Shown piece by piece: positions 1 to 64,000 of a DNA stretch of 64,000 nucleotides. The stretch lies in assembly GCF_022394535.1 (NCBI RefSeq), contig NZ_CP089414.1:2790001-2854000 (forward strand). The letters are read 5' to 3'. Origin of the DNA: Dyella terrae. Lineage in GTDB: Bacteria > Pseudomonadota > Gammaproteobacteria > Xanthomonadales > Rhodanobacteraceae. The translations under genes and the position numbers were made by a program. Within the stretch, counting starts at the first letter, position 1. The number at the start of each line of letters is the position of its first letter. A model generated the notes under the pieces. It was given only the letters and a program-made list of their open reading frames with translations, made no database searches and was not told where the DNA came from.

Positions 1-1
1 G

Positions 2-538
2 TTCCTTCGTGCCGGACGCCAGGTCATTGCGCAGACGGCGAACATCCTCGCTTTTCTCGCACCGAGGCACGGCCTGGTACCCGCGTCCGCAACTGGTCAG
101 GTCTACGCGATGCAATTGCAGCAGACCGTTTCCGACATCGTCGCGGAAGTGCACGACACGCACCATCCGATCTCAGTCGAGGAATACTACGAAGAGCAAC
201 GCGCCGAGGCACGCAAACGCGCGGCAGCCTTCTGCACGCAACGCATGCCGAAATACCTGGGTTACTTCGAGCAAGTGCTGGAGCGCGGCGATGGGCAACA
301 CGCCATCGGGCGCAAGCACTCGTACGTGGACCTGTCGCTGTTCCAGCTGATGTCCGGGTTGGACTATGCGTTCCCCAACACCATGAAGGGTCTACGCCGC
401 CGCACCGCCCGACTGCGTGCACTACACGACCGCGTGGCAGCGCGACCGAACATCTCCGCCTATCTGGCGTCGGATCGACGCATTCCGTTCAATGAAGATG
501 GCATCTTTCGCCACTATCCCGAGCTGGATGAATGCTGA
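2..538 (+). CDS. Glutathione S-transferase family protein, C-terminal part (gene starts upstream of window)
   Basis: The frame is open from the first bases to a TGA at 536-538, so the start lies outside the window and about 178 residues are visible. The visible part begins with IAQTANILAFLAPRHGL, which looks like the end of a thioredoxin-fold glutathione-binding domain. An all-helical domain follows with YVDLSLFQLMSGLDYAF, the usual pattern around the conserved Asp of GST helix 6. The protein is probably cytosolic. Its class and substrate cannot be told from this piece. It ends three bases before the stop of the convergent transporter gene. Confidence 0.8.
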   Translation, partial: FLRAGRQVIAQTANILAFLAPRHGLVPASATGQVYAMQLQQTVSDIVAEVHDTHHPISVEEYYEEQRAEARKRAAAFCTQRMPKYLGYFEQVLERGDGQHAIGRKHSYVDLSLFQLMSGLDYAFPNTMKGLRRRTARLRALHDRVAARPNISAYLASDRRIPFNEDGIFRHYPELDEC

Positions 539-541
539 GGC

Positions 542-973
542 TCAGAACACCGCGATGATGATGGCGCCGGTCACGATGAGCCCGCCGCCAATGGCCAGCG
601 GCCAGCTCAGCTGCTCGCCCAGCAGCACGATGCCAAGCACGATGGCGATGGCAACGCTCAGCTTGTCGATGGGCGCCACCTTGCTGATCGGCCCCAGCTG
701 CAGCGCGCGGTAATAGCAAAGCCACGAGAGACCCGTGGCGATACCCGAAAGCACCAGGAATACCCAGCTGCTCACGGGCAGGCCGGTCGGGCGTGCCCAT
801 TCATTCCTCAAACTGAGAATGCCGGCCGTCACCAGCAGGATCACGATGGTGCGAATGAAGGTGGCGAGGTTGGAGTTGATCCCCGCCACGCCCATCTTGC
901 CGAACAGCGCCGTAAGCGCCGCGAAAAACGCCGAACCCAGCGCGAAGAGCAACCAGCTCTCGCGCAGGTTCAT
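542..973 (-). CDS. Small EamA/DMT-family transporter (single repeat)
   Basis: This 143-residue, very hydrophobic protein has about five membrane segments. It contains one EamA repeat, where classical drug/metabolite transporters have two in about 300 residues. It ends in LAIGGGLIVTGAIIIAVF, typical of the last helix of the repeat. Single-repeat members are a known subgroup and usually work as dimers, so this need not be a truncation. The ATG at 973 is the first in frame and gives a sensible N-terminus (MNLRESWLLFALGSAFF). The substrate is unknown. Confidence 0.8.
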   Translation of the reverse strand: MNLRESWLLFALGSAFFAALTALFGKMGVAGINSNLATFIRTIVILLVTAGILSLRNEWARPTGLPVSSWVFLVLSGIATGLSWLCYYRALQLGPISKVAPIDKLSVAIAIVLGIVLLGEQLSWPLAIGGGLIVTGAIIIAVF

Positions 974-1009
974 ACCAACTCGCTCGGCAGCGTGGTCATG
1001 CGCGGCTAA

Positions 1010-1534
1010 CTAACCGCCGCTGTCTTGGTCACTCGCCGGGCGGCTCTTGCCCCACTCGATGACCTTGTACATGACCGGCTTTACGTGCTCACCGGCCTGG
1101 TTCGTCCACGCGCCCTTCTGATCGACCATATAGGTCTGCGGAATGCCGCCCTTGGGCGTCACCACGACCATATAGACCTGACCGCTGCGACTGTATTCCT
1201 GGATCGTCTGGTCACCTTCGGTGCGCACCTTTACCTGCGGCGGCGCGTTGCCGTTCGGATCGCGCGGCTGGGCGTCGGAGGTGGCCGGCGTGGTCGTGGC
1301 CGGCTGGCTCAACGTCGCTTCCGTGTCGGCAGATACCTGGCCGGATTTGGAGGCGGACGAGGCGGAGGACTTGGACGGCACCTTGGGTGCCGGCGGTGGC
1401 GGCGTGGCCTGCACACCCGGATCGTTCATGCCCGGCGGCGGCGGTGCCGGCGGGAACTGACTGGGAGACGACTGGGCAAGCGCATTCGACGCGACGGCCA
1501 CACCAAGAACAGCGAGCAGAACAACGGGTTTCAT
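1010..1534 (-). CDS. DUF2782 family exported protein
   Basis: The protein has 174 residues. The open frame extends further upstream, but the ATG at 1534 is preferred because an AGGAGG lies just 5' of it and the first residues (MKPVVLLAVLGVAVASNALA) form a clean signal peptide. A Pro/Ala/Ser-rich low-complexity linker occupies about residues 22-95. The C-terminal 75 residues (from QVKVRTEGDQTIQEYSRSGQ) match DUF2782, a small domain found in gamma- and betaproteobacteria, often beside polA as here. It is divergent from polA with about 160 bp between the starts. The function is unknown; it is presumably periplasmic. Confidence 0.8.
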   Translation of the reverse strand: MKPVVLLAVLGVAVASNALAQSSPSQFPPAPPPPGMNDPGVQATPPPPAPKVPSKSSASSASKSGQVSADTEATLSQPATTTPATSDAQPRDPNGNAPPQVKVRTEGDQTIQEYSRSGQVYMVVVTPKGGIPQTYMVDQKGAWTNQAGEHVKPVMYKVIEWGKSRPASDQDSGG

Positions 1535-1697
1535 GATGACGGCCTCCTGTGGGAAATGGAGCATAACAGCGCAAAACCGCATGGCTTGTGAAGCGGCCGT
1601 ATGCCTCACCCAACGTCGTCGATGGACGACACTCGGCCACGCCAGCCCGGCCTGAACGGAGGGCGCCCTCAGCCCGGCACGCATGCGAGAATGCGGC

Positions 1698-4469
1698 ATG
1701 GCCAAGCTCATTCTTATCGACGGTTCGTCGTACCTGTACCGCGCTTTCCACGCGCTCCCGCCGCTCACCAACTCGCAAGGCGAGCCCACCGGTGCCCTGT
1801 TCGGCGTAGTGAACATGCTGCGCTCTACGCTGAAGGCGAAACCCGATTACGTCGCCTTCGTCAGCGACGCCCCCGGCCCCACCTTCCGCAACCAGCTCTA
1901 CGACCAATACAAGGCCAACCGCCCGCCGATGCCAGACGATCTGCGCGCGCAGGTGGAGCCCATGCTGGCCATCGTCGGCGCGCTGGGTTTTCCTATCCTG
2001 CGCGTGGGTGGCGTGGAAGCGGACGACGTGATCGGCACGCTAACCGAACAGGCGCATGCGCAGGGCATCGAGGTGGAAATTTCCACCGGAGACAAGGATC
2101 TTGCGCAGCTCGTGCGGCCGGGCGTCACCCTGATCAACACCATGACCAACACGACCACCGACAGCGCGGGCGTGATGGAAAAGTTCGGTGTCGAGCCCAC
2201 GCAGATCATCGACTTCCTTTCGCTCACCGGTGACACCGTCGACAACGTGCCGGGCGTACCCAAGTGCGGCCCGAAGACCGCAGCCAAATGGCTATCCGAG
2301 TACCGCACACTCGACAACCTGATGGCGAACGCAGACAAGGTCAGCGGCAAGATTGGCGAGAGCCTGCGCGCCGCACTGCCGCAGCTACCGCTGTCGCGCG
2401 ATCTGGTGACGATCAAGATCGATGTGCCGTTGGACCAGTCCGTTGCCGAATTGAAGTTCCATGAACGCCACGTCGAGCAATTGCGCGAATTGTATGCGCG
2501 CTATGAATTCAAGGCGGCGCTGAAGGATCTCGAGGCTGAAACCAACGGCACGGCAGGAGCACAACCCGCGCGCGACACGGGCTCGCCGAGTGCCTCCTCC
2601 GAAACCGGTCGCGCACAAGGCGCGCTCCTGCTGGAAGGTAGCGCACAAGACCTTTCGATGGCCGGTCAGTACGAACTGGTGACCACGCAGGCACAGTTCG
2701 ACGGCTGGCTGGCGAAGATCGCCACAGCGCCGCTGGTGTCGTTTGATACGGAAACCACCTCCATCGATTCGATGCAGGCGGACATCGTCGGCCTAAGCCT
2801 GTCGGTGGAGCCGGGCCATGCGTGCTACGTGCCGCTTGCTCACGACTACCCGGGCGCGCCGGCGCAACTATCGCGTGAGCACGTGCTCGCTACACTCAAG
2901 CCCTTCTTCGAGGACGCCAGCCGCCCGAAGATGGGTCAGCACGCGAAGTACGACATCAACATCTTGTCGAACTACGACATCCATCTGCAGGGCCTCAAGC
3001 ACGATTCCATGCTGGAGTCATACGTATGGAACGCCACGGCGACGCGCCACGACATGGATTCGCTAGCCAAGAAATACCTCGACGTCGACACCATCAAGTA
3101 CGAACAGGTGGCCGGCAAGGGCGCCAAGCAGATTCCGTTCTCGCAGGTGGACCTGGATACCGCCTGCCGCTACGCCGCCGAAGACGCTGACATCACGCTG
3201 CGCCTGCACCACGCCCTGTGGCCCAAGCTGGAAAGCGAACCGACGCTGCGCTCGATCTACGAGAACATCGAGATCCCGCTTATCCCCGTGCTCGCTTCGA
3301 TGGAGCAGCGCGGCGTGCTGATCGACGTGAGCGAGCTGCGCATGCAAAGCCAGCAACTCGGCAAGCGCATGCTGGAACTACAGCAGGAAGCCTGGAAAAG
3401 CGCCGGCCACGAGTTCAACCTGGATTCGCCCAAGCAGTTGCAGGCGGTGCTGTTTGATGAACTGGGACTACCGGTCAAGGTGAAAACACCCACCGGCCAG
3501 CCGTCCACCAATGAGGAAGCGCTCGAAGCCATCGCGGACGATCACGCGCTGCCGCGCCTGATCCTCGACTACCGCGGCCTCGCCAAGCTGCGCTCCACCT
3601 ATACCGACAAGCTGGCGCAGATGGTCAATCCGCGCACGGGCCGCGTGCACACCAGCTACCACCAGGGCTCGGTGGCGACGGGCCGCGTGTCCTCGTCCGA
3701 TCCCAACCTGCAGAACATTCCCATCCGCACCGAGGAAGGCCGCCGCATCCGCCAGGCTTTCGTCGCTCCGGAGGGTTGGGTGGTACTGGCGGCCGACTAT
3801 TCGCAGATCGAACTGCGCATCATGGCTCACCTGTCCGGCGATGAAGGCCTGCTCAAAGCTTTCCACGAAGGCGGCGACGTGCACCGCGCCACCGCCGCCG
3901 AAGTGTTCGGGCTCAAGCCGGAAGAGGTCAGCGCCAACCAGCGCCGCGCCGCCAAGGCAATCAACTTCGGCCTGATGTACGGCATGAGCGCCTTCGGCCT
4001 GGCGCGCCAACTGGGTGTGGATCGTGGCGAAGCCAGCGACTACATGGCGCGCTATTTCGCCCGCTATCCCGGTGTGCATGCCTTCATGGAAGCCACCCGC
4101 CAGCAAGCTCACCGCGACGGTTACGTGGAAACGCTGTTTGGTCGCCGTCTCTATCTGGAAAACCTCACCGCACGCAATCAGGCGCTGCGCGCGGGCGCCG
4201 AACGCGCCGCGGTGAACGCGCCGATGCAAGGCACAGCGGCCGACATCATCAAGCGCGCCATGATCACTGTGCACGATTGGCTGCAAACGCGCGCCGACGA
4301 CGCCCACATGCTCATGCAGGTGCACGACGAACTGGTATTCGAAGTGCGCAAGGATGTGGTGGACGAGGTGCGCGCAGGTGTCATCGAGCGCATGTCCGGT
4401 GCGGCGACGCTATCCGTGCCGCTGCTGGTGGAAGCGGGCGTGGGAGCCAACTGGGGTGAGGCGCATTGA
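1698..4469 (+). CDS. polA: DNA polymerase I
   Basis: The protein has 923 residues, close to the E. coli enzyme (928). The ATG at 1698 is chosen because the protein then starts MAKLILIDGSSYLYRAFHAL, the usual PolA N-terminus; an ATG 15 bases upstream is less likely. The order is a 5'-3' exonuclease/flap domain (about 1-290), a 3'-5' exonuclease (about 320-510) with the DTE motif near residue 350 intact, so proofreading is expected, and a family A polymerase. Polymerase motif A reads LAADYSQIELRIMAHL, motif B RRAAKAINFGLMYG, and motif C QVHDELVFEV. It fills gaps in repair and removes Okazaki primers. DUF2782 lies upstream and an sX13-like RNA downstream. Confidence 0.98.
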   Translation: MAKLILIDGSSYLYRAFHALPPLTNSQGEPTGALFGVVNMLRSTLKAKPDYVAFVSDAPGPTFRNQLYDQYKANRPPMPDDLRAQVEPMLAIVGALGFPILRVGGVEADDVIGTLTEQAHAQGIEVEISTGDKDLAQLVRPGVTLINTMTNTTTDSAGVMEKFGVEPTQIIDFLSLTGDTVDNVPGVPKCGPKTAAKWLSEYRTLDNLMANADKVSGKIGESLRAALPQLPLSRDLVTIKIDVPLDQSVAELKFHERHVEQLRELYARYEFKAALKDLEAETNGTAGAQPARDTGSPSASSETGRAQGALLLEGSAQDLSMAGQYELVTTQAQFDGWLAKIATAPLVSFDTETTSIDSMQADIVGLSLSVEPGHACYVPLAHDYPGAPAQLSREHVLATLKPFFEDASRPKMGQHAKYDINILSNYDIHLQGLKHDSMLESYVWNATATRHDMDSLAKKYLDVDTIKYEQVAGKGAKQIPFSQVDLDTACRYAAEDADITLRLHHALWPKLESEPTLRSIYENIEIPLIPVLASMEQRGVLIDVSELRMQSQQLGKRMLELQQEAWKSAGHEFNLDSPKQLQAVLFDELGLPVKVKTPTGQPSTNEEALEAIADDHALPRLILDYRGLAKLRSTYTDKLAQMVNPRTGRVHTSYHQGSVATGRVSSSDPNLQNIPIRTEEGRRIRQAFVAPEGWVVLAADYSQIELRIMAHLSGDEGLLKAFHEGGDVHRATAAEVFGLKPEEVSANQRRAAKAINFGLMYGMSAFGLARQLGVDRGEASDYMARYFARYPGVHAFMEATRQQAHRDGYVETLFGRRLYLENLTARNQALRAGAERAAVNAPMQGTAADIIKRAMITVHDWLQTRADDAHMLMQVHDELVFEVRKDVVDEVRAGVIERMSGAATLSVPLLVEAGVGANWGEAH

Positions 4470-4508
4470 TCAAACCCCGCCGCCAAGTCGCCATGTAAAG
4501 CGACATCC

Positions 4509-4915
4509 ATGATCGCTAGCCGTCAGATCGCGCCAGGGACGTCGGCACGTATCGCATGCCTTGCGAGTATCGGCGCGTGGTTGTGTCTGCTCACTGGCTC
4601 GTGGATGGCTTGGCGCAAAATGCTTGGAGATTCCGCCTGGGATCTCCTGCTGAGTGCGTGGAATTTCTTCGGAAACCTACTTGACCTGAGGTCGACGGTC
4701 GCTGGAGCGGTAACGCTTCCGCCTCCGGAGGAGTCCTTGAAATACTTTGCCTGGGATTGGCGACGGCAGGTCTGTGGCTAGCGCGGCGAAACCGGCGTAT
4801 TCCGATGGCAAACATCGCCATCGGCCTGAGCGTCGCATTGCTTGGACTGGCCCTGGTTTCGATAGCGCTCCAGGTCGTGCTCTACGTTTGGCTAAAGGAC
4901 GCGCACTGGCGTTGA
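4509..4915 (+). pseudogene. Small membrane protein, probably frame-broken
   Basis: From the ATG at 4509 a frame encodes a helix-rich start (MIASRQIAPGTSARIACLAS, then a WLCLLTGSWMAW membrane segment) and stops at 4781. From about 4742 a different forward frame, without its own good start codon, encodes ILCLGLATAGLWLARRNRR and a second strongly hydrophobic helix (NIAIGLSVALLGLALVSIAL), and stops with TGA at 4913-4915. Joining the frames between 4685 and 4742 would give one protein of about 135 residues with two or three membrane segments. This is inference: the two pieces could also be chance. I recognise no family. It lies between polA and the sX13-like RNA. Confidence 0.4.
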
Positions 4916-5009
4916 AGGCCAGCCGTTAACATTTCATCAAATGAACCATCCCTAACCAAAATCGGCCTGACGTGTGCAACTTTTGCTCCGTCCTGCGTTC
5001 TTAGTTATC

Positions 5010-5139
5010 GGATGCACGCAACGGCGTCCTCGGGTTCGCCACCTCCCTGGACGAACCCAACCGGTCAGCAAACCTCTCCCCTGGGTTTTGCTGCCACCCC
5101 GGCCCCGAGGATTCCCCCCTAATCCTCGGGGCTTTTTTT
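5010..5139 (+). ncRNA. sX13-like small RNA with three C-rich loops
   Basis: Three stem-loops follow one another. The first is 5032-5041 paired with 5048-5058, with loop CCTCCC. The second is 5066-5074 paired with 5084-5093 with one bulged base, loop containing CTCCCC. The third is a perfect 12-bp terminator stem, 5102-5113 with 5121-5132, loop CCCCCCT, followed by seven T. No protein frame explains the stretch. From memory, Xanthomonas sX13 has an unpaired 5' part and three C-rich-loop hairpins and is encoded near polA, where enterobacteria keep Spot 42. Here polA is likewise the nearest recognisable gene upstream. C-rich loops suit pairing with G-rich Shine-Dalgarno regions. The 5' end is a guess; no convincing promoter was seen. 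Confidence 0.7.
5102..5139 (+). terminator. Rho-independent terminator of the sX13-like RNA
   Basis: A perfect 12-bp stem (5102-5113 with 5121-5132), a 7-base C-rich loop and T7 at 5133-5139 make this one of the strongest intrinsic terminators in the window. It ends the candidate small RNA and separates it from the LacI regulator gene. Confidence 0.93.
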
Positions 5140-5260
5140 ATGCCTGCTGCCCGGAACACCGAAGCGAAAGGACAGCGAGCACTCAAGCGGATAGGATTTG
5201 CGCCAACCAACCGTCGGGCCACACGGACCGCGGTCGGCACTGCTCAAGGGTCATCTCGGC

Positions 5261-6295
5261 GTGCAGATCAAGGGAAAAGTCACTTCATTCGATATCGCTC
5301 ACTTGGCCGGGGTTTCCCAGTCCACGGTGTCGCGCGCGCTGCGCGGCAGTCCGCTGGTCAACGAGGAGACTCGCCGGCGCATCCAGGCGGCGGTCGATGA
5401 GCTGAACTACAAGGTCGACAAGAACGCCTCCGGGCTGCGCGCCAAGCACACCGGCACGCTCGCCCTGTTGCTGTTCGAGGACCCGACCGCCGACGAGTCG
5501 CACATCAATCCGTTCTTCCTGTCGATGCTGGGCTCGATCACGCGGGCCAGCGCACAGCGCGGCTACGACCTGCTGATCTCGTTTCAGCAGTTTTCGCGCG
5601 ACTGGCACGCCGACTACGCGGACAGCAAAAAGGCCGACGGCATCATCCTGCTGGGCTACGGCGACTACCTCGCCACCCGCGACAAGCTGCAGAAGTTGGT
5701 GGATCAGGGCACGTGCTGCGTGCGCTGGGGCGCCGTGCTGCCCGACCAGCCGGATGTCTCCGTGGGCTGCGACAATGTCAGCGGCGGCCGGGACGTCACC
5801 CTGCATCTGCTGGACCAGGGCTGTCAGCGCATCGCCTTCCTCGGCGATGCCTCCAGCCACTATCCCGAGTTCTTCGATCGCTACCGCGGCTATGCGCGCG
5901 CGCTCAACGACGCCGGCCTCGATGCCGAACCGTTGCTGCAGGTGAACGCCGAAAGCACCGAACAATCCGGCTACAACGCTGCGGAAACACTGATGGCGCG
6001 TGGCGTGGCGTTCGACGCCGTGTTCGCCGCCAGCGACCTGATCGCCATCGGCGCCATGCGGGCACTGGCCGACCACGGTCTGCGGGTGCCCGACGACGTG
6101 GCGCTAGCCGGCTTCGATGACATTCCGGTCGCCAGCTTCGTCAATCCACCGCTGACCACCGTGCTGCAGGACACCCATCTGGCGGGTGAGATCCTGGTCG
6201 ACAATCTGCTGGCCCTGATCCGCGGCCAGCCGGCGGAAAGCGCGATGCTTCCGGCAAAACTGACCGTACGGAAATCCAGCCTCAAACCCCGCTGA
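5261..6295 (+). CDS. LacI-family transcriptional regulator, likely maltose/maltodextrin repressor
   Basis: The preferred start is the GTG at 5261, giving 344 residues and the usual LacI opening; AAGGG lies ten bases upstream. The HTH is at about residues 8-30 (IAHLAGVSQSTVSRALRGS), followed by the hinge and a periplasmic-binding-protein-like sensor domain to the end (DDVALAGFDDIPVASFVNPP, a typical LacI/PurR stretch). It sits at the end of a run of maltodextrin genes, convergent to the transporter gene 27 bp away. Two LacI-type palindromes, 17275-17288 and 17491-17504, are the obvious candidate operators. The inducer is inferred to be maltose or a derivative. Confidence 0.9.
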   Translation: MQIKGKVTSFDIAHLAGVSQSTVSRALRGSPLVNEETRRRIQAAVDELNYKVDKNASGLRAKHTGTLALLLFEDPTADESHINPFFLSMLGSITRASAQRGYDLLISFQQFSRDWHADYADSKKADGIILLGYGDYLATRDKLQKLVDQGTCCVRWGAVLPDQPDVSVGCDNVSGGRDVTLHLLDQGCQRIAFLGDASSHYPEFFDRYRGYARALNDAGLDAEPLLQVNAESTEQSGYNAAETLMARGVAFDAVFAASDLIAIGAMRALADHGLRVPDDVALAGFDDIPVASFVNPPLTTVLQDTHLAGEILVDNLLALIRGQPAESAMLPAKLTVRKSSLKPR

Positions 6296-6322
6296 TGCCC
6301 CAACTTAGTCGGCGTCGCTGTT

Positions 6323-7810
6323 TTAGGACGCCTCGGCTGCCGATAACTGCGCCGAAGGCTCCGCCACGCGCAGCGTGCACAAGCCAGCAACGACCAGGCT
6401 CGCGCCGCCCATCGCCAACGCCCAGATCGGCTGTCCGTGGAAGAACAGGCGCAGCAGCAGCCCCAACACGCTCGCCGCCAGCAGTTGCGGGATCACGATG
6501 AAGAAATTGAAGATGCCCATATAGACGCCCATCTTCGTCGCCGGCAGGTTGTCAGATAGCAACGCATACGGCAGCGACAGAATGGACGCCCACGCAAAGC
6601 CCACGCCCACCATCGACAGCAGCAGCCAGTGCGGATCGCGGATCAGCAGGAACGAGAGCAGGCCCACGCCGCCCAGCCAGCAATTGACGAGATGGCTTGC
6701 GCGCAAGCCCCACCGACGCACCATCCAAGGAATAACCGCCGCCGCGACAGCGGCAAAGCCGTTATAGGCACCGAACAGCACACCCACCCAATTCGCGCCC
6801 TCGCTGTAGAGCGCCGAATGCGTGTCAGTGGTGCCGTAATGCACCGATGTCACCGCGGCCGTGGTGTAGATCCACAGCGCGAACAGCGCGAACCATGAGA
6901 AGAACTGCACCACCGCCAGCCGCCGCATGGTTTCCGGCATACCGTAGAGATCGCCCATGACCTGTCGGAGCATGCCGCGGGTGCGCGCCACCGACAGCCA
7001 CGAGAACAGCGCGCCGAACAGAGCCAATCCGCCCGCGAGCAGATAGAGCTCCTTCTCCAGCCCGTAGTAGCGAATGGCCACCAACAACACGATGCCCGCC
7101 ACGATCAGCGCAGCGCCGAGGCGCCATGCGCCCGAGGCTTCCGTCTCGCCGGCATCCACCGGATTGTCGGTAAAGGCCTCCAACTCACCGGGCGGGTACT
7201 CGCGCGTGGTCAGCACCGTCCACAACACCGATCCCAGCAGCACCACGCCGCCCAGGTAGAACGCGTATTTCACCGTGTCGGGAATGGCGCCCTCGCCCGC
7301 GACGTTGCTCACGCCGAGCTTGGCGAGCAGCCAAGGCAACAACGAGGCCACCACCGAGCCCACGCCGATGAAAAAGCTCTGCATGGCGTAACCCACCGGG
7401 CGCTGGCGCGGCGGCAACTGATCACCCACGAAGGCGCGGAACGGCTCCATCGAAACGTTGATCGAGGCGTCCATGATCCACAGCAAACCTGCCGCCACCC
7501 ACAGCACCGGCGAATTGGGCATGCACAGCAGGGCCAGCGTGGTGAGCACCGCGCCGATCAGGAAATACGGACGCCGACGCCCCAGTCGCGTCCACGTGCG
7601 ATCCGACAGGTAGCCGATGATCGGCTGCACCAACAGACCGGAGAACGGCGCCGCGATCCATAGCGCGGGAATGTCGCCAACATCCGCGCCCAAGGTCTGG
7701 AAGATGCGGCTGACGTTCGCGTTCTGCAGCGCAAAGCCGAACTGGATGCCAAGGAAACCGAAGCACATGTTCCAGATCTGCCAGAACGAAAGTTCGGGCT
7801 TGCGCGTCAT
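6323..7810 (-). CDS. Major facilitator superfamily sugar transporter (maltose type)
   Basis: This 495-residue protein has about twelve membrane helices. Its start, SFWQIWNMCFGFLGIQFGFA, and GYLSDRTWTRLGRRRPYFLI (the MFS loop 2-3 motif) match the family of proton-linked sugar importers that includes Caulobacter MalY and the SLC45-like carriers. Its ATG overlaps the stop of the upstream glycosidase gene by four bases (ATGA), so it is the last gene of the 13984-to-6323 operon. It probably carries maltose or glucose, released in the periplasm by the upstream enzymes, across the inner membrane. The substrate is inferred from context. Confidence 0.85.
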   Translation of the reverse strand: MTRKPELSFWQIWNMCFGFLGIQFGFALQNANVSRIFQTLGADVGDIPALWIAAPFSGLLVQPIIGYLSDRTWTRLGRRRPYFLIGAVLTTLALLCMPNSPVLWVAAGLLWIMDASINVSMEPFRAFVGDQLPPRQRPVGYAMQSFFIGVGSVVASLLPWLLAKLGVSNVAGEGAIPDTVKYAFYLGGVVLLGSVLWTVLTTREYPPGELEAFTDNPVDAGETEASGAWRLGAALIVAGIVLLVAIRYYGLEKELYLLAGGLALFGALFSWLSVARTRGMLRQVMGDLYGMPETMRRLAVVQFFSWFALFALWIYTTAAVTSVHYGTTDTHSALYSEGANWVGVLFGAYNGFAAVAAAVIPWMVRRWGLRASHLVNCWLGGVGLLSFLLIRDPHWLLLSMVGVGFAWASILSLPYALLSDNLPATKMGVYMGIFNFFIVIPQLLAASVLGLLLRLFFHGQPIWALAMGGASLVVAGLCTLRVAEPSAQLSAAEAS

Positions 7811-10029
7811 GGTGCGGAAGATCCCTGTGGCGCAGGCGACACCAGCATCGCTTCGACAGACGCATCGTTCACCGGGCCGCCCGCCCCACCTTGCTCGCCG
7901 GTGTAATGCGCGTTATGGCGCAGATCACTCATGTTGAACCCCTGGTCCAGACGGAAGCGGCAGGCCGTTCCTCCCTGGGCCATAAAGGTGGCGGTGGTGG
8001 AGCGCTGCATCCCCACACTATGCGGCATCACGACCGGCACGCGCTGTGGCGCTGCACCATCGCACGAGACGTCGAGCATCCTCACCGCCGCCGTCACGCC
8101 CGTATTGATGGGGCCATGGTCGTTCGCGTAGTCGAACGAGACCGCGAAACGGCCGCTGCTCGCCGGCGTCCATGTCCAAGGCCCGTGTCCCGCCACACGC
8201 ACTTCCTCACCCTTGCAGGTTGGGAGGCTGGGCAGTGATTCCAGACCACCATCACCCACACGTGTGAGTTGGAAGCACTGCCGCGTCATGCCCTTGGGCA
8301 CCGTAAGGCTGCCGTCGATGGCACCCACCCGGCGACCATCCAGATACAGCACGCCCTTGCCGGAGAAGCTGACCTGCCAGCCGCTCGGCGTATCGGCCGC
8401 AGTTGGTGCATCTGGCATGTCGGGACCAAACAGCGGTGCGTCGGTGCGCAGGGGTTTCGCGCCGGAGTGAATCGCCTTCAACTGGACGACGGTTTCGCTG
8501 CCCTCGCGATGTTGCGACTGCGCCACTAACAGGTCGCCATCGACCTTGGCTGGCCGTAGCAACGTGATGCGCTGGTCGCCAAGATCCAGCGTGATCCTGG
8601 CTTGCTGCCCAAACAGTGGAGCGAGCCATGAGGCCGGCAATTTCGGATCGATGCTGCCATCGTCGCCCACGCCAAAGACGCCGTTGACGACCATGTCGAG
8701 ATAGCCAGCCACCGACCACAACTGCCGCGGCGAATTCACCACCGGGCCGCTGAGCTTGCCCTCGTCGACGTGCACCGCCTGCGAGACCAGCTCGTAGTTC
8801 TCCATATTGGACGAGGCAAGCGCGGCGCCGCGCAGCAGCGACTCCATCTCGTGCGCGATGCGCGGCGCGTCGTTCACCGTGCGCGCGGCGCGCAGTGAAT
8901 ACGCGCTCACGAACGGCCAGATGGCGCGGTTGTGATAGACGGGCTGGTCCTTACGCTCAGGCCAGATCACCGGACTGCCGGCCGACCAGGCGGGATAGTT
9001 CGCCAGCGTCTGCTTCGCCCTTGTTGTATCGGCCACGCCGCTGGTCACGGCCAACGCGATAGCGAGTAGGTCGTAGCTATCGACCGGCATCGCCCCGGCT
9101 CCGATGTAGCTCATGTACATGCCGCGATCGGCGCGCCAGAACCGCGTATTGATCGCCTGCTTCAGCGCTTGTGCCTGCGCGCGATAATCGGCGGCGCCTG
9201 CGTCGTGTCGCTGCTCCGCCATCTGCGCAGCAAGCTGCAGCGCCTGGTAGTGCAACACATTGGTGGACAGCGCGAAGGACTCGCCAATGAAGCGTACGTC
9301 CTTCTCCGTCCACGCTGGATAGGTTTGCTCGCGCCAATCAAGGAACGAGGTTTCACCGCGATACAGACCCAGCGCAGAGTCAAAGATGTAAAGGCGATCC
9401 TGCGCCAGCGTGTCCTTCAACGCCGTCCAGGTATCGTCAGCAAAGGCCTTGTCGTCGAGCAAGTGGCGCGCGCCGAGGAACCACACCACGCGATCGGTGC
9501 TGATCGGCCAGCTGCCACCGGAACCGGTGTCCTGCATCACGTACAGGCCCTGCGGCACGGAGGGCTCGCGCACGTCGGACAGCTTGAAGCGTAGCGAGTT
9601 GCGCGCGCGGTCCGCATCGATGCGCCACAGCGCGAGGTCGATGGAATACGACAGGTCGCGCGTCCACACGTACGGCCACTTCTCGCCCGTGGCGTAGCAC
9701 ACGCATGGAATCTCCTGCCCGTGGTCGTAGGCGCCATCCTTGATGGCGGACACGGCGTCGTGACTCAGGTCGTCCTGCGCCATGGCAAACAAGCCATCGA
9801 ACAACGGGCTCGCGGTGTGGACTGTCAGCTTCTGCGCTGGAATGGCGCGATCACCCGCGGGAGCGTGCAACATGAAACCGCCATCGGCCTGCGCACTCAT
9901 GCTGGCGACCTTGCCCTGCCAACTCACGTTGCCCTGCGGGGTGATCGCCTCTGCCTGCACAGCGCCGACAATCAGCCATGCCGCGCAGGCCAGCGCGATG
10001 CGAGTGCGATGCATGGAACGGCCGCTCAC
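7807..10029 (-). CDS. Exported six-hairpin glycosidase, family not certain
   Basis: The protein has 740 residues from the GTG at 10029, which overlaps the GH31 stop by four bases. The ATG at 10014 would start directly at the signal peptide (MHRTRIALACAAWLIVGAVQA). The central 450 residues have the look of an (alpha/alpha)6 barrel glycosidase: KWPYVWTRDLSYSIDLALWR, a DWREQTYPAW stretch, FWRADRGMYMSYIG and YHNRAIWPFVSAY. The C-terminal 230 residues look like beta-rich accessory domains. Relation to GH15/GH63-like enzymes is plausible, but I cannot place the family or name the catalytic acids. The context implies a periplasmic enzyme acting on alpha-glucans or their side products. Confidence 0.75.
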   Translation of the reverse strand: MSGRSMHRTRIALACAAWLIVGAVQAEAITPQGNVSWQGKVASMSAQADGGFMLHAPAGDRAIPAQKLTVHTASPLFDGLFAMAQDDLSHDAVSAIKDGAYDHGQEIPCVCYATGEKWPYVWTRDLSYSIDLALWRIDADRARNSLRFKLSDVREPSVPQGLYVMQDTGSGGSWPISTDRVVWFLGARHLLDDKAFADDTWTALKDTLAQDRLYIFDSALGLYRGETSFLDWREQTYPAWTEKDVRFIGESFALSTNVLHYQALQLAAQMAEQRHDAGAADYRAQAQALKQAINTRFWRADRGMYMSYIGAGAMPVDSYDLLAIALAVTSGVADTTRAKQTLANYPAWSAGSPVIWPERKDQPVYHNRAIWPFVSAYSLRAARTVNDAPRIAHEMESLLRGAALASSNMENYELVSQAVHVDEGKLSGPVVNSPRQLWSVAGYLDMVVNGVFGVGDDGSIDPKLPASWLAPLFGQQARITLDLGDQRITLLRPAKVDGDLLVAQSQHREGSETVVQLKAIHSGAKPLRTDAPLFGPDMPDAPTAADTPSGWQVSFSGKGVLYLDGRRVGAIDGSLTVPKGMTRQCFQLTRVGDGGLESLPSLPTCKGEEVRVAGHGPWTWTPASSGRFAVSFDYANDHGPINTGVTAAVRMLDVSCDGAAPQRVPVVMPHSVGMQRSTTATFMAQGGTACRFRLDQGFNMSDLRHNAHYTGEQGGAGGPVNDASVEAMLVSPAPQGSSAP

Positions 10030-12410
10030 GGCTGCACCGCCTGCGTCGACAACTGGATGTTCTTCGCCTTGCCTGCTTCGATCTTCACGTAGGTCACCTC
10101 GCCAAACCGATCATGTCCACGTGTCCAGCCTTCGCCGCTCGACGCGCGCAACGCGTCGAGACTCGTGGCCTGCGGCAGCGCTGAACCATCGCCGCTCACC
10201 ATGGTGGAAGGATGGCCGTGGATGGCCAGCACATAGTCGTGCACCACGGGCTTGAAACTACCGACCGGTGCTGCGACACGGAAGCTCACCACCTCGCCCT
10301 GACGACGCACGGACAACGACTGCAGGAAATACCTGCCCTTCTCGTAACCGTAGGTCTCGCCATCATCGTCATAGACGTCGAAATGCGTTTCGCTATCGGA
10401 CGGGAATACCTGCACATCCAGCGCCGTCACCGGCTGCTGGCCGACGTAGTCCATCACAGGCTGCTGCGGGATGATGGCGCCCTCGCGTACGAACAGCGGG
10501 ATGTCACTCCAGCTAGCCGCGTCAACGGCAAGCGTGATTTCCTGATTACCCTCGTACGCCTTGCCGTCGAACCAGTTGATCCAGTGTCCCTGTGGCAGGC
10601 GCAGGCGCTTGGTCGTCTGCCCTTGCTCCACCACCGGCGAGACCAGCAGGTAGTCGCCGAACATCCAGGCATCCACGCGATCCCGCTGCGCCGGGTCCTG
10701 CGGATAGGCGAACTGCAGCGGGCGTACCAGTCCCACGCCGTTCGCATGCGCCTGGTATTCATAACTGTAGATGTAAGGAATCAGCGAGTAGCGCAGGCGA
10801 ATCGCGTCCGTCGCGGCTTTCTCCGCGATCGGGCCATAGACCCAAGGCTGACGCTTCTGGCCGAAGTCACCGTGCACACGGAACACGGGCGTGAAAGCGC
10901 CAAACTGGATCCAGCGCGCATAGTTCTCGTCAGTGGGGCGAGGCGCCTTAAAACCGCCACCGTCCATCCCCCAATGCATCGCGCCTACATCGAACGCGGC
11001 GAGCATGCGCTGGCGCTGCGCGGCCATGCTGGCGAAGCCGCTCTGGATATCGCCCGACCACACGCCATAGGCGTAGCGCTGCGAGCCCAGGTAGAAGTTG
11101 CGGTTGATCGACCACACGCGCTTATCGCTGATAGCGCGCTGGCCGTCATACATAGCGCGCTGCATATTGAGGAACTGGGTATCGACACCGCTATCGTCGG
11201 CTTCATCATTCCACCAGCCCACGATGCCGGTGTCGAACGAGTGCTTCAGCGCATCGTTGAAAAACCATGCACGCACTTCCGGCTTGTCGAAGTCCACGTC
11301 ACGCACTGGCTTGTGCGAGAAGTAGTCAGGTGCTTCCTTCGACTGCGCCAGCCAATAGCCTCGCGCCGTCGCCTCGCGCCCTTCCACCGTGTTCACGTGC
11401 ACGCGCGGCTTCATGATGCCGGTCATGTGCATGCCGCGCTGGTCCATCTGTTGTTTGAGCTTGCCGTCGGGACCGTCCGGGAATTTGTCGGTGTTCCAGC
11501 GAAACTCGCCCATGTCCTCACCCCACGCCTTCCAGTCGAAGTCGAAGGTGAAGTTGTCGATGGGGATGTGCTTGGCGCGATAGGTATCCACCAGCGTCAG
11601 CACTTCCTTCTGGTCGATGCCCCACTGGCTGTTGGTAAAGCCCATGGCCCACTTAGGAAACATCGGCGAAGCGCCGCTGATCTGGCGCAGCTGAGCAAAC
11701 AGTGCGTCGGGCCCACCGACGAGCAAGTAAATCGTGCGCACCGGCCGCTCCTGCGCATCCTGCGCTCGCGGTACTGGCACATCCGTGTGCGTCGCTTGCT
11801 GCTTTGACTGGATCCCGATATCCGTCGCACTGAGATTGAACTGTGCCGGTTCCGCATCAGCGAGCACACCGTAACCGGCCGTGCTCCACACGAAAGGCGC
11901 TCCGGTGTGCCCTTGCTTGCCAGCAGTGGCGATCTGTTTGCCCTGGCGAATCAGATCGCCCGTTTCGGCATCAAACGCGTTAAGGCCGCCAATGCCGTAC
12001 TGCGGATCGTCCTTGGCATGGCGCAGCGACCATCGACCATCCGTCGCGCGCGAAAGATCGGCACTGAGCAGAAGGTGGCCGGCTGCGTCTTCTATCTTCA
12101 GCTCCGCACGATGAGGATTCCAGCGCACGACAAGCCGATCCGAACGCAGGATCTGTTCGTCACCCTGCGTCTCGCGCTTCACGTCCACCGGTTCGAAGCT
12201 GGCCTGCTCATCGACCACCGGCGTGGCTGGCTCGCGTGTGCCGTCGACGCGCAACTGCACGATGCCCGGCGCCAGCAGGCGCAGCTCAACCTTGCCCTTG
12301 GGCAGGGTCAGTTCCATGCGGTCGGCGCTGGCATCGTTGCGCGCCGCCATGATCGCCGGCGTGGCAGTCATGGCGGACAACAGCGCCAGCGCGAGCAGCC
12401 TTGTACGCAT
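10026..12410 (-). CDS. Exported GH31 alpha-glucosidase
   Basis: The 794-residue protein has an N-terminal signal peptide (MRTRLLALALLSAMTATPAI). After an N-terminal beta-sandwich comes the GH31 barrel: FTFDFDWKAWGEDMG, then GIVGWWNDEADD, whose Asp is the expected nucleophile, then WSGDIQSGF with the acid/base Asp, and RVHGDFGQKRQPW. The C-terminal part has the usual PLFVREGAIIP of the proximal beta-domain. It should release glucose from alpha-linked oligosaccharides in the periplasm; an alpha-xylosidase or other GH31 specificity cannot be excluded. The ATG at 12410 overlaps the amylase stop by one base, indicating a tight operon. Confidence 0.9.
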   Translation of the reverse strand: MRTRLLALALLSAMTATPAIMAARNDASADRMELTLPKGKVELRLLAPGIVQLRVDGTREPATPVVDEQASFEPVDVKRETQGDEQILRSDRLVVRWNPHRAELKIEDAAGHLLLSADLSRATDGRWSLRHAKDDPQYGIGGLNAFDAETGDLIRQGKQIATAGKQGHTGAPFVWSTAGYGVLADAEPAQFNLSATDIGIQSKQQATHTDVPVPRAQDAQERPVRTIYLLVGGPDALFAQLRQISGASPMFPKWAMGFTNSQWGIDQKEVLTLVDTYRAKHIPIDNFTFDFDWKAWGEDMGEFRWNTDKFPDGPDGKLKQQMDQRGMHMTGIMKPRVHVNTVEGREATARGYWLAQSKEAPDYFSHKPVRDVDFDKPEVRAWFFNDALKHSFDTGIVGWWNDEADDSGVDTQFLNMQRAMYDGQRAISDKRVWSINRNFYLGSQRYAYGVWSGDIQSGFASMAAQRQRMLAAFDVGAMHWGMDGGGFKAPRPTDENYARWIQFGAFTPVFRVHGDFGQKRQPWVYGPIAEKAATDAIRLRYSLIPYIYSYEYQAHANGVGLVRPLQFAYPQDPAQRDRVDAWMFGDYLLVSPVVEQGQTTKRLRLPQGHWINWFDGKAYEGNQEITLAVDAASWSDIPLFVREGAIIPQQPVMDYVGQQPVTALDVQVFPSDSETHFDVYDDDGETYGYEKGRYFLQSLSVRRQGEVVSFRVAAPVGSFKPVVHDYVLAIHGHPSTMVSGDGSALPQATSLDALRASSGEGWTRGHDRFGEVTYVKIEAGKAKNIQLSTQAVQP

Positions 12411-13984
12411 CAGCGGATCACCACGGTGCTATAGGCGGGAAGTGTGAGGTTGCCGTTGTCCAGCGCGGCTTGTGGCTTGGTGGTCATCAACACGGCGGCG
12501 TCCTTGGGCAGGAGATCCGCCTTAGGTTTCCACACCGCGGCCTTGCCGGAAAGGTTATGCACCACTAGCAGCTTCTGCTTGCCGTCGTTGCGCCAGTAGG
12601 CGAGCAGGCCCGGCTTGCCGGTAGCCAGCACGGTAAGGTCGCCGTCACGCAGTGCGCTGTTCTGCGCACGCCAGCTGATCAGCGTGCGATAGGTGGCGTA
12701 CAGCGAATTCGGATCGTCCTGCTCCGCCTGCACGGACACGACGCCGCCCTGATTCACGCTTGACGGCTTCCAGCGCGATTCGCCCGGACCTGCCTCACGC
12801 GTCCAGCGCATCGGTTCGCGCAGGTTCTCGTCCGGCTTCTTGCCTTCCATGCCCAGCTCTTCGCCGTAATAGATATACGGCCGGCCCGGCAGTGTCAGCA
12901 GCATCGCTGCCGCCACGCGCATGTGATCGAGGTTGCCCTTGAGGCGGCTCATCACACGTTCCTGGTCGTGGTTGGACAGGAACGTGGAGTCAATGTGCGG
13001 CGTATCGCCCGCCACCTTGTATGCATCGACCGTGGCCTTGAGCAACGTCGCCAACGGCGCGGCGTTTTCGCTCTTGGCGCTGAGGATCATCTGCTCGGCC
13101 AGCGGGAAATCGAAGATGGAACCTAGCGGCTTGAGATACGGCGCAAGCTCCTTGGGTGACTTGGCGCTCACCTCGCCCACCAGCGTGACGTTGGGATGCG
13201 TCTTGGCGAGTGCGTCGTGGTACTCGCCCCACCACTGCACGTTCTTCGCCAACGCATTGGGGTTGCCGACATCGGTCTTGAAGTCGACGTAGATGTGCTT
13301 GGCCGCATCCAGTCGGAAGCCGTCCACACCCTTATCGAGCCAGTACTGCCCCACCTTGATCATCTCGGCGCGAACCGCCGGATTGTCGTAGTTGAGATCG
13401 GGCATGTGACCGCCGAAATCGCCGATGTACCAGCCCTCGTTGCCGGCGTGCCAGATCGGCGTGTCCGTGGCACTGAGCGTTTTCAGGTTCGGCTGTTTGG
13501 ACGTCCAGGTGTACCAGTCGCGATGCGTGTCGCTGGGGTTCTGCGCTGCCACAAACCACGGGTGCTCTTTCGCCGTGTGGTTGATCACCATGTCCATGGT
13601 CACGGCGATGCCGCGCTTGTGCGCTTCGGCCACGAGCTTTTCGAGGTCAGCCGTGCTGCCGTACTGCGGGTTGATGCCGTAGTAGTCGGTGATGTCGTAG
13701 CCGTGGTAGCTCGGCGAGCTGTTGATCGGCATCAGCCAGATGCCACTGATGCCCAGCTGCTTGAGGTAATCGAGCTTGGCGGTGACGCCGTTGAGGTCAC
13801 CGATGCCATCGCCATTGGTGTCGTACCAGGCGCGCACGAAGATTTCGTAGTAAACGCCAGAAGGCTGCGCGTTGGCCACCGGGGCCGGTGCGGCAGCTTG
13901 CGCGCGTGCGTCAGCGAGCGTGCCGGTGCCCAGTACAAGGGCTACGAGAAGAGCGAGAGGTTTAAACAGACGATTCCGCGACAT
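12410..13984 (-). CDS. Exported alpha-amylase, GH13
   Basis: The ATG at 13984 is preferred over one four codons upstream because GGAG stands six bases before it and the product (524 residues) begins with a clean signal peptide (MSRNRLFKPLALLVALVLG). The GH13 regions are all present: VTMDMVINHT, GFRLDAAKH with the nucleophile Asp, LVGEVSA with the acid/base Glu, and FLSNHDQERV with the transition-state Asp. YDTNGDGIGDLNG carries the usual calcium-type loop. It should cut maltodextrin or starch fragments in the periplasm. It is the first gene of the operon that runs to the sugar transporter; a terminator at 14107-14145 separates it from the receptor gene. Confidence 0.92.
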   Translation of the reverse strand: MSRNRLFKPLALLVALVLGTGTLADARAQAAAPAPVANAQPSGVYYEIFVRAWYDTNGDGIGDLNGVTAKLDYLKQLGISGIWLMPINSSPSYHGYDITDYYGINPQYGSTADLEKLVAEAHKRGIAVTMDMVINHTAKEHPWFVAAQNPSDTHRDWYTWTSKQPNLKTLSATDTPIWHAGNEGWYIGDFGGHMPDLNYDNPAVRAEMIKVGQYWLDKGVDGFRLDAAKHIYVDFKTDVGNPNALAKNVQWWGEYHDALAKTHPNVTLVGEVSAKSPKELAPYLKPLGSIFDFPLAEQMILSAKSENAAPLATLLKATVDAYKVAGDTPHIDSTFLSNHDQERVMSRLKGNLDHMRVAAAMLLTLPGRPYIYYGEELGMEGKKPDENLREPMRWTREAGPGESRWKPSSVNQGGVVSVQAEQDDPNSLYATYRTLISWRAQNSALRDGDLTVLATGKPGLLAYWRNDGKQKLLVVHNLSGKAAVWKPKADLLPKDAAVLMTTKPQAALDNGNLTLPAYSTVVIR

Positions 13985-14106
13985 GCCGTTCTCCATGCTG
14001 GGACGCTAAACCCAGTGGGGAACGGTACACGAATGCGGACTTCGCTTCGGACCGGTGACCGCCACGCCGGGCCTCGCGGTGTGTAAATGCTGCGCTGGCA
14101 GCACCC

Positions 14107-14145
14107 AAAAGCATCGCGCCGGCCCCTTGAGGGAGCCGGCGCGAT
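14107..14145 (-). terminator. Intrinsic terminator after the TonB-dependent receptor gene
   Basis: An 11-bp perfect GC-rich stem (14113-14123 with 14135-14145) is extended by three more pairs with one bulge. On the minus strand it is followed by GC and then TTTT (14107-14110). It lies seven bases past the receptor stop. The amylase operon therefore needs its own promoter or partial read-through. Confidence 0.8.
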
Positions 14146-14151
14146 CGTGGC

Positions 14152-17112
14152 TTACAACTTGAACTGCACGCCGAGGTAGCTGGTTCGTCCGAAGTACTGG
14201 ATCGTACCGGTCTGCTGCGGGTTGCCGCCGAAGTACGTCCGGGTCGGCTGGTTGGTCAGGTTGAGCATCTGATACACCACCTTGAACTGGTTGGTGATGT
14301 CGTACGACGCCTGGAAGTCGTACACCGTCTCGGCCGCGAAGGTCACGAGCTGGTTGGTAACGGCAACCTGCGTGTCGGACAGGAACGACGAGCGGTAGTT
14401 GCCCGACAGACGAGCCGAGAACGGACCGTAGTCGTAGAACAGCGCCGCGCTCGCCACGCGCTTGGACAAGCCCGGCAGGCCAACGTAAGTGGTCGGGCCA
14501 CCCAGATTGGTCGGGTTGCGCACGGTGCTGTCGGTCAGCGCGAAGTTCGCCTGCACGCCCAGGCCGGCCCAGATGCCGGGCAGGAACTTGGTCTTCGAAC
14601 CAGACAGTTCCAGACCCTTCACCAGACCGCCGTTGGCGTTGTATGCCGTCTGGTATTGGCCGTTGAGATACGGCTTGCCAGGGGTGGCCGGATTCTCCGG
14701 GACGGGAATGCCGGCCGCGGCGAAATCGAAGTTATTTAAGGTGACATCCTGCACGAACGACTTCACGTCCTTGAAGAACACGCCCGCCGTGACCAAGCCC
14801 GACGAATCGTCGAAGTAGTGTTCGTAGTCGAGGTCGTACTGCGAGGCACGCAGCGGATCGAGCAGCGGACTGGTGCCGCCCCACACGTTGTACTGTGCGC
14901 CGACGCCTGGGCCGTTGGACACCCACGAACCCGAACCTGCCAGCATCTTGTCGATCGGCGGACGCGACAGCACCCTGGCGGCCGAGAAGCGCACCATGTC
15001 GTCGTCGGTGAGGTGGTAGATCAGGTTGAGCGACGGCAGGTAGTCGGTGTACGTCTTGCCCACCGTCAGCGGCGCGTAGTCGTAGCTGGTGTAGCCGTTG
15101 CCGTCGGTAATCGGAATACCGCCACCGTCAGGCAGCTGCTGAAGGCCGGTGCTGTACTGCGACTGGTGCGACACGCGGATGCCGAAGTTACCGGTCAGCT
15201 CGTGGCCGAACACGTCCTGCGCATCGATATCGCCCATCAGGAAGATGTCGCGCGTCTTCTCGTCCACCTGGCCGCTTTGGATGTAGGTCCAGTTGTTGGC
15301 GTTGATGTCCTTCACCGGGTTGGCGGTGATGCCATGCGAGGCAAGGATGGCCGGACCATTGAGCGTCAGGAAACACGGGAAGCCGGAGAACTTGCCCTTC
15401 CAGCAGGTGACCTTGGCATCGCTGGCCGGGATGCTCAGCGGCAGCTCGCCCGCCACCGGCGAGGTGTTCCACTCCGAACCGTACACGTACGCCTCGCGAT
15501 CGGCGTTGTACGTGTGGTTGTTCATGTACACGCCAGCTTCGATCGCCGACAGCCAAGAGCTGTTGGGCAGGTCGTACTTCACGCTGGTACGGAAGGCCTT
15601 CATCTTGTCGTGGTAGATGTACGGATACACGCCGTAACGCGACAAGCCCATGTCGTTGACGTTGGTGTACAGGCCGGGGTTACCGAACTGCGCCGAACCG
15701 ATCTGGCCGCCGCGCAGCTGGTAGTTCATGGACTGCGCCATCAACTGCGGGTTCGCCGTGCCCAGGCCGGAGTACGGATCGGCCGTGGTGTCAACGTTGA
15801 TCTCATTGCTCGAAGCGCGCGACAGCGACAGGTCGGCGTCGACGTGCCAGTTGCCGTGGTTCCACTTCAGGTTCAGGCCACCAGAGAAAATGCTGGTGTT
15901 GGTGGTGTAGTTGTCGGCGGTGGTCTCGTTGGAGAACTGATTGCCGTACGAGCCTTTCGTGCGCGGATCGGTACCGGTGGTCGGGTTGCTGGACACCGTG
16001 CCGCCGACCAGCGTGCCCAGCGAACTCCACACGGGGTTGGTGATCTGCGTGTTGTTGCCATAGAAGTTCTGCGAGCGGAAGCCGTAGCCGAACGACTCGT
16101 TCTTGAACTTCGAGTAGAACGCGTCGCCGGTGAGCTGCAGTTCGTCAGTGGGCTTCCACACGATGGTGGCGATCTCGCCGGTGCGGCGCTCTTCACCGCC
16201 GTTCTGCTGCAACTGAATACCTTGTGGCAGGTAGCCCGTCGCCGCACCCGGCTGCGAGTTGATCGAGTACTTCGAACCGTCCGAGGCTTCGCCCACGAAC
16301 TGCTCCGCCACGTGCGGCTGGTACATCTGCGCCACGCCCAGGCCTACGCCCAGCGTGTTGTCGAGAAACTTGCCCTGGTAGGCCGCACTCAGGCGGTAGC
16401 CCAGCGCGTTGGCGCCGGCTACATCGTGCGCCTGACCGTCGTAGCTGCCGCGCGCATCGATGGCAAGGTTCTGCTCCTTCGGTGCTTCCAGCGGGTTCGC
16501 CGTTTCCATCGCGATGGTGCCGCCCACGCCGCCGGTAACCAGCGAAGCCTGCGAGGACTTGTACACCGTCGCCATGTTGATCAGCTCGGACGGGTACTGG
16601 TCGAACTGAATGTAGTTGCTGCCGCTGGTGGACGGCTGCTCACGACCATCGAGCGTGGTCTGGATGAAGTTACCCGAGAGGCCGCGGATGTTGATCTGCG
16701 ATGCCTGACCGGCAATGCGTTCAGCGGAAATGCCCGGCAAACGGGTCAGCGCGTCAGCGATGGACTGGTCCGGCAGGCCGCCGATGTCGGCCGAGGTGAT
16801 GACGTTGGTGATGGTGTTCGAGTAGCGCTGGTAGTCGATCGACTTTTCCATGCTCTGGTTGTAGCCCGTCACCGTGATGGCGCCCAGGCTCTTGGCCAGC
16901 TGCTGGTCCTGCGTCTCTTTGGACTTGTCGTCCTTCTTGGCGTTCGGATCGCTCTGCTGCGCAGAGGTGTCCTGCGTAGCAGGGGCGGTGGCAGGAGCGG
17001 CGGCGGTACCGGTCGCGTTCGCGCCCGTATCCGTCGGCGCCGCATGAATACTTGCCGTCAAACAAAGGCCGGACGCCAGCGCCAGGGCCAGCACATTACG
17101 TTTCATTTCCAC
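14152..17112 (-). CDS. TonB-dependent outer-membrane receptor (maltodextrin locus)
   Basis: The protein has 986 residues from the GTG at 17112, six bases after a GGGAGGGG; an ATG at 17106 is the alternative. The signal peptide is MKRNVLALALASGLCLTASI. A Pro/Ala/Thr- and Lys/Asp-rich spacer covers about residues 28-75. The TonB-box region ITVTGYNQSMEKSID leads into the plug (IADALTRLPGISAERIAGQ, INIRGLSGNFIQTTLDGR), then a 22-strand-type barrel ending in TSYLGVQFKL. It is related to Caulobacter-type receptors such as MalA. Flanking amylase, glucosidases and sugar transporter suggest uptake of maltodextrins through the outer membrane; the substrate is inferred. An operator-like palindrome lies upstream at 17275-17288. 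Confidence 0.92.
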   Translation of the reverse strand: MEMKRNVLALALASGLCLTASIHAAPTDTGANATGTAAAPATAPATQDTSAQQSDPNAKKDDKSKETQDQQLAKSLGAITVTGYNQSMEKSIDYQRYSNTITNVITSADIGGLPDQSIADALTRLPGISAERIAGQASQINIRGLSGNFIQTTLDGREQPSTSGSNYIQFDQYPSELINMATVYKSSQASLVTGGVGGTIAMETANPLEAPKEQNLAIDARGSYDGQAHDVAGANALGYRLSAAYQGKFLDNTLGVGLGVAQMYQPHVAEQFVGEASDGSKYSINSQPGAATGYLPQGIQLQQNGGEERRTGEIATIVWKPTDELQLTGDAFYSKFKNESFGYGFRSQNFYGNNTQITNPVWSSLGTLVGGTVSSNPTTGTDPRTKGSYGNQFSNETTADNYTTNTSIFSGGLNLKWNHGNWHVDADLSLSRASSNEINVDTTADPYSGLGTANPQLMAQSMNYQLRGGQIGSAQFGNPGLYTNVNDMGLSRYGVYPYIYHDKMKAFRTSVKYDLPNSSWLSAIEAGVYMNNHTYNADREAYVYGSEWNTSPVAGELPLSIPASDAKVTCWKGKFSGFPCFLTLNGPAILASHGITANPVKDINANNWTYIQSGQVDEKTRDIFLMGDIDAQDVFGHELTGNFGIRVSHQSQYSTGLQQLPDGGGIPITDGNGYTSYDYAPLTVGKTYTDYLPSLNLIYHLTDDDMVRFSAARVLSRPPIDKMLAGSGSWVSNGPGVGAQYNVWGGTSPLLDPLRASQYDLDYEHYFDDSSGLVTAGVFFKDVKSFVQDVTLNNFDFAAAGIPVPENPATPGKPYLNGQYQTAYNANGGLVKGLELSGSKTKFLPGIWAGLGVQANFALTDSTVRNPTNLGGPTTYVGLPGLSKRVASAALFYDYGPFSARLSGNYRSSFLSDTQVAVTNQLVTFAAETVYDFQASYDITNQFKVVYQMLNLTNQPTRTYFGGNPQQTGTIQYFGRTSYLGVQFKL

Positions 17113-17274
17113 CGTCTTCCCCTCCCACGGGTTTGCACTTCATCTTTGGTTTTGTAGTTGCCGCGGCAGTCCCCACAGACCGCCGCGGGCTACGCGCCAG
17201 TGCATGCCGAATGGTCGGAGGGCCCCGTCGCGTGGCGGCCATGGTAGGGCTGCAAGAAAAGGCAAAGAGGCCTA

Positions 17275-17288
17275 TGCATACGTATTCA
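17275..17288. promoter_or_regulatory. LacI-type operator candidate 1 (receptor side)
   Basis: TGCATACGTATTCA is a 14-bp palindrome with one mismatch and a central CG, typical of LacI/PurR-family operators. It is the exact reverse complement of the site at 17491-17504. It lies 160 bp upstream of the receptor start in the divergent intergenic region, and a CCCGG-plus-T-run stands next to it as it does next to the second site. The likely binder is the regulator encoded at 5261-6295. Confidence 0.7.
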
Positions 17289-17490
17289 TGGCCCGGTTTT
17301 TTTGTGCACCTTTGACAAAATTCTAATGGCAGCGCGTCGCACGCCATCCCGCGACCGATATCCGCTTACGGGCACTGCCGTGCACTGAAAGTGCGATAGC
17401 GCAGCGGTTTTCCCCGCACGCACACGCATCGCCTGCCACAAGATTTCCTTGCAGGAAACGAGCCTGCTGCATCGCAATATCCCGGTTTTT

Positions 17491-17504
17491 TGAATACGTA
17501 TGCA
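17491..17504. promoter_or_regulatory. LacI-type operator candidate 2 (alpha-glucosidase side)
   Basis: TGAATACGTATGCA is the exact inverted copy of the site at 17275-17288, with 202 bp between the two. It lies 106 bp upstream of the GH13 alpha-glucosidase start. The intergenic region 17113-17610 holds no gene I can support; besides the two operators it shows only short T-runs and a small GAAGC-CTCC-GCTTC hairpin. Confidence 0.7.
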
Positions 17505-17610
17505 AACGAAGCCTCCGCTTCGCACTCTGCCTTTAAGCTGCCCCCGCGCTCTATTCGGACCTGTCGTCCTGCATGCGGCGCTCGCTATTGGGTGGGAACG
17601 GGAAACGCGA

Positions 17611-19225
17611 ATGAGTCAGGCACCTTGGTGGCGCGGAGCCGTCACCTATCAGATCTATCCACGCAGCTTCATGGACACCAACGGCGATGGCGTCGGTGAC
17701 CTGCCCGGCATCGTCGACAAGCTCGACTATGTCGCGAGCCTTGGCGTGGACGCGATCTGGATCTCGCCCTTCTTCCGCTCGCCCATGGCCGACTTCGGCT
17801 ACGACATCGCCGACTACCGCGAAGTCGACCCGCTGTTCGGCACCAACGACGACTTCGACCGCCTGCTGGCCAAAGCGCATGCGCTGGGCCTGAAGGTGAT
17901 GATCGACCAGGTGCTCAGCCACACCTCGGCGGAGCACGCCTGGTTCAAGCAGAGCCGCGAAAGCCGCGACAACCCCAAGGCCGACTGGTACGTGTGGGCC
18001 GATGCGAAAGACGACGGCACGCCGCCCAATAACTGGCTTTCGCTGTTCGGCGGCTGCGCCTGGCAGTGGGAACCGCGCCGCGGCCAGTACTACCTGCACA
18101 ACTTTCTGACCTCGCAGCCGGACCTCAACTATCACAACCCCGAGGTGCGCAATGCAGTGCTCGGTGAGGTGAAGTACTGGCTCGACAAGGGCGTCAACGG
18201 CCTGCGGTTGGACGCGATCAATTTCTGCTTCCACGACCGCGAGCTGCGCGACAACCCGCCTAAACCCGAGGAAAAGCGCGTCGGCCGCGGCTTCAGTCCA
18301 GACAACCCGTACGCCTTCCAGTACCACTACTACAACAACACGCAGCCGGAAAACATCGCGTTCCTGAGAGGAACTGCGCGCGCTGATGGACCAATACGAG
18401 GATGTCGCCGCGATCGGCGAGATCTCCTCGGAAGGCTCTCTCGCCACCACCGCCGAGTACACGCGCAACGGCCGCCTGCACATGGGCTACAGCTTCGAGT
18501 TGCTCACCGACGATTTCAGCGCGGACTACATCCGCGGCACAGTGAGAAATCTCGAAGCGCAGATGCTGGAAGGCTGGCCGTGCTGGGCCATCTCCAACCA
18601 TGACGTATCACGCGTGCTCACGCGCTGGGGCAATGGCGACGCCTCGCCCAAGCTAGCGAACCTGCTGAGCGCCATGGTGTGCTCGCTGCGCGGCTCGGTT
18701 TGCGTGTATCAGGGCGAGGAACTGGGCCTCACTGAAGCTCACGTGCCGTTTGAGTCGCTGCAGGATCCGTATGGCATCACCTTCTGGCCGACCTTCAAGG
18801 GCCGCGATGGCTGCCGCACGCCCATACCCTGGGACGGCGGCGTCAACGCCGGCTTCAGCGTCGGCGAGCCGTGGCTGCCGGTGCCCGCCGAGCATCGCGC
18901 GCTTGCCGTGACCCTGCAGGACGCCGCGCCGCAATCGGCCTTGAATGGCTTCCGCCAGTTCATGGCCTGGCGCAAGACCAAGCCCGCGTTGCGCTGGGGC
19001 GACATCCAGTTCATCGACACGCCCGAGCCGGTGCTCGCCTTCACCCGCAAGCACGGCGACGACACGCTGCTCGCAGCGTTCAACCTGTCGAAGCAGCCGG
19101 TGGAATTGCCGCTAGCCGTGGGCAAGCTCAGCGCGGTCAATGGCCACGGGCTCAGCCAGGGCGCGGCCACCGCCGACGGCATCAGCCTGCCGGGCCACGG
19201 TGCGCTGTTCGCCAAGGTCGACTGA
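17611..19225 (+). pseudogene. GH13 alpha-glucosidase, broken by a single-base insertion
   Basis: From the ATG at 17611 the frame encodes a normal GH13 alpha-glucosidase N-terminal half (WWRGAVTYQIYPRSFMDTNG, IDQVLSHTS, GLRLDAINF with the nucleophile) and then derails near 18370. One surplus base among 18366-18371 explains it: skipping it gives NIAFLRELRALMDQYED and continues without interruption to 19225 with AIGEIS (acid/base Glu) and ISNHDVSR. The repaired protein would have 537 residues, the normal family length, and no signal peptide, so it is cytoplasmic and would split imported maltose or maltodextrins. A sequencing error is as likely as a real mutation. It is divergent from the receptor gene. 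Confidence 0.85.
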
Positions 19226-19242
19226 ATATTCGCTTACCTCCC

Positions 19243-19285
19243 TCGACGGCGGCGGATATCCCGCGTGATGCCGCCGTCGACTTTT
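19243..19285 (+). terminator. Intrinsic terminator after the alpha-glucosidase gene
   Basis: A perfect 11-bp stem (TCGACGGCGGC, 19243-19253, with 19270-19280), a 16-base loop and a following CTTTT form a reasonable terminator 18 bp after the alpha-glucosidase stop. Confidence 0.75.
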
Positions 19286-19336
19286 CCCTCTGCCTCGTGC
19301 TCCTATGATCGGCATCCCGATTCGTAGGAGCTTTCC

Positions 19337-19555
19337 ATGCGTGCAGTGCTGATCCTTCTGGGCCTCGCCCTTCTGGCCGGCGGTATCTGGGTATTGGCCG
19401 GCCACGGCAGCTACCAGACCACGGACACGCTCGTGCAGATCGGTTCGGCCAAGGTCACCGCCACGCACGACAAGGCCTTTCCGCAATGGGCGGGCATCGC
19501 CGGTGTCGCGGTAGGTGCGCTGCTGGCGCTGGCGGGTTTCCTCAAGAAGGGCTGA
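19337..19555 (+). CDS. Small two-helix membrane protein, unknown
   Basis: This 72-residue protein has two clear membrane helices (VLILLGLALLAGGIWVLAG and AGIAGVAVGALLALAGF) with about 30 polar residues between them (QTTDTLVQIGSAKVTATHD) and KKG at the end. A GGAG lies eight bases before the ATG. This resembles small conserved proteobacterial membrane proteins of unknown role, but I cannot name a family with confidence. It stands alone between a terminator and a palindromic repeat. Confidence 0.65.
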   Translation: MRAVLILLGLALLAGGIWVLAGHGSYQTTDTLVQIGSAKVTATHDKAFPQWAGIAGVAVGALLALAGFLKKG

Positions 19556-19565
19556 TGTTCTCGAC

Positions 19566-19610
19566 CGTCATTCCGGCCCCTGCCCCTTTTCGGGGTGCGC
19601 CGGAATGACG
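19566..19610. repeat. Palindromic repeat of the CGTCATTCC type, copy 1
   Basis: CGTCATTCCGGC (19566-19577) pairs perfectly with 19599-19610, and inside is a second stem, CCCC with GGGG, around TTTTC. A related palindrome with the same CGTCATTCC core stands at 49944-49982. Such intergenic palindromes are common dispersed repeats and may act as terminators. This one lies between two genes of the same direction. Confidence 0.75.
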
Positions 19611-19656
19611 AGCGTGTAGGCTTGCGGCATTCTTCCCCGCCCCGGGACACCGAACC

Positions 19657-20829
19657 ATGGAACGACGCCATTTCCTGCGCCAGGCCGGTACGACGCTTGC
19701 CGTCGCATCCACGGCAGGGCTCGCCGCCTGTGCGGGACCTCGAGTGGAATCCCGGCCCACGACGACAGGTGGCACTTTTTCGCTACCGCTGATCCGCGCC
19801 AGCACGGACCGCATCACCGGCATCTACGTGTGCACACGGCCCTATCGTGCGGAAGGTCCGCGCATCGAGACACAGAAGCTGGGCAAGAAAACCGTGGTGC
19901 ACAACTACGGTCACGGTGGCAGCGGCTGGTCGCTGTCGTGGGGCTCGGGCACGCTGGCCTTGCAGATGGTGCAGGCCACCGGCGCGAAGGAACTCGGCGT
20001 GATCGGTTGTGGAGCCATCGGCCTGACCACCGCCCTGCTGGCGCAGCGCGCGGGCCTATCGGTGCGCATCTACGCCAAGGCCTTGCCGCCGGATGTGTTT
20101 TCCATGCGCGCCTCCGGTTTGTGGACGCCCGATTCGCGCATCTGCGATGCCACGCATGCGCCAGCATTGGCGGATCGTTGGGAAATGATGACGCGCATTT
20201 CCTATGCGCGATACCAGAGCCTGCTCGGCCTACCGGGCAAGCCGGTCGAATGGATCGATGGCTACTCGTTGTCCGATGCGCCGTTCGGCAAGTTCCATGG
20301 CGACGTACCGGACGAGCCCGAATACGGCGAGTTCGGGGACCGCGTGCGCGATCTCACGCCGCGCCCCGTGGAGCTGTCGCCAGGTAACCATCCGTTCCCG
20401 GAACCCTATGTGCGCCGTTACACCACGCTGATGTTCAACATCAGCAGCTATGCCAGCTACCTGATGAACGAATACCGGGCGGCCGGCGGCAAAATCGAGA
20501 TCCGCGAGTTCGAACACCCCGAACAGTTGCAGCAACTACCCGAGCACACGCTGGTCAATGCCACAGGCTATGGCGCACGTGCCCTGTTCAACGATGAATC
20601 GGTGATTCCCGTGCGCGGCCAGACGGCACGGCTGATTCCACAGCCGGAAATCACCTACGGCCTGCGGGCACAAGACATCAGCGTGGTGCCACGCAGCGAC
20701 GGCATCATGGTGCAAGTGATCGGTGATACCGGCAATTTCAACAATGCGGATATCACGCCACACCGCGAAGCGTCAGAAGCCGCCGTGCGGGAACTGGCCG
20801 ACGTCATGGCCAAGATGAAACGCGCCTGA
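19657..20829 (+). CDS. Exported D-amino-acid-oxidase-like FAD protein with circularly permuted order
   Basis: The 390-residue protein starts MERRHFLRQAG, a twin-arginine signal, and continues to LAACAG, a lipobox, so it is probably a Tat-exported lipoprotein. Residues 56-105 carry TRPYRAEGPRIE and VVHNYGHGGSGWSLSWG, which in D-amino-acid oxidases form the extreme C-terminus. Only then comes the FAD Rossmann motif GVIGCGAIGL (117-122), normally at the N-terminus. The rest follows DAO order (ASGLWTPDS, VNATGYGARAL, PVRGQTARL) and stops where the C-terminal block would start. The natural order thus looks rotated. The substrate is unknown; flavin should bind before Tat export. Confidence 0.8.
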   Translation: MERRHFLRQAGTTLAVASTAGLAACAGPRVESRPTTTGGTFSLPLIRASTDRITGIYVCTRPYRAEGPRIETQKLGKKTVVHNYGHGGSGWSLSWGSGTLALQMVQATGAKELGVIGCGAIGLTTALLAQRAGLSVRIYAKALPPDVFSMRASGLWTPDSRICDATHAPALADRWEMMTRISYARYQSLLGLPGKPVEWIDGYSLSDAPFGKFHGDVPDEPEYGEFGDRVRDLTPRPVELSPGNHPFPEPYVRRYTTLMFNISSYASYLMNEYRAAGGKIEIREFEHPEQLQQLPEHTLVNATGYGARALFNDESVIPVRGQTARLIPQPEITYGLRAQDISVVPRSDGIMVQVIGDTGNFNNADITPHREASEAAVRELADVMAKMKRA

Positions 20830-20943
20830 AACGGCATGCCAGGCTGAAAGCCGGCTGACGCACGTTGACGCGACGCAGACGCCGAGCCACGGGCGGCGCG
20901 GCATACTTGCCGCTCGCCCCCGCACCACACCCAGGAGTCCCCC

Positions 20944-22899
20944 ATGCTCGCCATCGCATCTGCCTTGATGAGCAGGCTCTCATGGCGCAGATGTGCCATG
21001 GCGCTGTTGCTGGCACTGCTTCCGGCCATGCTGTGGGCGCAGGCGACCATCCAGATCACCCCGCTGCCCGAGGCCAAGCACGCCGCCGTCACCCCACTGG
21101 GCGCGACGGATCTCAGCGCCAGCGACGTGCAGCCCTGGCTTGATGCCGAGATGAGCGGCGTGATGCAGAAGGGCTCGGTGACTGGTGCAGTAGTCGTCGT
21201 GGTGCGGGATGGCCAGATCCTCTTCTCGAAGGGTTACGGCTACGCTGACCCAGACGAGAAGAAAGCGATCGACCCTGCCACCACGATGTTTCGCGTCGGC
21301 GCGATGTCCAGCGTAGTGACGTCGACGGCTGTCATGCAGCTGGTCGAGCAGCACAAGCTTGAGCTCGATGCCGACATCAATCGCTATCTCGACTTCACTA
21401 TTCCGCCGCTGGATGGAAAGCCGGTCACGCTGCGTGATCTGTTGACGTACACGTCCGGCTTCGAGGATGTGATCAAGCGTGCGTATCTCACGGACCCAAA
21501 GCAGCTGGAACAGAACGGGGACTGGCTCAAGCACTGGGTACGAGTGCCCGCGCGCATCTACCCGGCAGGTGACGTGCCCGCCTATTCCACCTACGGCATG
21601 GCATTAGCCGGCTACCTCGTGCAGCGTGCATCAGGTCAACACTTCGACGACTACGCCGCACGGCACGTCTTCGAACCGCTGGGCCTTCAGCACGCGACGT
21701 TCGATCAATCGACGCCACTCTGGGGAAACTTCGCGTCCAACGCGGGACCAGCGGGCACGCCTGAGTCACCGCGGAAGCTCGTCCTTCCAACGCCAGCCAC
21801 CGGCCTTGCGATCAGTGGCGGTGACATGGCGCAACTCATGATCGCCCACATGCAGTTCGGCCGTGCCGACAACGCGCAGCTGCTGGAGCAGGCGACCGTC
21901 AAGCAGATGCAGGAATATCAGCGCGCCGTCATCCCAGGCCTGCCCGGCATGGCGCTGGGTTTCGCCCACATGGATCGCGACGGTCAGACCGTGCTTGGCC
22001 AGGAGGGCGATTTCAATGGATACCACAGCCTGCTTGCGCTGATCCCCGAACACCACTCCGGCATCTTCATTGCGACGGCCGGTGGCGACGCGAAGCCGAT
22101 GCTGCGTCCCTTGATCGAACGTTTCTCCGATCGCTACTTCCCGCCATTGCCACAGCTGAAACAACCAACGCTCGGCACGGACAAGCAGCACGCTGCACAA
22201 CTCACGGGCCGCTACACCTCCAGCATCACGTCGCAGAGCAATGTGCTTGCGCTACGCGACCTGTTTCACCAAGGCGAGATCAGCGTGGCTGCAGATGGCT
22301 CGCTCCTCGCGCCCATGTTCGGCGCAGCCCACTGGCGCGAGGTGAAGCCCTACCAGTGGGTTGACGACGGCTCGGGCCGCAGGCTTGCCGCCATCGTTGG
22401 CGACGGCAAGGTACGCATGGTTTCCACGGATGTGCTGTCGCCCACGGAAGTCTATCTGCCAGCCACCGGCGCCTCTCCCCACCGCGTTGCGAGCATGGTG
22501 TCACTGCTTGTCACGGTGTTTGCCCTGATCGGGTTGTCTTGGCCGGTCATGGCGTGGCTGGGACGCCGCCACGCCTCGTTAGCGCTACCTGACCAGGATG
22601 TGCGCTGGTATCGCCTCAGTCGCCTCACCGCCCTGCTCTACCTGCTGTTCGCAGGCGGTTGGTGTCTCATCCTGCCACGACTGGGCATGCCGCATCTCGA
22701 GATGCGCCTGGCTTTGCTTTTCCTGGTCGGCTCACTGGCCGTGCTCGGTACCGTGCCCGCAGCCATGGAGACATGGCACGCGTGGCAGGGCAAGGTCTGG
22801 TGGCGCAGGATCAGCAGCACGATGCTGTTGCTCGCCTGCCTCGGTGCCATTGCATTCATCGCCTCGTGGCACCTGCTGAGTTTCGATCCCAGCTACTGA
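20944..22899 (+). CDS. Beta-lactamase/PBP-fold protein with membrane tail, catalytic residues missing
   Basis: The protein has 651 residues with a signal peptide or anchor (ALLLALLPAMLWAQA), a serine beta-lactamase/class C-type domain (about 60-385), a linker domain and four C-terminal membrane helices (about 510-650). The fold is clear (GAVVVVVRDGQILFSKGYGY, VTLRDLLTYTSGFED). The active site is not: where active relatives have SxxK the sequence is FRVGAMSS, with Ala120 for the Ser and Ser123 for the Lys. The YxN motif is YST (214-216), and the HxG-type motif is GQEGDFNGYH. It is likely a non-catalytic binding or sensor protein. The start could also be a few codons later. Confidence 0.8.
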   Translation: MLAIASALMSRLSWRRCAMALLLALLPAMLWAQATIQITPLPEAKHAAVTPLGATDLSASDVQPWLDAEMSGVMQKGSVTGAVVVVVRDGQILFSKGYGYADPDEKKAIDPATTMFRVGAMSSVVTSTAVMQLVEQHKLELDADINRYLDFTIPPLDGKPVTLRDLLTYTSGFEDVIKRAYLTDPKQLEQNGDWLKHWVRVPARIYPAGDVPAYSTYGMALAGYLVQRASGQHFDDYAARHVFEPLGLQHATFDQSTPLWGNFASNAGPAGTPESPRKLVLPTPATGLAISGGDMAQLMIAHMQFGRADNAQLLEQATVKQMQEYQRAVIPGLPGMALGFAHMDRDGQTVLGQEGDFNGYHSLLALIPEHHSGIFIATAGGDAKPMLRPLIERFSDRYFPPLPQLKQPTLGTDKQHAAQLTGRYTSSITSQSNVLALRDLFHQGEISVAADGSLLAPMFGAAHWREVKPYQWVDDGSGRRLAAIVGDGKVRMVSTDVLSPTEVYLPATGASPHRVASMVSLLVTVFALIGLSWPVMAWLGRRHASLALPDQDVRWYRLSRLTALLYLLFAGGWCLILPRLGMPHLEMRLALLFLVGSLAVLGTVPAAMETWHAWQGKVWWRRISSTMLLLACLGAIAFIASWHLLSFDPSY

Positions 22900-22970
22900 C
22901 GCGGCCCGCGCCTCCCGGCGGATAGGTGCCATTCGGGACCGATCCATTCCCGCCCGCTACAATAGGCAGG

Positions 22971-25166
22971 ATGGATGTCTCCCACCTGATCGACAAGCTC
23001 AACGACGCGCAGCGCGAAGCCGTCTGCGCCCCGCCCGGCCATTACCTTGTGCTCGCGGGCGCCGGCTCTGGCAAGACGCGCGTGCTCACCCACCGCATCG
23101 GCTGGCTCACGCAGGTGGAAGGCATATCGCCGTGGGCGATTCTCTCCGTCACCTTTACCAACAAGGCCGCCGGTGAAATGCGCGCGCGCCTGGATCAGTT
23201 GATTCCCGGCGGCACGCAAGGGCTCACTGTAGGCACCTTCCACGGCATCGCGCACCGCCTGTTGCGCCGCCACTGGCGCGAGGCAGGCCTGCCGGAAGGC
23301 TTCCAGATCCTCGATGCGGATGACCAGCAACGCATCATCAAGCGCGTGATCGCCGGCCTGGGACTGGATGAAGCGCGCTTCCCACCGCGTCAGGCTACCT
23401 GGCAGATCAACCAGTGGAAGGACGAAGGCAAGCGCGCGGACACCATCGAGCATCGCGATCATCCGATGACGCGCACGATGGTGCAGATCTACCAGGCGTA
23501 TGAAGAAGCCTGCCGCCGCGCCGGACTGGTCGACTTCGCGGAGCTGCTGCTGCGCGCGCACGAGTTGTGGCTGAACAACCCGGCCGTTCTCGAACACTAC
23601 CGCGACCGTTGGCGTTACCTGTTGATCGATGAATTCCAGGACACCAACACGCTGCAGTACGCGTGGATCCGTGTGCTCGCTGGCCAGACCGGCCAGGTAT
23701 TCGTGGTGGGCGACGACGACCAGGCCATCTATGGCTGGCGCGGTGCGAAGGTGGAGAACGTGCAGCAGTTCCTGCGCGACTTCCCCGGCGCCAAGACCAT
23801 CAAGCTCGAACAGAACTACCGCTCCACCTCCACCATCCTCAAGGCCGCCAACAGCGTGATCGCCCGCAATGGCGGCCGCCTCGGCAAGCAATTGTGGACA
23901 GACGGCGGCGAAGGCGAGCGCATCGCGCTTTACTCCGCTTACAACGAGCAGGACGAAGCGCGCTTCGTGGTGGAGCGCATCCGCGAATACGTGGCCGAGC
24001 ACGGCCAAGCGCGCGACTGCGCCATCCTGTACCGCTCCAACGCGCAGTCGCGTAACTTCGAAGAACAGCTGATGCAGCGGGACATCCGCTTCCGCGTGTA
24101 CGGCGGCCAGCGCTTCTTCGATCGCGCGGAAATCAAGGATTCGCTTGCCTATCTGCGCCTGTCCTCCAACCGTCACGACGATGCCGCCTTCGAGCGCGCG
24201 GTAAACACGCCGCCGCGTGGCATCGGCGATCGCACGCTGGACGTGCTACGCCGTCGCGCGCGCACCGAAAACAGTTCGATGTGGGACGCTGCCCTGAGCG
24301 AATTGAGCGGCGGCAAGGAACTGGCCGGCCGCGCAAAGAATGCAGTGAAGGCCTTCCTCACCATGATCGAGGAGATGGCCCGCGCCTTTGCCGGCACTGG
24401 AACAGGCGACGCGCTGGCGCTCGCCGAACAGATCGACCACGCCATCACGCACACTGGCCTGCGCGACTTCTACGAAAAGGACAGTCGCGGCAATGCCGAA
24501 TCACGCGTGGAAAACCTGGACGAACTCGTCAACGTGGCCAGCCGTTTCGAGCTGACGCCAGATGACGAGGAAGCAGGCCTGAGCGAACTCGCAGCGTTTC
24601 TCTCGCATGCGGCGCTGGAAGCCGGCGAAGGCCAGGGCGAAGCCTGGGACGACTGCGTGCAGCTGATGACACTGCATTCGGCCAAGGGCCTGGAATTTCC
24701 CGTCGTGTTCCTCGTCGGCATGGAGGAAGGCCTGTTCCCCAGCCAGCGCTCCGTCGAAGACGAGGGGCGCCTTGAAGAAGAGCGCCGCCTCGCCTATGTC
24801 GGCATCACCCGTGCACGCGAACGCCTGTTCATCACCTGCGCCGAATCGCGCCGCATGCACGGTGTGGAAATGCTGGCGCGGCCCTCGCGGTTCCTTGCCG
24901 AGATTCCGCCCGAGCTGATCGATGAAGTGCGCCCGCGCGTGCAGGTGAGCCGGCCGCTGTATGGCGGCCGCCCGAGCGGCGGCTCCATCTCGCTGGAGGA
25001 GAGCATGCCCTTGAAGCTCGGCCAGCGTGTCAGCCATCCGAGCTTCGGCGAAGGCACCGTGGTGAGCGCGGAGGGCAGTGGTGCGCATATGCGCATCCAG
25101 GTGAACTTCTCCAGCAACGGTAGCAAGTGGTTGGTCTACGCGTATGCCAACCTGACGCCGCTATAG
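22971..25166 (+). CDS. uvrD: DNA helicase II (UvrD)
   Basis: The ATG at 22971 gives 731 residues, close to E. coli UvrD (720), and the usual opening DVSHLIDKLNDAQREAVCAP. Superfamily 1A motifs are in order: LAGAGSGKTRVLTHRI (motif I, near residue 30), LLIDEFQDTN (II), VVGDDDQAIYGWRGA (III), KLEQNYRS (IV), MTLHSAKGLEFPVVFLVG (V), and RLAYVGITRARERLF (VI). The C-terminus has the Tudor-like end (FGEGTVVSAEGSGAHMRIQV) seen in UvrD and PcrA. It unwinds DNA in nucleotide-excision and mismatch repair. The FUSC gene follows after 18 bp. Confidence 0.95.
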   Translation: MDVSHLIDKLNDAQREAVCAPPGHYLVLAGAGSGKTRVLTHRIGWLTQVEGISPWAILSVTFTNKAAGEMRARLDQLIPGGTQGLTVGTFHGIAHRLLRRHWREAGLPEGFQILDADDQQRIIKRVIAGLGLDEARFPPRQATWQINQWKDEGKRADTIEHRDHPMTRTMVQIYQAYEEACRRAGLVDFAELLLRAHELWLNNPAVLEHYRDRWRYLLIDEFQDTNTLQYAWIRVLAGQTGQVFVVGDDDQAIYGWRGAKVENVQQFLRDFPGAKTIKLEQNYRSTSTILKAANSVIARNGGRLGKQLWTDGGEGERIALYSAYNEQDEARFVVERIREYVAEHGQARDCAILYRSNAQSRNFEEQLMQRDIRFRVYGGQRFFDRAEIKDSLAYLRLSSNRHDDAAFERAVNTPPRGIGDRTLDVLRRRARTENSSMWDAALSELSGGKELAGRAKNAVKAFLTMIEEMARAFAGTGTGDALALAEQIDHAITHTGLRDFYEKDSRGNAESRVENLDELVNVASRFELTPDDEEAGLSELAAFLSHAALEAGEGQGEAWDDCVQLMTLHSAKGLEFPVVFLVGMEEGLFPSQRSVEDEGRLEEERRLAYVGITRARERLFITCAESRRMHGVEMLARPSRFLAEIPPELIDEVRPRVQVSRPLYGGRPSGGSISLEESMPLKLGQRVSHPSFGEGTVVSAEGSGAHMRIQVNFSSNGSKWLVYAYANLTPL

Positions 25167-25184
25167 GTAGAGCGGCAAACGACC

Positions 25185-25754
25185 ATGAGCGATCAGCCCT
25201 CCCTGCGTGACAACCTTCGGCGCCTGTTCGACGTTCAGCAGGGCATGGCGTTCGTCTACCGTCACCTGCCGTGGACACATCGTCTCGTGCAAGGTGCGTG
25301 GTTCGCCTTGCTCGCGTTACTGGCCGCCAGCACCGCCTACGGCCTGGGCCTGCTGCTACACACCCAACAGGCATTCTGGGCCGCGTTGACGGCCATCGCA
25401 GTGACACAGCAAACCTACCTGGACACACGCTCATCCTCGCGCGACCAGATCATCGGCGCCCTGGTGGGAGGCGTGACGGGCTTTGGCACCACCCTCCTGC
25501 TCGGTGAGGATTACACCGCCTATGCCATTGGCATCGTCGTGGCCATTTCGTCCTGTTGGCTGCTTGGCGTTGGCAGCGCTGGACGCCTGAGCGGCACCAC
25601 CACCACCATCATCATGCTGGTGCCTCACACCGGTTCGTTCTGGTTGATTGCGCTCACCCGCGTGGGCGAAGTGGCGCTGGGCATTGGCTGCTCGCTAGCC
25701 GTGGTCGCCGTGGCCGAGCGCGTGCAGCGCTGGTGGGTACGGCCCGCTGACTAA
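25185..25754 (+). CDS. FUSC-family inner-membrane protein
   Basis: The 189-residue protein has about five or six membrane helices. The stretch LLLHTQQAFWAALTAIAVTQ, followed by a short polar loop (SSSRDQIIGALVGGVTGFG), is the hallmark of FUSC/aromatic-acid-exporter domains. Full transporters of this type are much longer, so this is a minimal single-domain member. The ATG at 25185 starts 18 bp after uvrD; co-transcription is likely but a functional link is not evident. The substrate is unknown. Confidence 0.75.
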   Translation: MSDQPSLRDNLRRLFDVQQGMAFVYRHLPWTHRLVQGAWFALLALLAASTAYGLGLLLHTQQAFWAALTAIAVTQQTYLDTRSSSRDQIIGALVGGVTGFGTTLLLGEDYTAYAIGIVVAISSCWLLGVGSAGRLSGTTTTIIMLVPHTGSFWLIALTRVGEVALGIGCSLAVVAVAERVQRWWVRPAD

Positions 25755-25856
25755 GCCGATTATGATCCGGCAGTTAAACGCACGAAGCTTCGACCGGAAC
25801 TGGCACCCCACGCCGGGGCTCCCTGTTTCCAGGCATCCGACACAGGCCAGGCCACG

Positions 25857-26210
25857 ATGAACGTACCCTCCGGAGACACGACCGACACCGCCCGCGCACG
25901 CCTGGACCACGACATCTGCGTGCACATCTTCACCGCCTCGGCCGCCATGGTCGGCGTGTGCCTAACGGTGATCGGCATCCTTCGCGTGGTGATTTCGCTA
26001 CGCAAGGAAGACTTGCTGGGCGACGACCTGCTGGCCGTCAATTCCATGCTCTACCTGGCATCCTGCCTGTTGTCGTACTGGGCACTGCGCACACGCAGCA
26101 TGGGGCGCAACCATCGACTGGAACGCATCGCCGATGCGATCTTCCTCGTCTCGCTGGTATTCACGGCAATCAACGCAGCCTTTATCACCTGGGCGATCTC
26201 TGCGAGCTGA
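25857..26210 (+). CDS. Small membrane protein, unknown
   Basis: This 117-residue protein has three membrane helices (CVHIFTASAAMVGVCLTVIG, then VNSMLYLASCLLSYWAL, then IFLVSLVFTAINAAFITWA) and a short acidic N-terminus. The pattern resembles a widespread uncharacterised family of small proteobacterial membrane proteins, but I cannot name it. The ATG at 25857 is the first in frame. About 100 bp without notable signals precede it. Confidence 0.7.
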   Translation: MNVPSGDTTDTARARLDHDICVHIFTASAAMVGVCLTVIGILRVVISLRKEDLLGDDLLAVNSMLYLASCLLSYWALRTRSMGRNHRLERIADAIFLVSLVFTAINAAFITWAISAS

Positions 26211-26295
26211 CGGCGTAACTCGCGCGCCAGCACGCTAGCCATATCGACGTATGGCCAATCCCCAGCTCGCACGATGGGGATTCAAACCTGAGGTC

Positions 26296-27552
26296 TTATT
26301 CCGGCAAGCGCGGCACGCCGTGCTCGCTACGCTCTTCCATCGCGATGGGACGGGTATCCAGTCGTGTAGAACGCGCACCCTGCGGCAGCGGATCGACCGC
26401 CTCACCACGGGCAAGCGCCAGCGCATTGCGATAGCAACGCTGCGCCAGCGCAGCATCGCCTTGCCCGGCATGCACATCGCCGAGGGCCTCCCACGCGCCA
26501 CTGCTCGGCGACAGCGCAAGCGAGCGCTCGAGGTACTGCGTGGCTTTGCCCCATAGTTGCTGACGCGCGCACATGCGGCCGAGTGTGAGCAGCAGTGCGG
26601 CATCGTTAGGGTGGGCATCAAGCCATGATTCGGCACGGCGCAACCGCGCCTCGATGTCATCACCGCCCAGCGCCCCATAGGTTTCGATCAACAGCGGCGA
26701 CCACTCACGGCGCAAGGCGGATTCCACCTCGTCCATGGCGGGCAGCATCATGCCGAACGCGGCGGCCTGGCGCGCATAGGCATCGATCGCCGACGGCACG
26801 CGGCGCTGCGCCTTGGGCAACTGCGACCACAGCGTGTTGAGTGCAGCGGCATCCGGAGCGCCGCGCAGCGACGCCGTGAGCACCTGTGCTTCGAGCGCTG
26901 CAAAGGTTTTTGTGCTGAGCGCACCGCTCTTCTGCAATGGCTCGAGCGCTTGACGCGCACGACGTGTGTCGCCACTGGCAAGCGCCGCCAGCGCCAGCTC
27001 GCGCCAGCCACCAGGAGTGAGGCTGCCGGCATCCGCATCGGCAGCCAGCAAGTTCACGGACTCCGACGGGCGGCCTTCGCGACGCAGTACGCGGGCACGC
27101 AGCACGCGCGCCGCGCGCGGTGCGACCTGTGCCGCCTCATCGAGCGTGGCCAGCGCGCGGCTGTTCTCGCCGCGTCGCGAGGTCGCTTCGGCCGCCGCCA
27201 GCAACGCGGGGCCGCGCAACACGTCCAGGCGCGAGGCGCGATGCAGATCGCGCTCCGCGTCACCATGGCGACCTTCCATCAGCGCGAGCAGGCCTTCGCT
27301 CATCTTCTTGCGGCTCAGGCGGCGATGGCGACGCGTGAACGCGCCGAACGGCCAACGCACCGCAAACCACACGGCACTGAGCACAGCCCAGGCAAGCAGC
27401 AGGATGACGATGGCGGCAAGCACGGTGGTCTCGGCCTGCCAGCCACGCAACTGCACCATCACGTAGCCTGGATCCTCGGCCACCCAGTGCCAACCGAAGG
27501 CGGCCAGTGCGGCCACGATCACCAGCAACAGAATCCAGCGCCACAACTTCAT
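26296..27552 (-). CDS. hemY: HemY, membrane-anchored TPR protein of the haem cluster
   Basis: The 418-residue protein starts MKLWRWILLLVIVAALAAF and has a second helix at about 44-66, the classical HemY N-terminal domain. A long alpha-helical TPR-type region follows (LTLGRMCARQQLWGKATQYL, AWEALGDVHAGQGDAALAQR). This HemY is the proteobacterial one, not protoporphyrinogen oxidase; its role in porphyrin metabolism is inferred from its constant place beside hemD. The ATG overlaps the hemX stop by four bases, so translation is coupled. Confidence 0.9.
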   Translation of the reverse strand: MKLWRWILLLVIVAALAAFGWHWVAEDPGYVMVQLRGWQAETTVLAAIVILLLAWAVLSAVWFAVRWPFGAFTRRHRRLSRKKMSEGLLALMEGRHGDAERDLHRASRLDVLRGPALLAAAEATSRRGENSRALATLDEAAQVAPRAARVLRARVLRREGRPSESVNLLAADADAGSLTPGGWRELALAALASGDTRRARQALEPLQKSGALSTKTFAALEAQVLTASLRGAPDAAALNTLWSQLPKAQRRVPSAIDAYARQAAAFGMMLPAMDEVESALRREWSPLLIETYGALGGDDIEARLRRAESWLDAHPNDAALLLTLGRMCARQQLWGKATQYLERSLALSPSSGAWEALGDVHAGQGDAALAQRCYRNALALARGEAVDPLPQGARSTRLDTRPIAMEERSEHGVPRLPE

Positions 27553-28658
27553 GGCTTGGCTCCGACCGAGCTGCTGCTCGCGGGCTTCAGCGCATGCACG
27601 GCACGGAGGTTACGCAGTTCGCTAAGTGCCGCACCGAGCTGCACGGGTGCACCCGGGGACTCGGCCATCAACGCCGCCAGTTGCGTGCGCGCCTGCTGCA
27701 CGGGTGCGGCACTGGTGTCGAACTGCGCAGCGATACCCGCGTCGGCACGCTTGAGCGCGGCAACGTAGGCATCGCGATCGGAGGCGAGCAAGGCGGCCTG
27801 CGCCTGTGCGAGATCAATCGAGGTCAACTCGCGCGCGAAGCGTGCATCGGCGACGGAAAGCGGGGCACCGTTCGTGCGTTGCACTTTCACCACGCCATTG
27901 AGCGCGCCCACGATGCGCGACCAACTGCTTGGCGTGGTACCGGACGATGCCGTGTCCAGCGGTTTGAGCGGCAACTGCATCATCGACGCACGCAGATCAC
28001 TCAGCGTGGTCAGCGACGCATCGAGATTGACCGTGCGGCTCTTGGCCAGCGCCTCGCGCTCTGCGCCCATGCTCTGGCGAAGGCCGGAGAAGGCGCCATC
28101 GTTGACGGCAGCGAGCGCCTGGTCGGCCAACGCATAGGCGGCGAGGGCGCCCTGCGCGTCATGGAACAGGTCGTAACGTTCCTTGGCCATGCGCAGCAGC
28201 GATTCGGTTTCATCGAGCAGCATGGCGTCGTGGCCGGACAGCGTCTTCTCGGACAGCTTGGCAACGGCATCTTCCAGATTGCGCGTGCGCTCGGCCTGGC
28301 TGAGCACTTCCTCGCGCAGCGAGCGGTTCACCTGGTCGGCGTCACCCAAGCGCTGGCGCAGCAGGTTGCGCTCGCTGTCGCCTGCGCTGGCGGCGCTTTG
28401 CAGCGCATCAACCTGTTGCCTGAGTCCGTCGAGCGCGGCGTTGCCCGCCACACTGCCCTGCTCCTGCTGCCACTGGCGCCAGCCCACATAGCCAGCGCCG
28501 CCGACGGCAACCAACGACAGTAGTAGCGCGACCGCCAGCGTGCCGCTGCCGCGACGCGCGGGCGGCGTGGCCCGGGCCGCGCGGGAAGAGGTGTCGGAAC
28601 GCGCGCCCGCAGGCGCACCACTTTCGGGGAGGGAGTCGTCTTGGCTCATGCGAGACAT
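27549..28658 (-). CDS. hemX: HemX, uroporphyrinogen-III C-methyltransferase-like membrane protein
   Basis: From the ATG at 28658 the protein has 369 residues; another ATG at 28649 is equally possible, and the open frame upstream (to 28721) lacks a ribosome site. It has a low-complexity cytoplasmic start rich in Ser, Arg and Ala, one membrane helix (GTLAVALLLSLVAVGGAGYVG), then a long helical coiled-coil and globular periplasmic part (VDALQSAASAGDSERNLLRQ). This is the HemX family. Despite the name, it lacks the catalytic methyltransferase domain of CysG-type enzymes. It lies between hemD and hemY. Confidence 0.88.
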   Translation of the reverse strand: MSRMSQDDSLPESGAPAGARSDTSSRAARATPPARRGSGTLAVALLLSLVAVGGAGYVGWRQWQQEQGSVAGNAALDGLRQQVDALQSAASAGDSERNLLRQRLGDADQVNRSLREEVLSQAERTRNLEDAVAKLSEKTLSGHDAMLLDETESLLRMAKERYDLFHDAQGALAAYALADQALAAVNDGAFSGLRQSMGAEREALAKSRTVNLDASLTTLSDLRASMMQLPLKPLDTASSGTTPSSWSRIVGALNGVVKVQRTNGAPLSVADARFARELTSIDLAQAQAALLASDRDAYVAALKRADAGIAAQFDTSAAPVQQARTQLAALMAESPGAPVQLGAALSELRNLRAVHALKPASSSSVGAKP

Positions 28659-28726
28659 GCTAACAGCCCGCGCCGGCCGCCTCGCATCAAACGGGCGTGA
28701 AAATCGCCGATTTCGCGGCAAATGGA

Positions 28727-29494
28727 CTAAGGACGCGCTGCCGCGGCCAGCAGGTGCTCGGACAGCGCCGAATCCGCGATCACCACTCGCCGGAAGCCGG
28801 CCTCACGCGCCGCCACCGCGATGCGCTCGCTACTAGCGACGGCCACGCTGCGGCGTAGATGCGCAAACACATCCGCGGGCAGACCCTGCCTCAGATTGTC
28901 GAGCGCCTCCGCACTGGACAACAGCACGCGCGCCTCGGCCGGCAGCCGCATCACCGCATCAAGCTGTCGACGCTGCCAGCGCGGCGCGCCACGACGATAG
29001 ACGTGGACCTCACGCAAGTGCGCGCCACGTTCCGCCAGTTCGCCGCGCAGAACGCCACGTCCGCCCGGCGCGCCGATCAAGGCCACGCGGCGCCCTTGCA
29101 GGCCGGCAAGCGTGGGATGCTCGAGCAGGCCCTCGCTATCCTGGCTCCCCGCCGGAGCCAGCGCCGGGATGCCAAGACGCCCCAGCGCCCTGGCCGTGCC
29201 CTTACCCACGGCCAGCACCGTGGCCCGGGTATCCAGCGGAGCCAGCCGCGCGGCGAAACGCACGGCCGCCGGGCTGGTGAACACCAGCAATTCGTCGTCC
29301 AGCGCCGCTCGTAGCGCGGCGGCGACCTCCGATCCGTCCACACCACGCAGCGACAGGCCTGGTAACAACAGGGGCAGTCCACCCATGCGGCGTACCCTGC
29401 GCGCCATCGGCGAGCCGGTGCCCGCAGGGCGCGTGATGACCACGGCAAGCCCGTCCAGCGTGTGCTCGGCAGGGATCGGGGGTCGCGCAATCAT
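28727..29494 (-). CDS. hemD: Uroporphyrinogen-III synthase
   Basis: The ATG at 29494 gives 255 residues, the normal length; the frame stays open upstream but the extra part is not HemD-like. It starts with LDGLAVVITRPAGTGSPMAR and has the two-lobe pattern of HemD, with LVFTSPAAVRFAAR and the conserved VLLSSAEALDNLRQ block. It cyclises hydroxymethylbilane with inversion of ring D to uroporphyrinogen III for haem, sirohaem and cobalamin. The usual upstream partner hemC is not in the window. Next comes hemX after 68 bp. Confidence 0.9.
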   Translation of the reverse strand: MIARPPIPAEHTLDGLAVVITRPAGTGSPMARRVRRMGGLPLLLPGLSLRGVDGSEVAAALRAALDDELLVFTSPAAVRFAARLAPLDTRATVLAVGKGTARALGRLGIPALAPAGSQDSEGLLEHPTLAGLQGRRVALIGAPGGRGVLRGELAERGAHLREVHVYRRGAPRWQRRQLDAVMRLPAEARVLLSSAEALDNLRQGLPADVFAHLRRSVAVASSERIAVAAREAGFRRVVIADSALSEHLLAAAARP

Positions 29495-29594
29495 GGGCCG
29501 CTCCGGGGAATGCCATGGAGTGTAACGGCCATGCGCCTGCGGATGGTCTGCCCTCGTGCGTACACTACCCATTCCCCCTTGGTTAGCACTCCCC

Positions 29595-30077
29595 ATGAGC
29601 ACCACCGAACGGCATACCCTGGCGCGCAAGCTGGTCAATTTCATGCGCGATGAAATCCCACTCGCGCAGACCATGGACCTGAATCTGCACGAATGCGACG
29701 AAGAACACCTGGCGCTGGTCGCGCCGCTCAGCCCGAACATCAACGACAAGGGCTGCGCGTTCGGCGGCAGCCTGGTCAGCGTGATGACTCTCAACGGCTG
29801 GAGCCTAGTCGAGCTGGAGCTCCGCATGCGCGGGCTGGAGTGCGACGTGTTCGTGGGCGAATCCACGGTGCGCTACCTGGAACCGGTATGGAGCGACTTC
29901 GTGAGCGAGGCGCGACTGGCCGACGGTGCGGACTGGCGCACATTTTTCAGCACGCTGGCCACGCGCGGCCGGGCGCGCATCGAGGTGTCATGCCGCGTGC
30001 CGGGTACCAGTGAGAAACCAGCGGCAACGCTGGAAGGGCGTTTCGTGGCCAAGCGGCGATCCCCCGACGCCGTATGA
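29595..30077 (+). CDS. Hotdog-fold thioesterase, YiiD C-terminal type
   Basis: The ATG at 29595 gives 160 residues (MSTTERHTLARKLVNFMRDE). It matches the thioesterase-type domain found at the C-terminus of E. coli YiiD: IPLAQTMDLNLHECDEEHL, then APLSPNINDKGCAFGGSLVS, where the Asn-Asp-Lys-Gly stretch starts the hotdog helix, and VGESTVRYLEPV. The substrate is not known. It is divergent from hemD, with about 100 bp between starts. Confidence 0.8.
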   Translation: MSTTERHTLARKLVNFMRDEIPLAQTMDLNLHECDEEHLALVAPLSPNINDKGCAFGGSLVSVMTLNGWSLVELELRMRGLECDVFVGESTVRYLEPVWSDFVSEARLADGADWRTFFSTLATRGRARIEVSCRVPGTSEKPAATLEGRFVAKRRSPDAV

Positions 30078-30172
30078 AATCGCTGGCTTCGGCGGGTATC
30101 TACCCCGGAGTCGCGCGGAGGCTTTGCAAAGGCTCTTGGGCACAATGCGGGCTTCGCCCAAGGGGAAGCCTC

Positions 30173-30589
30173 ATGCGTCGCATCCTGATCCCGCTCGTCA
30201 CGGTGTCCTTGCTTGCGCTCGCTGGTTGCGCCACCGACAAGCGCAACGATGCGCTCACTACCACGCTCAATGCCTATGCCAGCACGGTGCGCTGGGGCGA
30301 TTTCAACAGTGCATCGAAGTTCGTCGACCCCAAGGTGCTCGAGGCACACCCGATCTCGCCGCTGGAGATGTCCCGCTACCAGCAATACAAGGTGAGCGGC
30401 TATGACGAAGGCAACGGCCCGGTGCCCAAAGGCCAGTTCGAGGTGCGCCAGACGGTGCAGATCAACCTGGTCAACGTGAACACCCAGTCCGAGCGCACGG
30501 TGACCGACCACCAGGTCTGGCAATACGACGAAGCCAGTAAGCACTGGTACTTGGAAAGCGGGCTGCCGGACATCAGCAGCCAGCCGTAA
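30173..30589 (+). CDS. Small lipoprotein, unknown
   Basis: The ATG at 30173 is chosen because AGGGGAAG precedes it and the product then starts with a lipoprotein signal (RRILIPLVTVSLLALAGC). The 138-residue protein is Cys-anchored and has a single compact domain with SNTF2-like spacing (LNAYASTVRWGDFNSASKFV near the start, DHQVWQYDEASKHWYLESGL near the end). Conserved in Xanthomonadales as far as I recall, but without a known role. Confidence 0.8.
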   Translation: MRRILIPLVTVSLLALAGCATDKRNDALTTTLNAYASTVRWGDFNSASKFVDPKVLEAHPISPLEMSRYQQYKVSGYDEGNGPVPKGQFEVRQTVQINLVNVNTQSERTVTDHQVWQYDEASKHWYLESGLPDISSQP

Positions 30590-30692
30590 ACCGATTCGGG
30601 GCCTCGGGCGGCGCGGCCCCGCGGCAAACCGTATAATCGCCCGTTCTGTTCACTTCACGCGGCCCATGGCCGCGTCTGCGGAAGCCCAACGA

Positions 30693-31145
30693 ATGAGCGA
30701 TGTCCTGCACAAGCTGCCCGAGTTCATCGGCCACAATCTGGCGCTCGCCGCGCTGTTCCTAGTTCTGCTGCTCGGCCTGATCGTCACGCAGCTGATGGTG
30801 ATGCTGCGCAAGTACAAGGAACTCACGCCAGCCAGCCTGACCCTGCTGATCAACCGGGAAGGCCCGCTGCTGATCGATCTTTCCGCCTACGCGGATTACG
30901 AGAAGGCGCACGTACCGGGCTCGCGCCACGTCGCGCTCAGCCAGTTCGATCCCGAGCACAAGGACATCGCCAAGGCCAAGGACGTCCCTGTGGTGCTGAT
31001 CGATAAGGACGGCCGCGGCGCCAGCGACAAGGCCGCACAGCGTCTGGTCAAGGCCGGCTTCGCCAAAGTCTTCACCCTCGGCGGCGGCGTGCTGGGCTGG
31101 CAACAAGCTCAGTTGCCGGTGGCCAAGGGCAAGAACCCGGGTTAA
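30693..31145 (+). CDS. Membrane-anchored rhodanese-like protein without catalytic cysteine (YibN type)
   Basis: The ATG at 30693 gives 150 residues; nine further in-frame codons upstream are less likely. One N-terminal helix (LALAALFLVLLLGLIVTQL) is followed by a rhodanese domain (PLLIDLSAYADYEKAHVPGS, FTLGGGVLGWQQAQLPV). The active-site loop, normally CxxGxRS, reads LIDKDGRGAS, and there is no cysteine anywhere in the protein, so it cannot work as a sulfurtransferase by the usual route. It resembles E. coli YibN in layout. It is convergent with the reductase gene. Confidence 0.82.
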   Translation: MSDVLHKLPEFIGHNLALAALFLVLLLGLIVTQLMVMLRKYKELTPASLTLLINREGPLLIDLSAYADYEKAHVPGSRHVALSQFDPEHKDIAKAKDVPVVLIDKDGRGASDKAAQRLVKAGFAKVFTLGGGVLGWQQAQLPVAKGKNPG

Positions 31146-31155
31146 TGAGTCGCCT

Positions 31156-31180
31156 GGGTGAGGACGCAAGGTCCTCGCCC
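31156..31180. terminator. Hairpin between convergent genes
   Basis: GGGTGAGGAC (31156-31165) pairs with 31171-31180 with one G-T pair around a 5-base loop. A second 8-bp hairpin (31190-31197 with 31203-31210) overlaps the stop of the convergent reductase gene. There is no T-run, so the role as terminator is only likely from position. Confidence 0.5.
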
Positions 31181-31197
31181 GTCGTGATGCGTCGGCC

Positions 31198-32256
31198 TCA
31201 AAGGCCGACGATGCCCGCCCGGTTGCCCAGGATCTGCGCCAGCACGTCCGGCGCGTAATCGAATGAATCGTAGTAGAGCCGCTCTTCCGGCAATCCTGCG
31301 CCGATAAAGAGCTTGCGCCCCGCGTCGATCATCGCCGGCGGACCGCTCATGTAGACGTCGTAGCGAGAGAGATCCGGGTGATCCTCCAGCACGGCCTCGT
31401 GCACCAGACCCATGCGGATGCCACTGGCCAGCGCCTGTTCTGCATCGGAGATCACCGCGTGGAAATGCAGGTCGTGCGCGACCGTGCTCCAGCGCTGCGC
31501 CTGCTCGCGCATGTACAGATCCGCGGCATGTCGTGCGCCCCAGTACACATGCATCGGCCGGCGCGTACCCAGCGCAATGAAGTGATCGACGATGGCTTTT
31601 ACCGGGGCAAACCCGGTGCCACCCGCCATGAAGATCATTGGCCGCTCGGCATCTTCGCGCGGCACGAAGGTGCCCAGAGGGCCTTCGATGCGCAGCACGT
31701 CACCGACTTTCAGCGTGTCGCTCACCCACGAAGTAAAGCCACCGCCAGCCACGTGACGCACGTGCAGCTCGATGGTGCCATCGGCCTGCGGATGATTGGC
31801 GATGGAGAACGGCCGGCGGCGACCATCCTCCAGCAATACATCGAGATACTGGCCCGGCAGCCAGTTGAGTCGCGCATCGTCAGAAGCGGGCTTCAGGTGC
31901 AGGCCGATCACGTCGGGTGCGAGCATCCACTTGTGCGACACGACCACGTCCAGTTGCCGTCGGGCGATGTCCTCCACCGAGGTGACTTCGCGGGCCTCAA
32001 TGGTGAGGTCGCTACGCGGGACCGCCTGACAGAGCAGGATCGCGTGCTGCGCCGGTGAGGTACCGCTCAGCGCCACGGGCGGGTTGCGCGGGTAATCGCA
32101 ATGTCCGGCGATCAGCGTGGCCTTGCAGCTGCCGCACACGCCCGCACGGCACGAGTACGGCAAGGCGATGCCGGCCCGTTGGGCGGCTTCCAGCACGGTT
32201 TCGCCGGGCGCTGCCGGGAAATGGCGGCCGGTGGATTGAATAGTGACGGTAAACAC
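31198..32256 (-). CDS. Plant-type ferredoxin / FAD-NAD(P) reductase fusion (CDP-glucoseen-reductase-like)
   Basis: The 352-residue protein has an N-terminal 2Fe-2S ferredoxin domain with YSCRAGVCGSCKATL and a later Cys in ILLCQAV, then an FAD domain (RPFSIANHP, GGGFTSWVSDTLKVGD) and an NAD(P) domain (MIFMAGGTGFAPVKAIVDHF, YDVYMSGPPAMI). The build matches CDP-6-deoxy-delta-3,4-glucoseen reductase-like and phenol-hydroxylase-type reductases, which pass electrons to a partner enzyme. No partner is visible next to it. The only plausible start is the GTG at 32256, with no ribosome site visible; the inverted-repeat element begins three bases upstream. Confidence 0.85.
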   Translation of the reverse strand: MFTVTIQSTGRHFPAAPGETVLEAAQRAGIALPYSCRAGVCGSCKATLIAGHCDYPRNPPVALSGTSPAQHAILLCQAVPRSDLTIEAREVTSVEDIARRQLDVVVSHKWMLAPDVIGLHLKPASDDARLNWLPGQYLDVLLEDGRRRPFSIANHPQADGTIELHVRHVAGGGFTSWVSDTLKVGDVLRIEGPLGTFVPREDAERPMIFMAGGTGFAPVKAIVDHFIALGTRRPMHVYWGARHAADLYMREQAQRWSTVAHDLHFHAVISDAEQALASGIRMGLVHEAVLEDHPDLSRYDVYMSGPPAMIDAGRKLFIGAGLPEERLYYDSFDYAPDVLAQILGNRAGIVGL

Positions 32257-32258
32257 CA

Positions 32259-32527
32259 GGGGTGCTCTGTTCTATGCAATGCGGGTGTCACCGGCTCTGT
32301 CTGCCCGCCGCTGCGTGTTGCGGCGGTGAAGGCAGGCTGGCCGCCTGTCGAAGCGACGCGGCGCGCAGCGGCGGGCAGACAGAGCCGGCCCTCCGGGTGA
32401 TGTCCAGAAAGGCCGCAGCCCGCGGGCCGCGGCTTGCGCAGGCAACCAGCCTGCGCTGCTCCGCACCCCACATCCTGCGGCCTTTCTGGACATCATGCCA
32501 CCCACATTGCATAGAACAGAGCACCCC
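32259..32527. repeat. 269-bp inverted-repeat element folding as a three-way junction
   Basis: The outer arms 32259-32290 and 32496-32527 are complementary at 30 of 32 positions, the outermost 23 perfectly. They enclose two further long palindromes that together fill the space: 32291-32315 pairs perfectly with 32364-32388 (25 bp), and 32398-32418 pairs perfectly with 32475-32495 (21 bp). The latter holds an inner 8-bp hairpin (32436-32443 with 32449-32456). A small CAGGC-TGGCC-GCCTG hairpin lies inside the first. It fills the divergent gap between the reductase and the thioesterase gene. No transposase or other gene is inside. It could be a MITE-like element or a structured RNA. Confidence 0.85.
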
Positions 32528-32588
32528 AAACATTGTCGCGGGGTGAGCGTCAGCCGACAATGAGGGCCTTACTGCGGAGATTCAACCT

Positions 32589-33029
32589 ATGGCCATCTGG
32601 AAACAGGACACCTCGCTCGAGCGCATCAACGGCTGGAGCGCCAACACCATGATGGAAACACTGGGCATCCGCATCACCGAGATCGGCGATGACTGGCTGC
32701 GCGGCACCATGCCGGTGGACCACCGCACCCATCAGCCGTACGGCCTGCTGCACGGCGGCGCCTCGGTGGTGCTGGCTGAAACGCTGGGCAGCACGGCCGC
32801 CATGCTCACGCTGGATGCCACGCAGGAAGTAGCCGTGGGCCTGGACATCAACGCCAACCACATACGCGGCGTGCGCAGCGGTACCGTCACGGGTACCGCA
32901 CGCGTGGTGCATATCGGCCGCACCACGCAAGTCTGGGAGATCCGCATCGAGACGGACACCGGTGAACTGGTGTGCATCTCACGCATCACCATGGCGGTGA
33001 TCCCCGCGCGCGTGGTCGCGCCGCGTTGA
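32589..33029 (+). CDS. Hotdog-fold acyl-CoA thioesterase, PaaI/MenI type
   Basis: The 146-residue protein has the normal length for this family. The active-site helix region reads PYGLLHGGASVVLAETLGS, the HGG and the following Glu being typical of the YdiI/MenI and PaaI group; VGLDINANHIRGVRSGTV is the usual central strand. It hydrolyses acyl-CoA thioesters, possibly DHNA-CoA in menaquinone-type or related pathways, but the substrate cannot be read from the sequence. Its stop overlaps the TTG start of the kinase gene by four bases, so the two are coupled. Confidence 0.85.
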   Translation: MAIWKQDTSLERINGWSANTMMETLGIRITEIGDDWLRGTMPVDHRTHQPYGLLHGGASVVLAETLGSTAAMLTLDATQEVAVGLDINANHIRGVRSGTVTGTARVVHIGRTTQVWEIRIETDTGELVCISRITMAVIPARVVAPR

Positions 33030-33973
33030 GTATCGAAGCCCCGTACACATCGCTCGACCCCGATCGCGTCCTCGACGCCGTCACCGCCTGCGGCCTGTGG
33101 CCGGACGGCAGGCTGCTTGCACTCAACAGTTACGAAAACCGCGTGTGGCAGGTGGGTATCGAGGACGACTCGCCCGTCATCGCCAAGTTCTATCGCCCGC
33201 ATCGCTGGAGTGATGCGGCGATCCTGGAAGAACACGCTTTCGCCCGCGAGCTCGCCGACGCAGATATCCCCGTCGTCGCGCCATTGGTGTTCGGTGGCCG
33301 CACCCTGCTGCATCACGACGGCTTCCGTTACGCGCTCACGCCGCGTCGTGGCGGGCGCGCACCGTCGCTGGAGTCGTCGGAACAACTGGAATGGTTGGGG
33401 CGCCTGATCGCCCGCATCCATAGCGTCGGCGCACGGCAGCCGTTCGAACATCGCGGGCGAATCGATCGCGCCACGCTGATCGAACAGCCGATGCGCGCGG
33501 TACTGTCCTCGTCCCTGCTTCCGCCTTCACTGCACGCGAATTACCGCACGGCGGCGGAGCGCGTGGACCAAGCGGTCGCCCATCGTTTCGAGGCCGTGGG
33601 CCCCGTGCGCCAGCTACGCCTGCACGGCGACTGCCACCCGGGCAACGTCCTGTGGACCGACGGCGGCCCGCATTTCGTCGATCTCGACGACGCACGCATG
33701 GGCCCAGCGGTGCAGGATCTGTGGATGCTGGCCAACGACGACAAGGCGATGAGCGCCCTGCTCGACGGCTACCAGCAGATGCGCGATTTCGACTTCAGCG
33801 AACTTGCCTTGGTGCCCGCGCTGCGCGCCATGCGCCAACTGCACTACGCCGGCTGGATCGCTGCCCGCTGGCACGATCCCGCGTTTCCCGCCGCGTTCCC
33901 CTTCGCCGCCGAACCGCGCTGGTGGGAGCAGCACATCGCCGATCTGCATGAACTGGCCGACGAACTCTCGTAA
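33026..33973 (+). CDS. srkA: SrkA/YihE-type serine/threonine kinase
   Basis: The start is taken as the TTG at 33026, inside TTGA that also ends the thioesterase gene; it gives 315 residues with the usual opening LDPDRVLDAVTACGLWPDGR. The ATP-lysine region is NSYENRVWQVGIEDDSPVIA, then KFYRP. The catalytic loop is LRLHGDCHPGNVLW and the metal-binding motif is HFVDLDDARMGPA, all typical of the aminoglycoside-phosphotransferase-like YihE (SrkA) family, which counters stress-induced cell death in E. coli. The family assignment is firm; the role is transferred by homology. Confidence 0.87.
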   Translation: MSIEAPYTSLDPDRVLDAVTACGLWPDGRLLALNSYENRVWQVGIEDDSPVIAKFYRPHRWSDAAILEEHAFARELADADIPVVAPLVFGGRTLLHHDGFRYALTPRRGGRAPSLESSEQLEWLGRLIARIHSVGARQPFEHRGRIDRATLIEQPMRAVLSSSLLPPSLHANYRTAAERVDQAVAHRFEAVGPVRQLRLHGDCHPGNVLWTDGGPHFVDLDDARMGPAVQDLWMLANDDKAMSALLDGYQQMRDFDFSELALVPALRAMRQLHYAGWIAARWHDPAFPAAFPFAAEPRWWEQHIADLHELADELS

Positions 33974-34084
33974 TGGCTCGCAGGTACAGCGAGCTGTACC
34001 TGCCCCAACGAACTGCCAAACCGTCCAGGCAACACCCACGCCACAATCCGCTAAGCTCCCGGCTTTCGACCCGGGGCCTCGCAC

Positions 34085-34519
34085 GTGCGCATTTTCCTCT
34101 TCCGACTGATTGGCATCCTCGAAGTGGCGGGCGGCTTCTTCGGTTTAGTGAACATGCTGCGCCGGCTGCTGCCGTTCGGTACACACGACTCCATCGTCGC
34201 GCTGATCGGACTGGCCTTCTATGCGTTCGTGATGGTGGCCGGCGCGCTGCTGCTGGAAAACAGCGAGCGCGGCATCACCTTCTCCAGCTGGGCGCAATTG
34301 ATGCAGCTACCGCTGCTCGCCACGCCCCTCATCAGCTATGGCTTCCACTGCGGCGCGTTCGTGAACATCTACGCCAGCCTGCACCTGCCGGTGCAACTGG
34401 GGCTGGACTGGCACGTCGGCAGCGAGGGCTTTCTGCTGGCCGTGGCCGGGCCATCGACGTCGCGCGTGGGCCTCAACCTGTTGGCCCTGTTGTCCTGGCT
34501 GGCGCTGCGTTTCCGCTGA
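34085..34519 (+). CDS. Four-helix membrane protein, unknown
   Basis: The 144-residue protein starts at GTG 34085 with MRIFLFRLIGILEVAGGFFG. Four hydrophobic segments cover most of it (ALIGLAFYAFVMVAGALLL, LMQLPLLATPLISYGFH, LNLLALLSWLALRF). I recognise no family. It lies between the kinase and the rRNA methyltransferase genes, both in the same direction but with about 110 bp on each side. Confidence 0.65.
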   Translation: MRIFLFRLIGILEVAGGFFGLVNMLRRLLPFGTHDSIVALIGLAFYAFVMVAGALLLENSERGITFSSWAQLMQLPLLATPLISYGFHCGAFVNIYASLHLPVQLGLDWHVGSEGFLLAVAGPSTSRVGLNLLALLSWLALRFR

Positions 34520-34626
34520 GCGAAACCCCATCCGCAGCGCAGTATCGATGCCGCGCTGCGGTCGCGCACAGGGTGCGTTCCCACGAAAACGGCAGAGTGA
34601 AGCCTCTCACCGGGTATCATGGGCGG

Positions 34627-35799
34627 ATGAACAGCCCCGCTCCCCTCCCCGTCATCCGCCTCAAAACCGACCGCACGTCCGGCCACCCCTGGGTGTGGTC
34701 TGCCCAGGTGCACAAGCCTGAAACCCGCGTGCCGCCCGGCAGCGTGGTCGATGTGGAGGACGCCAAGGGCCGCTTCGTAGGCCGGGGTTTCTGGAACGGC
34801 CACGCGCGCATTGCGCTGCGCCTGCTGACCAGCGACCCGACCGAAGCCGTCGACGCCGAGTGGATCGATGCGCGCATCGACCGCGCGGTCAACCTGCGCA
34901 AGGAGCTGTTGGAACTCGACCGCGTCAGCGATGCATGGCGCGTGGTGCACAGCGAGGGCGACGGCCTTTCCGGCCTGGTGGTCGACCGCTATGCCGACAT
35001 CCTGGTGATCGAATACTTCGCCGCCGGCATGTGGCGCTTCCGCGAAGCCATCCACGCCGCGCTGCTGCGCCACTTTCCGGGTGCGCGCCTGTACTGGTTC
35101 GCCGAGAGCCACGTGCAGAAGCAAGAGTCCTTCGACTGCCGCTCGCCCGAAGCGCCTGCACCGGCGGAGGTACACGAGCACGGCCTGCGCTTCCACGCGG
35201 CGCCGGGCTACGGCCACAAGACCGGCTTCTTCGCCGACCAGCGCGAGAACCGCCATCACTTCGCGCGTCTCGCCAAGGGTCGCCGCGTGCTCGACCTGTG
35301 CTGCAACGCCGGTGGTTTCGCCGTGCATGCGCTGGCGGCGGGCGCACAGTCGGCCACGGGCATAGACATGGATCCGGGCATCCTGGAGATCGCGCGCGCC
35401 AATGCCGAGGCCAATGATGTGCCCGCCGTGTTCGAGGCCGCCGACATCTTCGACTGGCTGCGCGCTGCCATCGCGCGCGGCGAGCAGTACGACGCGGTGA
35501 TCCTCGATCCCGCCAAGCTCACCCGCGACCGCAGCAAAGTGATCGACGCGCTGAAGAAATACTTCGCCATGAACCGCCTCGCGCTGGACGTAATCCCGCC
35601 CGGCGGCCTGCTGCTGACCTGCTCGTGCACGGGTTTGGTGAGCGAAGCAGACTTCCTGGAGATGCTGCGTCGCGTGGCACTCAATGCGGGTCGCGAGATT
35701 CAGGTACTGCACACGGCCGGCGCGGGCGCAGACCATCCGTTCCGCAGCGACGTGCCGGAAGGCCGCTATCTGAAGGCGGTGTTCTGCCGGGTCATGTAA
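34627..35799 (+). CDS. rlmI: Class I rRNA (cytosine-5)-methyltransferase, RlmI type
   Basis: The ATG at 34627 gives 390 residues (E. coli RlmI has 396); the frame is open far upstream, but that part does not fit. It has an N-terminal PUA domain (RTSGHPWVWSAQVHKPETRV, PGSVVDVEDAKGRFVGRGFW), a central RlmI-type domain (YGHKTGFFADQRENRHHFA) and the SAM domain (RRVLDLCCNAGGFAVHALAA). The catalytic-type block is TCSCTG, with DPAKLTRDR before it. It probably makes m5C1962 in 23S rRNA. The exact target is transferred from E. coli. Confidence 0.85.
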   Translation: MNSPAPLPVIRLKTDRTSGHPWVWSAQVHKPETRVPPGSVVDVEDAKGRFVGRGFWNGHARIALRLLTSDPTEAVDAEWIDARIDRAVNLRKELLELDRVSDAWRVVHSEGDGLSGLVVDRYADILVIEYFAAGMWRFREAIHAALLRHFPGARLYWFAESHVQKQESFDCRSPEAPAPAEVHEHGLRFHAAPGYGHKTGFFADQRENRHHFARLAKGRRVLDLCCNAGGFAVHALAAGAQSATGIDMDPGILEIARANAEANDVPAVFEAADIFDWLRAAIARGEQYDAVILDPAKLTRDRSKVIDALKKYFAMNRLALDVIPPGGLLLTCSCTGLVSEADFLEMLRRVALNAGREIQVLHTAGAGADHPFRSDVPEGRYLKAVFCRVM

Positions 35800-35811
35800 G
35801 GGAGAAGTGAC

Positions 35812-37014
35812 GTGCTCGATGTTGTTGATGTCATCCGCGATTACAACACCGGGCGCGATCCCGAACGGCTGCAGCGCAAGTACACCGCGATGCGGCACGA
35901 TCCCTTCACCTTCCTGCGCGGCACCTGCCACCTGTTCTATGCGCAGTTGCCACCGGCCAAGGCCTTCGACAAGGCACCGGCTACCTGGGTGTGCGGCGAC
36001 CTGCACCTGGAGAATATGGGCAGCTACAAGGGCGACAACCGGCTCGTCTATTTCGACCTCAACGATTTCGACGAAGCCGCGCTGGCCCCGTGCACGTGGG
36101 AGCTCATTCGCCTGCTCACCAGCGTGCACGTCGCCGCCGCCAGCCTGGACCTGAGCCGCGACCAGGCCAACCAGCTCTGCCATCGCTTTCTCGACTCGTA
36201 TACCAGTGCACTGCGACTGGGCAAGGCACGCTGGATCGAGCGCGATACCGCCGCCGGCATGGTTGGCGACCTGCTCGGTAGCCTGCGCGGCCGGCTGCGT
36301 CCACACTTTCTGGACGGCCGCACGGAGCGCAGGGGCAAACACCGCAAATTGCGTCTGGATGGCCGCCGCGCCCTGCCGGTGACCGACAAGCAGCGCGAGA
36401 AAGTCACTGCGCTCATCCAGAAAATCGGCGCCAAGGAATCCGATCCGGGCTTCTATACCGTGCTCGACGTGGCGCGCCGCATTGCCGGCACAGGCAGCCT
36501 TGGCGTGGACCGCTTCGCCATTCTTGTCGAGGGCAAGGGCTCGCCGGACGGCAACTACCTGCTGGACCTCAAGCAGGCGCTGCCCTCTTCCCTCGCGCCG
36601 CATCTGGACATCGCCCAACCCGACTGGGGCACGGAAGCTGAGCGCGTGGTTGCCGTGCAGCGGCGCATGCAGGCCATCTCGCCGGCTTTCCTGCGCGCCG
36701 TGAACATGGGACGCAAGTCGTACGTGTTGCGTGGTCTGCAGCCCACCGAGGATCGCGTCGCGCTCACCGACTGGCGCGGCAAGCTGGAACGCCTGGAGGG
36801 CGTGCTGGACGCCATGGGCAAGCTCTCGGCGTGGGCGCAACTGCGCAGCAGCGGTCGGCAGGGTTCCGCCACCGCCGACGAACTGATCGCCTTCGCCGAG
36901 AAGCGCCGCTGGGGCACGCAACTGCACGAACTGGCGCAGGACTGCACACGCCAGGTTCGCCGCGACTGGAAGGCTTACTGCAAGGCCTATGACAAAGGCG
37001 CGTTCCCGACCTGA
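35812..37014 (+). CDS. DUF2252 family protein
   Basis: The 400-residue protein starts at GTG 35812, preceded by GGGAGAAG. It has the kinase-like core typical of DUF2252: KYTAMRHDPFTFLRGTCHLF, then TWVCGDLHLENMG (equivalent to the HGDxHxxN catalytic loop of phosphotransferases) and VYFDLNDFDEA (metal-binding Asp). This suggests a phosphotransferase fold, but no substrate is known. It lies 12 bp after rlmI, so the two are probably one transcript. Confidence 0.87.
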   Translation: MLDVVDVIRDYNTGRDPERLQRKYTAMRHDPFTFLRGTCHLFYAQLPPAKAFDKAPATWVCGDLHLENMGSYKGDNRLVYFDLNDFDEAALAPCTWELIRLLTSVHVAAASLDLSRDQANQLCHRFLDSYTSALRLGKARWIERDTAAGMVGDLLGSLRGRLRPHFLDGRTERRGKHRKLRLDGRRALPVTDKQREKVTALIQKIGAKESDPGFYTVLDVARRIAGTGSLGVDRFAILVEGKGSPDGNYLLDLKQALPSSLAPHLDIAQPDWGTEAERVVAVQRRMQAISPAFLRAVNMGRKSYVLRGLQPTEDRVALTDWRGKLERLEGVLDAMGKLSAWAQLRSSGRQGSATADELIAFAEKRRWGTQLHELAQDCTRQVRRDWKAYCKAYDKGAFPT

Positions 37015-37083
37015 GGCACGCTCAGTCCAGGCTTCTGAGACGCCAACGCGTACACTGGCGACCTTGTGTCATCTGGAATCGTT

Positions 37084-38541
37084 ATGTCCTTTACCGAAAT
37101 CCTCCTGATCGTGCTTGTCGTCGCCGTGCTGGCCATGGTGGTGCTGCAGGTCATGAGCCTGCTGCGCGGACGTGAGGACGCCGGCCTCACCGCGCGCCTC
37201 GATGCGCTCAAGGACGACAACCGCCACCTGCGCGAAGCGCTGACACAGGAGCAACGGGCCGGTCGCGGCGAGATCACGCAATCGATCGGTCAGTCGCTCG
37301 GCCAGTTCCGCACGCTAGTGCAGGAACAACTGGGCGGCATGAGTACGCAGCAGCACGAACGCATCGGCCATTTCGGCCAGCGCCTGGACGTGCTTACCGA
37401 ACGCACCGACACCGGCCTGCAATCGCTGGCACAACGCCTTACCGAAGATGCACGCCGCAGCCGCGAAGAACTCATGCTGACGCTCAACCGCTTCGGCGAA
37501 CAGCAGCAGCAAGGTCTTGCCGCGCTTACCGCCGACAACGAAAAGCGCCTCAACGAAGTGCGCGCCACGCTGGAAACCAAGCTCAAGGCGATCCAGGACG
37601 ACAACGCCGCGAAGCTTGAACAGATGCGCGCCACCGTCGACGAAAAACTTCAGACCACACTGGAAACGCGCCTGGGCCAGTCGTTCGCGCTGGTGTCCGA
37701 GCGCCTCGAACAGGTGCAGCGCGGCCTCGGCGAAATGCAGAACCTCGCCGCCGGCGTAGGCGACCTCAAGCGCGTGCTGACCAACGTGAAGACGCGTGGC
37801 ATCCTCGGCGAGGTGCAGTTGGCCGCATTGCTGGAACAACTACTCACCACCGATCAGTACGACGCGAACGTAGTGACCATTCCCGGCAGCAATGATCGCG
37901 TGGAATTCGCCGTGCGCATGCCCGGCGCCGGCGAAAACGCGCAGCTTTACTTGCCCATCGATGCGAAATTCCCGATAGAGGACTACCAGCGCCTGCTCGA
38001 CGCGCAGGAAGCCGCCGATGCCGACGCCGCCGCACTCGCCGGTCGCGCACTGGAAGTGCGCGTGCGCGAAGAAGCCAAGCGCATCCGCGGCAAATACGTG
38101 GCGCCGCCGCATACCACTGACTTCGCTGTGCTATTCCTGCCCACCGAAGGCCTGTACGCCGAAGTGATCCGTCGCCCCGGTTTGTTCGAAAGCCTGCAGC
38201 GTGACCACCACGTCACCATCGCCGGCCCCACCACCCTCACCGCCTTGCTCAACAGCTTGCAGATGGGTTTCCGCACGCTCGCCATCGCCAAGCGCAGCAG
38301 CGAGGTGTGGACTCTGCTCGGCGCAGTGAAGACTGAATTCGGCAAGTTCGGCACCGTGCTGGAAAAGACCCGCAAGAAACTCAACGAAGCCAGCAACGTG
38401 ATCGAACAGGCCAGCGTGCGCACGCGCGCCATCGAACGCAAACTGCGCGGCGTGGAAACCTTGCCGGGCGAAGAAGTCCAGCAGTTACTCGGCGACACGC
38501 CAGCTATTGAAGACAGCGCGGACGACGACGTCGAGGTCTAA
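37084..38541 (+). CDS. rmuC: DNA recombination protein RmuC
   Basis: The ATG at 37084 gives 485 residues with an N-terminal membrane helix (ILLIVLVVAVLAMVVLQVM). A long coiled coil of about 200 residues follows, rich in Gln, Glu and Arg, then the conserved RmuC nuclease-like domain: NVKTRGILGEVQLAALLEQL, then AQLYLPIDAKFPIEDYQRLL with the PD-(D/E)xK-like core, and GLFESLQRDHHVTIAGPTTL. RmuC limits DNA inversions and short-repeat recombination in E. coli. It is convergent with the Ser/Ala-rich protein gene after 4 bp. Confidence 0.95.
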   Translation: MSFTEILLIVLVVAVLAMVVLQVMSLLRGREDAGLTARLDALKDDNRHLREALTQEQRAGRGEITQSIGQSLGQFRTLVQEQLGGMSTQQHERIGHFGQRLDVLTERTDTGLQSLAQRLTEDARRSREELMLTLNRFGEQQQQGLAALTADNEKRLNEVRATLETKLKAIQDDNAAKLEQMRATVDEKLQTTLETRLGQSFALVSERLEQVQRGLGEMQNLAAGVGDLKRVLTNVKTRGILGEVQLAALLEQLLTTDQYDANVVTIPGSNDRVEFAVRMPGAGENAQLYLPIDAKFPIEDYQRLLDAQEAADADAAALAGRALEVRVREEAKRIRGKYVAPPHTTDFAVLFLPTEGLYAEVIRRPGLFESLQRDHHVTIAGPTTLTALLNSLQMGFRTLAIAKRSSEVWTLLGAVKTEFGKFGTVLEKTRKKLNEASNVIEQASVRTRAIERKLRGVETLPGEEVQQLLGDTPAIEDSADDDVEV

Positions 38542-38544
38542 GCG

Positions 38545-39018
38545 TCAGGCCGAGGCGCTGACCAATGAACCGCCGCTGCTGCCGCCTTCGGCCAGCAGGG
38601 CGGTGGCGAGCGCGGTGACGGCAGATGCGAGCTGGCCGTTGGTGGTGGTGACGGCGGACTGCAAGGCGGATATCTCGGCCATGCTCCCCGCATCCGTCGC
38701 TCCCTTGTTCCGCTGATTGGCGGCGCGCAGTGCCTGCTCTTCCTGCGCAAGCATCTTCTGCAACTGCGCAATCTCGCGCTGCAGTGCCTGCACCGTCGGG
38801 CTTGCGGCGCTGCTGCTGCCCGAATCCGCAGACGCGCCGGCGGCGGCACCCGCGCCCTTCACGGCCACGGTCGTCTTGCCCGATGCCGATGCATCCGTTG
38901 CCGTCGATGCAGCGGCCGAGGAACCGCTGATGGTCACCGGGAGGGTGGAGGTGTCCAGATGGATGCCGATGCTCACGTGCGAATCCTTTTGTACGTTTAC
39001 CGTGCCATCGACCGGCAT
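38545..39018 (-). CDS. Ser/Ala-rich protein with a short coiled coil (FlxA-like?)
   Basis: The ATG at 39018 gives 157 residues: MPVDGTVNVQKDSHVSIGIH, then a stretch dominated by Ser, Ala and Gly, then a clear heptad region (SPTVQALQREIAQLQKMLAQ, then EEQALRAANQRN) and a second Ser/Gly-rich end. The coiled coil with flanking low complexity resembles FlxA-like proteins, but the match is weak. The longer upstream frame runs through the divergent gene on the other strand and is not real. The function is unknown. Confidence 0.55.
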   Translation of the reverse strand: MPVDGTVNVQKDSHVSIGIHLDTSTLPVTISGSSAAASTATDASASGKTTVAVKGAGAAAGASADSGSSSAASPTVQALQREIAQLQKMLAQEEQALRAANQRNKGATDAGSMAEISALQSAVTTTNGQLASAVTALATALLAEGGSSGGSLVSASA

Positions 39019-39123
39019 CGAAAAAACTTGAGCCCGACAAGCGCTGGGGGGGCTAACCCCTTTTGGCTGCCTCCGTCGTTCCACTGTATGCATCGGCCAT
39101 CGATGCCTGCCGGAGTTGTTGCC

Positions 39124-39936
39124 ATGAACACCCTTGGGAAAGCGGTTCTCGCTCTCGCCACGCTCGCGGCCAGCGCGCAGGCGAGCGCCGTCGGGCGACT
39201 GGTGGACCTGACCGTCTACGACCGCACCACGCAGCAGGAGCTGCCGGTCTATCGCCATGACGGCCGCTACTACGTCGCCGGGCAACCCGGGCATCGCTAT
39301 CAGATCCAGCTCCGCAGCCAGGAAGACTCCCGTGCGCTCGGCGTGCTGTCGGTCGACGGCGTGAACGTGGTGTCGGGCGACACCGCGGACTGGTCGCAAA
39401 GCGGCTACGTATTGCAGCCTTATGACGCCACCGATATCCAGGGCTGGCGCAAGAGCCTGTCCGAAGTGGCTGACTTCGTGTTCGCCGACGCCTCGCGGAG
39501 TTACGCCGCGCGCACCGGGCGTCCGGAGAACGTGGGTGTGATCGGCATGGCCGTATTCCTGCCGCGGCGGATGATCCGGCCCATGCCCATGCCCATGCCT
39601 GCGCCGATGAGCGCGCCGCAGGAGTCGATGACCAGCCGCCGGATGGCGGCGCCACCACCAGCACCAACGGCACCGATCGCTGAAAGTGCGATAGCCCCAT
39701 CTCCCGCCAAAGCACTTCCCGGTGGTCCGCTGGGCACGGGACACGGTGCGCGGGAAACCTCGGAGGTGACCTATACGGATTTCGAACGCGCTTCATCCAC
39801 GCCCAACGAGGTGATCACGGTGTACTACGACACGCGCGAACGGCTGATCGCCCAGGGGGTGATACCTGGCGACACCCCACCGGAACGGACACGCCCCGAC
39901 CCGTTCCCCGGGCATTTTGTTCCCGACCCGCGTTGA
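39124..39936 (+). CDS. Exported protein with proline-rich linker, unknown
   Basis: The ATG at 39124 gives 270 residues with a signal peptide (NTLGKAVLALATLAASAQAS). Residues about 22-130 look like a beta-rich domain (LVDLTVYDRTTQQELPVYRH, YQIQLRSQEDSRALGVLSVD). A Pro/Met-rich repeat (MPMPMPAPMSAP) and a Pro/Ala linker lead to a C-terminal block (EVTYTDFERASSTPNEVITV, then YYDTRERLIAQGV). It is conserved in look with uncharacterised exported proteins of Xanthomonadales. It probably acts in the periplasm or on the surface. Confidence 0.7.
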   Translation: MNTLGKAVLALATLAASAQASAVGRLVDLTVYDRTTQQELPVYRHDGRYYVAGQPGHRYQIQLRSQEDSRALGVLSVDGVNVVSGDTADWSQSGYVLQPYDATDIQGWRKSLSEVADFVFADASRSYAARTGRPENVGVIGMAVFLPRRMIRPMPMPMPAPMSAPQESMTSRRMAAPPPAPTAPIAESAIAPSPAKALPGGPLGTGHGARETSEVTYTDFERASSTPNEVITVYYDTRERLIAQGVIPGDTPPERTRPDPFPGHFVPDPR

Positions 39937-40015
39937 CATCGAAGCAACCTGCGTTCAACTCGCGGCCAGCCAAAACGTGACACCATCCGGCTCGTCACCG
40001 CGGATCTGTCACGCC

Positions 40016-40879
40016 ATGCTGGAAGAACTGCACACCATCGTCTGCGAAGCCGAACAGGACCGCTCACTGGAGCGGCCTGAGCAATTGCGCGAACGCATCC
40101 ACGTCATGGACCGGCTGGAAGACGTGCTGCTGTACGAGCCCGTCAGTGTTTCGCCAACGTGCAAGGCGACGATGGATGCGCTTCGCCACCGCGCACAGGC
40201 GCGGCATGCCGCGCTCGCCGATATCCAGCGACACCTGTGTGACGCCGTCCGGCACGCCATCGTGCATGGTGCCGGCGTGCATGCACTAAGCGGATGGCTG
40301 CATCGCGACGACCTGCGCGAACCATGGGGCTACGATCATCTCGACGCGTTGATTGGCGATGTGCTGTCGCTCGAAGAGCCGAGCTCCCCCATCGCATCGC
40401 TCGAGAACGACATGGTGTTCTACCAGCCGACGCCGGTGCGCCATGTGCTCGACATGATCCACCGTACGCGGCTGGGCGGCGACGACGTGGTGGTCGATCT
40501 GGGCTCCGGCATGGGCCATGTGCCGCTGCTGGTGTCGATCTGCACCGAAGCGTATGCCTGCGGCGTCGAGCGCGAGAACGCCTATGTGGAAAGCGCGCGC
40601 CGTGCAGCGGAAACCCTGCGGGTCGATCGCGCCACGTTCATCGCGCAGGACGCGCGCGATGCGGATGTATCGCGCGGCACGGTGTTTTACCTCTATACGC
40701 CGTTCACCGGCGGCATGCTGCGGCACATGCTCGACCGCCTCCACGACGAAGCCCGGCAGCGCAGTTTCCGCGTGGTCACGCTCGGCCCCTGCACACCTGC
40801 CGTCGCAGGCGAACCGTGGCTGCAGGCCGCCAGCGAACCCAACGCGGACCGCATCACCGTGTTCCGCTCCGTCGCTTGA
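40016..40879 (+). CDS. SAM-dependent methyltransferase-like protein
   Basis: The ATG at 40016 gives 287 residues; a TTG at 39917 would add 33 residues and overlap the previous gene, and no ribosome site is visible for either. The first half is helical (ERPEQLRERIHVMDRLEDVL). The second half is a Rossmann methyltransferase: DDVVVDLGSGMGHVPLLVSI (motif I), CGVERENAYVESARRAAETL (motif II with the acidic ribose-binding residue) and FYLYTPFTGGMLRHML in place of the usual DPPY-like motif. The substrate is unknown. Confidence 0.75.
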   Translation: MLEELHTIVCEAEQDRSLERPEQLRERIHVMDRLEDVLLYEPVSVSPTCKATMDALRHRAQARHAALADIQRHLCDAVRHAIVHGAGVHALSGWLHRDDLREPWGYDHLDALIGDVLSLEEPSSPIASLENDMVFYQPTPVRHVLDMIHRTRLGGDDVVVDLGSGMGHVPLLVSICTEAYACGVERENAYVESARRAAETLRVDRATFIAQDARDADVSRGTVFYLYTPFTGGMLRHMLDRLHDEARQRSFRVVTLGPCTPAVAGEPWLQAASEPNADRITVFRSVA

Positions 40880-40891
40880 TCGGCAGGTAGC

Positions 40892-41748
40892 TCAGGCGCC
40901 GCCGAGCGGTGTAACCAGTTGCAGCCGTGCGTCGCCCGCGCCCACATCGCCTTCGGACATGGCATCCGGCGACTCGCTGGCCAACGCCTTGCCGATCCAC
41001 GGTGGCGTCTGGCGCGGCCCTGGAATATAGGCCTCCCATTCGCCATAAGGATGCTTCTGCTGCGGCGCGCCCCATGCCCGCAAATTGAAATTCACCGGTA
41101 CGCGCACGACCCAGTAGGGGTTGTCCTTGTCGGCACCACTTGACGGGGTGTTGAAGGTCCAGCCTCGTGCGGCTTGCAGGGAGGCATCGGTCAGCCACTT
41201 GCGGTAGCGCGCCATGGACGCGTCCCGGTCGTACTGGTCGAGGTTCACCTGCTCGGCAATGGCCTCTTGCACGGCACCATCGCGCCCGACCCGCAGCACC
41301 AGGTACACCGTACCGCTGACACGCGCATTGATGGCGGCCTGCGGATAGAGCGGGCGGGAACGGTGGAGGAAACCTGATCGCTGCGCGCGCCCGGTTCACC
41401 GAACGAAGAACCTTCCACGGCCACCTTGAACTGGCCGTCCCCCAAGGGCTTAGCCACCACGCGCAGACTCATCTTGGTCTTCAGCACGTCCGTGATCGGT
41501 CCGGAGAGCTTGAACTCCCAGGACGAGACCGTCTTGCCGATTACCTCGACCACCACCGGGGGCAGCTTCTCGGGCTCGTCCAGGGCATAACCATGGAGTG
41601 ATCCGTTGGGATTCACCTCGACGGTGCCCGTGACCAGCATGCCGACCTCGGCCGTCTTACGGACCTGACTGGCCGTCGCTGCATCAGTGACGCCCACCGC
41701 ACCAGCAAGCAGCCAGCCACACAGCCAGACAACATATATGCGCTTCAT
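40892..41748 (-). pseudogene. Exported TonB C-terminal-domain protein, broken by a single-base deletion
   Basis: From the ATG at 41748 the frame starts with a signal peptide (KRIYVVWLCGWLLAGAVG) and a beta-rich domain, then derails in a G/C-rich run at about 41351-41358. Restoring one base there gives PLYPQAAINARVSGTVYLVL, the start of a TonB C-terminal domain that continues to 40892 in the other frame (DGAVQEAIAEQVNLDQYDRD, WTFNTPSSGADKDNPYWVV). The joined protein would have about 285 residues. It lacks the usual N-terminal TonB anchor, so it may be a periplasmic TonB-domain protein, not a full energy transducer. A sequencing error in the GGGCGGG run is likely. Confidence 0.75.
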
Positions 41749-41932
41749 AACCCCTCCTTGGTTTGGCGTGGAAGCAGTCTAGCCCGCCCACGACCCGGAC
41801 ATAAGGGAGCCCGGGATATTCCCTGAGCATCACAACCCACTGATCCCATTGGTTGCACGCCCCCATGCGGGGCCAAATCTTGACGAGGGCGTTACACTGA
41901 CAGGTCTGTAAGGCGTATCCGAAGGAACCCGC

Positions 41933-42535
41933 ATGAGCGAGCGTCACGAACCGACCGAAGTCACCCGCGAACAGGCCGAGGAGGCCGTGCGCGTCCTGCT
42001 GCGCTGGTCGGGCGAAGACCCCAGCCGGGAAGGCCTGCTCGACACGCCCAAGCGCGTGGTGAAGGCCTATAAGGACTGGTTCTCCGGTTACACCACCGAC
42101 CCGGGTGAGTATCTGCGCCGTACCTTCGAGGAAGTGGCCGGTTACGACGAAATGGTCGTGCTGCGCGACATCGAGTTCGAAAGCCACTGCGAGCACCACA
42201 TGGCGCCGATCATCGGCCGCGCGCACGTCGGCTACCTGCCGACCAACCGTGTGGTGGGCATCAGCAAGCTGGCCCGCGTGGTGGACGCTTATGCGCGCCG
42301 CTTCCAGGTACAGGAAAAGCTGACCGCGCAGATCGCGCAGTGCATTCAGGACAACCTGCACCCGGCCGGCGTGGCGGTGGTGATCGATGCCAGCCACGAA
42401 TGCATGACCACGCGTGGCGTGCACAAGCGCGGCGTGTCGATGATCACCAGCCAGATGCTGGGCGCGTTCCGCGATGACGCGCGCACGCGCTCGGAGTTTC
42501 TGCAGTTCATCGGCATCCACGGCGCGGGCCGTTGA
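41933..42535 (+). CDS. folE: GTP cyclohydrolase I
   Basis: The 200-residue protein has the expected length. Zinc ligands are visible as Cys86 and His89 in [20 protein letters not shown] and Cys157 in [20 protein letters not shown], which also contains substrate-binding residues. It makes dihydroneopterin triphosphate from GTP, the first step of folate and pterin synthesis. GGAAC precedes the ATG. Its TGA overlaps the ATG of the next gene, tying it to the SMC-complex genes, an unexpected pairing that may only reflect shared expression. Confidence 0.96.
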
Positions 42536-43836
42536 TGCAGGGACTGGAAGGTACCGACGCCGACGAGCGTCTGCAGGACGTACTACGTGAAGGCATCACC
42601 GCCGAGGATCTCCCGGCGGTGTTTCCGTTGTTGCGCGGCCGCTCGCTGCTGCGCGCCTTCAGTGCGCTATTCCATGGCAGCGAAACCCAGGTCGTGCTGC
42701 GCCTGCTGGTGTTGCGCACGCTGGGCGCACGCGCGCATGCGCCGGAATGGACACCTGCGGAAATCCGCGACCAACTCGCCTTTGTCGAGCCGGTGAAGCT
42801 GGAAACCGTGGTGCAGCGCCTGAAGGAACACGAGCTGCTCACCTGGGACAACGAGACGCTGCGCTATCGCGTGAGCCCGTTGGGCCGCAAGGCGCTGGCC
42901 GCCGTGTCCACGCTGCTGGAATTCGAGCGCGACGACGAGGATGGCCTGGGCTATATCACCGCGCAGCTTGCCGCGGGCCAGGCGGTGGGACGCATTTCCG
43001 CCGATGAGCTCGGGCACTTGCTGTCGCGCCTGTCGGAGCTGAAGGAAGATTTCGACCGCGCCGTGCTATCCGGCTCCGAGCACCGCATCCGACGCGCCGC
43101 CCAACGGCTCGATGCGGTGTGGACGTGGGTGGAGAAAGGCACGGAAGTGGTCAGCGCCATCGCCGACAGCGAGGACATCGATCCGGCCACGCATCGGCTC
43201 GCGCAGGCCGTGGGTCGCGCGCAGAGCTCGCTGCTGCGACAGGCTGGCGTGTTCCAGCGCGAGCTCAACAAGATCGACCAGCATCGCGTGCATCTGGGGC
43301 GTACGGGCCTGTCGTCGTCCGACCTCGTCGCGTGGCTGCGCTCGCTCACACCGGACGCGCTGGCCCAACATGCGGACGAAGCGGCGCAGTTGCCTGTGCA
43401 GCCGCCCTTTCTGCTGGATCAGATTGCACTGGATGTGGCCGAGTACGAATTGCTGGAGCGCGAGCGTGCTGCTGCTGAAAACACCGCACTGCCGGATGCC
43501 GAAAGCAACCCGACCACCCATGACCTACCCATCGATGAAGAAGATCTCTCGCCGCTGCTGACATGGCACAGCGAGCTGGCCGCATTGGTCCAACCGATGG
43601 AACTCAGCGATGCGTTGCGCGGCGACGATTACGCGTTGAGCGCGTACCGACTCTCGCTGCTCGGGCTCGTCGGTGATCCGGAATCCTCGGCGCTGCAAGG
43701 CCCTACCGCCGATCTCGCGCGCCTACCGTTGAAGCTGGAAATCGAACCACGCCTGATCGATCCAGGCCTGGCGTCGATCGCGCTGGTAAGCGCGGGACGC
43801 CTGCACCCAAGGAGCCTGCCCGATGCTTCCACGTAA
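42535..43836 (+). CDS. Kleisin-like subunit of an SMC complex (MksF/JetA-like), tentative
   Basis: The ATG at 42535 overlaps the folE stop (TGATG); 433 residues. An N-terminal winged-helix-like part is visible at about 60-125 (TPAEIRDQLAFVEPVKLETV, then VQRLKEHELLTW, then YRVSPLGRKAL). A long helical middle part with few prolines follows (LLSRLSELKEDFDRAVLSGS, RAQSSLLRQAGVFQRELNKI), then a wordy acidic linker and a short C-terminal domain. This build and the place ahead of a KITE-like and an SMC-like gene point to a MukF/MksF-type kleisin. I infer this from architecture and order; no single motif proves it. Confidence 0.65.
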   Translation: MQGLEGTDADERLQDVLREGITAEDLPAVFPLLRGRSLLRAFSALFHGSETQVVLRLLVLRTLGARAHAPEWTPAEIRDQLAFVEPVKLETVVQRLKEHELLTWDNETLRYRVSPLGRKALAAVSTLLEFERDDEDGLGYITAQLAAGQAVGRISADELGHLLSRLSELKEDFDRAVLSGSEHRIRRAAQRLDAVWTWVEKGTEVVSAIADSEDIDPATHRLAQAVGRAQSSLLRQAGVFQRELNKIDQHRVHLGRTGLSSSDLVAWLRSLTPDALAQHADEAAQLPVQPPFLLDQIALDVAEYELLERERAAAENTALPDAESNPTTHDLPIDEEDLSPLLTWHSELAALVQPMELSDALRGDDYALSAYRLSLLGLVGDPESSALQGPTADLARLPLKLEIEPRLIDPGLASIALVSAGRLHPRSLPDAST

Positions 43837-43842
43837 CCCGCG

Positions 43843-43941
43843 TTGTCCACCAGTGGCCGCCAGAGTGGGAGGTGCGGCACCGCGCCTGACTGGTGGTCAG
43901 GTCAAGCCGCGCGTCACGCTCTGGCGGCCACTGGTGGACAA
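43843..43941. repeat. Long inverted repeat inside the SMC operon
   Basis: The arms 43843-43865 and 43919-43941 are perfectly complementary over 23 bp. Between them a second stem-loop is centred on CCTGAC-TGGTG-GTCAGG (43885-43901), flanked by a GCGGC/GCCGC pair (43874-43878 with 43906-43910). It starts seven bases after the kleisin-like stop and about 150 bases before the next start. In RNA it would be a very stable hairpin between the first and second gene. No T-run follows, so it is not a standard terminator. Confidence 0.85.
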
Positions 43942-44094
43942 CCCTTCGGGCCGGGGCTGCTTGCACGCAGGCCTGCGTCATCACTCAGTCGTGTATCGAC
44001 ATACACTCCTTCGCTCTTCCTTGACCCGCGCGCAAGCAGCTCCCGGCGCGGGTCACGTGGAAGCGTCGGGCAGGCTCTAAGGAAAAAACCACTG

Positions 44095-44826
44095 ATGCAT
44101 GACGAAACCGCCGCGCTCGTCGCGCGCCTGCTCTCACAACGCTGGCTGCCGCGCCACGACACACAGGCGCGCAAAGCGCTGCTCGACGAAGCGTTCCGCG
44201 AAGAACTTGATCGCCGCCTCGCGGCCGTGGGGCTGGAACTGCGCGAGCACCCCTATTCGGCTTATATCGGCGTGGCCGTGGCGCGCGCCAACGAAAAACA
44301 CGTGTTCGGCGGCAGCGACAGCTGGATCTCCAATACGCTGCAGTTGGACCGTGATGCTGTCGCGTTGCTGGTGGTGCTATGGGCGCTGATCGTGCTGCCC
44401 AAGCGCCAGCGCCAGCTCGAACGCCAGCAGGCCGAGGCCGATGCATCGCAGACGCTGATGTTCGCCGAGGGCAAGCCGATCTCGCGCGATGCCTCGCTAT
44501 CACCCATCGTGGCCGAGCGCACCTTGCTCGCCGACTTCGGCGACAGGCTGGGTGGCAAGACCCGCGTCAACTTCAACCTGGGCCTGCTTTCCCGCCATGG
44601 CTTTATCGCGCGCCGCAAGGGCGAACTGGCCGAAGGCCCCTTGCTCGATCTCGTCTTCGATTACGAGCGCACGGCGCGACGCATCCTCGATGGCGCGCTG
44701 AGCGACCTGCTCGCCGGGCTTACACCACGCGACGATATCGGCTCCGATGACGAACCGCTTTATGACGACACCGACGACGACGTGAATGAAATCAGCGAAG
44801 ACAGCGAAGTGATCCACGATGTTTGA
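44095..44826 (+). CDS. KITE-like winged-helix subunit of an SMC complex (MksE/JetB-like), tentative
   Basis: The ATG at 44095 follows AAGGA and gives 243 residues; the frame continues upstream across the inverted repeat but has no good start there. It has a helical N-terminus (ETAALVARLLSQRWLPRHDT), a beta-like strand pair (VGLELREHPYSAYIGVAVAR), a hydrophobic helix (DRDAVALLVVLWALIVLPKR) and a winged-helix end (VNFNLGLLSRHGFIARRKGE), then an Asp-rich tail. This matches the general pattern of MksE/JetB (DUF4194-like) proteins that bind the kleisin. It overlaps the SMC gene by eight bases, a strong sign of coupled translation. Confidence 0.65.
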   Translation: MHDETAALVARLLSQRWLPRHDTQARKALLDEAFREELDRRLAAVGLELREHPYSAYIGVAVARANEKHVFGGSDSWISNTLQLDRDAVALLVVLWALIVLPKRQRQLERQQAEADASQTLMFAEGKPISRDASLSPIVAERTLLADFGDRLGGKTRVNFNLGLLSRHGFIARRKGELAEGPLLDLVFDYERTARRILDGALSDLLAGLTPRDDIGSDDEPLYDDTDDDVNEISEDSEVIHDV

Positions 44827-47611
44827 TTTCCGTAGCCTCGAAGTCATCCACTGGGACTACTGGCAGCGCTTCAGCCTGCCGCTGGATACCAACATCGTCA
44901 CCGTGGTCGGCCCCAACGGCTCGGGCAAAACCACCCTGCTCGATGCGCTGCGCACCTTGCTCACCATCGACTGTGCAGGCAACCGCGACTACAAGAGCTA
45001 TCTGCGCCACAACGGCAAGCCATTCGCCTGGTTGCGCGCCCGCGTGGGCAACATACCGGGGCCGCGCGGCGAGCGTCCGTTCTTCCCGATCATGGACAGC
45101 GAAGTGACGCTGGCTGTGCGTATTCAGAAGAAAGGCGGCGAATGGCAGCGCCAATACGTCGTGATGGGCGGCGACGTCAGCGTGGACGAGATCGAAGCGC
45201 GCAACGACTTCATGGGCCTGCGCGAATACCGCGTGCGACTGGAAGGCGCGGGCCTCTCGCAGGCGATCCGCCGTGTGCTGACCCTGGAACAAGGCGCCAC
45301 CGACAAACTTTGCCAGTTGCCGCCCAAGTCGCTGCTGGATCTTGTTTTCGACGTCTTCGGCGACAAGGTCGTGCTGGAAGACTATCAGCGCGCACGCAAT
45401 GAACAAGCCGAAGCGGACCGCGAACTGCACGGGCTCGAACACCAGCTATCGCTGATTGGCGTGAGCCTGCAGGAAGCCGAAGGTCGCGTGCGCTCCTGGC
45501 AGGAGTGGGATGCGCTCAAGCACGAGCACACCGATCTCGTCGCTGAAACATTGCCACGCACCGAGCTGGCGGAACTGCACAACGCCATCCGTGGCGCGCG
45601 GCCGCAGTTGCTCGGCCTCAAGCGCAAGTGTCGCGATCTTTCCGCGCGCGACGTGGAACTGCAGCTGGGGCTGCAAACGCTCGATGCAGGCGAGGAATCA
45701 CTGCGCGGCGAACAGCACATCGCGGACCAGTCCCGCCAGCAGGCCAAGCAGCAGCTGGACGAAGCACGCCGCGCCGAAACCGAGAACGCCACCCTGCTCA
45801 AGCAGGAAGCGCATCTGCGCAAGCTGGTCGCCGAACAGGACGGTGCCGACCACGAAAAGCAGGGTAAGCAATTGGTCGAGGCACGCAGCCAGCTTGGCCG
45901 CCTGCAGAACGAGGAGGGCCGCCTGCGCGAGCAGCTATCCACGCTCACGGCGCAGTTGGGCGCGTGGCGCCGGGGTCAGCGCTACACACCGGAGTTCGAG
46001 CAATCGTTCCGCCGCGCGCTGGACGATGCAAGCATCGGCCATAGCATGCTGAGCGAGATCGTGGAGATCACGGAGCCGCGTTGGCAGGCCGCCGTGGAAG
46101 CGGTGCTGGCGGGTTATCGACACGTGGTGCTGCTGGATCACCCGCGCGATCGTGAAGCGGCATGGCGGCTGGGCGAACAACATCGCTACAAGCACTTCGT
46201 CGTCGCCGAGCGCGCGCCGACTGCATCGCCCACGCGTGGCTCCCTGCTGGAAGTGGTCGACTTCACCGCGCCAGCGCCGGAATGGCTGCTACGCCAGCTC
46301 GATCGCATCCGCCGCGTCGAGGACGTGGCCGATGGCGCGAAGCTGGGCAAAGAGCAGGACTGGATCACGCCGCAGGGCTATTTCCGCGAGCGTCGCGGCG
46401 GCCGCCACCTGGGTGTGGACGACGTCTACTTCGGCAGCGCCGCCCGCGAGCGTCAGCTGCGCGAGGGCGAAGACCGCCTGCAGCAGATCGAGAAACAGCT
46501 GCGCGCCATCGGCGACAAGCGCAAGACTTATCAGGAACAGGCCAGCGACGCGGAAAGCCTGCTGCGCGGTGCCAACGCCAGCGGCCAGTTGGCCGACCGC
46601 GCCGATGAATTCGCCGTCGCGCACGAAGCACAGGCTGCCCTGCAGGATGACGTGCAACGCTGTGCTGACAGCTACGCCGCCGCCGAAGCGCACTACGAAT
46701 CGATGCGCGAGAAGCGTCAGCTGAATTCTCGCCAGCGCGATAACGAAGCGCGCGAACACCGGCAGGCACAGCAGCAACTCGCCGATACCGCACGTCAGTT
46801 CACGCAGGCACGCAACGAACAGATCGACCGTCTCAAGGCTTTCCGCCACAAGCGCAGCCACGTGCGTCCTGCCCACCGCACACGCCACGCCATGACGGAG
46901 CTGCGCGAGCGCTATGAATCGCCCGCCGCTGCCCGTCGCGAGATCGATCGCATCGAGCGCCGCCTCAACGAGGGCCACTGGGAAACCGATGACGGCGTGC
47001 TGCCTTTGCGCGACAAGTACGCCAACGACCACGGCGGCCTCAAGGAAGATCTGCAGCGTCGCCGCGTACACCTGGAGCGTGCAGGGCGCATCACCAGCGA
47101 AGCGCGTGGGGCCTACCTCAACGTGCTGCGCAATACGGTGAAACGCTACGCGCGCAACCTGAAGGTGCTGGCGGACCTTGCCGGCATCGGCGTGGAAGTG
47201 GAGCTGCCGGAACTGTCGAACGAAGACCTCGCGCTGGCACAGGCCGGCCTCAACGTGCGCTTCGAGTTCGACAAGAAGGGCTGGATCGGCATGGACGACG
47301 GCGAGGCGTCGGGTGGTCAGCAGGTGATGAAGTCGCTGCTGTTGTTGGTGGCGTTGATGCGCGACGAGGACCGCCCCGGCGGCTTCGTGTTCATTGATGA
47401 ACCGTTCGCGCACCTGGATATCTTCAACATCGACAAGGTGGGTGCCTTCCTCAAGTCCACCCGCGCCCAGTACATTCTGACCACCCCGGCCACGCACAAC
47501 ATCAACGTGTTCCAGCCCAGCGATCTGACCCTTGTTACCAGCAAGCGCCGCCCTGGCGCGACCTGGGCGCAACCCCTGGCCGTTCTGCGTCGCCGGACCG
47601 AAGCCGCATGA
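44819..47611 (+). CDS. SMC-like ATPase with hinge (MksB/JetC-like)
   Basis: The 930-residue protein has a Walker A motif, VVGPNGSGKTTLLDAL (31-38), a long coiled coil (about 170-385) and a globular hinge at about 390-540 (SEIVEITEPRWQAAVEAVLA, GYRHVVLLDHPRDREAAWRL). A second coiled coil follows, then the C-terminal head with signature ASGGQQVMKSLLLLVALM and Walker B GGFVFIDEPFAHLD. There is no CxxC zinc hook, so it is not SbcC/Rad50. The coils are short: MksB and JetC are usually over 1,000 residues. With the two upstream genes it forms a condensin-like complex; a nuclease partner is not present. Confidence 0.85.
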   Translation: MFDFRSLEVIHWDYWQRFSLPLDTNIVTVVGPNGSGKTTLLDALRTLLTIDCAGNRDYKSYLRHNGKPFAWLRARVGNIPGPRGERPFFPIMDSEVTLAVRIQKKGGEWQRQYVVMGGDVSVDEIEARNDFMGLREYRVRLEGAGLSQAIRRVLTLEQGATDKLCQLPPKSLLDLVFDVFGDKVVLEDYQRARNEQAEADRELHGLEHQLSLIGVSLQEAEGRVRSWQEWDALKHEHTDLVAETLPRTELAELHNAIRGARPQLLGLKRKCRDLSARDVELQLGLQTLDAGEESLRGEQHIADQSRQQAKQQLDEARRAETENATLLKQEAHLRKLVAEQDGADHEKQGKQLVEARSQLGRLQNEEGRLREQLSTLTAQLGAWRRGQRYTPEFEQSFRRALDDASIGHSMLSEIVEITEPRWQAAVEAVLAGYRHVVLLDHPRDREAAWRLGEQHRYKHFVVAERAPTASPTRGSLLEVVDFTAPAPEWLLRQLDRIRRVEDVADGAKLGKEQDWITPQGYFRERRGGRHLGVDDVYFGSAARERQLREGEDRLQQIEKQLRAIGDKRKTYQEQASDAESLLRGANASGQLADRADEFAVAHEAQAALQDDVQRCADSYAAAEAHYESMREKRQLNSRQRDNEAREHRQAQQQLADTARQFTQARNEQIDRLKAFRHKRSHVRPAHRTRHAMTELRERYESPAAARREIDRIERRLNEGHWETDDGVLPLRDKYANDHGGLKEDLQRRRVHLERAGRITSEARGAYLNVLRNTVKRYARNLKVLADLAGIGVEVELPELSNEDLALAQAGLNVRFEFDKKGWIGMDDGEASGGQQVMKSLLLLVALMRDEDRPGGFVFIDEPFAHLDIFNIDKVGAFLKSTRAQYILTTPATHNINVFQPSDLTLVTSKRRPGATWAQPLAVLRRRTEAA

Positions 47612-47970
47612 TCGTGCGCCGGCCCATCCCTGCCTCCCTACGGGCGGGTGTGACGCTGGCCGGCCTGCTGCTTGCGCCCCTGCTTGCATGGGCGCAAGCC
47701 ACCCCCGCCGAGTACCTGCGCGAGTTCGATACCGATGGTGACGGCCGGGTCAGTGAGGCGGAGTACGTGGCCCACCTGAGCGAAGGTTTCCATCATCTCG
47801 ACCGCAATGGCGATGGTGTACTGGAAGCTGACGAGTTGCCCGGCGGGCATGGCAAACCGATCACCCTCAAGCAGTTTCAGGACAACCTGCGCCGGCAATT
47901 CCACAAGCTGGACCGCAATCACGACGGTTACCTGGACGCGCGCGAACTGACGCAGCCACCGCAGAGCTGA
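47608..47970 (+). CDS. Exported EF-hand calcium-binding protein
   Basis: The 120-residue protein has a signal peptide (LRAGVTLAGLLLAPLLAWAQA, a little after the start) and three canonical EF-hand loops: DTDGDGRVSEAE, DRNGDGVLEADE and DRNHDGYLDARE. Each has Asp or Asn at positions 1, 3 and 5 and Glu at 12. It is expected in the periplasm, binding calcium. Its ATG overlaps the SMC stop by four bases. A functional tie to a cytoplasmic SMC complex is hard to see, so the coupling may be chance or for expression only. Confidence 0.88.
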   Translation: MIVRRPIPASLRAGVTLAGLLLAPLLAWAQATPAEYLREFDTDGDGRVSEAEYVAHLSEGFHHLDRNGDGVLEADELPGGHGKPITLKQFQDNLRRQFHKLDRNHDGYLDARELTQPPQS

Positions 47971-48076
47971 CGGCTCGTCCCAGCGCGCTCCAAGGGGCGC
48001 CCGCCCGTCTTCCGCACTGCACACACAACGTCACCTGCGATCGGCTATCGTGCGCCTCTTGCCGTCGGTCACGTCC

Positions 48077-49426
48077 ATGGATCAGACAACCCAACCCGAG
48101 CTCCATCCCCGTCGCCGAGCCGCCTTGGCGTTCATCTTCGTTACCGTCGTGCTGGACATGCTGGCATTCGGGATTGTCATCCCGGTGTTGCCGCACCTGA
48201 TCGAGCAACTCGCCGGTGGCGGCATCTCCAACGCGGCATGGTGGGTGGGGGTGTTCAGCACGGTGTTCGCCATCGTGCAGTTCGCTTTCTCGCCGATACA
48301 AGGGGCACTGTCCGACCGCTTCGGCCGCCGGCCGGTGATCCTGATTTCCAACGCGGGGCTTGCGATCGATTTCTTCGTGCTGGCTCTGGCACCGACGCTG
48401 TGGTTGCTGTTTGTCGCCCGCGTGGTGCTGGGTATGACGGCGGCGAGCTTCACCACCGCGAATGCGTACATCGCGGACATCACGCCCAAGGAAAAGCGCG
48501 CAGCGGCCTACGGCATCCTCGGCAGCGCCTTCGGCCTGGGTTTCATCATCGGCCCCGGTCTTGGCGGTCTCCTTGGTGACATCCATCTGCGCCTGCCGTT
48601 CTGGGTGGCGGGTGGACTGGCGGCGTGCAATTTCCTGTATGGCCTGTTCGTGCTGCCGGAGTCCCTGCCCAAGGAACGCCGTACGCCGAAGTTCGAGATC
48701 CACAGCGCGCATCCGCTGGGTTCGCTCAAACTGCTCATGCGCTATCCACTCGTGCTGCGGCTGGCGGTGGTGATGTTCCTGGTGTTTCTGTCGCACTACG
48801 TGTTGCAGACCACTTTTGTGCTGTACGCGGACTACCGCTACCAGTGGGGTCCACGCGCCGTGGGCTACGTGCTGATGCTGGTGGGTGCCTGCGATGGCCT
48901 GGTGCAGGCGGTGCTCACACGCAAGCTCGCACCCATTTTCGGCGAACGTCGCTTGATGCTGGGCGGCATGGTGTTTGGCATCGGCTCGTTCCTGGTGATG
49001 GGTCTGGCCAACACCGGAGGGGTGTTCCTGCTGGGCATCCCGCTGATGGCGCTATGGGGGCTGTCGCAGCCACCCATCCAATCGCTGATGACGCACGAGG
49101 TGGATCCACACGAACAAGGCCGCCTGCAGGGCGCGATTGCCAGCTTGCAGAGCTTCGCGGGCATCTTTGGCCCGTTCCTGTTCGCGCAGGTGTTCTCGTT
49201 CTCGATCTCGCCGGCCTCGCCGTTCCATCTGCCGGGACTGGCTTTCGTACTGTCCGCCGTGCTGCTTGCCATCGGCGCGTACATCGCCATGCGCGCGACA
49301 CGACAGGTGCAAGACCTCGCCAGGGCCGACGCGCCCGTGCCGAACACCATTCCGGGTGAACCGTCCTCGGTCGTCCCATTGCAAGCTGCCATCACCCCCA
49401 CCGAACCACCGGAGCAATCCCCATGA
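48077..49426 (+). CDS. MFS drug-type transporter (TCR/Tet family)
   Basis: The ATG at 48077 gives 449 residues and twelve membrane helices. It has the DHA1/TCR pattern: FVTVVLDMLAFGIVIPVLPH in helix 1, GALSDRFGRRPVILISNAGL as motif A, and LGSAFGLGFIIGPGLGGLLG as motif C of antiporters. The family includes tetracycline exporters, but most chromosomal members have other or unknown substrates, so resistance should not be assumed. Its stop overlaps the DUF1993 start by four bases. Confidence 0.87.
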   Translation: MDQTTQPELHPRRRAALAFIFVTVVLDMLAFGIVIPVLPHLIEQLAGGGISNAAWWVGVFSTVFAIVQFAFSPIQGALSDRFGRRPVILISNAGLAIDFFVLALAPTLWLLFVARVVLGMTAASFTTANAYIADITPKEKRAAAYGILGSAFGLGFIIGPGLGGLLGDIHLRLPFWVAGGLAACNFLYGLFVLPESLPKERRTPKFEIHSAHPLGSLKLLMRYPLVLRLAVVMFLVFLSHYVLQTTFVLYADYRYQWGPRAVGYVLMLVGACDGLVQAVLTRKLAPIFGERRLMLGGMVFGIGSFLVMGLANTGGVFLLGIPLMALWGLSQPPIQSLMTHEVDPHEQGRLQGAIASLQSFAGIFGPFLFAQVFSFSISPASPFHLPGLAFVLSAVLLAIGAYIAMRATRQVQDLARADAPVPNTIPGEPSSVVPLQAAITPTEPPEQSP

Positions 49427-49929
49427 CTTTGTCGATGTACCAGGCGTCCGTTCCCGTTTTCCTGCGTGCCTTGCAGAACTTGCAGCACGTGCTGCGCAAG
49501 GGTGAGGCGCACGCGGAGGCGCGCAAGTACGATCCCGTCCTGTTGCTGCAGGGTCGCCTGACGGTGGACATGCTGCCGCTGACGCGCCAAGTGCAGATCG
49601 CCACCGACATGGCCAAGAACGGTTGTGCTCGCCTCGCCGGCGTGGATCCGCTGAAGTTCGAGGACAACGAAACCAGCTTTGCTGAACTGCACGCTCGCGT
49701 TGAGCGCGCCATCGATTACATCAAGAGTTTCAAGGTCGACCAGATCGATGGCAGTGAGACGCGCGCGGTGACGATCAAGACCCGCAGCGGCGAGCAGCAT
49801 TTCGAGGGCGAGGGCTATCTGCTGCACTTCGTGATCCCCAATCTGTTCTTCCACTGCACCACCGCCTACGCGATCCTGCGTGAGGCCGGCGCGGACCTGG
49901 GCAAGCCCGACTTTATCGGCAAGCCGTAA
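49423..49929 (+). CDS. DUF1993 family protein
   Basis: The 168-residue protein shows the DUF1993 pattern: MTLSMYQASVPVFLRALQNL, then PVLLLQGRLTVDMLPLTRQV, then FVIPNLFFHCTTAYAILREA and GKPDFIG at the end. It looks like a four-helix bundle of the DinB-like type. The role is unknown. Its ATG lies within the stop region of the MFS gene (ATGA), so they are co-translated. A palindromic repeat follows. Confidence 0.9.
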   Translation: MTLSMYQASVPVFLRALQNLQHVLRKGEAHAEARKYDPVLLLQGRLTVDMLPLTRQVQIATDMAKNGCARLAGVDPLKFEDNETSFAELHARVERAIDYIKSFKVDQIDGSETRAVTIKTRSGEQHFEGEGYLLHFVIPNLFFHCTTAYAILREAGADLGKPDFIGKP

Positions 49930-49943
49930 GCGTCACTGGCGCG

Positions 49944-49982
49944 AAGCCCGTCATTCCGCTGAACGCAGGAATGACGGGGCTT
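49944..49982. repeat. Palindromic repeat of the CGTCATTCC type, copy 2
   Basis: AAGCCCGTCATTCC (49944-49957) pairs with GGAATGACGGGGCTT (49968-49982), with one extra base in the right arm, around a 10-base spacer. It shares the CGTCATTCC core with the repeat at 19566-19610. It follows the DUF1993 gene and may also terminate transcription, although only TTCTC follows the stem. Confidence 0.7.
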
Positions 49983-50059
49983 CTCAAGCGCGGCGCGGTA
50001 CTTGATACCGGGGTCTTCCGCTCCCACTAGTGGGAGTTCAATTGCCCGGAGCCAACGTC

Positions 50060-50713
50060 ATGACCGCCCCCACGCCCATCAAGATCGACTTCGTCTCGGA
50101 CGTGGTGTGCCCCTGGTGCGCCATCGGCCTCAAATCGCTGGAACAGGCGCTGGAGAAGCTGGGCGATGACGTCACAGTGGAACTGCACTTTCAGCCGTTC
50201 GAGCTGAACCCGCAGATGGCGCCCGAGGGCGAAGACATCGGCGAGCATCTGGCGCGCAAGTACGGCAGCACGCCGGAGCAGATGCGCCAGAACCAGGAGG
50301 CCATCCGCGATCGCGGCGCCGCCCTGGGCTTCACCTTTGACATGAATAAGCGCAGTCGCATCGTGAACACGTTCGATGCGCACCGCCTGCTGCATTGGGC
50401 CGCCCTGAAAGGCAGCCAGGTCGAACTCAAGCAGGCCTTGCTGGCGGCCTACTTCACGCAGGGCCGCGATGTCAGCTCGCGCGATGTATTGGTGGACGTG
50501 GCCGCCTCTGTGGGGCTGGACGCCATCGAGGCGCGGCACGTACTGGACGAGAACCGTTATGCGCAGGACGTGCGCGCGCAGGAGCAGTTCTACCAGGCAC
50601 AGGGCATCCGTGCGGTGCCCTCGGTGATCGTCAACGACCGCTACCTGATCCAGGGCGGCCAGCCGGCGGACGTGTTCGAGCAGACGCTGCGGCAGATCGC
50701 GGCCGAAGCCTGA
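50060..50713 (+). CDS. DsbA-family oxidoreductase, FrnE type
   Basis: The ATG at 50060 gives 217 residues, the usual FrnE length. The thioredoxin-fold active site is SDVVCPWCAIG, and the cis-Pro region is IRAVPSVIVNDRYLIQGGQP. A helical insertion lies between (NTFDAHRLLHWAALKGSQVE). There is no signal peptide, so it acts in the cytoplasm, probably as a disulfide oxidoreductase or isomerase; in Deinococcus a relative is involved in oxidative-stress tolerance. The substrate is unknown. Confidence 0.88.
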   Translation: MTAPTPIKIDFVSDVVCPWCAIGLKSLEQALEKLGDDVTVELHFQPFELNPQMAPEGEDIGEHLARKYGSTPEQMRQNQEAIRDRGAALGFTFDMNKRSRIVNTFDAHRLLHWAALKGSQVELKQALLAAYFTQGRDVSSRDVLVDVAASVGLDAIEARHVLDENRYAQDVRAQEQFYQAQGIRAVPSVIVNDRYLIQGGQPADVFEQTLRQIAAEA

Positions 50714-50804
50714 GGGCTCACCCGATGAGCCCCAGCGGGTAAGGCGCCTGGGGCGGCCCTGGCATGCGAAAATACCCGGCCGCCGCCCTTGACCGCCCTG
50801 CCGC

Positions 50805-52439
50805 ATGATCAGACTGACCGATATCAAGCTCCCGCTGGACCACGCCGACGGCGCCCTTGAGGCTGCCGTCCGCGCGAAGCTGGGGCTGGGCAAGGACAGC
50901 CTGCGCGGCTTTAGCGTGTTCCGCCGCGGCTATGACGCACGCAAGCGCGGCGGCATCCTGCTCATCTACACGCTGGACGTGGAGGTGGCCGACGAGGCCG
51001 ATGTCCTCCATCGCCACGCCGATGACAAGCATGTGCAGCCCACGCCGGACACCAGCTACCACTTCGTGGCGCAAGCACCGCAGGATCTGAAGCAACGCCC
51101 CATTGTGATCGGCTTCGGCCCCTGCGGCCTGTTCGCAGGCCTGCTACTGGCGCAGATGGGCTACCGGCCGATCATCCTCGACCGTGGCAAGGCGGTACGC
51201 GAGCGAACCGTGGACACCTGGGGTCTGTGGCGCAAGCGCCAGCTGGAACCCGAATCCAATGTGCAGTTCGGTGAGGGCGGTGCAGGCACATTCTCCGACG
51301 GCAAGCTGCACAGCCAGATCTCCGACCCGCACCATCACGGCCGCAAGGTACTCACCGAGTTCGTGAAGGCTGGCGCGCCGGAGGAAATCCTCTACGTCAG
51401 CAAGCCGCACATCGGTACGTTCCGCCTTGTGTCGATGGTGGAAACCATGCGCGAAACTATCCAGTCCCTGGGCGGCGAGATCCGCTTCAGCGAGCGCGTG
51501 GACGATCTGCTGGTCGACACCGACGCCGACGGTACGCGCCAGTTGCGCGGCGTGGTGCTGTCCAACGGCGAACAGTTGTTGAGCGATCACGTGGTGCTCG
51601 CCGTGGGTCACAGCGCCCGTGACACGTTTTTCATGCTGCACGACCGCGGCGTCTACATGGAGGCCAAGCCGTTCTCCATCGGCTTCCGCGTGGAGCACCC
51701 GCAGTCGATCGTCGATCAAGCGCGCTTCGGCCCGCAGGCCGGGCATCCCATGCTTGGTGCCGCCGACTACAAGTTGGTGCACCACTGCAAGAATGGCCGC
51801 TCGGTGTACAGCTTCTGCATGTGCCCTGGCGGCACCGTGGTCGCGGCTGCATCGGAGCCCGAACGCGTCGTCACCAACGGCATGAGCCAGTACTCGCGCA
51901 ACGAACGCAACGCGAACGCGGCCATCGTGGTCGGCATCGAGCCCAAGGACTTCGCTGCCTTCGACGACAGCGGAAGCCCCTTGGCTGGCATCGCGTTGCA
52001 GCGTGCGCTCGAATCGCGCGCGTACGAACTGGGTGGCCGCGACTACAGCGCACCGGGGCAATTGGTGGGCGATTTCATCAAGGGCAAAGCATCCACCGGG
52101 TTCGGCAACGTGCAGCCCTCGTACAAACCGGGCGTGCATCTCACCGACCTCGCCCCCGCCCTGCCCGACTACGCCATCGAGGCGATCCGCGAGGCGCTTC
52201 CCGCCTTCGAGCGCCAGATCAAGGGTTTCGCCATGCACGACGCCGTGCTGACCGGCGTAGAAACCCGTACGTCTTCGCCGGTGCGCATCCGCCGGGGCGA
52301 GGATTACCAGAGCCTCAACACACGCGGCCTCTTCCCCGCCGGTGAAGGCGCAGGCTATGCGGGCGGCATCCTCTCCGCAGCCGTCGACGGTATTCGTGTC
52401 GCGGAAGCAGTCGCCAAGGACATCAACACGTCCTGTTGA
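50805..52439 (+). CDS. FAD-dependent dehydrogenase, COG2509 type
   Basis: The 544-residue protein starts MIRLTDIKLPLDHADGALEA. An N-terminal ferredoxin-like domain (to about residue 90) is followed by the FAD-binding motif RPIVIGFGPCGLFAGLLLAQ, then SNVQFGEGGAGTFSDGKLHS, DHVVLAVGHSARDTFFMLHD and the C-terminal FAD contact FPAGEGAGYAGGILSAAVDG. This is a widespread family of uncharacterised flavoproteins. It is about 90 bp downstream of the FrnE gene. The substrate is unknown. Confidence 0.88.
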   Translation: MIRLTDIKLPLDHADGALEAAVRAKLGLGKDSLRGFSVFRRGYDARKRGGILLIYTLDVEVADEADVLHRHADDKHVQPTPDTSYHFVAQAPQDLKQRPIVIGFGPCGLFAGLLLAQMGYRPIILDRGKAVRERTVDTWGLWRKRQLEPESNVQFGEGGAGTFSDGKLHSQISDPHHHGRKVLTEFVKAGAPEEILYVSKPHIGTFRLVSMVETMRETIQSLGGEIRFSERVDDLLVDTDADGTRQLRGVVLSNGEQLLSDHVVLAVGHSARDTFFMLHDRGVYMEAKPFSIGFRVEHPQSIVDQARFGPQAGHPMLGAADYKLVHHCKNGRSVYSFCMCPGGTVVAAASEPERVVTNGMSQYSRNERNANAAIVVGIEPKDFAAFDDSGSPLAGIALQRALESRAYELGGRDYSAPGQLVGDFIKGKASTGFGNVQPSYKPGVHLTDLAPALPDYAIEAIREALPAFERQIKGFAMHDAVLTGVETRTSSPVRIRRGEDYQSLNTRGLFPAGEGAGYAGGILSAAVDGIRVAEAVAKDINTSC

Positions 52440-52603
52440 CATGCCTTGGTGATCTGACCCCAGGCCCTCCGCGCCCTCCTCCCGGCACGGACATAATCCT
52501 TTGATATCGGCCGCTTAGGCGAAAAATCGCCGCGTTCGTGCGGTGCCGCGCGCGTGGATCACGTCCGCCGCGGCCCATGACCTTCGACCTATATTCGTAA
52601 GAA

Positions 52604-52681
52604 AAAGCTGATTTCGTCAGCTTTGCGTAAGTTCCTTGTGATCTTATCGCAACAACTTGCTAACAAAGACGCAGCAAGTTG
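52604..52681. promoter_or_regulatory. Two dyads in the 5' region of the second receptor gene
   Basis: AAAGCTGA (52604-52611) and TCAGCTTT (52617-52624) form an 8-bp dyad, framed by two direct CGTAAG copies. Further on, CAACTTGCT (52653-52661) and AGCAAGTTG (52673-52681) form a 9-bp dyad. Both lie in the 332-bp gap 52440-52771, about 90-170 bp before the receptor start, which suits operators or leader-RNA hairpins. A TATATT at 52590-52595 may be a -10 box, but no clear -35 was seen. Otherwise the gap shows nothing. Confidence 0.55.
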
Positions 52682-52771
52682 CGAACCTCAAGCTGATGCT
52701 TGTTTACCCGGCAACCGGGGACGTTGCAGGGCGTCAGCGCCAAAAAAGACCCAACCGTAGGGAGGCGGTCT

Positions 52772-55691
52772 ATGAAACTCACTCTGTCGTACACCCGTAA
52801 TTTGCTCGCACTGGCATGCTTGGCAGCACTCGCTGGCCCGGCCATGGCGCAAGATAATGCCGATACCGGCGCAGCCGACGCCAAGAAGGCGGCCAATCTC
52901 GAAACCGTGACCGTCACCGGTTCACGCATCTCCAACCCGAACGTGATCTCGCCCACGCCCGTCAGCGTGCTGACGGCGGCCGAGATCAAGGCCACGGGCG
53001 CCGTCAATATCGGCGATATCCTGACGACGCTGCCGCAGTTGGCAACCACGTTCACCATGGGCAACTCCACCCGCTTCATCGGTACGGCCGGCGTATCGTT
53101 TCAGGATCTGCGCAACCTCGGCACCAGCCGCACGCTGGTGCTGGTGAACGGCCGCCGCTTCGTCGGCGCCAGCGCGGGCGACACCGCGGTGGACACCAAT
53201 CTGATCCCCGCCGACTGGGTCGAGCGTGTGGAAATCATCACCGGTGGCGCATCGGCCGTGTACGGTGCGGATGCAGTGACCGGCGTGGTCAACTTCATCC
53301 TGAAGAAGAACTACCAGGGCGCCAACCTGCACGCCCAGTTCGGCAGCTCCGAGCACGGTAATTTCAACAAAGGCATCGTCTCGCTTACCGGCGGCATGAA
53401 CTTCGCCAACAATCGCGGCAACATCGCTGCGTCGGTGGAGCACTCCGATCAGGACGAGCTCATGTTCCCGGACCGCTTCGGCAACAAGTCCTGATGCGTC
53501 CATCCTGACCCCGGACGGTCCGTACGATTCGGCGCTGTACAACAACGCTGGTGGCTACACCAACGTAGCCGCCGGCACGTTCTCCACCGGCAGCTCGACC
53601 GATATCAACAAGCGCTACGTGTTCAATCCGGATGGCTCGGTACGCCACCAGTACTTTGGCGGCCCGTATGACAACACCGGCCGCTGCAACGACTGTGACC
53701 GTCTCGATGCGAACCAGGTGCTGCAGCTGCAGCCGAAGTACAAGCGCACCACGATCAGCAGCGTCGCGTCGTTCGACATCACGCCCGAACAGCACCTGTA
53801 TGCCGAAGGCACCTACAGCCACGTCGACGTGACCAAGTCCGGCCAGCCGGCCTTTGGTAGCGGCGCCAGCGCGTACACCATTACCCGCGACAACGCCTAC
53901 ATGACCCCGTCGTTGGCGGCCGTCATGGATGCGAACAACCTCAAGTCGATCAAGGTTGCACGCTTCGACCTCGATGCTGGCTTGCGCGGTGAAGACACCA
54001 AGCGCAACACCACGCGCGGCGTCATCGGTGCCAATGGCGTGATCACGGGTGACTGGGAATACGACACCTCGCTGGTCTACGGTTGGACGGACGAAACCCG
54101 TCACAACCTCAACAACCGCATCAGAGATCGTTTCAACGCCTCGATCGATGCGGTCAAGGACACCAACGGCAATATCGTCTGCCGTTCGACCCTCAATCCC
54201 AATTCGGTGAACCCCAACGCCGGCGGCGTACTCGATCCGATTGCCCTGGGCGGCGGCTGCGTGCCGACCAGCATCTTCGGTGCGGGCGCAATCAACCCGA
54301 AGGCGGCGCAGTGGTTCAACACCACCACCACCACCACATCTCGCCTGACCCAGTTCGTGGGTGGCGGTACGGTGACCAACAACAACCTGTTCCAGATGCC
54401 GTTCGAGGCAGGCGCCGCCAGCCTTGCGACGGGCGTGGAATTCCGTCGTGAAAGCAGCCGTCAGATCACCGACCCGCTGGACGTGGCCGGCCTGACCTTC
54501 CTCAACGCGATTCCGCCGTCCAGCGGCGCGTACAACGTCAAGGAAGGCTATATCGAGACGGCCATGCCGTTGCTGTCCGGTCGTCCGTTCGCGCAGAACC
54601 TGACATTTGACGCCGCTGCTCGCTTCTCCGACTACAGCACCATCGGCCACACCAAGGCTTGGCGCTGGGGCCTGGACTGGGCCATCGACGGCAACATCCG
54701 CCTGCGCGGTACCGTGTCCAGCGCCGTGCGCGCACCGAACATCGGCGAGTTGTTCGGCGGGCAGTCGCAGAACTACTTCACCATCACGGACCCGTGCTCG
54801 GTGAAGCAGTTGAAGAATGCGCCGAACCAGGCCGTGCGTACCGCCAATTGCCAGCTCCTGGGGATTCCGGCCGGCTGGACGTCCACCAACACGGCTACGA
54901 TCGGCGGCATTTCGGGTAGCAACCCGAATCTGAAGCCAGAGCAGGGCCGCACGTGGACCGGTGGTCTCGTCTTCACGCCGGAGTTCCTGCCAGGGTTTGG
55001 TCTGACCCTCGACTATTGGAACATCAAGCTGACCGACGCCATCAGCGCACCCAGCGGTAGCGATATCGCCAACCACTGCGTTGATTCCACCACCGGCATC
55101 AACAACGTGTACTGCACCAATGCTCTGCGTGGTCCGGATCACGAGTTGAACTTCATCAACTCGATCAACCAGAACATTTCCGCGCTCAGCACCTCGGGCA
55201 TTGACCTTGGCACGTACTACTCGCACGAAGTCGGTGCGGGCAAGTTGGGCCTCAACCTGGACGTGACCAAGGTCATCGCCTACACCGAGCATCCGTTCCA
55301 GGACGATCCGAGCAACACCGTCCAGTACAACGGCACCACCACCCTCAGTGGTGCGTTCCCGAAGTGGAAGGGCTCGCTGCGTGCGACCTACTCCCTGAAC
55401 AGCTGGCTGTTCAATTGGAACATGCGCTACTTCTCCTCGATGCTGCGCGTGAGCAACGAGAGCTATGAGTCCAATCCGTACCAGACCACGCCAATCAGGG
55501 CGGGTGCCGGCTTCTTCAACGACGCGAAGGCAAGCTACACCTTCGGCAAGAGCGGCTGGCAGGCGTATGCGGGCATCACGAACGTGTTCGACCGCGATCC
55601 GCCGGTTAACCTGTTCGGTTCGGGTGCATCCAGTGGTATCTACGACGCCATCGGCCGCGCTTACTACGCAGGGTTCAACTACAACTTCTGA
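52772..55691 (+). pseudogene. TonB-dependent receptor, broken by a single-base insertion
   Basis: The ATG at 52772 follows GGGAGG and starts a signal peptide (LLALACLAALAGPAMAQ). The plug domain is clear (TVTVTGSRISNPNVISPTPV, RTLVLVNGRRFVGASAGDTA, IITGGASAVYGADAVTGVVN). After NKS the frame meets a TGA at 53492-53494. Dropping one T there gives NKSDASILTPDGPYDSALYN and an open frame to 55691, ending in the typical YYAGFNYNF. The repaired protein would have 972 residues, a normal size. The substrate is unknown and no enzymes flank it. A sequencing error is likely, since everything downstream is intact. Confidence 0.88.
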
Positions 55692-55721
55692 TCCTGGGTG
55701 GCAGCCCGGAGACTTGGGGTG

Positions 55722-55752
55722 GAAGGGCCGGCATTGCCGGCCCTTCTTTTTT
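55722..55752 (+). terminator. Intrinsic terminator after the second receptor gene
   Basis: A perfect 11-bp stem (GAAGGGCCGGC, 55722-55732, with 55736-55746), a 3-base loop and T6 at 55747-55752. Confidence 0.93.
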
Positions 55753-55756
55753 GCAT

Positions 55757-55782
55757 AAAAGGCCGGCTTTCGCTGGCCTTTT
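55757..55782 (+). terminator. Second, tandem terminator
   Basis: AAAAGGCCGGC (55757-55767) pairs with 55772-55782 with one G-T pair around TTTC, and T-rich sequence follows. It stands directly after the first terminator and would also work on the minus strand because of the A/T ends. No gene is seen from here to 55960. Confidence 0.8.
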
Positions 55783-55960
55783 CTTTGCCTGCATGCAGGC
55801 GCCCCGCATGAACATGCGCGGCTGTGCCCACCGACTCCTACACGTCACCCGACACCATCAGCCGCTGCACGCCATGGTGTAGCCTCAGTCGGGAGCTCGT
55901 CAGAGCCCACACAATCGCACTACCAGTACACGCTATGTACAACCGTCTAGGAGCGTTTCC

Positions 55961-56581
55961 ATGTGGTCCATTCGAGAACCCGTGCTCAAGCCCGTCGCGA
56001 TCAAGAAGCTACGGCCTACCCAGATCACGGTCGGCATGCATGAGGTGAAGGAAAAACGCGCGCACTGGCGCCAGCTTCCAGACAAAGAGAAGGTAGGTTA
56101 CCTCGGCCACCACATGATCCCCGTTATTCATGGCCCCAAGCAGCGCGACTACATCATCGATCACCACCATCTGGCGCGCGCACTGCTGGAGGAAGGCTGC
56201 GAACACGTCTTCGTGGTGACGGTGGCCGATCTCAGCACACTCAGCCAGGATGCGTTCTGGACCTTCCTGGATCACCACGCCTGGGTTTATCCCTACGATG
56301 CCAAGGGCAAGCGACGCGGTTACGACGAAATCCCGCGCTCCGTTGAGCAGTTGGTGGACGATCCCTACCGCAGCGCCGCCGGCGAACTGCGGCGCATCGG
56401 CGGCTACGCGAAGGATGCCACGCCCTTTAGCGAGTTCCTCTGGGCGGATTTCCTTCGTGGACAAGTGAAGCGGTCGCGACTCGAGAAGGATTTCAACGCT
56501 GCCATGAAAGAAGCCTACAAGCTGGCGCGGAGCCAGCAAGCCAAATACCTACCTGGCTGGTGCGGCCCCATCGGCAATTAG
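55961..56581 (+). CDS. ParB-like nuclease-domain protein (ParBc_2 type)
   Basis: The 206-residue protein opens with KPVAIKKLRPTQITVGMHEV and has GHHMIPVIHGPKQRDYIIDH, then HHLARALLEEGC, the core of the ParBc_2 family, a ParB/sulfiredoxin-fold domain found as a stand-alone protein. It is not the chromosome-partition ParB: there is no HTH and no parA nearby. The C-terminal helical half (FSEFLWADFLRGQVKRSRLE) belongs to the same family. TAGGAG precedes the ATG. Its role is unknown. Confidence 0.85.
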   Translation: MWSIREPVLKPVAIKKLRPTQITVGMHEVKEKRAHWRQLPDKEKVGYLGHHMIPVIHGPKQRDYIIDHHHLARALLEEGCEHVFVVTVADLSTLSQDAFWTFLDHHAWVYPYDAKGKRRGYDEIPRSVEQLVDDPYRSAAGELRRIGGYAKDATPFSEFLWADFLRGQVKRSRLEKDFNAAMKEAYKLARSQQAKYLPGWCGPIGN

Positions 56582-56621
56582 ACGGCCAAAACCGAACGTT
56601 GGCGCGAGTCCGTCAATAGAA

Positions 56622-56647
56622 GAAACGCCCCCTTTCGGGGGCGTTTC
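56622..56647. terminator. Hairpin after the ParB-like gene
   Basis: GAAACGCCCCC (56622-56632) pairs perfectly with 56637-56647 around TTTC, 41 bp after the stop. No T-run follows on either strand, so it is a likely but not standard terminator. Confidence 0.6.
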
Positions 56648-57013
56648 AAGGGAAAGGGCCAAGTTCAAGGGGAGGATCTTGGCCCCGTGCCACCCACGAC
56701 GCATGGGGATGAAGTCTGGAGGCAAAACCAGATTACCTATTGTCACGGCGCGATTCTGTCGTCTTCTTCCGATCAGGTTGTCGCCCAAACGCTCGACCAA
56801 AGAAGTTCACTGCTATCCCTACCGCGGCCACGCAACTCAGAGCGATCCGATATCCGCAGTCGTGCGTTCCGGCAACAATATCTCTCGCCCCACATGCGCA
56901 TGGAATGTTGTATGGGCCCGCGGTGACGCGCGCGACGAATTCGGGGATAGGCGTTGAGTATTCAGCTGCCGGGGTTCGTCGGGGTTTTCAGCAAGCTTGG
57001 AGTAGGGATTTCG

Positions 57014-57041
57014 GCGGATGGCCTTGCCATCCGCTTTTTTT
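57014..57041 (+). terminator. Orphan intrinsic terminator upstream of dinG
   Basis: GCGGATGGC (57014-57022) pairs perfectly with 57026-57034 around CTT, followed by T7 (57035-57041). There is no coding gene immediately upstream; it stands 108 bp before the dinG start. Confidence 0.9.
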
Positions 57042-57148
57042 GTCCCCTGCTCAAGGGCTTGGCGTCGATCGTCCAGAACGGACGCCCCTGGGCCGGCAGG
57101 CATGCGAGAATGGTCTACTGACGCGACGACTCGCGCCCCATCCGCTCC

Positions 57149-59251
57149 ATGCTGACCGATACCACCAAAGACGCGATCCGTGCCGCCTATACGCGCCTCA
57201 AGGAAGGCCTGCCGGGCTTTCGTGCGCGCGCATCGCAGGGAAAGATGATCGCAGAGGTGGCCAAGGCGCTCGCGCAGGAAGGTGGCTCGGCGGTGATCGA
57301 AGCCCCCACGGGTACCGGCAAATCGATGGCGTACCTCATCGCGGGCGTCGAGGTAGCACGCGCGCAGAAGAAGAAGCTGCTGATCGCGACGGCCACCGTG
57401 GCTCTGCAAGAGCAATTGGTCCAGCGCGATATCCCGCTCTATCTCAAGCTCAACGGCACCGAGGCCAAGGTGGCGCTGGCGAAAGGACGCGGCCGATATC
57501 TATGCCCGCGCAATCTCGCCATGGCGAGCAACAGCCTCGATGAGACATCGCAGATGGGCCTGGGCTTCGACGCCGATCTGGCGTTGTGGACCAAGCCACC
57601 GCAGGAGCGCGACAAAAAGGCGCTATCCAAGCTGATGGACCTGTTCGACCGTCGCGAGTGGGACGGCGACATCGATACCGCGCCTGAGCCAGTCAGCGAC
57701 GTGCTGCGCCCCATGATCACCACCAGCGCCGGTGGCTGCACCAGCCGCAAGTGCGCGCATTTCATGCAATGCCCGTTCTTCGCGGCGCGCCGCGCCGTGG
57801 GCGACGCCGACATTATCGTGGCGAACCAGGACCTGGTGCTGGCCGACCTCACCATGCCGCGCGAGGAAGAAGGCTTCGGCGGCGTGATCCTGCCCAAGCC
57901 GGACGAAACGCTGTACATCTTCGACGAAGGCCACCACGTGCCGTCGAAGGCGATCGACCGCGGCGCGGCCGAGGTGTACATGAACGTCGCGGTGCGTCAG
58001 TTGAGCCGGCTCGGCCGTCAGATCCACGCGGCCTATTCACTCACCGACAAAGAAGTGATCGGCAAGCTTTCGCTCGACGCGGGCGACCAGAAGCTGCAGG
58101 AACTCAGCAACTCGCTCGAAGAACTCGAAAGAGAAATTCGCCTCAGCTGGCTGCCTGCACCTAACGACCAAGAGCCGATGTATCGCGGCTCGCTGGGCCA
58201 GTTGCCGGAGGCCTGGGTGGAGCACGCGCGCGCGCTTTATGTGTTCACCGGCGAGGTCGAACGCTGGGTCGGCGCGGTGCGTCGCGCCGTGCTGGAAATG
58301 ACGGAAGCCGGCCCCACCCACGAAGCACTTTCGCGCGAACTGGGTATGGCGCTGGAACGCATCGATCGACAGGTGCGCACGTGGCGGGCGTGGTCCGCCA
58401 CCGATGGCGACAACGCACCGCCGCTCGCACGCTGGGTCACGCTGAGCGGTGACCAGCAATTGATCTGCCACGCCTCGTCGGTATCCGCGGGCGGGCTACT
58501 GCGCAGCATTCTGTGGGGCAACGCCAGCGCCGTGGTGATGACCTCGGCCACGTTGAGCGCGGGCGGCAATTTCCGTGGTTTTGCCGATGCCGTGGGCCTG
58601 CCCGACGACTCGGTAACGCTGAGCCTGCCTTCACCGTTCGACCTCGCCGCACAGGCACGGCTGGAAGTGCCCGCCATGCGTGCCCTGCCGGATGCACGCG
58701 AGGAACATGTGCAGGAGGTCTGCGACTGGCTGGCCGAGCATCTCGACTGGAATGCCGGCAACCTCGTGCTGTTCACCTCTCGCGTCAAGCTCGACAGGGT
58801 GCTGCAGAAGCTCCCCATCGAATATGTGCGCAAAGTGCGCGCGCAGGGTTCGTTGGGCAAGGCGCAACTGGTCGCCGAACATATTGCCGACGTTGAAGCA
58901 GGCAAAGGCAGCACGCTGTTCGGCCTCGCTTCGTTTGGCGAAGGCCTAGACCTGCCGGGCAAGCTGTGCGAAACGGTGGTGATCACTCAATTGCCGTTCG
59001 CCGTGCCCACCGATCCCGTCGGCGCGACGTACGCGGAGTGGCTGGAATCGCGCGGCCGCAACCCTTTCATCGAAGTCACCGTGCCGGAGGCGACGCGACA
59101 GCTCACGCAGTACTGCGGCCGCCTGATCCGAACCGAGACCGACCAGGGTCGCATCGTGCTGCTGGACCGCCGTGTGGTACTCAAGCGCTACGGCGAGCGC
59201 ATGCTCAAGGCCCTGCCCCCGTTTACCCGCGTCATCGAGAAAGTGGCATGA
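57149..59251 (+). CDS. dinG: DinG-family ATP-dependent DNA helicase
   Basis: The 700-residue protein is an XPD-like superfamily 2 helicase. Walker A is VIEAPTGTGKSMAYLIAG (near 52-59) and the DEAH-type box is FDEGHH (258-263). Four cysteines for a 4Fe-4S cluster are present: Cys119 (GRYLCPRN), Cys197 and Cys202 (GGCTSRKC) and Cys208 (QCPFFAARR). Motif VI is LTQYCGRLIRTETDQGRIVL. It unwinds D-loops, R-loops and forks with 5'-3' polarity in DNA repair. Its TGA overlaps the ATG of hutD. Confidence 0.95.
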   Translation: MLTDTTKDAIRAAYTRLKEGLPGFRARASQGKMIAEVAKALAQEGGSAVIEAPTGTGKSMAYLIAGVEVARAQKKKLLIATATVALQEQLVQRDIPLYLKLNGTEAKVALAKGRGRYLCPRNLAMASNSLDETSQMGLGFDADLALWTKPPQERDKKALSKLMDLFDRREWDGDIDTAPEPVSDVLRPMITTSAGGCTSRKCAHFMQCPFFAARRAVGDADIIVANQDLVLADLTMPREEEGFGGVILPKPDETLYIFDEGHHVPSKAIDRGAAEVYMNVAVRQLSRLGRQIHAAYSLTDKEVIGKLSLDAGDQKLQELSNSLEELEREIRLSWLPAPNDQEPMYRGSLGQLPEAWVEHARALYVFTGEVERWVGAVRRAVLEMTEAGPTHEALSRELGMALERIDRQVRTWRAWSATDGDNAPPLARWVTLSGDQQLICHASSVSAGGLLRSILWGNASAVVMTSATLSAGGNFRGFADAVGLPDDSVTLSLPSPFDLAAQARLEVPAMRALPDAREEHVQEVCDWLAEHLDWNAGNLVLFTSRVKLDRVLQKLPIEYVRKVRAQGSLGKAQLVAEHIADVEAGKGSTLFGLASFGEGLDLPGKLCETVVITQLPFAVPTDPVGATYAEWLESRGRNPFIEVTVPEATRQLTQYCGRLIRTETDQGRIVLLDRRVVLKRYGERMLKALPPFTRVIEKVA

Positions 59252-59802
59252 GCTTCCACGTTATTCGCGCCGCCGACATGCAGCCCCAGCCCTGGAAAAA
59301 CGGCATGGGCGTAACGCGCGAGGTGGCACGTTTCCCCGCCGATGCGGGCAGTGATGATTTCGTTTGGCGCATCAGCGTGGCCGACGTGAACAGCGCCGCG
59401 CCGTTCTCGACCTTTCCCGGCATCGATCGCCACATCGTGCTGCTCGACGGCGAAGGCTTCGTCATGACGCTGGATGGCGAGCAGCAACATGCCCTGACCA
59501 CGCCACTGGAACCGTTCGCCTTTCCCGGCGAAGCGCAGGTGGACGTAACGATGGCGGGCGGCGCCACGCGCGACTTCAATCTGATGGTGCGGCGCGACGG
59601 TGGACTCGGCGACGTGCGCGTCTGCCGGGACGCAGGTAGCCACGTGCCAGATCCGGATTGCGTGCTGATCTACGTTGCGCAAGGGTCTGTAACGACCATT
59701 GATGGCGATCTGCAGGTTGGCGATGCGTGGCTGCCCGATCGCTGCCCGTTCCAGCTTGGCGAGAACAGTGCCGTGCTGATGGCCATGCTGCGGCGGCGCT
59801 GA
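59248..59802 (+). CDS. HutD/Ves family protein
   Basis: The 184-residue protein has a double cupin-like fold: QPQPWKNGMGVTREVARFPA, then FVWRISVADVNSAAPFSTFP and GIDRHIVLLDGEGFVMTLDG are the classic HutD/Ves lines. In some bacteria HutD is linked to histidine use, in E. coli Ves to cold stress; no hut gene is near. ATGA overlap with dinG suggests co-translation. The exact role is unknown. Confidence 0.9.
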   Translation: MSFHVIRAADMQPQPWKNGMGVTREVARFPADAGSDDFVWRISVADVNSAAPFSTFPGIDRHIVLLDGEGFVMTLDGEQQHALTTPLEPFAFPGEAQVDVTMAGGATRDFNLMVRRDGGLGDVRVCRDAGSHVPDPDCVLIYVAQGSVTTIDGDLQVGDAWLPDRCPFQLGENSAVLMAMLRRR

Positions 59803-59899
59803 CCGATCCCACGCGCGCTGGTGGCTCCTCCGGAGCTTCACCACCGCGACGGCTATAGCGCTTATCATCACGTGGTTCCACCGCCTCCAAGGTGAGCCC

Positions 59900-60478
59900 A
59901 TGGCTTTGCTGATCCTCGGTCTGGTGTTGTTCCTCGGGGTCCACTCCATCCGCATCTTTGCGAACGGCTGGCGCACGCGCCAACGAGAGCGCATCGGTGA
60001 AATGCGCTGGAAGGGGCTCTATTCGCTGGTGTCCATCGTCGGCTTCGTGCTGATCGTCGTGGGCTTCGGCCTCGCCCGCCAGCACCCGGTGCTGCTCTAC
60101 GTGCCGCCGCTGGCATTACGGCACCTCAACGCGCTTTTCACGCTACTGGCGTTCATCCTCGTCGTCTCCGCCTATGTCCCGCCGAATCATTTCAAGGCGA
60201 GACTGGGGCACCCGATGCTCGCCGGCGTGAAGGTGTGGGCATTCGGCCATCTATTGGCTACCGGCATGCTGCACGACGTGGTGCTGTTCGGTGCCTTCCT
60301 GGTCTGGGCCGTAGTGGACTTCGTAAGCGCACGGCGTCGTGACCGGGCAGATGGCGTCACTTATCCCGCCGGCACGGTAAAAGGCGACATCATTGCCCTC
60401 GTGGCCGGCATCGTCTTCTGGGCGGTATTCGCGTTCTGGCTGCACGGCTGGCTGATCGGCGTGAAACCGATGGGGTGA
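59900..60478 (+). CDS. NnrU family membrane protein
   Basis: The 192-residue protein has six or so membrane helices. LLILGLVLFLGVHSIRIFAN, then RWKGLYSLVSIVGFVLIVVG and HPMLAGVKVWAFGHLLATG are typical NnrU stretches with the conserved His. NnrU is linked to nitrite/nitric-oxide reduction in some alphaproteobacteria and related to MnrU/isoprenylcysteine methyltransferase-like folds, but no denitrification genes are near, so a general membrane role is more likely here. Confidence 0.85.
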   Translation: MALLILGLVLFLGVHSIRIFANGWRTRQRERIGEMRWKGLYSLVSIVGFVLIVVGFGLARQHPVLLYVPPLALRHLNALFTLLAFILVVSAYVPPNHFKARLGHPMLAGVKVWAFGHLLATGMLHDVVLFGAFLVWAVVDFVSARRRDRADGVTYPAGTVKGDIIALVAGIVFWAVFAFWLHGWLIGVKPMG

Positions 60479-60547
60479 AATCAGTCATCTGGGCCGGCTT
60501 GGGCCGCTGCAGTAGAGTGGCCCCGTTTCCAACATGAGGATCGGGCC

Positions 60548-60745
60548 ATGGCTGCCTTTCTGCTTTGGGTGTTGCTGCTGGTGTTCTGCTGGCCGCTCGC
60601 GTTGCTAGCGTTGGTGCTCTACCCCATTGTGTGGCTGCTGATGCTGCCCTTCCGACTCGTGGGTATCACCGTCAACGCCGTCTTCTCTTTCCTCGGCGCC
60701 ATGCTGATGCTGCCTGCGCGTGTGTTGCGCGGGCGCCCGGCCTGA
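60548..60745 (+). CDS. Small membrane protein, unknown
   Basis: The 65-residue protein is almost wholly hydrophobic (FLLWVLLLVFCWPLALLALV, then YPIVWLLMLPFRLVGI, then VFSFLGAMLMLPARVL) with basic residues at the end. A GAGGAT lies upstream of the ATG. The next gene starts directly at the following base, so the two are one unit. No family recognised, although similar small proteins are common in Xanthomonadales. Confidence 0.7.
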   Translation: MAAFLLWVLLLVFCWPLALLALVLYPIVWLLMLPFRLVGITVNAVFSFLGAMLMLPARVLRGRPA

Positions 60746-61339
60746 GTGGACAAGCCGAGCGCACCCTCCTGCGAGCGCAACCGCGATCCCATCCTGGGAG
60801 CGTTGCGCGAGCATTTTGCCGATAGGCACAAGGTGCTGGAAATCGGCAGCGGTACTGGGCAGCACGCGGTGTATTTCGCGGCGGCCATGCCCCAATGGCA
60901 GTGGCAATGCACGGATCGCGCGGAAAACCTGCCCGGCATCCGACAATGGCTGGATGAAGCCGCGCTGCCCAACACACCGCCCCCGCTCGCGCTGGACGTA
61001 AATGGCGCGTGGCCCGCAGGCAGCTATGACGCCGTGTTCAGCGCCAACACGCTGCACATCATGAGCTGGGACGAAGTGGAGATGCTGTTCGCCCATCTCG
61101 CCAAGATCACCGCAGCAGGCGCGAAACTCGCGATCTACGGCCCCTTCAACTACGGCGGTCGCTACACCAGCGAAAGCAACGCCGCCTTCGACGAATGGCT
61201 GCAGGCACGCGGTGTGCATATGCGCATCCGTGATGCCGAAGCGGTGGATACGCTGGCAGAGATCGTTGGTTTCGACCTGATCGATGACATCGCCATGCCC
61301 GCCAATAATCGTTTGCGGATCTGGCAACGCACCCGCTGA
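60746..61339 (+). CDS. DUF938 SAM-dependent methyltransferase-like protein
   Basis: The 197-residue protein starts at the GTG that directly follows the previous stop. [40 protein letters not shown] (SAM motif I), [20 protein letters not shown] and [20 protein letters not shown] are the DUF938 signature regions. Class I methyltransferase fold, substrate unknown; relatives occur from bacteria to animals (METTL26-like). Confidence 0.9.
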
Positions 61340-61421
61340 GCGGCTGAACCATTGGTATTTTCGCCCCATTGGCGTCAGGATGCGTGTCAGAGGGCGCTCT
61401 TGGCCGCGCCTATGCCAGATC

Positions 61422-61844
61422 ATGCGACCTTACGTACAAGCCATCGACACGCTGACGCCCTGCCCCTGCGGAAACAACGAGGGTTACGCACGTTGTTGCG
61501 GTCTGCTGCATGACGGCGCCGCGGCCACCACGGCGGAGCAACTGATGCGTTCGCGTTACAGTGCCTATGTACTGAAACGCGAGGACTACCTGCTCGACAC
61601 CTGGCACCACAGCACCCGCCCGGCGCATCTCAAGCTGGCGACACAGCACCCGGCGCCCACGTGGTTGGGCCTGACGGTGAAGCGACACGAAAGTGAAGGT
61701 GACAGCGCCATGGTCGAGTTTGTGGCGCGCCTGCGCTATGGCGGCGGCAAGGCACAGCGCATGCACGAGATCAGCCGATTCGTGCGCGAAGATGGCCGCT
61801 GGTTCTACGTGGAAGGCGAGTTCCCCGAGAAATCCGGGGACTGA
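61422..61844 (+). CDS. ychJ: YchJ family SEC-C metal-binding protein (UPF0225)
   Basis: The ATG at 61422 gives 140 residues. It starts with a zinc-binding SEC-C-type motif, [20 protein letters not shown], followed by the NTF2-like domain typical of Ych[21 protein letters not shown], then DTWHHSTRP, and [20 protein letters not shown]. coli YchJ also has a C-terminal SEC-C motif; here that second copy is missing. The function is unknown. Confidence 0.87.
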
Positions 61845-61868
61845 ACGCCTAACGATTCGCTTGCAGCG

Positions 61869-62630
61869 TCAGGATGAAAACGGAACAGCCGTTTCACCTT
61901 CTTCGTGACCGTTCGGCCCGAACCGTCGCTCTACCACTACGCCGCGACCGTCGTAGCCGATGGCAACGACCGTGCTCGCTCGCGTGCCATAGCGATCACC
62001 ACGAATGAAGGCCGAAGACAGCCAGCGCTCGCGCTCCAGGCCCACGCCCGTATCAGGCAACTGATCGTCCGGGTAGCCTCGCGGATCAGCAAGCGCGGCG
62101 AACAACGGCGCGAACTCGTCATCGTGCCCCGCATCAATCCATTCACGCAGATGCTGCTTCAGCGCGCGCGTCTTAGGCCATGGCGTGTTGAAGTCTGCGT
62201 TGGAAAGACCATGCACGCCAGGCTCCACCGACTGCGCGCGCGAATCCGGGCGATTGCCGATGTAGAACGCATGCGTCGCATCGAAGGTAAGCAGGTTGAA
62301 CGGGCGATAGTCTACCGCCGCGCCCAGCAGCGCTTTGGCGTGGGTCACGGCATCGTCATTGCCGGCGAGGTAGTCGAGCGATAGAAGGCCACGTGAGCGC
62401 CCGAGCTGCGGATCAAGCGGATCGCGCACATTGGTCACCACGCTGCAACGGCCATCGTCGGTCACGCCCAGCCAGGTACCGCCAGCCTCCAAATCCTTGC
62501 CAGCGACAATCGCTGGTTGCTCCCAGCGCGCCAGCGGCAGGCTGGGGCGCGCATGGAACTCGTCGCGGTTGCCGATCAACAGCAGACGCCAACGCGGATG
62601 TGCCTGCCAGGCGAAAGCGATCACACACAT
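61869..62630 (-). CDS. NRDE/TANGO2 family protein
   Basis: The ATG at 62630 gives 253 residues and puts the family start MCVIAFAWQAHPRWRLLLIG in place, followed by NRDEFHARPSLPLARW, which gives the family its name. GGTWLGVTDDGRCSVVTNVR and the C-terminal STVVAIGYDGRGVVVERRF complete it. The Cys2 directly after Met resembles an N-terminal nucleophile arrangement. In animals TANGO2 is linked to haem or lipid handling; the bacterial role is unsettled. The longer upstream frame is not supported. Confidence 0.9.
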   Translation of the reverse strand: MCVIAFAWQAHPRWRLLLIGNRDEFHARPSLPLARWEQPAIVAGKDLEAGGTWLGVTDDGRCSVVTNVRDPLDPQLGRSRGLLSLDYLAGNDDAVTHAKALLGAAVDYRPFNLLTFDATHAFYIGNRPDSRAQSVEPGVHGLSNADFNTPWPKTRALKQHLREWIDAGHDDEFAPLFAALADPRGYPDDQLPDTGVGLERERWLSSAFIRGDRYGTRASTVVAIGYDGRGVVVERRFGPNGHEEGETAVPFSS

Positions 62631-62704
62631 GGGGTCACTCTCCTCACGATAGCGGCACCAACCGATCCGATCGGCCAGTACCCAGTATGCACCCGGCCAA
62701 AGGG

Positions 62705-63574
62705 TCAGGCCTTTCCGCGCAACGCCACGGCCGCGGCCCAGCGTGCCGCGACCTTGGGTGAGGTCATGCACACGGCGTCATCGGTGCGCGTGGTCACCGC
62801 GCGTTCCAGCAGTTGGATGTCTGCCTCGTGCTGGCGAGCCACGTGCGGATCCTCGAAGAAGATCGCGCGCTGACAGCGACGTTCGAGCACCAGGTCGGCG
62901 ATCTGTGCATCGCCACCCATCGGGCCGCTCTGATAGCGCTCGACCCAGGGTTTGTCTGCCGGCCAACCGCGACTCCACGCCAGCTCGTTGAGGCGCTGAC
63001 CGGTGGTGCCGGTGCCCACGCGATGAGTGAAGCGCGATAGCACATCGAAGTGCTCGGCAGCAAAGGCGAGCATCTGCGGTTTCATGGCATCGTGTGCGAT
63101 GAGCGCGAGCGTCTGCGCTTCCAGTTCATGAAAGATGTCGGCACCGGCATCCGGCGCGAAGCCTGCGTGGATACGCTCCACCTCGATCCAATCGCGCGCG
63201 GTCGCCACGGTGGAGATAAAGGGCTTCCCATGGATCACGCACTGACGCTTGAGCGCGATGGCCTCGGGGAAGATCGACGACGGATCGACCGGATCGATCA
63301 GGTAGATAGCGCCATCGAGCACACGATCGCCATCCAGCCCCACGACCTCGGCCACCAGTTTCATCAGGCCACCCTCGCGGCCATACGGATAGCGGCGCAG
63401 CGGCAGATAACGATCCAGGTAGCCCGCCCGATGGATCGCATCGTACGTACGCCCCACCGCATGCAGCCCCAGATCCAGTTCGCGGATACCCACCTCACAT
63501 GCATGCAGCCAGCGGAAAAGCGCGGCGTTGGCATGAGCGTGATGAAGCTGGTTGGCGGCAAGGCCGAGACGCAT
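62705..63574 (-). CDS. Methylglyoxal-synthase-like protein made of two tandem copies
   Basis: The 289-residue protein is about twice the normal MgsA length (about 150). Residues 155-280 are a clear MgsA domain: LALIAHDAMK, VGTGTTGQRL, YQSGPMGGDAQIADLV with the catalytic-type Asp222, and AIFFEDPHVARQHEADIQLL. Residues 3-131 align to it along their full length (LGLAANQLHHAHANAALFRW, GREGGLMKLVAEVV, AIYLIDPVDPSSIFPEAIAL), but the HD and GGD motifs are lost (NQ and GGL). The C-terminal copy may make methylglyoxal from dihydroxyacetone phosphate; the N-terminal copy may regulate or stabilise. Enzyme activity is inferred. Confidence 0.8.
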   Translation of the reverse strand: MRLGLAANQLHHAHANAALFRWLHACEVGIRELDLGLHAVGRTYDAIHRAGYLDRYLPLRRYPYGREGGLMKLVAEVVGLDGDRVLDGAIYLIDPVDPSSIFPEAIALKRQCVIHGKPFISTVATARDWIEVERIHAGFAPDAGADIFHELEAQTLALIAHDAMKPQMLAFAAEHFDVLSRFTHRVGTGTTGQRLNELAWSRGWPADKPWVERYQSGPMGGDAQIADLVLERRCQRAIFFEDPHVARQHEADIQLLERAVTTRTDDAVCMTSPKVAARWAAAVALRGKA

Positions 63575-63588
63575 AGGGTGTCACTCCA

Positions 63589-64000
63589 TCAAGAGTTTGG
63601 CGCGCCGCCTTCGGGCAGCAGCAGGACCAGTTTGAAATCGATATGGCCGGCCGGCATCAGCGTCACCTGCGTGTACGCCACCTGGCCAAGCTGTGGATGA
63701 TTGAACGTCCGGCGTCCACCTTCGCGCGCCAGTACGCCCTGCGCATTCCAGTAACGCTCGAACGAAGGACTCTCACGACGGAGCATATCCACCTGTTCCG
63801 CCCGCATGGCATCGTCCGGATACAGCGCCGTGTCAGCGCGGAATTCGGCGACGACGCGTTGCGCGCGATCCTCCCAGTCGATGATCAGCTCGCGCGCCGC
63901 GGGATCAAGAAAGACGAAGCGCAACAGATTGTCCTCGCCACTCTCCCGCCACGCGGCGAAGAGTTCGGCCGCTGGGGCATTCCAAGTACGGCGCCGCCAG
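63589..64000 (-). CDS. Helix-turn-helix regulator, C-terminal MmyB-type ligand-binding domain (gene continues beyond window)
   Basis: The frame is open to the right edge, so about 137 C-terminal residues are visible and the start, with the expected HTH, lies outside. The visible part is the MmyB-like domain: RRTWNAPAAELFAAWRESGE, LLRFVFLDPAARELIIDWED, VDMLRRESPSFERYWNAQGV, FNHPQLGQVAYTQVTLMPAG. Proteins of this type pair an XRE-type HTH with this PAS-like ligand domain. It lies 14 bp upstream of the methylglyoxal-synthase-like gene and runs the same way, so it may control it. Confidence 0.87.
   Translation of the reverse strand, partial: WRRRTWNAPAAELFAAWRESGEDNLLRFVFLDPAARELIIDWEDRAQRVVAEFRADTALYPDDAMRAEQVDMLRRESPSFERYWNAQGVLAREGGRRTFNHPQLGQVAYTQVTLMPAGHIDFKLVLLLPEGGAPNS

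Follow-up and report, generated by a model that had tools for sequence, protein, structure and literature searches.

The operon and its neighbours

The window, a 64,000-nucleotide stretch of contig NZ_CP089414.1 from the soil bacterium Dyella terrae, carries three plus-strand open reading frames, here called A, B and C. The features of the locus, in window coordinates, are as follows.

41933..42535, plus strand: folE, GTP cyclohydrolase I (Pfam GTP_cyclohydroI, 6.7e-75); context, outside the system
42535..43836, plus strand: A, kleisin-like protein, 433 aa, in the JetA/MksF/MukF position
43812..44077, no strand: nested inverted-repeat (MITE/REP-like) element, ~266 bp, between A and B, with arms of 31, 37 and 19 nt
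44095..44826, plus strand: B, predicted KITE protein, 243 aa, with an acidic tail, in the JetB/MksE/MukE position
44819..47611, plus strand: C, SMC ATPase, 930 aa, in the JetC/MksB/MukB position
47608..47970, plus strand: EF-hand protein with a signal-like N-terminus (EF-hand families, best 6.1e-16)
48050..49426, plus strand: MFS transporter, used as a syntenic marker (MFS_1, 1.8e-52)

The initial annotation had read the order as kleisin-like, KITE and SMC genes, and the relatives bore this out, A preceding C in 95 of 97 loci, with the remaining two truncated by contig ends. The ATG of A shares one base with the folE stop, and C overlaps B by 8 nt. The tight spacing claimed for all three genes thus holds for B and C but not for A and B, which are 258 nt apart in the window because the repeat element was inserted there. 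The C-terminal residues and stop codon of A are encoded by the element, and the earliest in-frame start of the B frame (43843) falls within it; the B start was placed at the Met of 44095, since homologues begin there. Elsewhere in the genome the element gave 21 matches at 20 other places (72–87% identity), and among the loci compared it was missing from the A–B site in 8 other Dyella and in L063, a close neighbour of Dyella. Script-measured A–B spacing was below 60 nt in 100/105 loci, with overlap in 90/105; the five others were the window, L043, L070, L097 and L102, with L043 and L070 being cases in which the script picked the wrong B frame.

C matched Pfam SMC_N above the cut-off (2.2e-15) and the SMC hinge below it (0.0083), and it matched the PADLOC JetC1 model at 1.7e-24, the best stretch being residues 190–738, largely coiled coil. 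The protein is conserved across the family alignment. Among 107 distinct relatives, the window included, exact Walker A, signature and Walker B patterns were found in 106, 105 and 106, respectively, in agreement with the head motifs read earlier. The same annotation had called the SMC unusually short; that did not survive comparison, as 930 aa is typical of a family ranging from 918 to 950 aa (median 933).

As had been stated, an EF-hand gene and then an MFS transporter follow C. The EF-hand start overlaps the C stop by 4 nt, and the gene occupies the place held in relatives by a nuclease gene, D, described below. It stands directly 3' of C in 20/107 loci, all lacking D (D-), and with so limited a distribution a functional EF-hand coupling was set aside. 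The coupling to folE is present here and is lineage-specific: folE lies directly upstream of A in 31/107 loci, all of them Dyella, Luteibacter, L063 or L172, where the two genus labels rest on SMCs identical to named records, and where 8 of the 107 loci have only a 1.5-kb flank, in which D next to C is visible and folE is not. Five upstream neighbours scanned in other lineages were an Obg GTPase, an aldehyde dehydrogenase, a polyprenyl synthetase, a TPR-type protein and one protein without a match. Nor was folE credited with a lasting role, given that it adjoins A in those loci alone. A general neighbour scan was spoiled by antisense ORFs in the GC-rich DNA, and a position-based listing was used instead; by position and six Pfam scans, no constant partner besides D was noticed adjoining the core across lineages.

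Sequence and fold of A and B

The initial annotation had called the first two proteins kleisin-like and KITE and had proposed profile searches as a check. By sequence, the searches gave no link: PDB searches with the A and B profiles returned nothing convincing, hhalign comparison with the JetA and JetB proteins of the canonical Wadjet loci L196 and L198 gave no support, window A did not match the PADLOC JetA models, A of 40 members did not match JetA-type Pfam families, and B fell below the DUF4194 cut-off. By predicted fold, the KITE call was upheld, while the kleisin call drew a weak match. The B model matches JetB, and its alignment runs from JetB residue 42–48 onward. The JetD-contacting IFDR motif has been placed, in a passage of one review, in the N-terminal stretch of JetB (PMC10586767); B as modelled would therefore be without the stretch that bears it. 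The best structural match of the A model was MukF, weaker than the match of B to JetB, Foldseek giving no hit at E≤0.001. Since hhalign gave no support, the link of A and B to Wadjet depends on their folds, the gene order and D. The PADLOC models tried missed both the kleisin and the KITE of the window, and the family is therefore likely undercounted.

A nuclease gene in relatives, its probable losses and exchanges

Wadjet-type DNA-looping complexes normally cut invading plasmids. A gene of ~400 residues, D, lies directly after the SMC gene in 22 of the 107 distinct relatives, a share valid only for this sample, which is biased to near kin and whose named loci represent the 80 best among at least 525 relatives. 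The loci with the gene (D+) include L063, which has the same folE locus, and 4 of 20 Luteibacter loci. In all 22, the D open frame starts upstream of the C stop. PADLOC JetD1 matched D in 15/15 aligned members (best 4.1e-20), and DUF2399 matched 3 of 6 scanned, 2 above the cut-off; hhalign against canonical JetD gave a probability of 95 for one and no support for another, and a search with D by sequence found no solved relative. The D alignment shows conserved acidic blocks with invariant N283, E288, D331 and D333, which we take to be TOPRIM-type acidic residues. By sequence membership, D of the relatives is JetD-type. The synteny is folE-A-B-C-D-MFS in L063, where the MFS homologue is 57% identical and lies 1406 nt past the C stop, versus folE-A-B-C-EF-hand-MFS in the window.

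The absence of a nuclease noted by the initial annotation was confirmed for the window and its genome: the JetD_C profile gave 0 matches in the genome, window included, and a profile of the family's own nuclease also gave 0, with 55/55 candidates scored. It did not extend to the family, and the contrary evidence which that annotation had named, the consistent presence of a nuclease gene beside orthologues, was found in a minority, with 85/107 loci being D-. Because a JetD-type gene follows the SMC gene in that minority of relatives, the locus reads as a case of nuclease loss, and the complex appears not to be nuclease-less by design. The core might still serve in plasmid defence, sensing small circular DNA and either recruiting an unrelated nuclease in trans or silencing or missegregating plasmids uncut. 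The core subunits are intact and conserved, relatives carry the nuclease, and the SMC is patchy across the order (15/200 genomes), as defence systems are. Nevertheless, continued defence seems unlikely given the empty nuclease scans of the genome, the want of any constant neighbour besides D in the positional listing and six Pfam scans, and a near-universal presence in two genera (see below) that is unusual for a defence system.

As to loss of D as the origin of the window's arrangement, D must have changed state at least 13 times on the SMC tree, a quick tree whose deep branches are unsure, with 11 of the changes forced by well-supported branches; a loss-only history would take 38 losses, versus 13 changes with gains allowed. 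Tree distances of D and C were correlated over 21 loci (r 0.53, 0/2000 permutations), and 10 of 18 D tree splits were shared with the C tree, the other 8 being absent from it. In Luteibacter L169, D is nearer to the D of L037 than SMC is to SMC, which suggests exchange. L063 falls among the Dyella SMCs, and a Dyella clade without L063 was not rejected (AU p 0.0814); a regain of D by L063 is possible. In all 11 pairs of a D+ with a D- locus the DNA alignment breaks off no more than ~35 nt from the C stop. It resumes in 8 of them, in two before D ends (no more than 11 nt from its end), in five 12–182 nt past D and in one 1.9 kb past; in the remaining 3 pairs the D- stretch compared ends early. 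Remnants of D were sought in six D- loci, each compared with both D ends of one D+ relative, and 3 of the 12 comparisons were equalled by fewer than 20 of 1000 shuffles. Two of these were short matches in L034, one to each end of D, which 10 and 11 of 1000 shuffles equalled; the third, in L046, falls within the EF-hand gene of that locus and probably arose by chance. The targeted comparison found no D relic in the window, and blastn-short across the 85 D- loci gave nothing better than E 0.096. Since there were at least 13 changes and D partly tracks the SMC tree, repeated loss with some exchange is our main reading of these trees, in which gain and loss appear separable in part only. The reverse direction, in which a three-gene condensin was ancestral and turned into a defence system by acquiring a JetD-type nuclease on repeated occasions, would agree with the greater frequency of D- loci, with fewest-change counts that leave direction unfixed and with the seeming exchange of D within Luteibacter; we regard it as improbable in view of the constant position of D, its frame opening before the C stop in every D+ locus, its largely clustering by host family and the matches that L034 keeps to both D ends.

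Pairwise dN/dS (Nei-Gojobori; some pairs had dS close to or above 1) was 0.045–0.118 for C, 0.075–0.154 for A and 0.055–0.253 for B in seven D- Dyella pairs; for C in four D+ Luteibacter pairs it was 0.090–0.128, and in the mixed pair of the window (D-) and L063 (D+) it was 0.131 for C and 0.189 for both A and B. The SMC was found in 19/20 Dyella and 23/23 Luteibacter genomes. Carriage on mobile elements was set aside: at E≤1e-20 none of 50,697 phage records matched the SMC, and among 72,556 plasmid records there were 2 matches, over half of the protein. By these comparisons of genes and genomes, the core was shown to be under purifying selection, nearly universal in Dyella and Luteibacter and fixed in its chromosomal place. 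That the D- operon is a decaying defence remnant on its way to loss is very improbable: the nuclease has been lost, the window's A–B gap contains a repeat element, C is interrupted by an in-frame stop in a Luteibacter MAG (L056) and no C was seen in one Dyella genome (86% completeness), but 106/107 SMC genes are free of in-frame stops, and the low SMC dN/dS and the near-universal carriage argue that the core is not decaying.

A proposed chromosomal role and comparison with known systems

Taken together, the locus probably represents a divergent system of the Wadjet/MksBEFG kind, reduced by loss of its JetD-type nuclease to a kleisin-KITE-SMC core that would act on the chromosome; an intact three-gene core after nuclease loss suggests that the complex now serves the chromosome of its host cell. 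The core would ancestrally have had D and then lost it, a loss that may have been favoured by removing the cost of cutting useful plasmids. Without the cutter, the core would still bind ATP and DNA and extrude loops, and would act in chromosome organisation or segregation beside SMC-ScpAB, like MksBEF in P. aeruginosa; a canonical SMC frame (1186 aa) and ScpA are likewise encoded in the genome. This second role of the loop-extruding core was probably held already while D was present. A wider and tentative generalisation is that the family forms a series of natural experiments, in which deletion of one gene, recurring within single genera at a fixed locus, has many times turned an anti-plasmid SMC nuclease into a chromosome condensin. 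The core would then already be chromosomal beside its nuclease, and JetD would be an exchangeable, fast-evolving add-on.

How an SMC complex passes from genome maintenance to immunity, or back, can be tested here, since at this one locus some close relatives have the nuclease and others do not, which allows a direct comparison of the two states: does the D-less core organise the chromosome, and does the core already do so with the nuclease present? Wadjet is reportedly treated in papers on Stenotrophomonas and Xylella. Among titles and abstract openings returned by literature searches, with subscription papers mostly outside their scope, none described the window's SMC family, and no literature on Wadjet with Dyella was found.

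Of the known systems, MukBEF shares the KITE and kleisin folds, MukF being the best structural match of A, and it is not known to have a nuclease. It differs in that the window SMC is short, in that the window genome also has the canonical SMC and ScpA, and in that the sole Pfam MukB match of C is limited to the N-terminal head (0.012, below the cut-off). Wadjet type I (JetABCD), MksBEFG and EptABCD have the same A-B-C(-D) order, and with Wadjet type I the likeness extends to the JetB-like predicted fold of B, the JetD1 match of the relatives' D and a weak JetC1 match of the SMC. The differences from type I are an A that escapes both the PADLOC JetA and the JetA-type Pfam models, a B under the DUF4194 cut-off, the missing D of the window, and an SMC of 930 aa versus 1119 in the solved JetC chain. 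The MksBEF of Pseudomonas aeruginosa has been described as an SMC-kleisin-KITE condensin that stands beside a separate canonical SMC and acts in chromosome segregation (part of PMC7485682), and a passage in a review suggests that Pseudomonas MksBEF arose from Wadjet by JetD loss (PMC10586767). The window locus resembles it in having a putative SMC-kleisin-KITE set with a separate canonical SMC and in its mksF-mksE-mksB order without mksG. It differs from P. aeruginosa MksBEF in that D+ and D- forms coexist here among close relatives, at one locus.

Gene array and spacing of the locus

The genome is a single contig of 5,355,565 bases, and the locus was read as follows.

Features of the locus
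41933-42535, + strand: folE, upstream of A
42535-43836, + strand: A, kleisin-like gene, 433 aa
about 43812-44077: nested inverted-repeat element, ~266 bp, between A and B
44095-44826, + strand: B, KITE gene, 243 aa
44819-47611, + strand: C, SMC gene, 930 aa
47608-47970, + strand: EF-hand protein, after C
48050-49426, + strand: MFS transporter, after the EF-hand gene

Relatives were collected with C. A scan of named genomes gave at least 525, of which the best 80 were retained; C was also found in 47 of 197 genomes of the family set, 15 of 200 of the order set, 2 of 369 of the class set and 6 of 398 of the phylum set. The resulting 138 stretches, the window included, held 107 distinct SMCs. The initial annotation's identification of C as an SMC was borne out by an SMC_N match over the cut-off (the hinge match was below it) and by exact head-motif patterns among the 107 (Walker A in 106, signature in 105, Walker B in 106). 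The sole stop-bearing SMC, in a Luteibacter MAG (L056, probably G1105 of the Luteibacter genome set), has an in-frame TAG at codon 613, which may be an assembly error. The closest homologue of A was that of Dyella sp. AD56, at 99% identity.

The three genes had been described as tightly spaced. By script, A and B were less than 60 nt apart in 100 of 105 loci and overlapped in 90; A passes straight into B in L063, the locus of a close neighbour of Dyella, and in eight other Dyella compared. In the window the gap is 258 nt, and the final residues of A are replaced by the repeat element, so tight spacing is true of the family and not of the window strain. The element has 21 matches at 20 other sites of the genome (72-87% identity); once transcribed, it may fold into a strong hairpin.

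Nuclease genes in relatives

The claim that the operon is nuclease-less stood for the window and its genome, in which JetD_C had no match and a profile of the JetD-type nuclease (D) matched none of the 55 candidates, all of which were scored. It failed among relatives. A D gene of ~400 residues lies directly 3' of C in 22 of the 107 distinct loci, a share biased to near kin by the retention of the best 80 named relatives. In all 22 the D frame opens upstream of the C stop; one D (L112) is truncated by a contig end. PADLOC JetD1 matched D in 15 of 15 aligned members, and DUF2399 matched in three of six scanned, over the cut-off in two. The D alignment has conserved acidic residues, which we take to be a TOPRIM-like motif. 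With hhalign, D matched one canonical JetD protein at probability 95 and found no support with a second.

Among loci with D whose family is named are those of Rhodanobacteraceae, Lysobacteraceae, Nevskiaceae, Chromobacteriaceae and further Betaproteobacteria. The ABC system with D also occurs in L105, from a metagenome bin whose label, Bordetella parapertussis, is probably wrong. Full-length D (E < 1e-100) was found in 7 of the 197 family-set genomes, each time adjoining C or, in G988, a C fragment. Twelve further genomes gave partial matches only (E 8e-17 to 3e-11), which are probably other nucleases. JetD_C occurred elsewhere in 3 of 18 C-bearing genomes (G135, G836, G039), in separate four-gene Wadjet-like loci (L196, L197, L198); in the two scanned with PADLOC, L196 and L198, JetA, JetB and JetD were called, type I.

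A conserved core and a changing nuclease

The core is under purifying selection. In seven Dyella pairs without D, dN/dS was 0.045-0.118 (C), 0.075-0.154 (A) and 0.055-0.253 (B); two Luteibacter pairs without D gave 0.058 and 0.044 for C. In four Luteibacter pairs with D (from L036, L037, L169 and L171), C gave 0.090-0.128 and D 0.228-0.281, D thus evolving faster than the core. All but one of 20 Dyella genomes contain C, the exception being 86% complete; so do 23 of 23 Luteibacter genomes, once as a fragment and once with an in-frame stop. None of 18 Dyella loci had D; of 20 in Luteibacter, 4 did. folE lies immediately 5' of A in 31 of 107 loci, namely L172 and all 30 Dyella, L063 and Luteibacter loci with enough flank. 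At E<=1e-20, C matched 2 of 72,556 plasmid records and 0 of 50,697 phage records; two large Variovorax plasmids (NZ_LR594663.1, NZ_LR594690.1) encode a distantly related SMC, at 39.5% across 53% of the query. C has a resident gene's profile rather than that of a mobile defence island.

On the SMC tree the state of D changes at least 13 times, 11 of them forced by starred branches. For 21 loci, the D tree agreed with the C tree above chance (r 0.53, 0 of 2000 permutations), with 10 of 18 D splits also in the C tree and eight not. L063 has the order folE-A-B-C-D-MFS, whereas the window has folE-A-B-C-EF-hand-MFS; the D of L063 joins four Luteibacter D (support 99/98), a grouping that fits the presence of D in the Dyella-Luteibacter ancestor. 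In all 11 pairs of a locus with D and one without, the DNA alignment broke no more than about 35 nt from the C stop; it picked up again in eight, the D-less stretch ending early in the other three. Resumption fell in the last 11 nt of D (two pairs), 12-182 nt past it (five) or 1.9 kb past it (one). In L034, a D-less locus, each end of D has a short match, equalled by 10 and 11 of 1000 shuffles, and the two lie in the correct order. Loss alone would require 38 losses. Further, the SMC of L169 is nearest that of the D-less L035 while its D is nearest that of L037, which suggests exchange of D within Luteibacter, and the L063 SMC was placed among Dyella SMCs, the alternative not being rejected (p 0.0814). 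These three points count against pure loss, and we concluded from the sequence comparisons that D's history would be one of repeated loss with some exchange.

Comparison with MksBEF and Wadjet

By reference to MukBEF, MksBEF and Wadjet, C would dimerise via its hinge, A would bridge the C heads and B would bind A, the complex extruding DNA loops in an ATP-driven manner. A motor without D would be restricted to organising or moving DNA. The genome also encodes a 1186-aa SMC frame and ScpA, and therefore ABC would be a second condensin, which P. aeruginosa likewise has. In mode of action ABC may be likened to MksBEF; in P. aeruginosa, a passage of PMC7485682 describes anucleate cells as modestly increased on MksB loss, and at 16% with parB deleted.

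In Wadjet, small circles are sensed by JetABC and cut by JetD, as set out in a section of PMC10586767. The window locus lacks the nuclease that marks such a system and on that count is no Wadjet; ABC would descend from, or together with, a Wadjet-like one. The PADLOC models that call the canonical loci of two relatives missed window A and B, so the family is, as judged by sequence, a divergent branch. The model of window B aligns with JetB from residue 42-48 onward, and the B start is the same, within a few residues, in 30 loci compared, with and without D. As modelled, B is without the N-terminal stretch of JetB that contacts JetD according to PMC10586767, and therefore D would have to dock differently. 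A literature search, judged by titles and abstract starts, found no description of the family. The origin of MksBEF through JetD loss is an idea already published (PMC10586767, in part); the apparent novelty lies in a family where the nuclease-loss step recurs visibly among close relatives.
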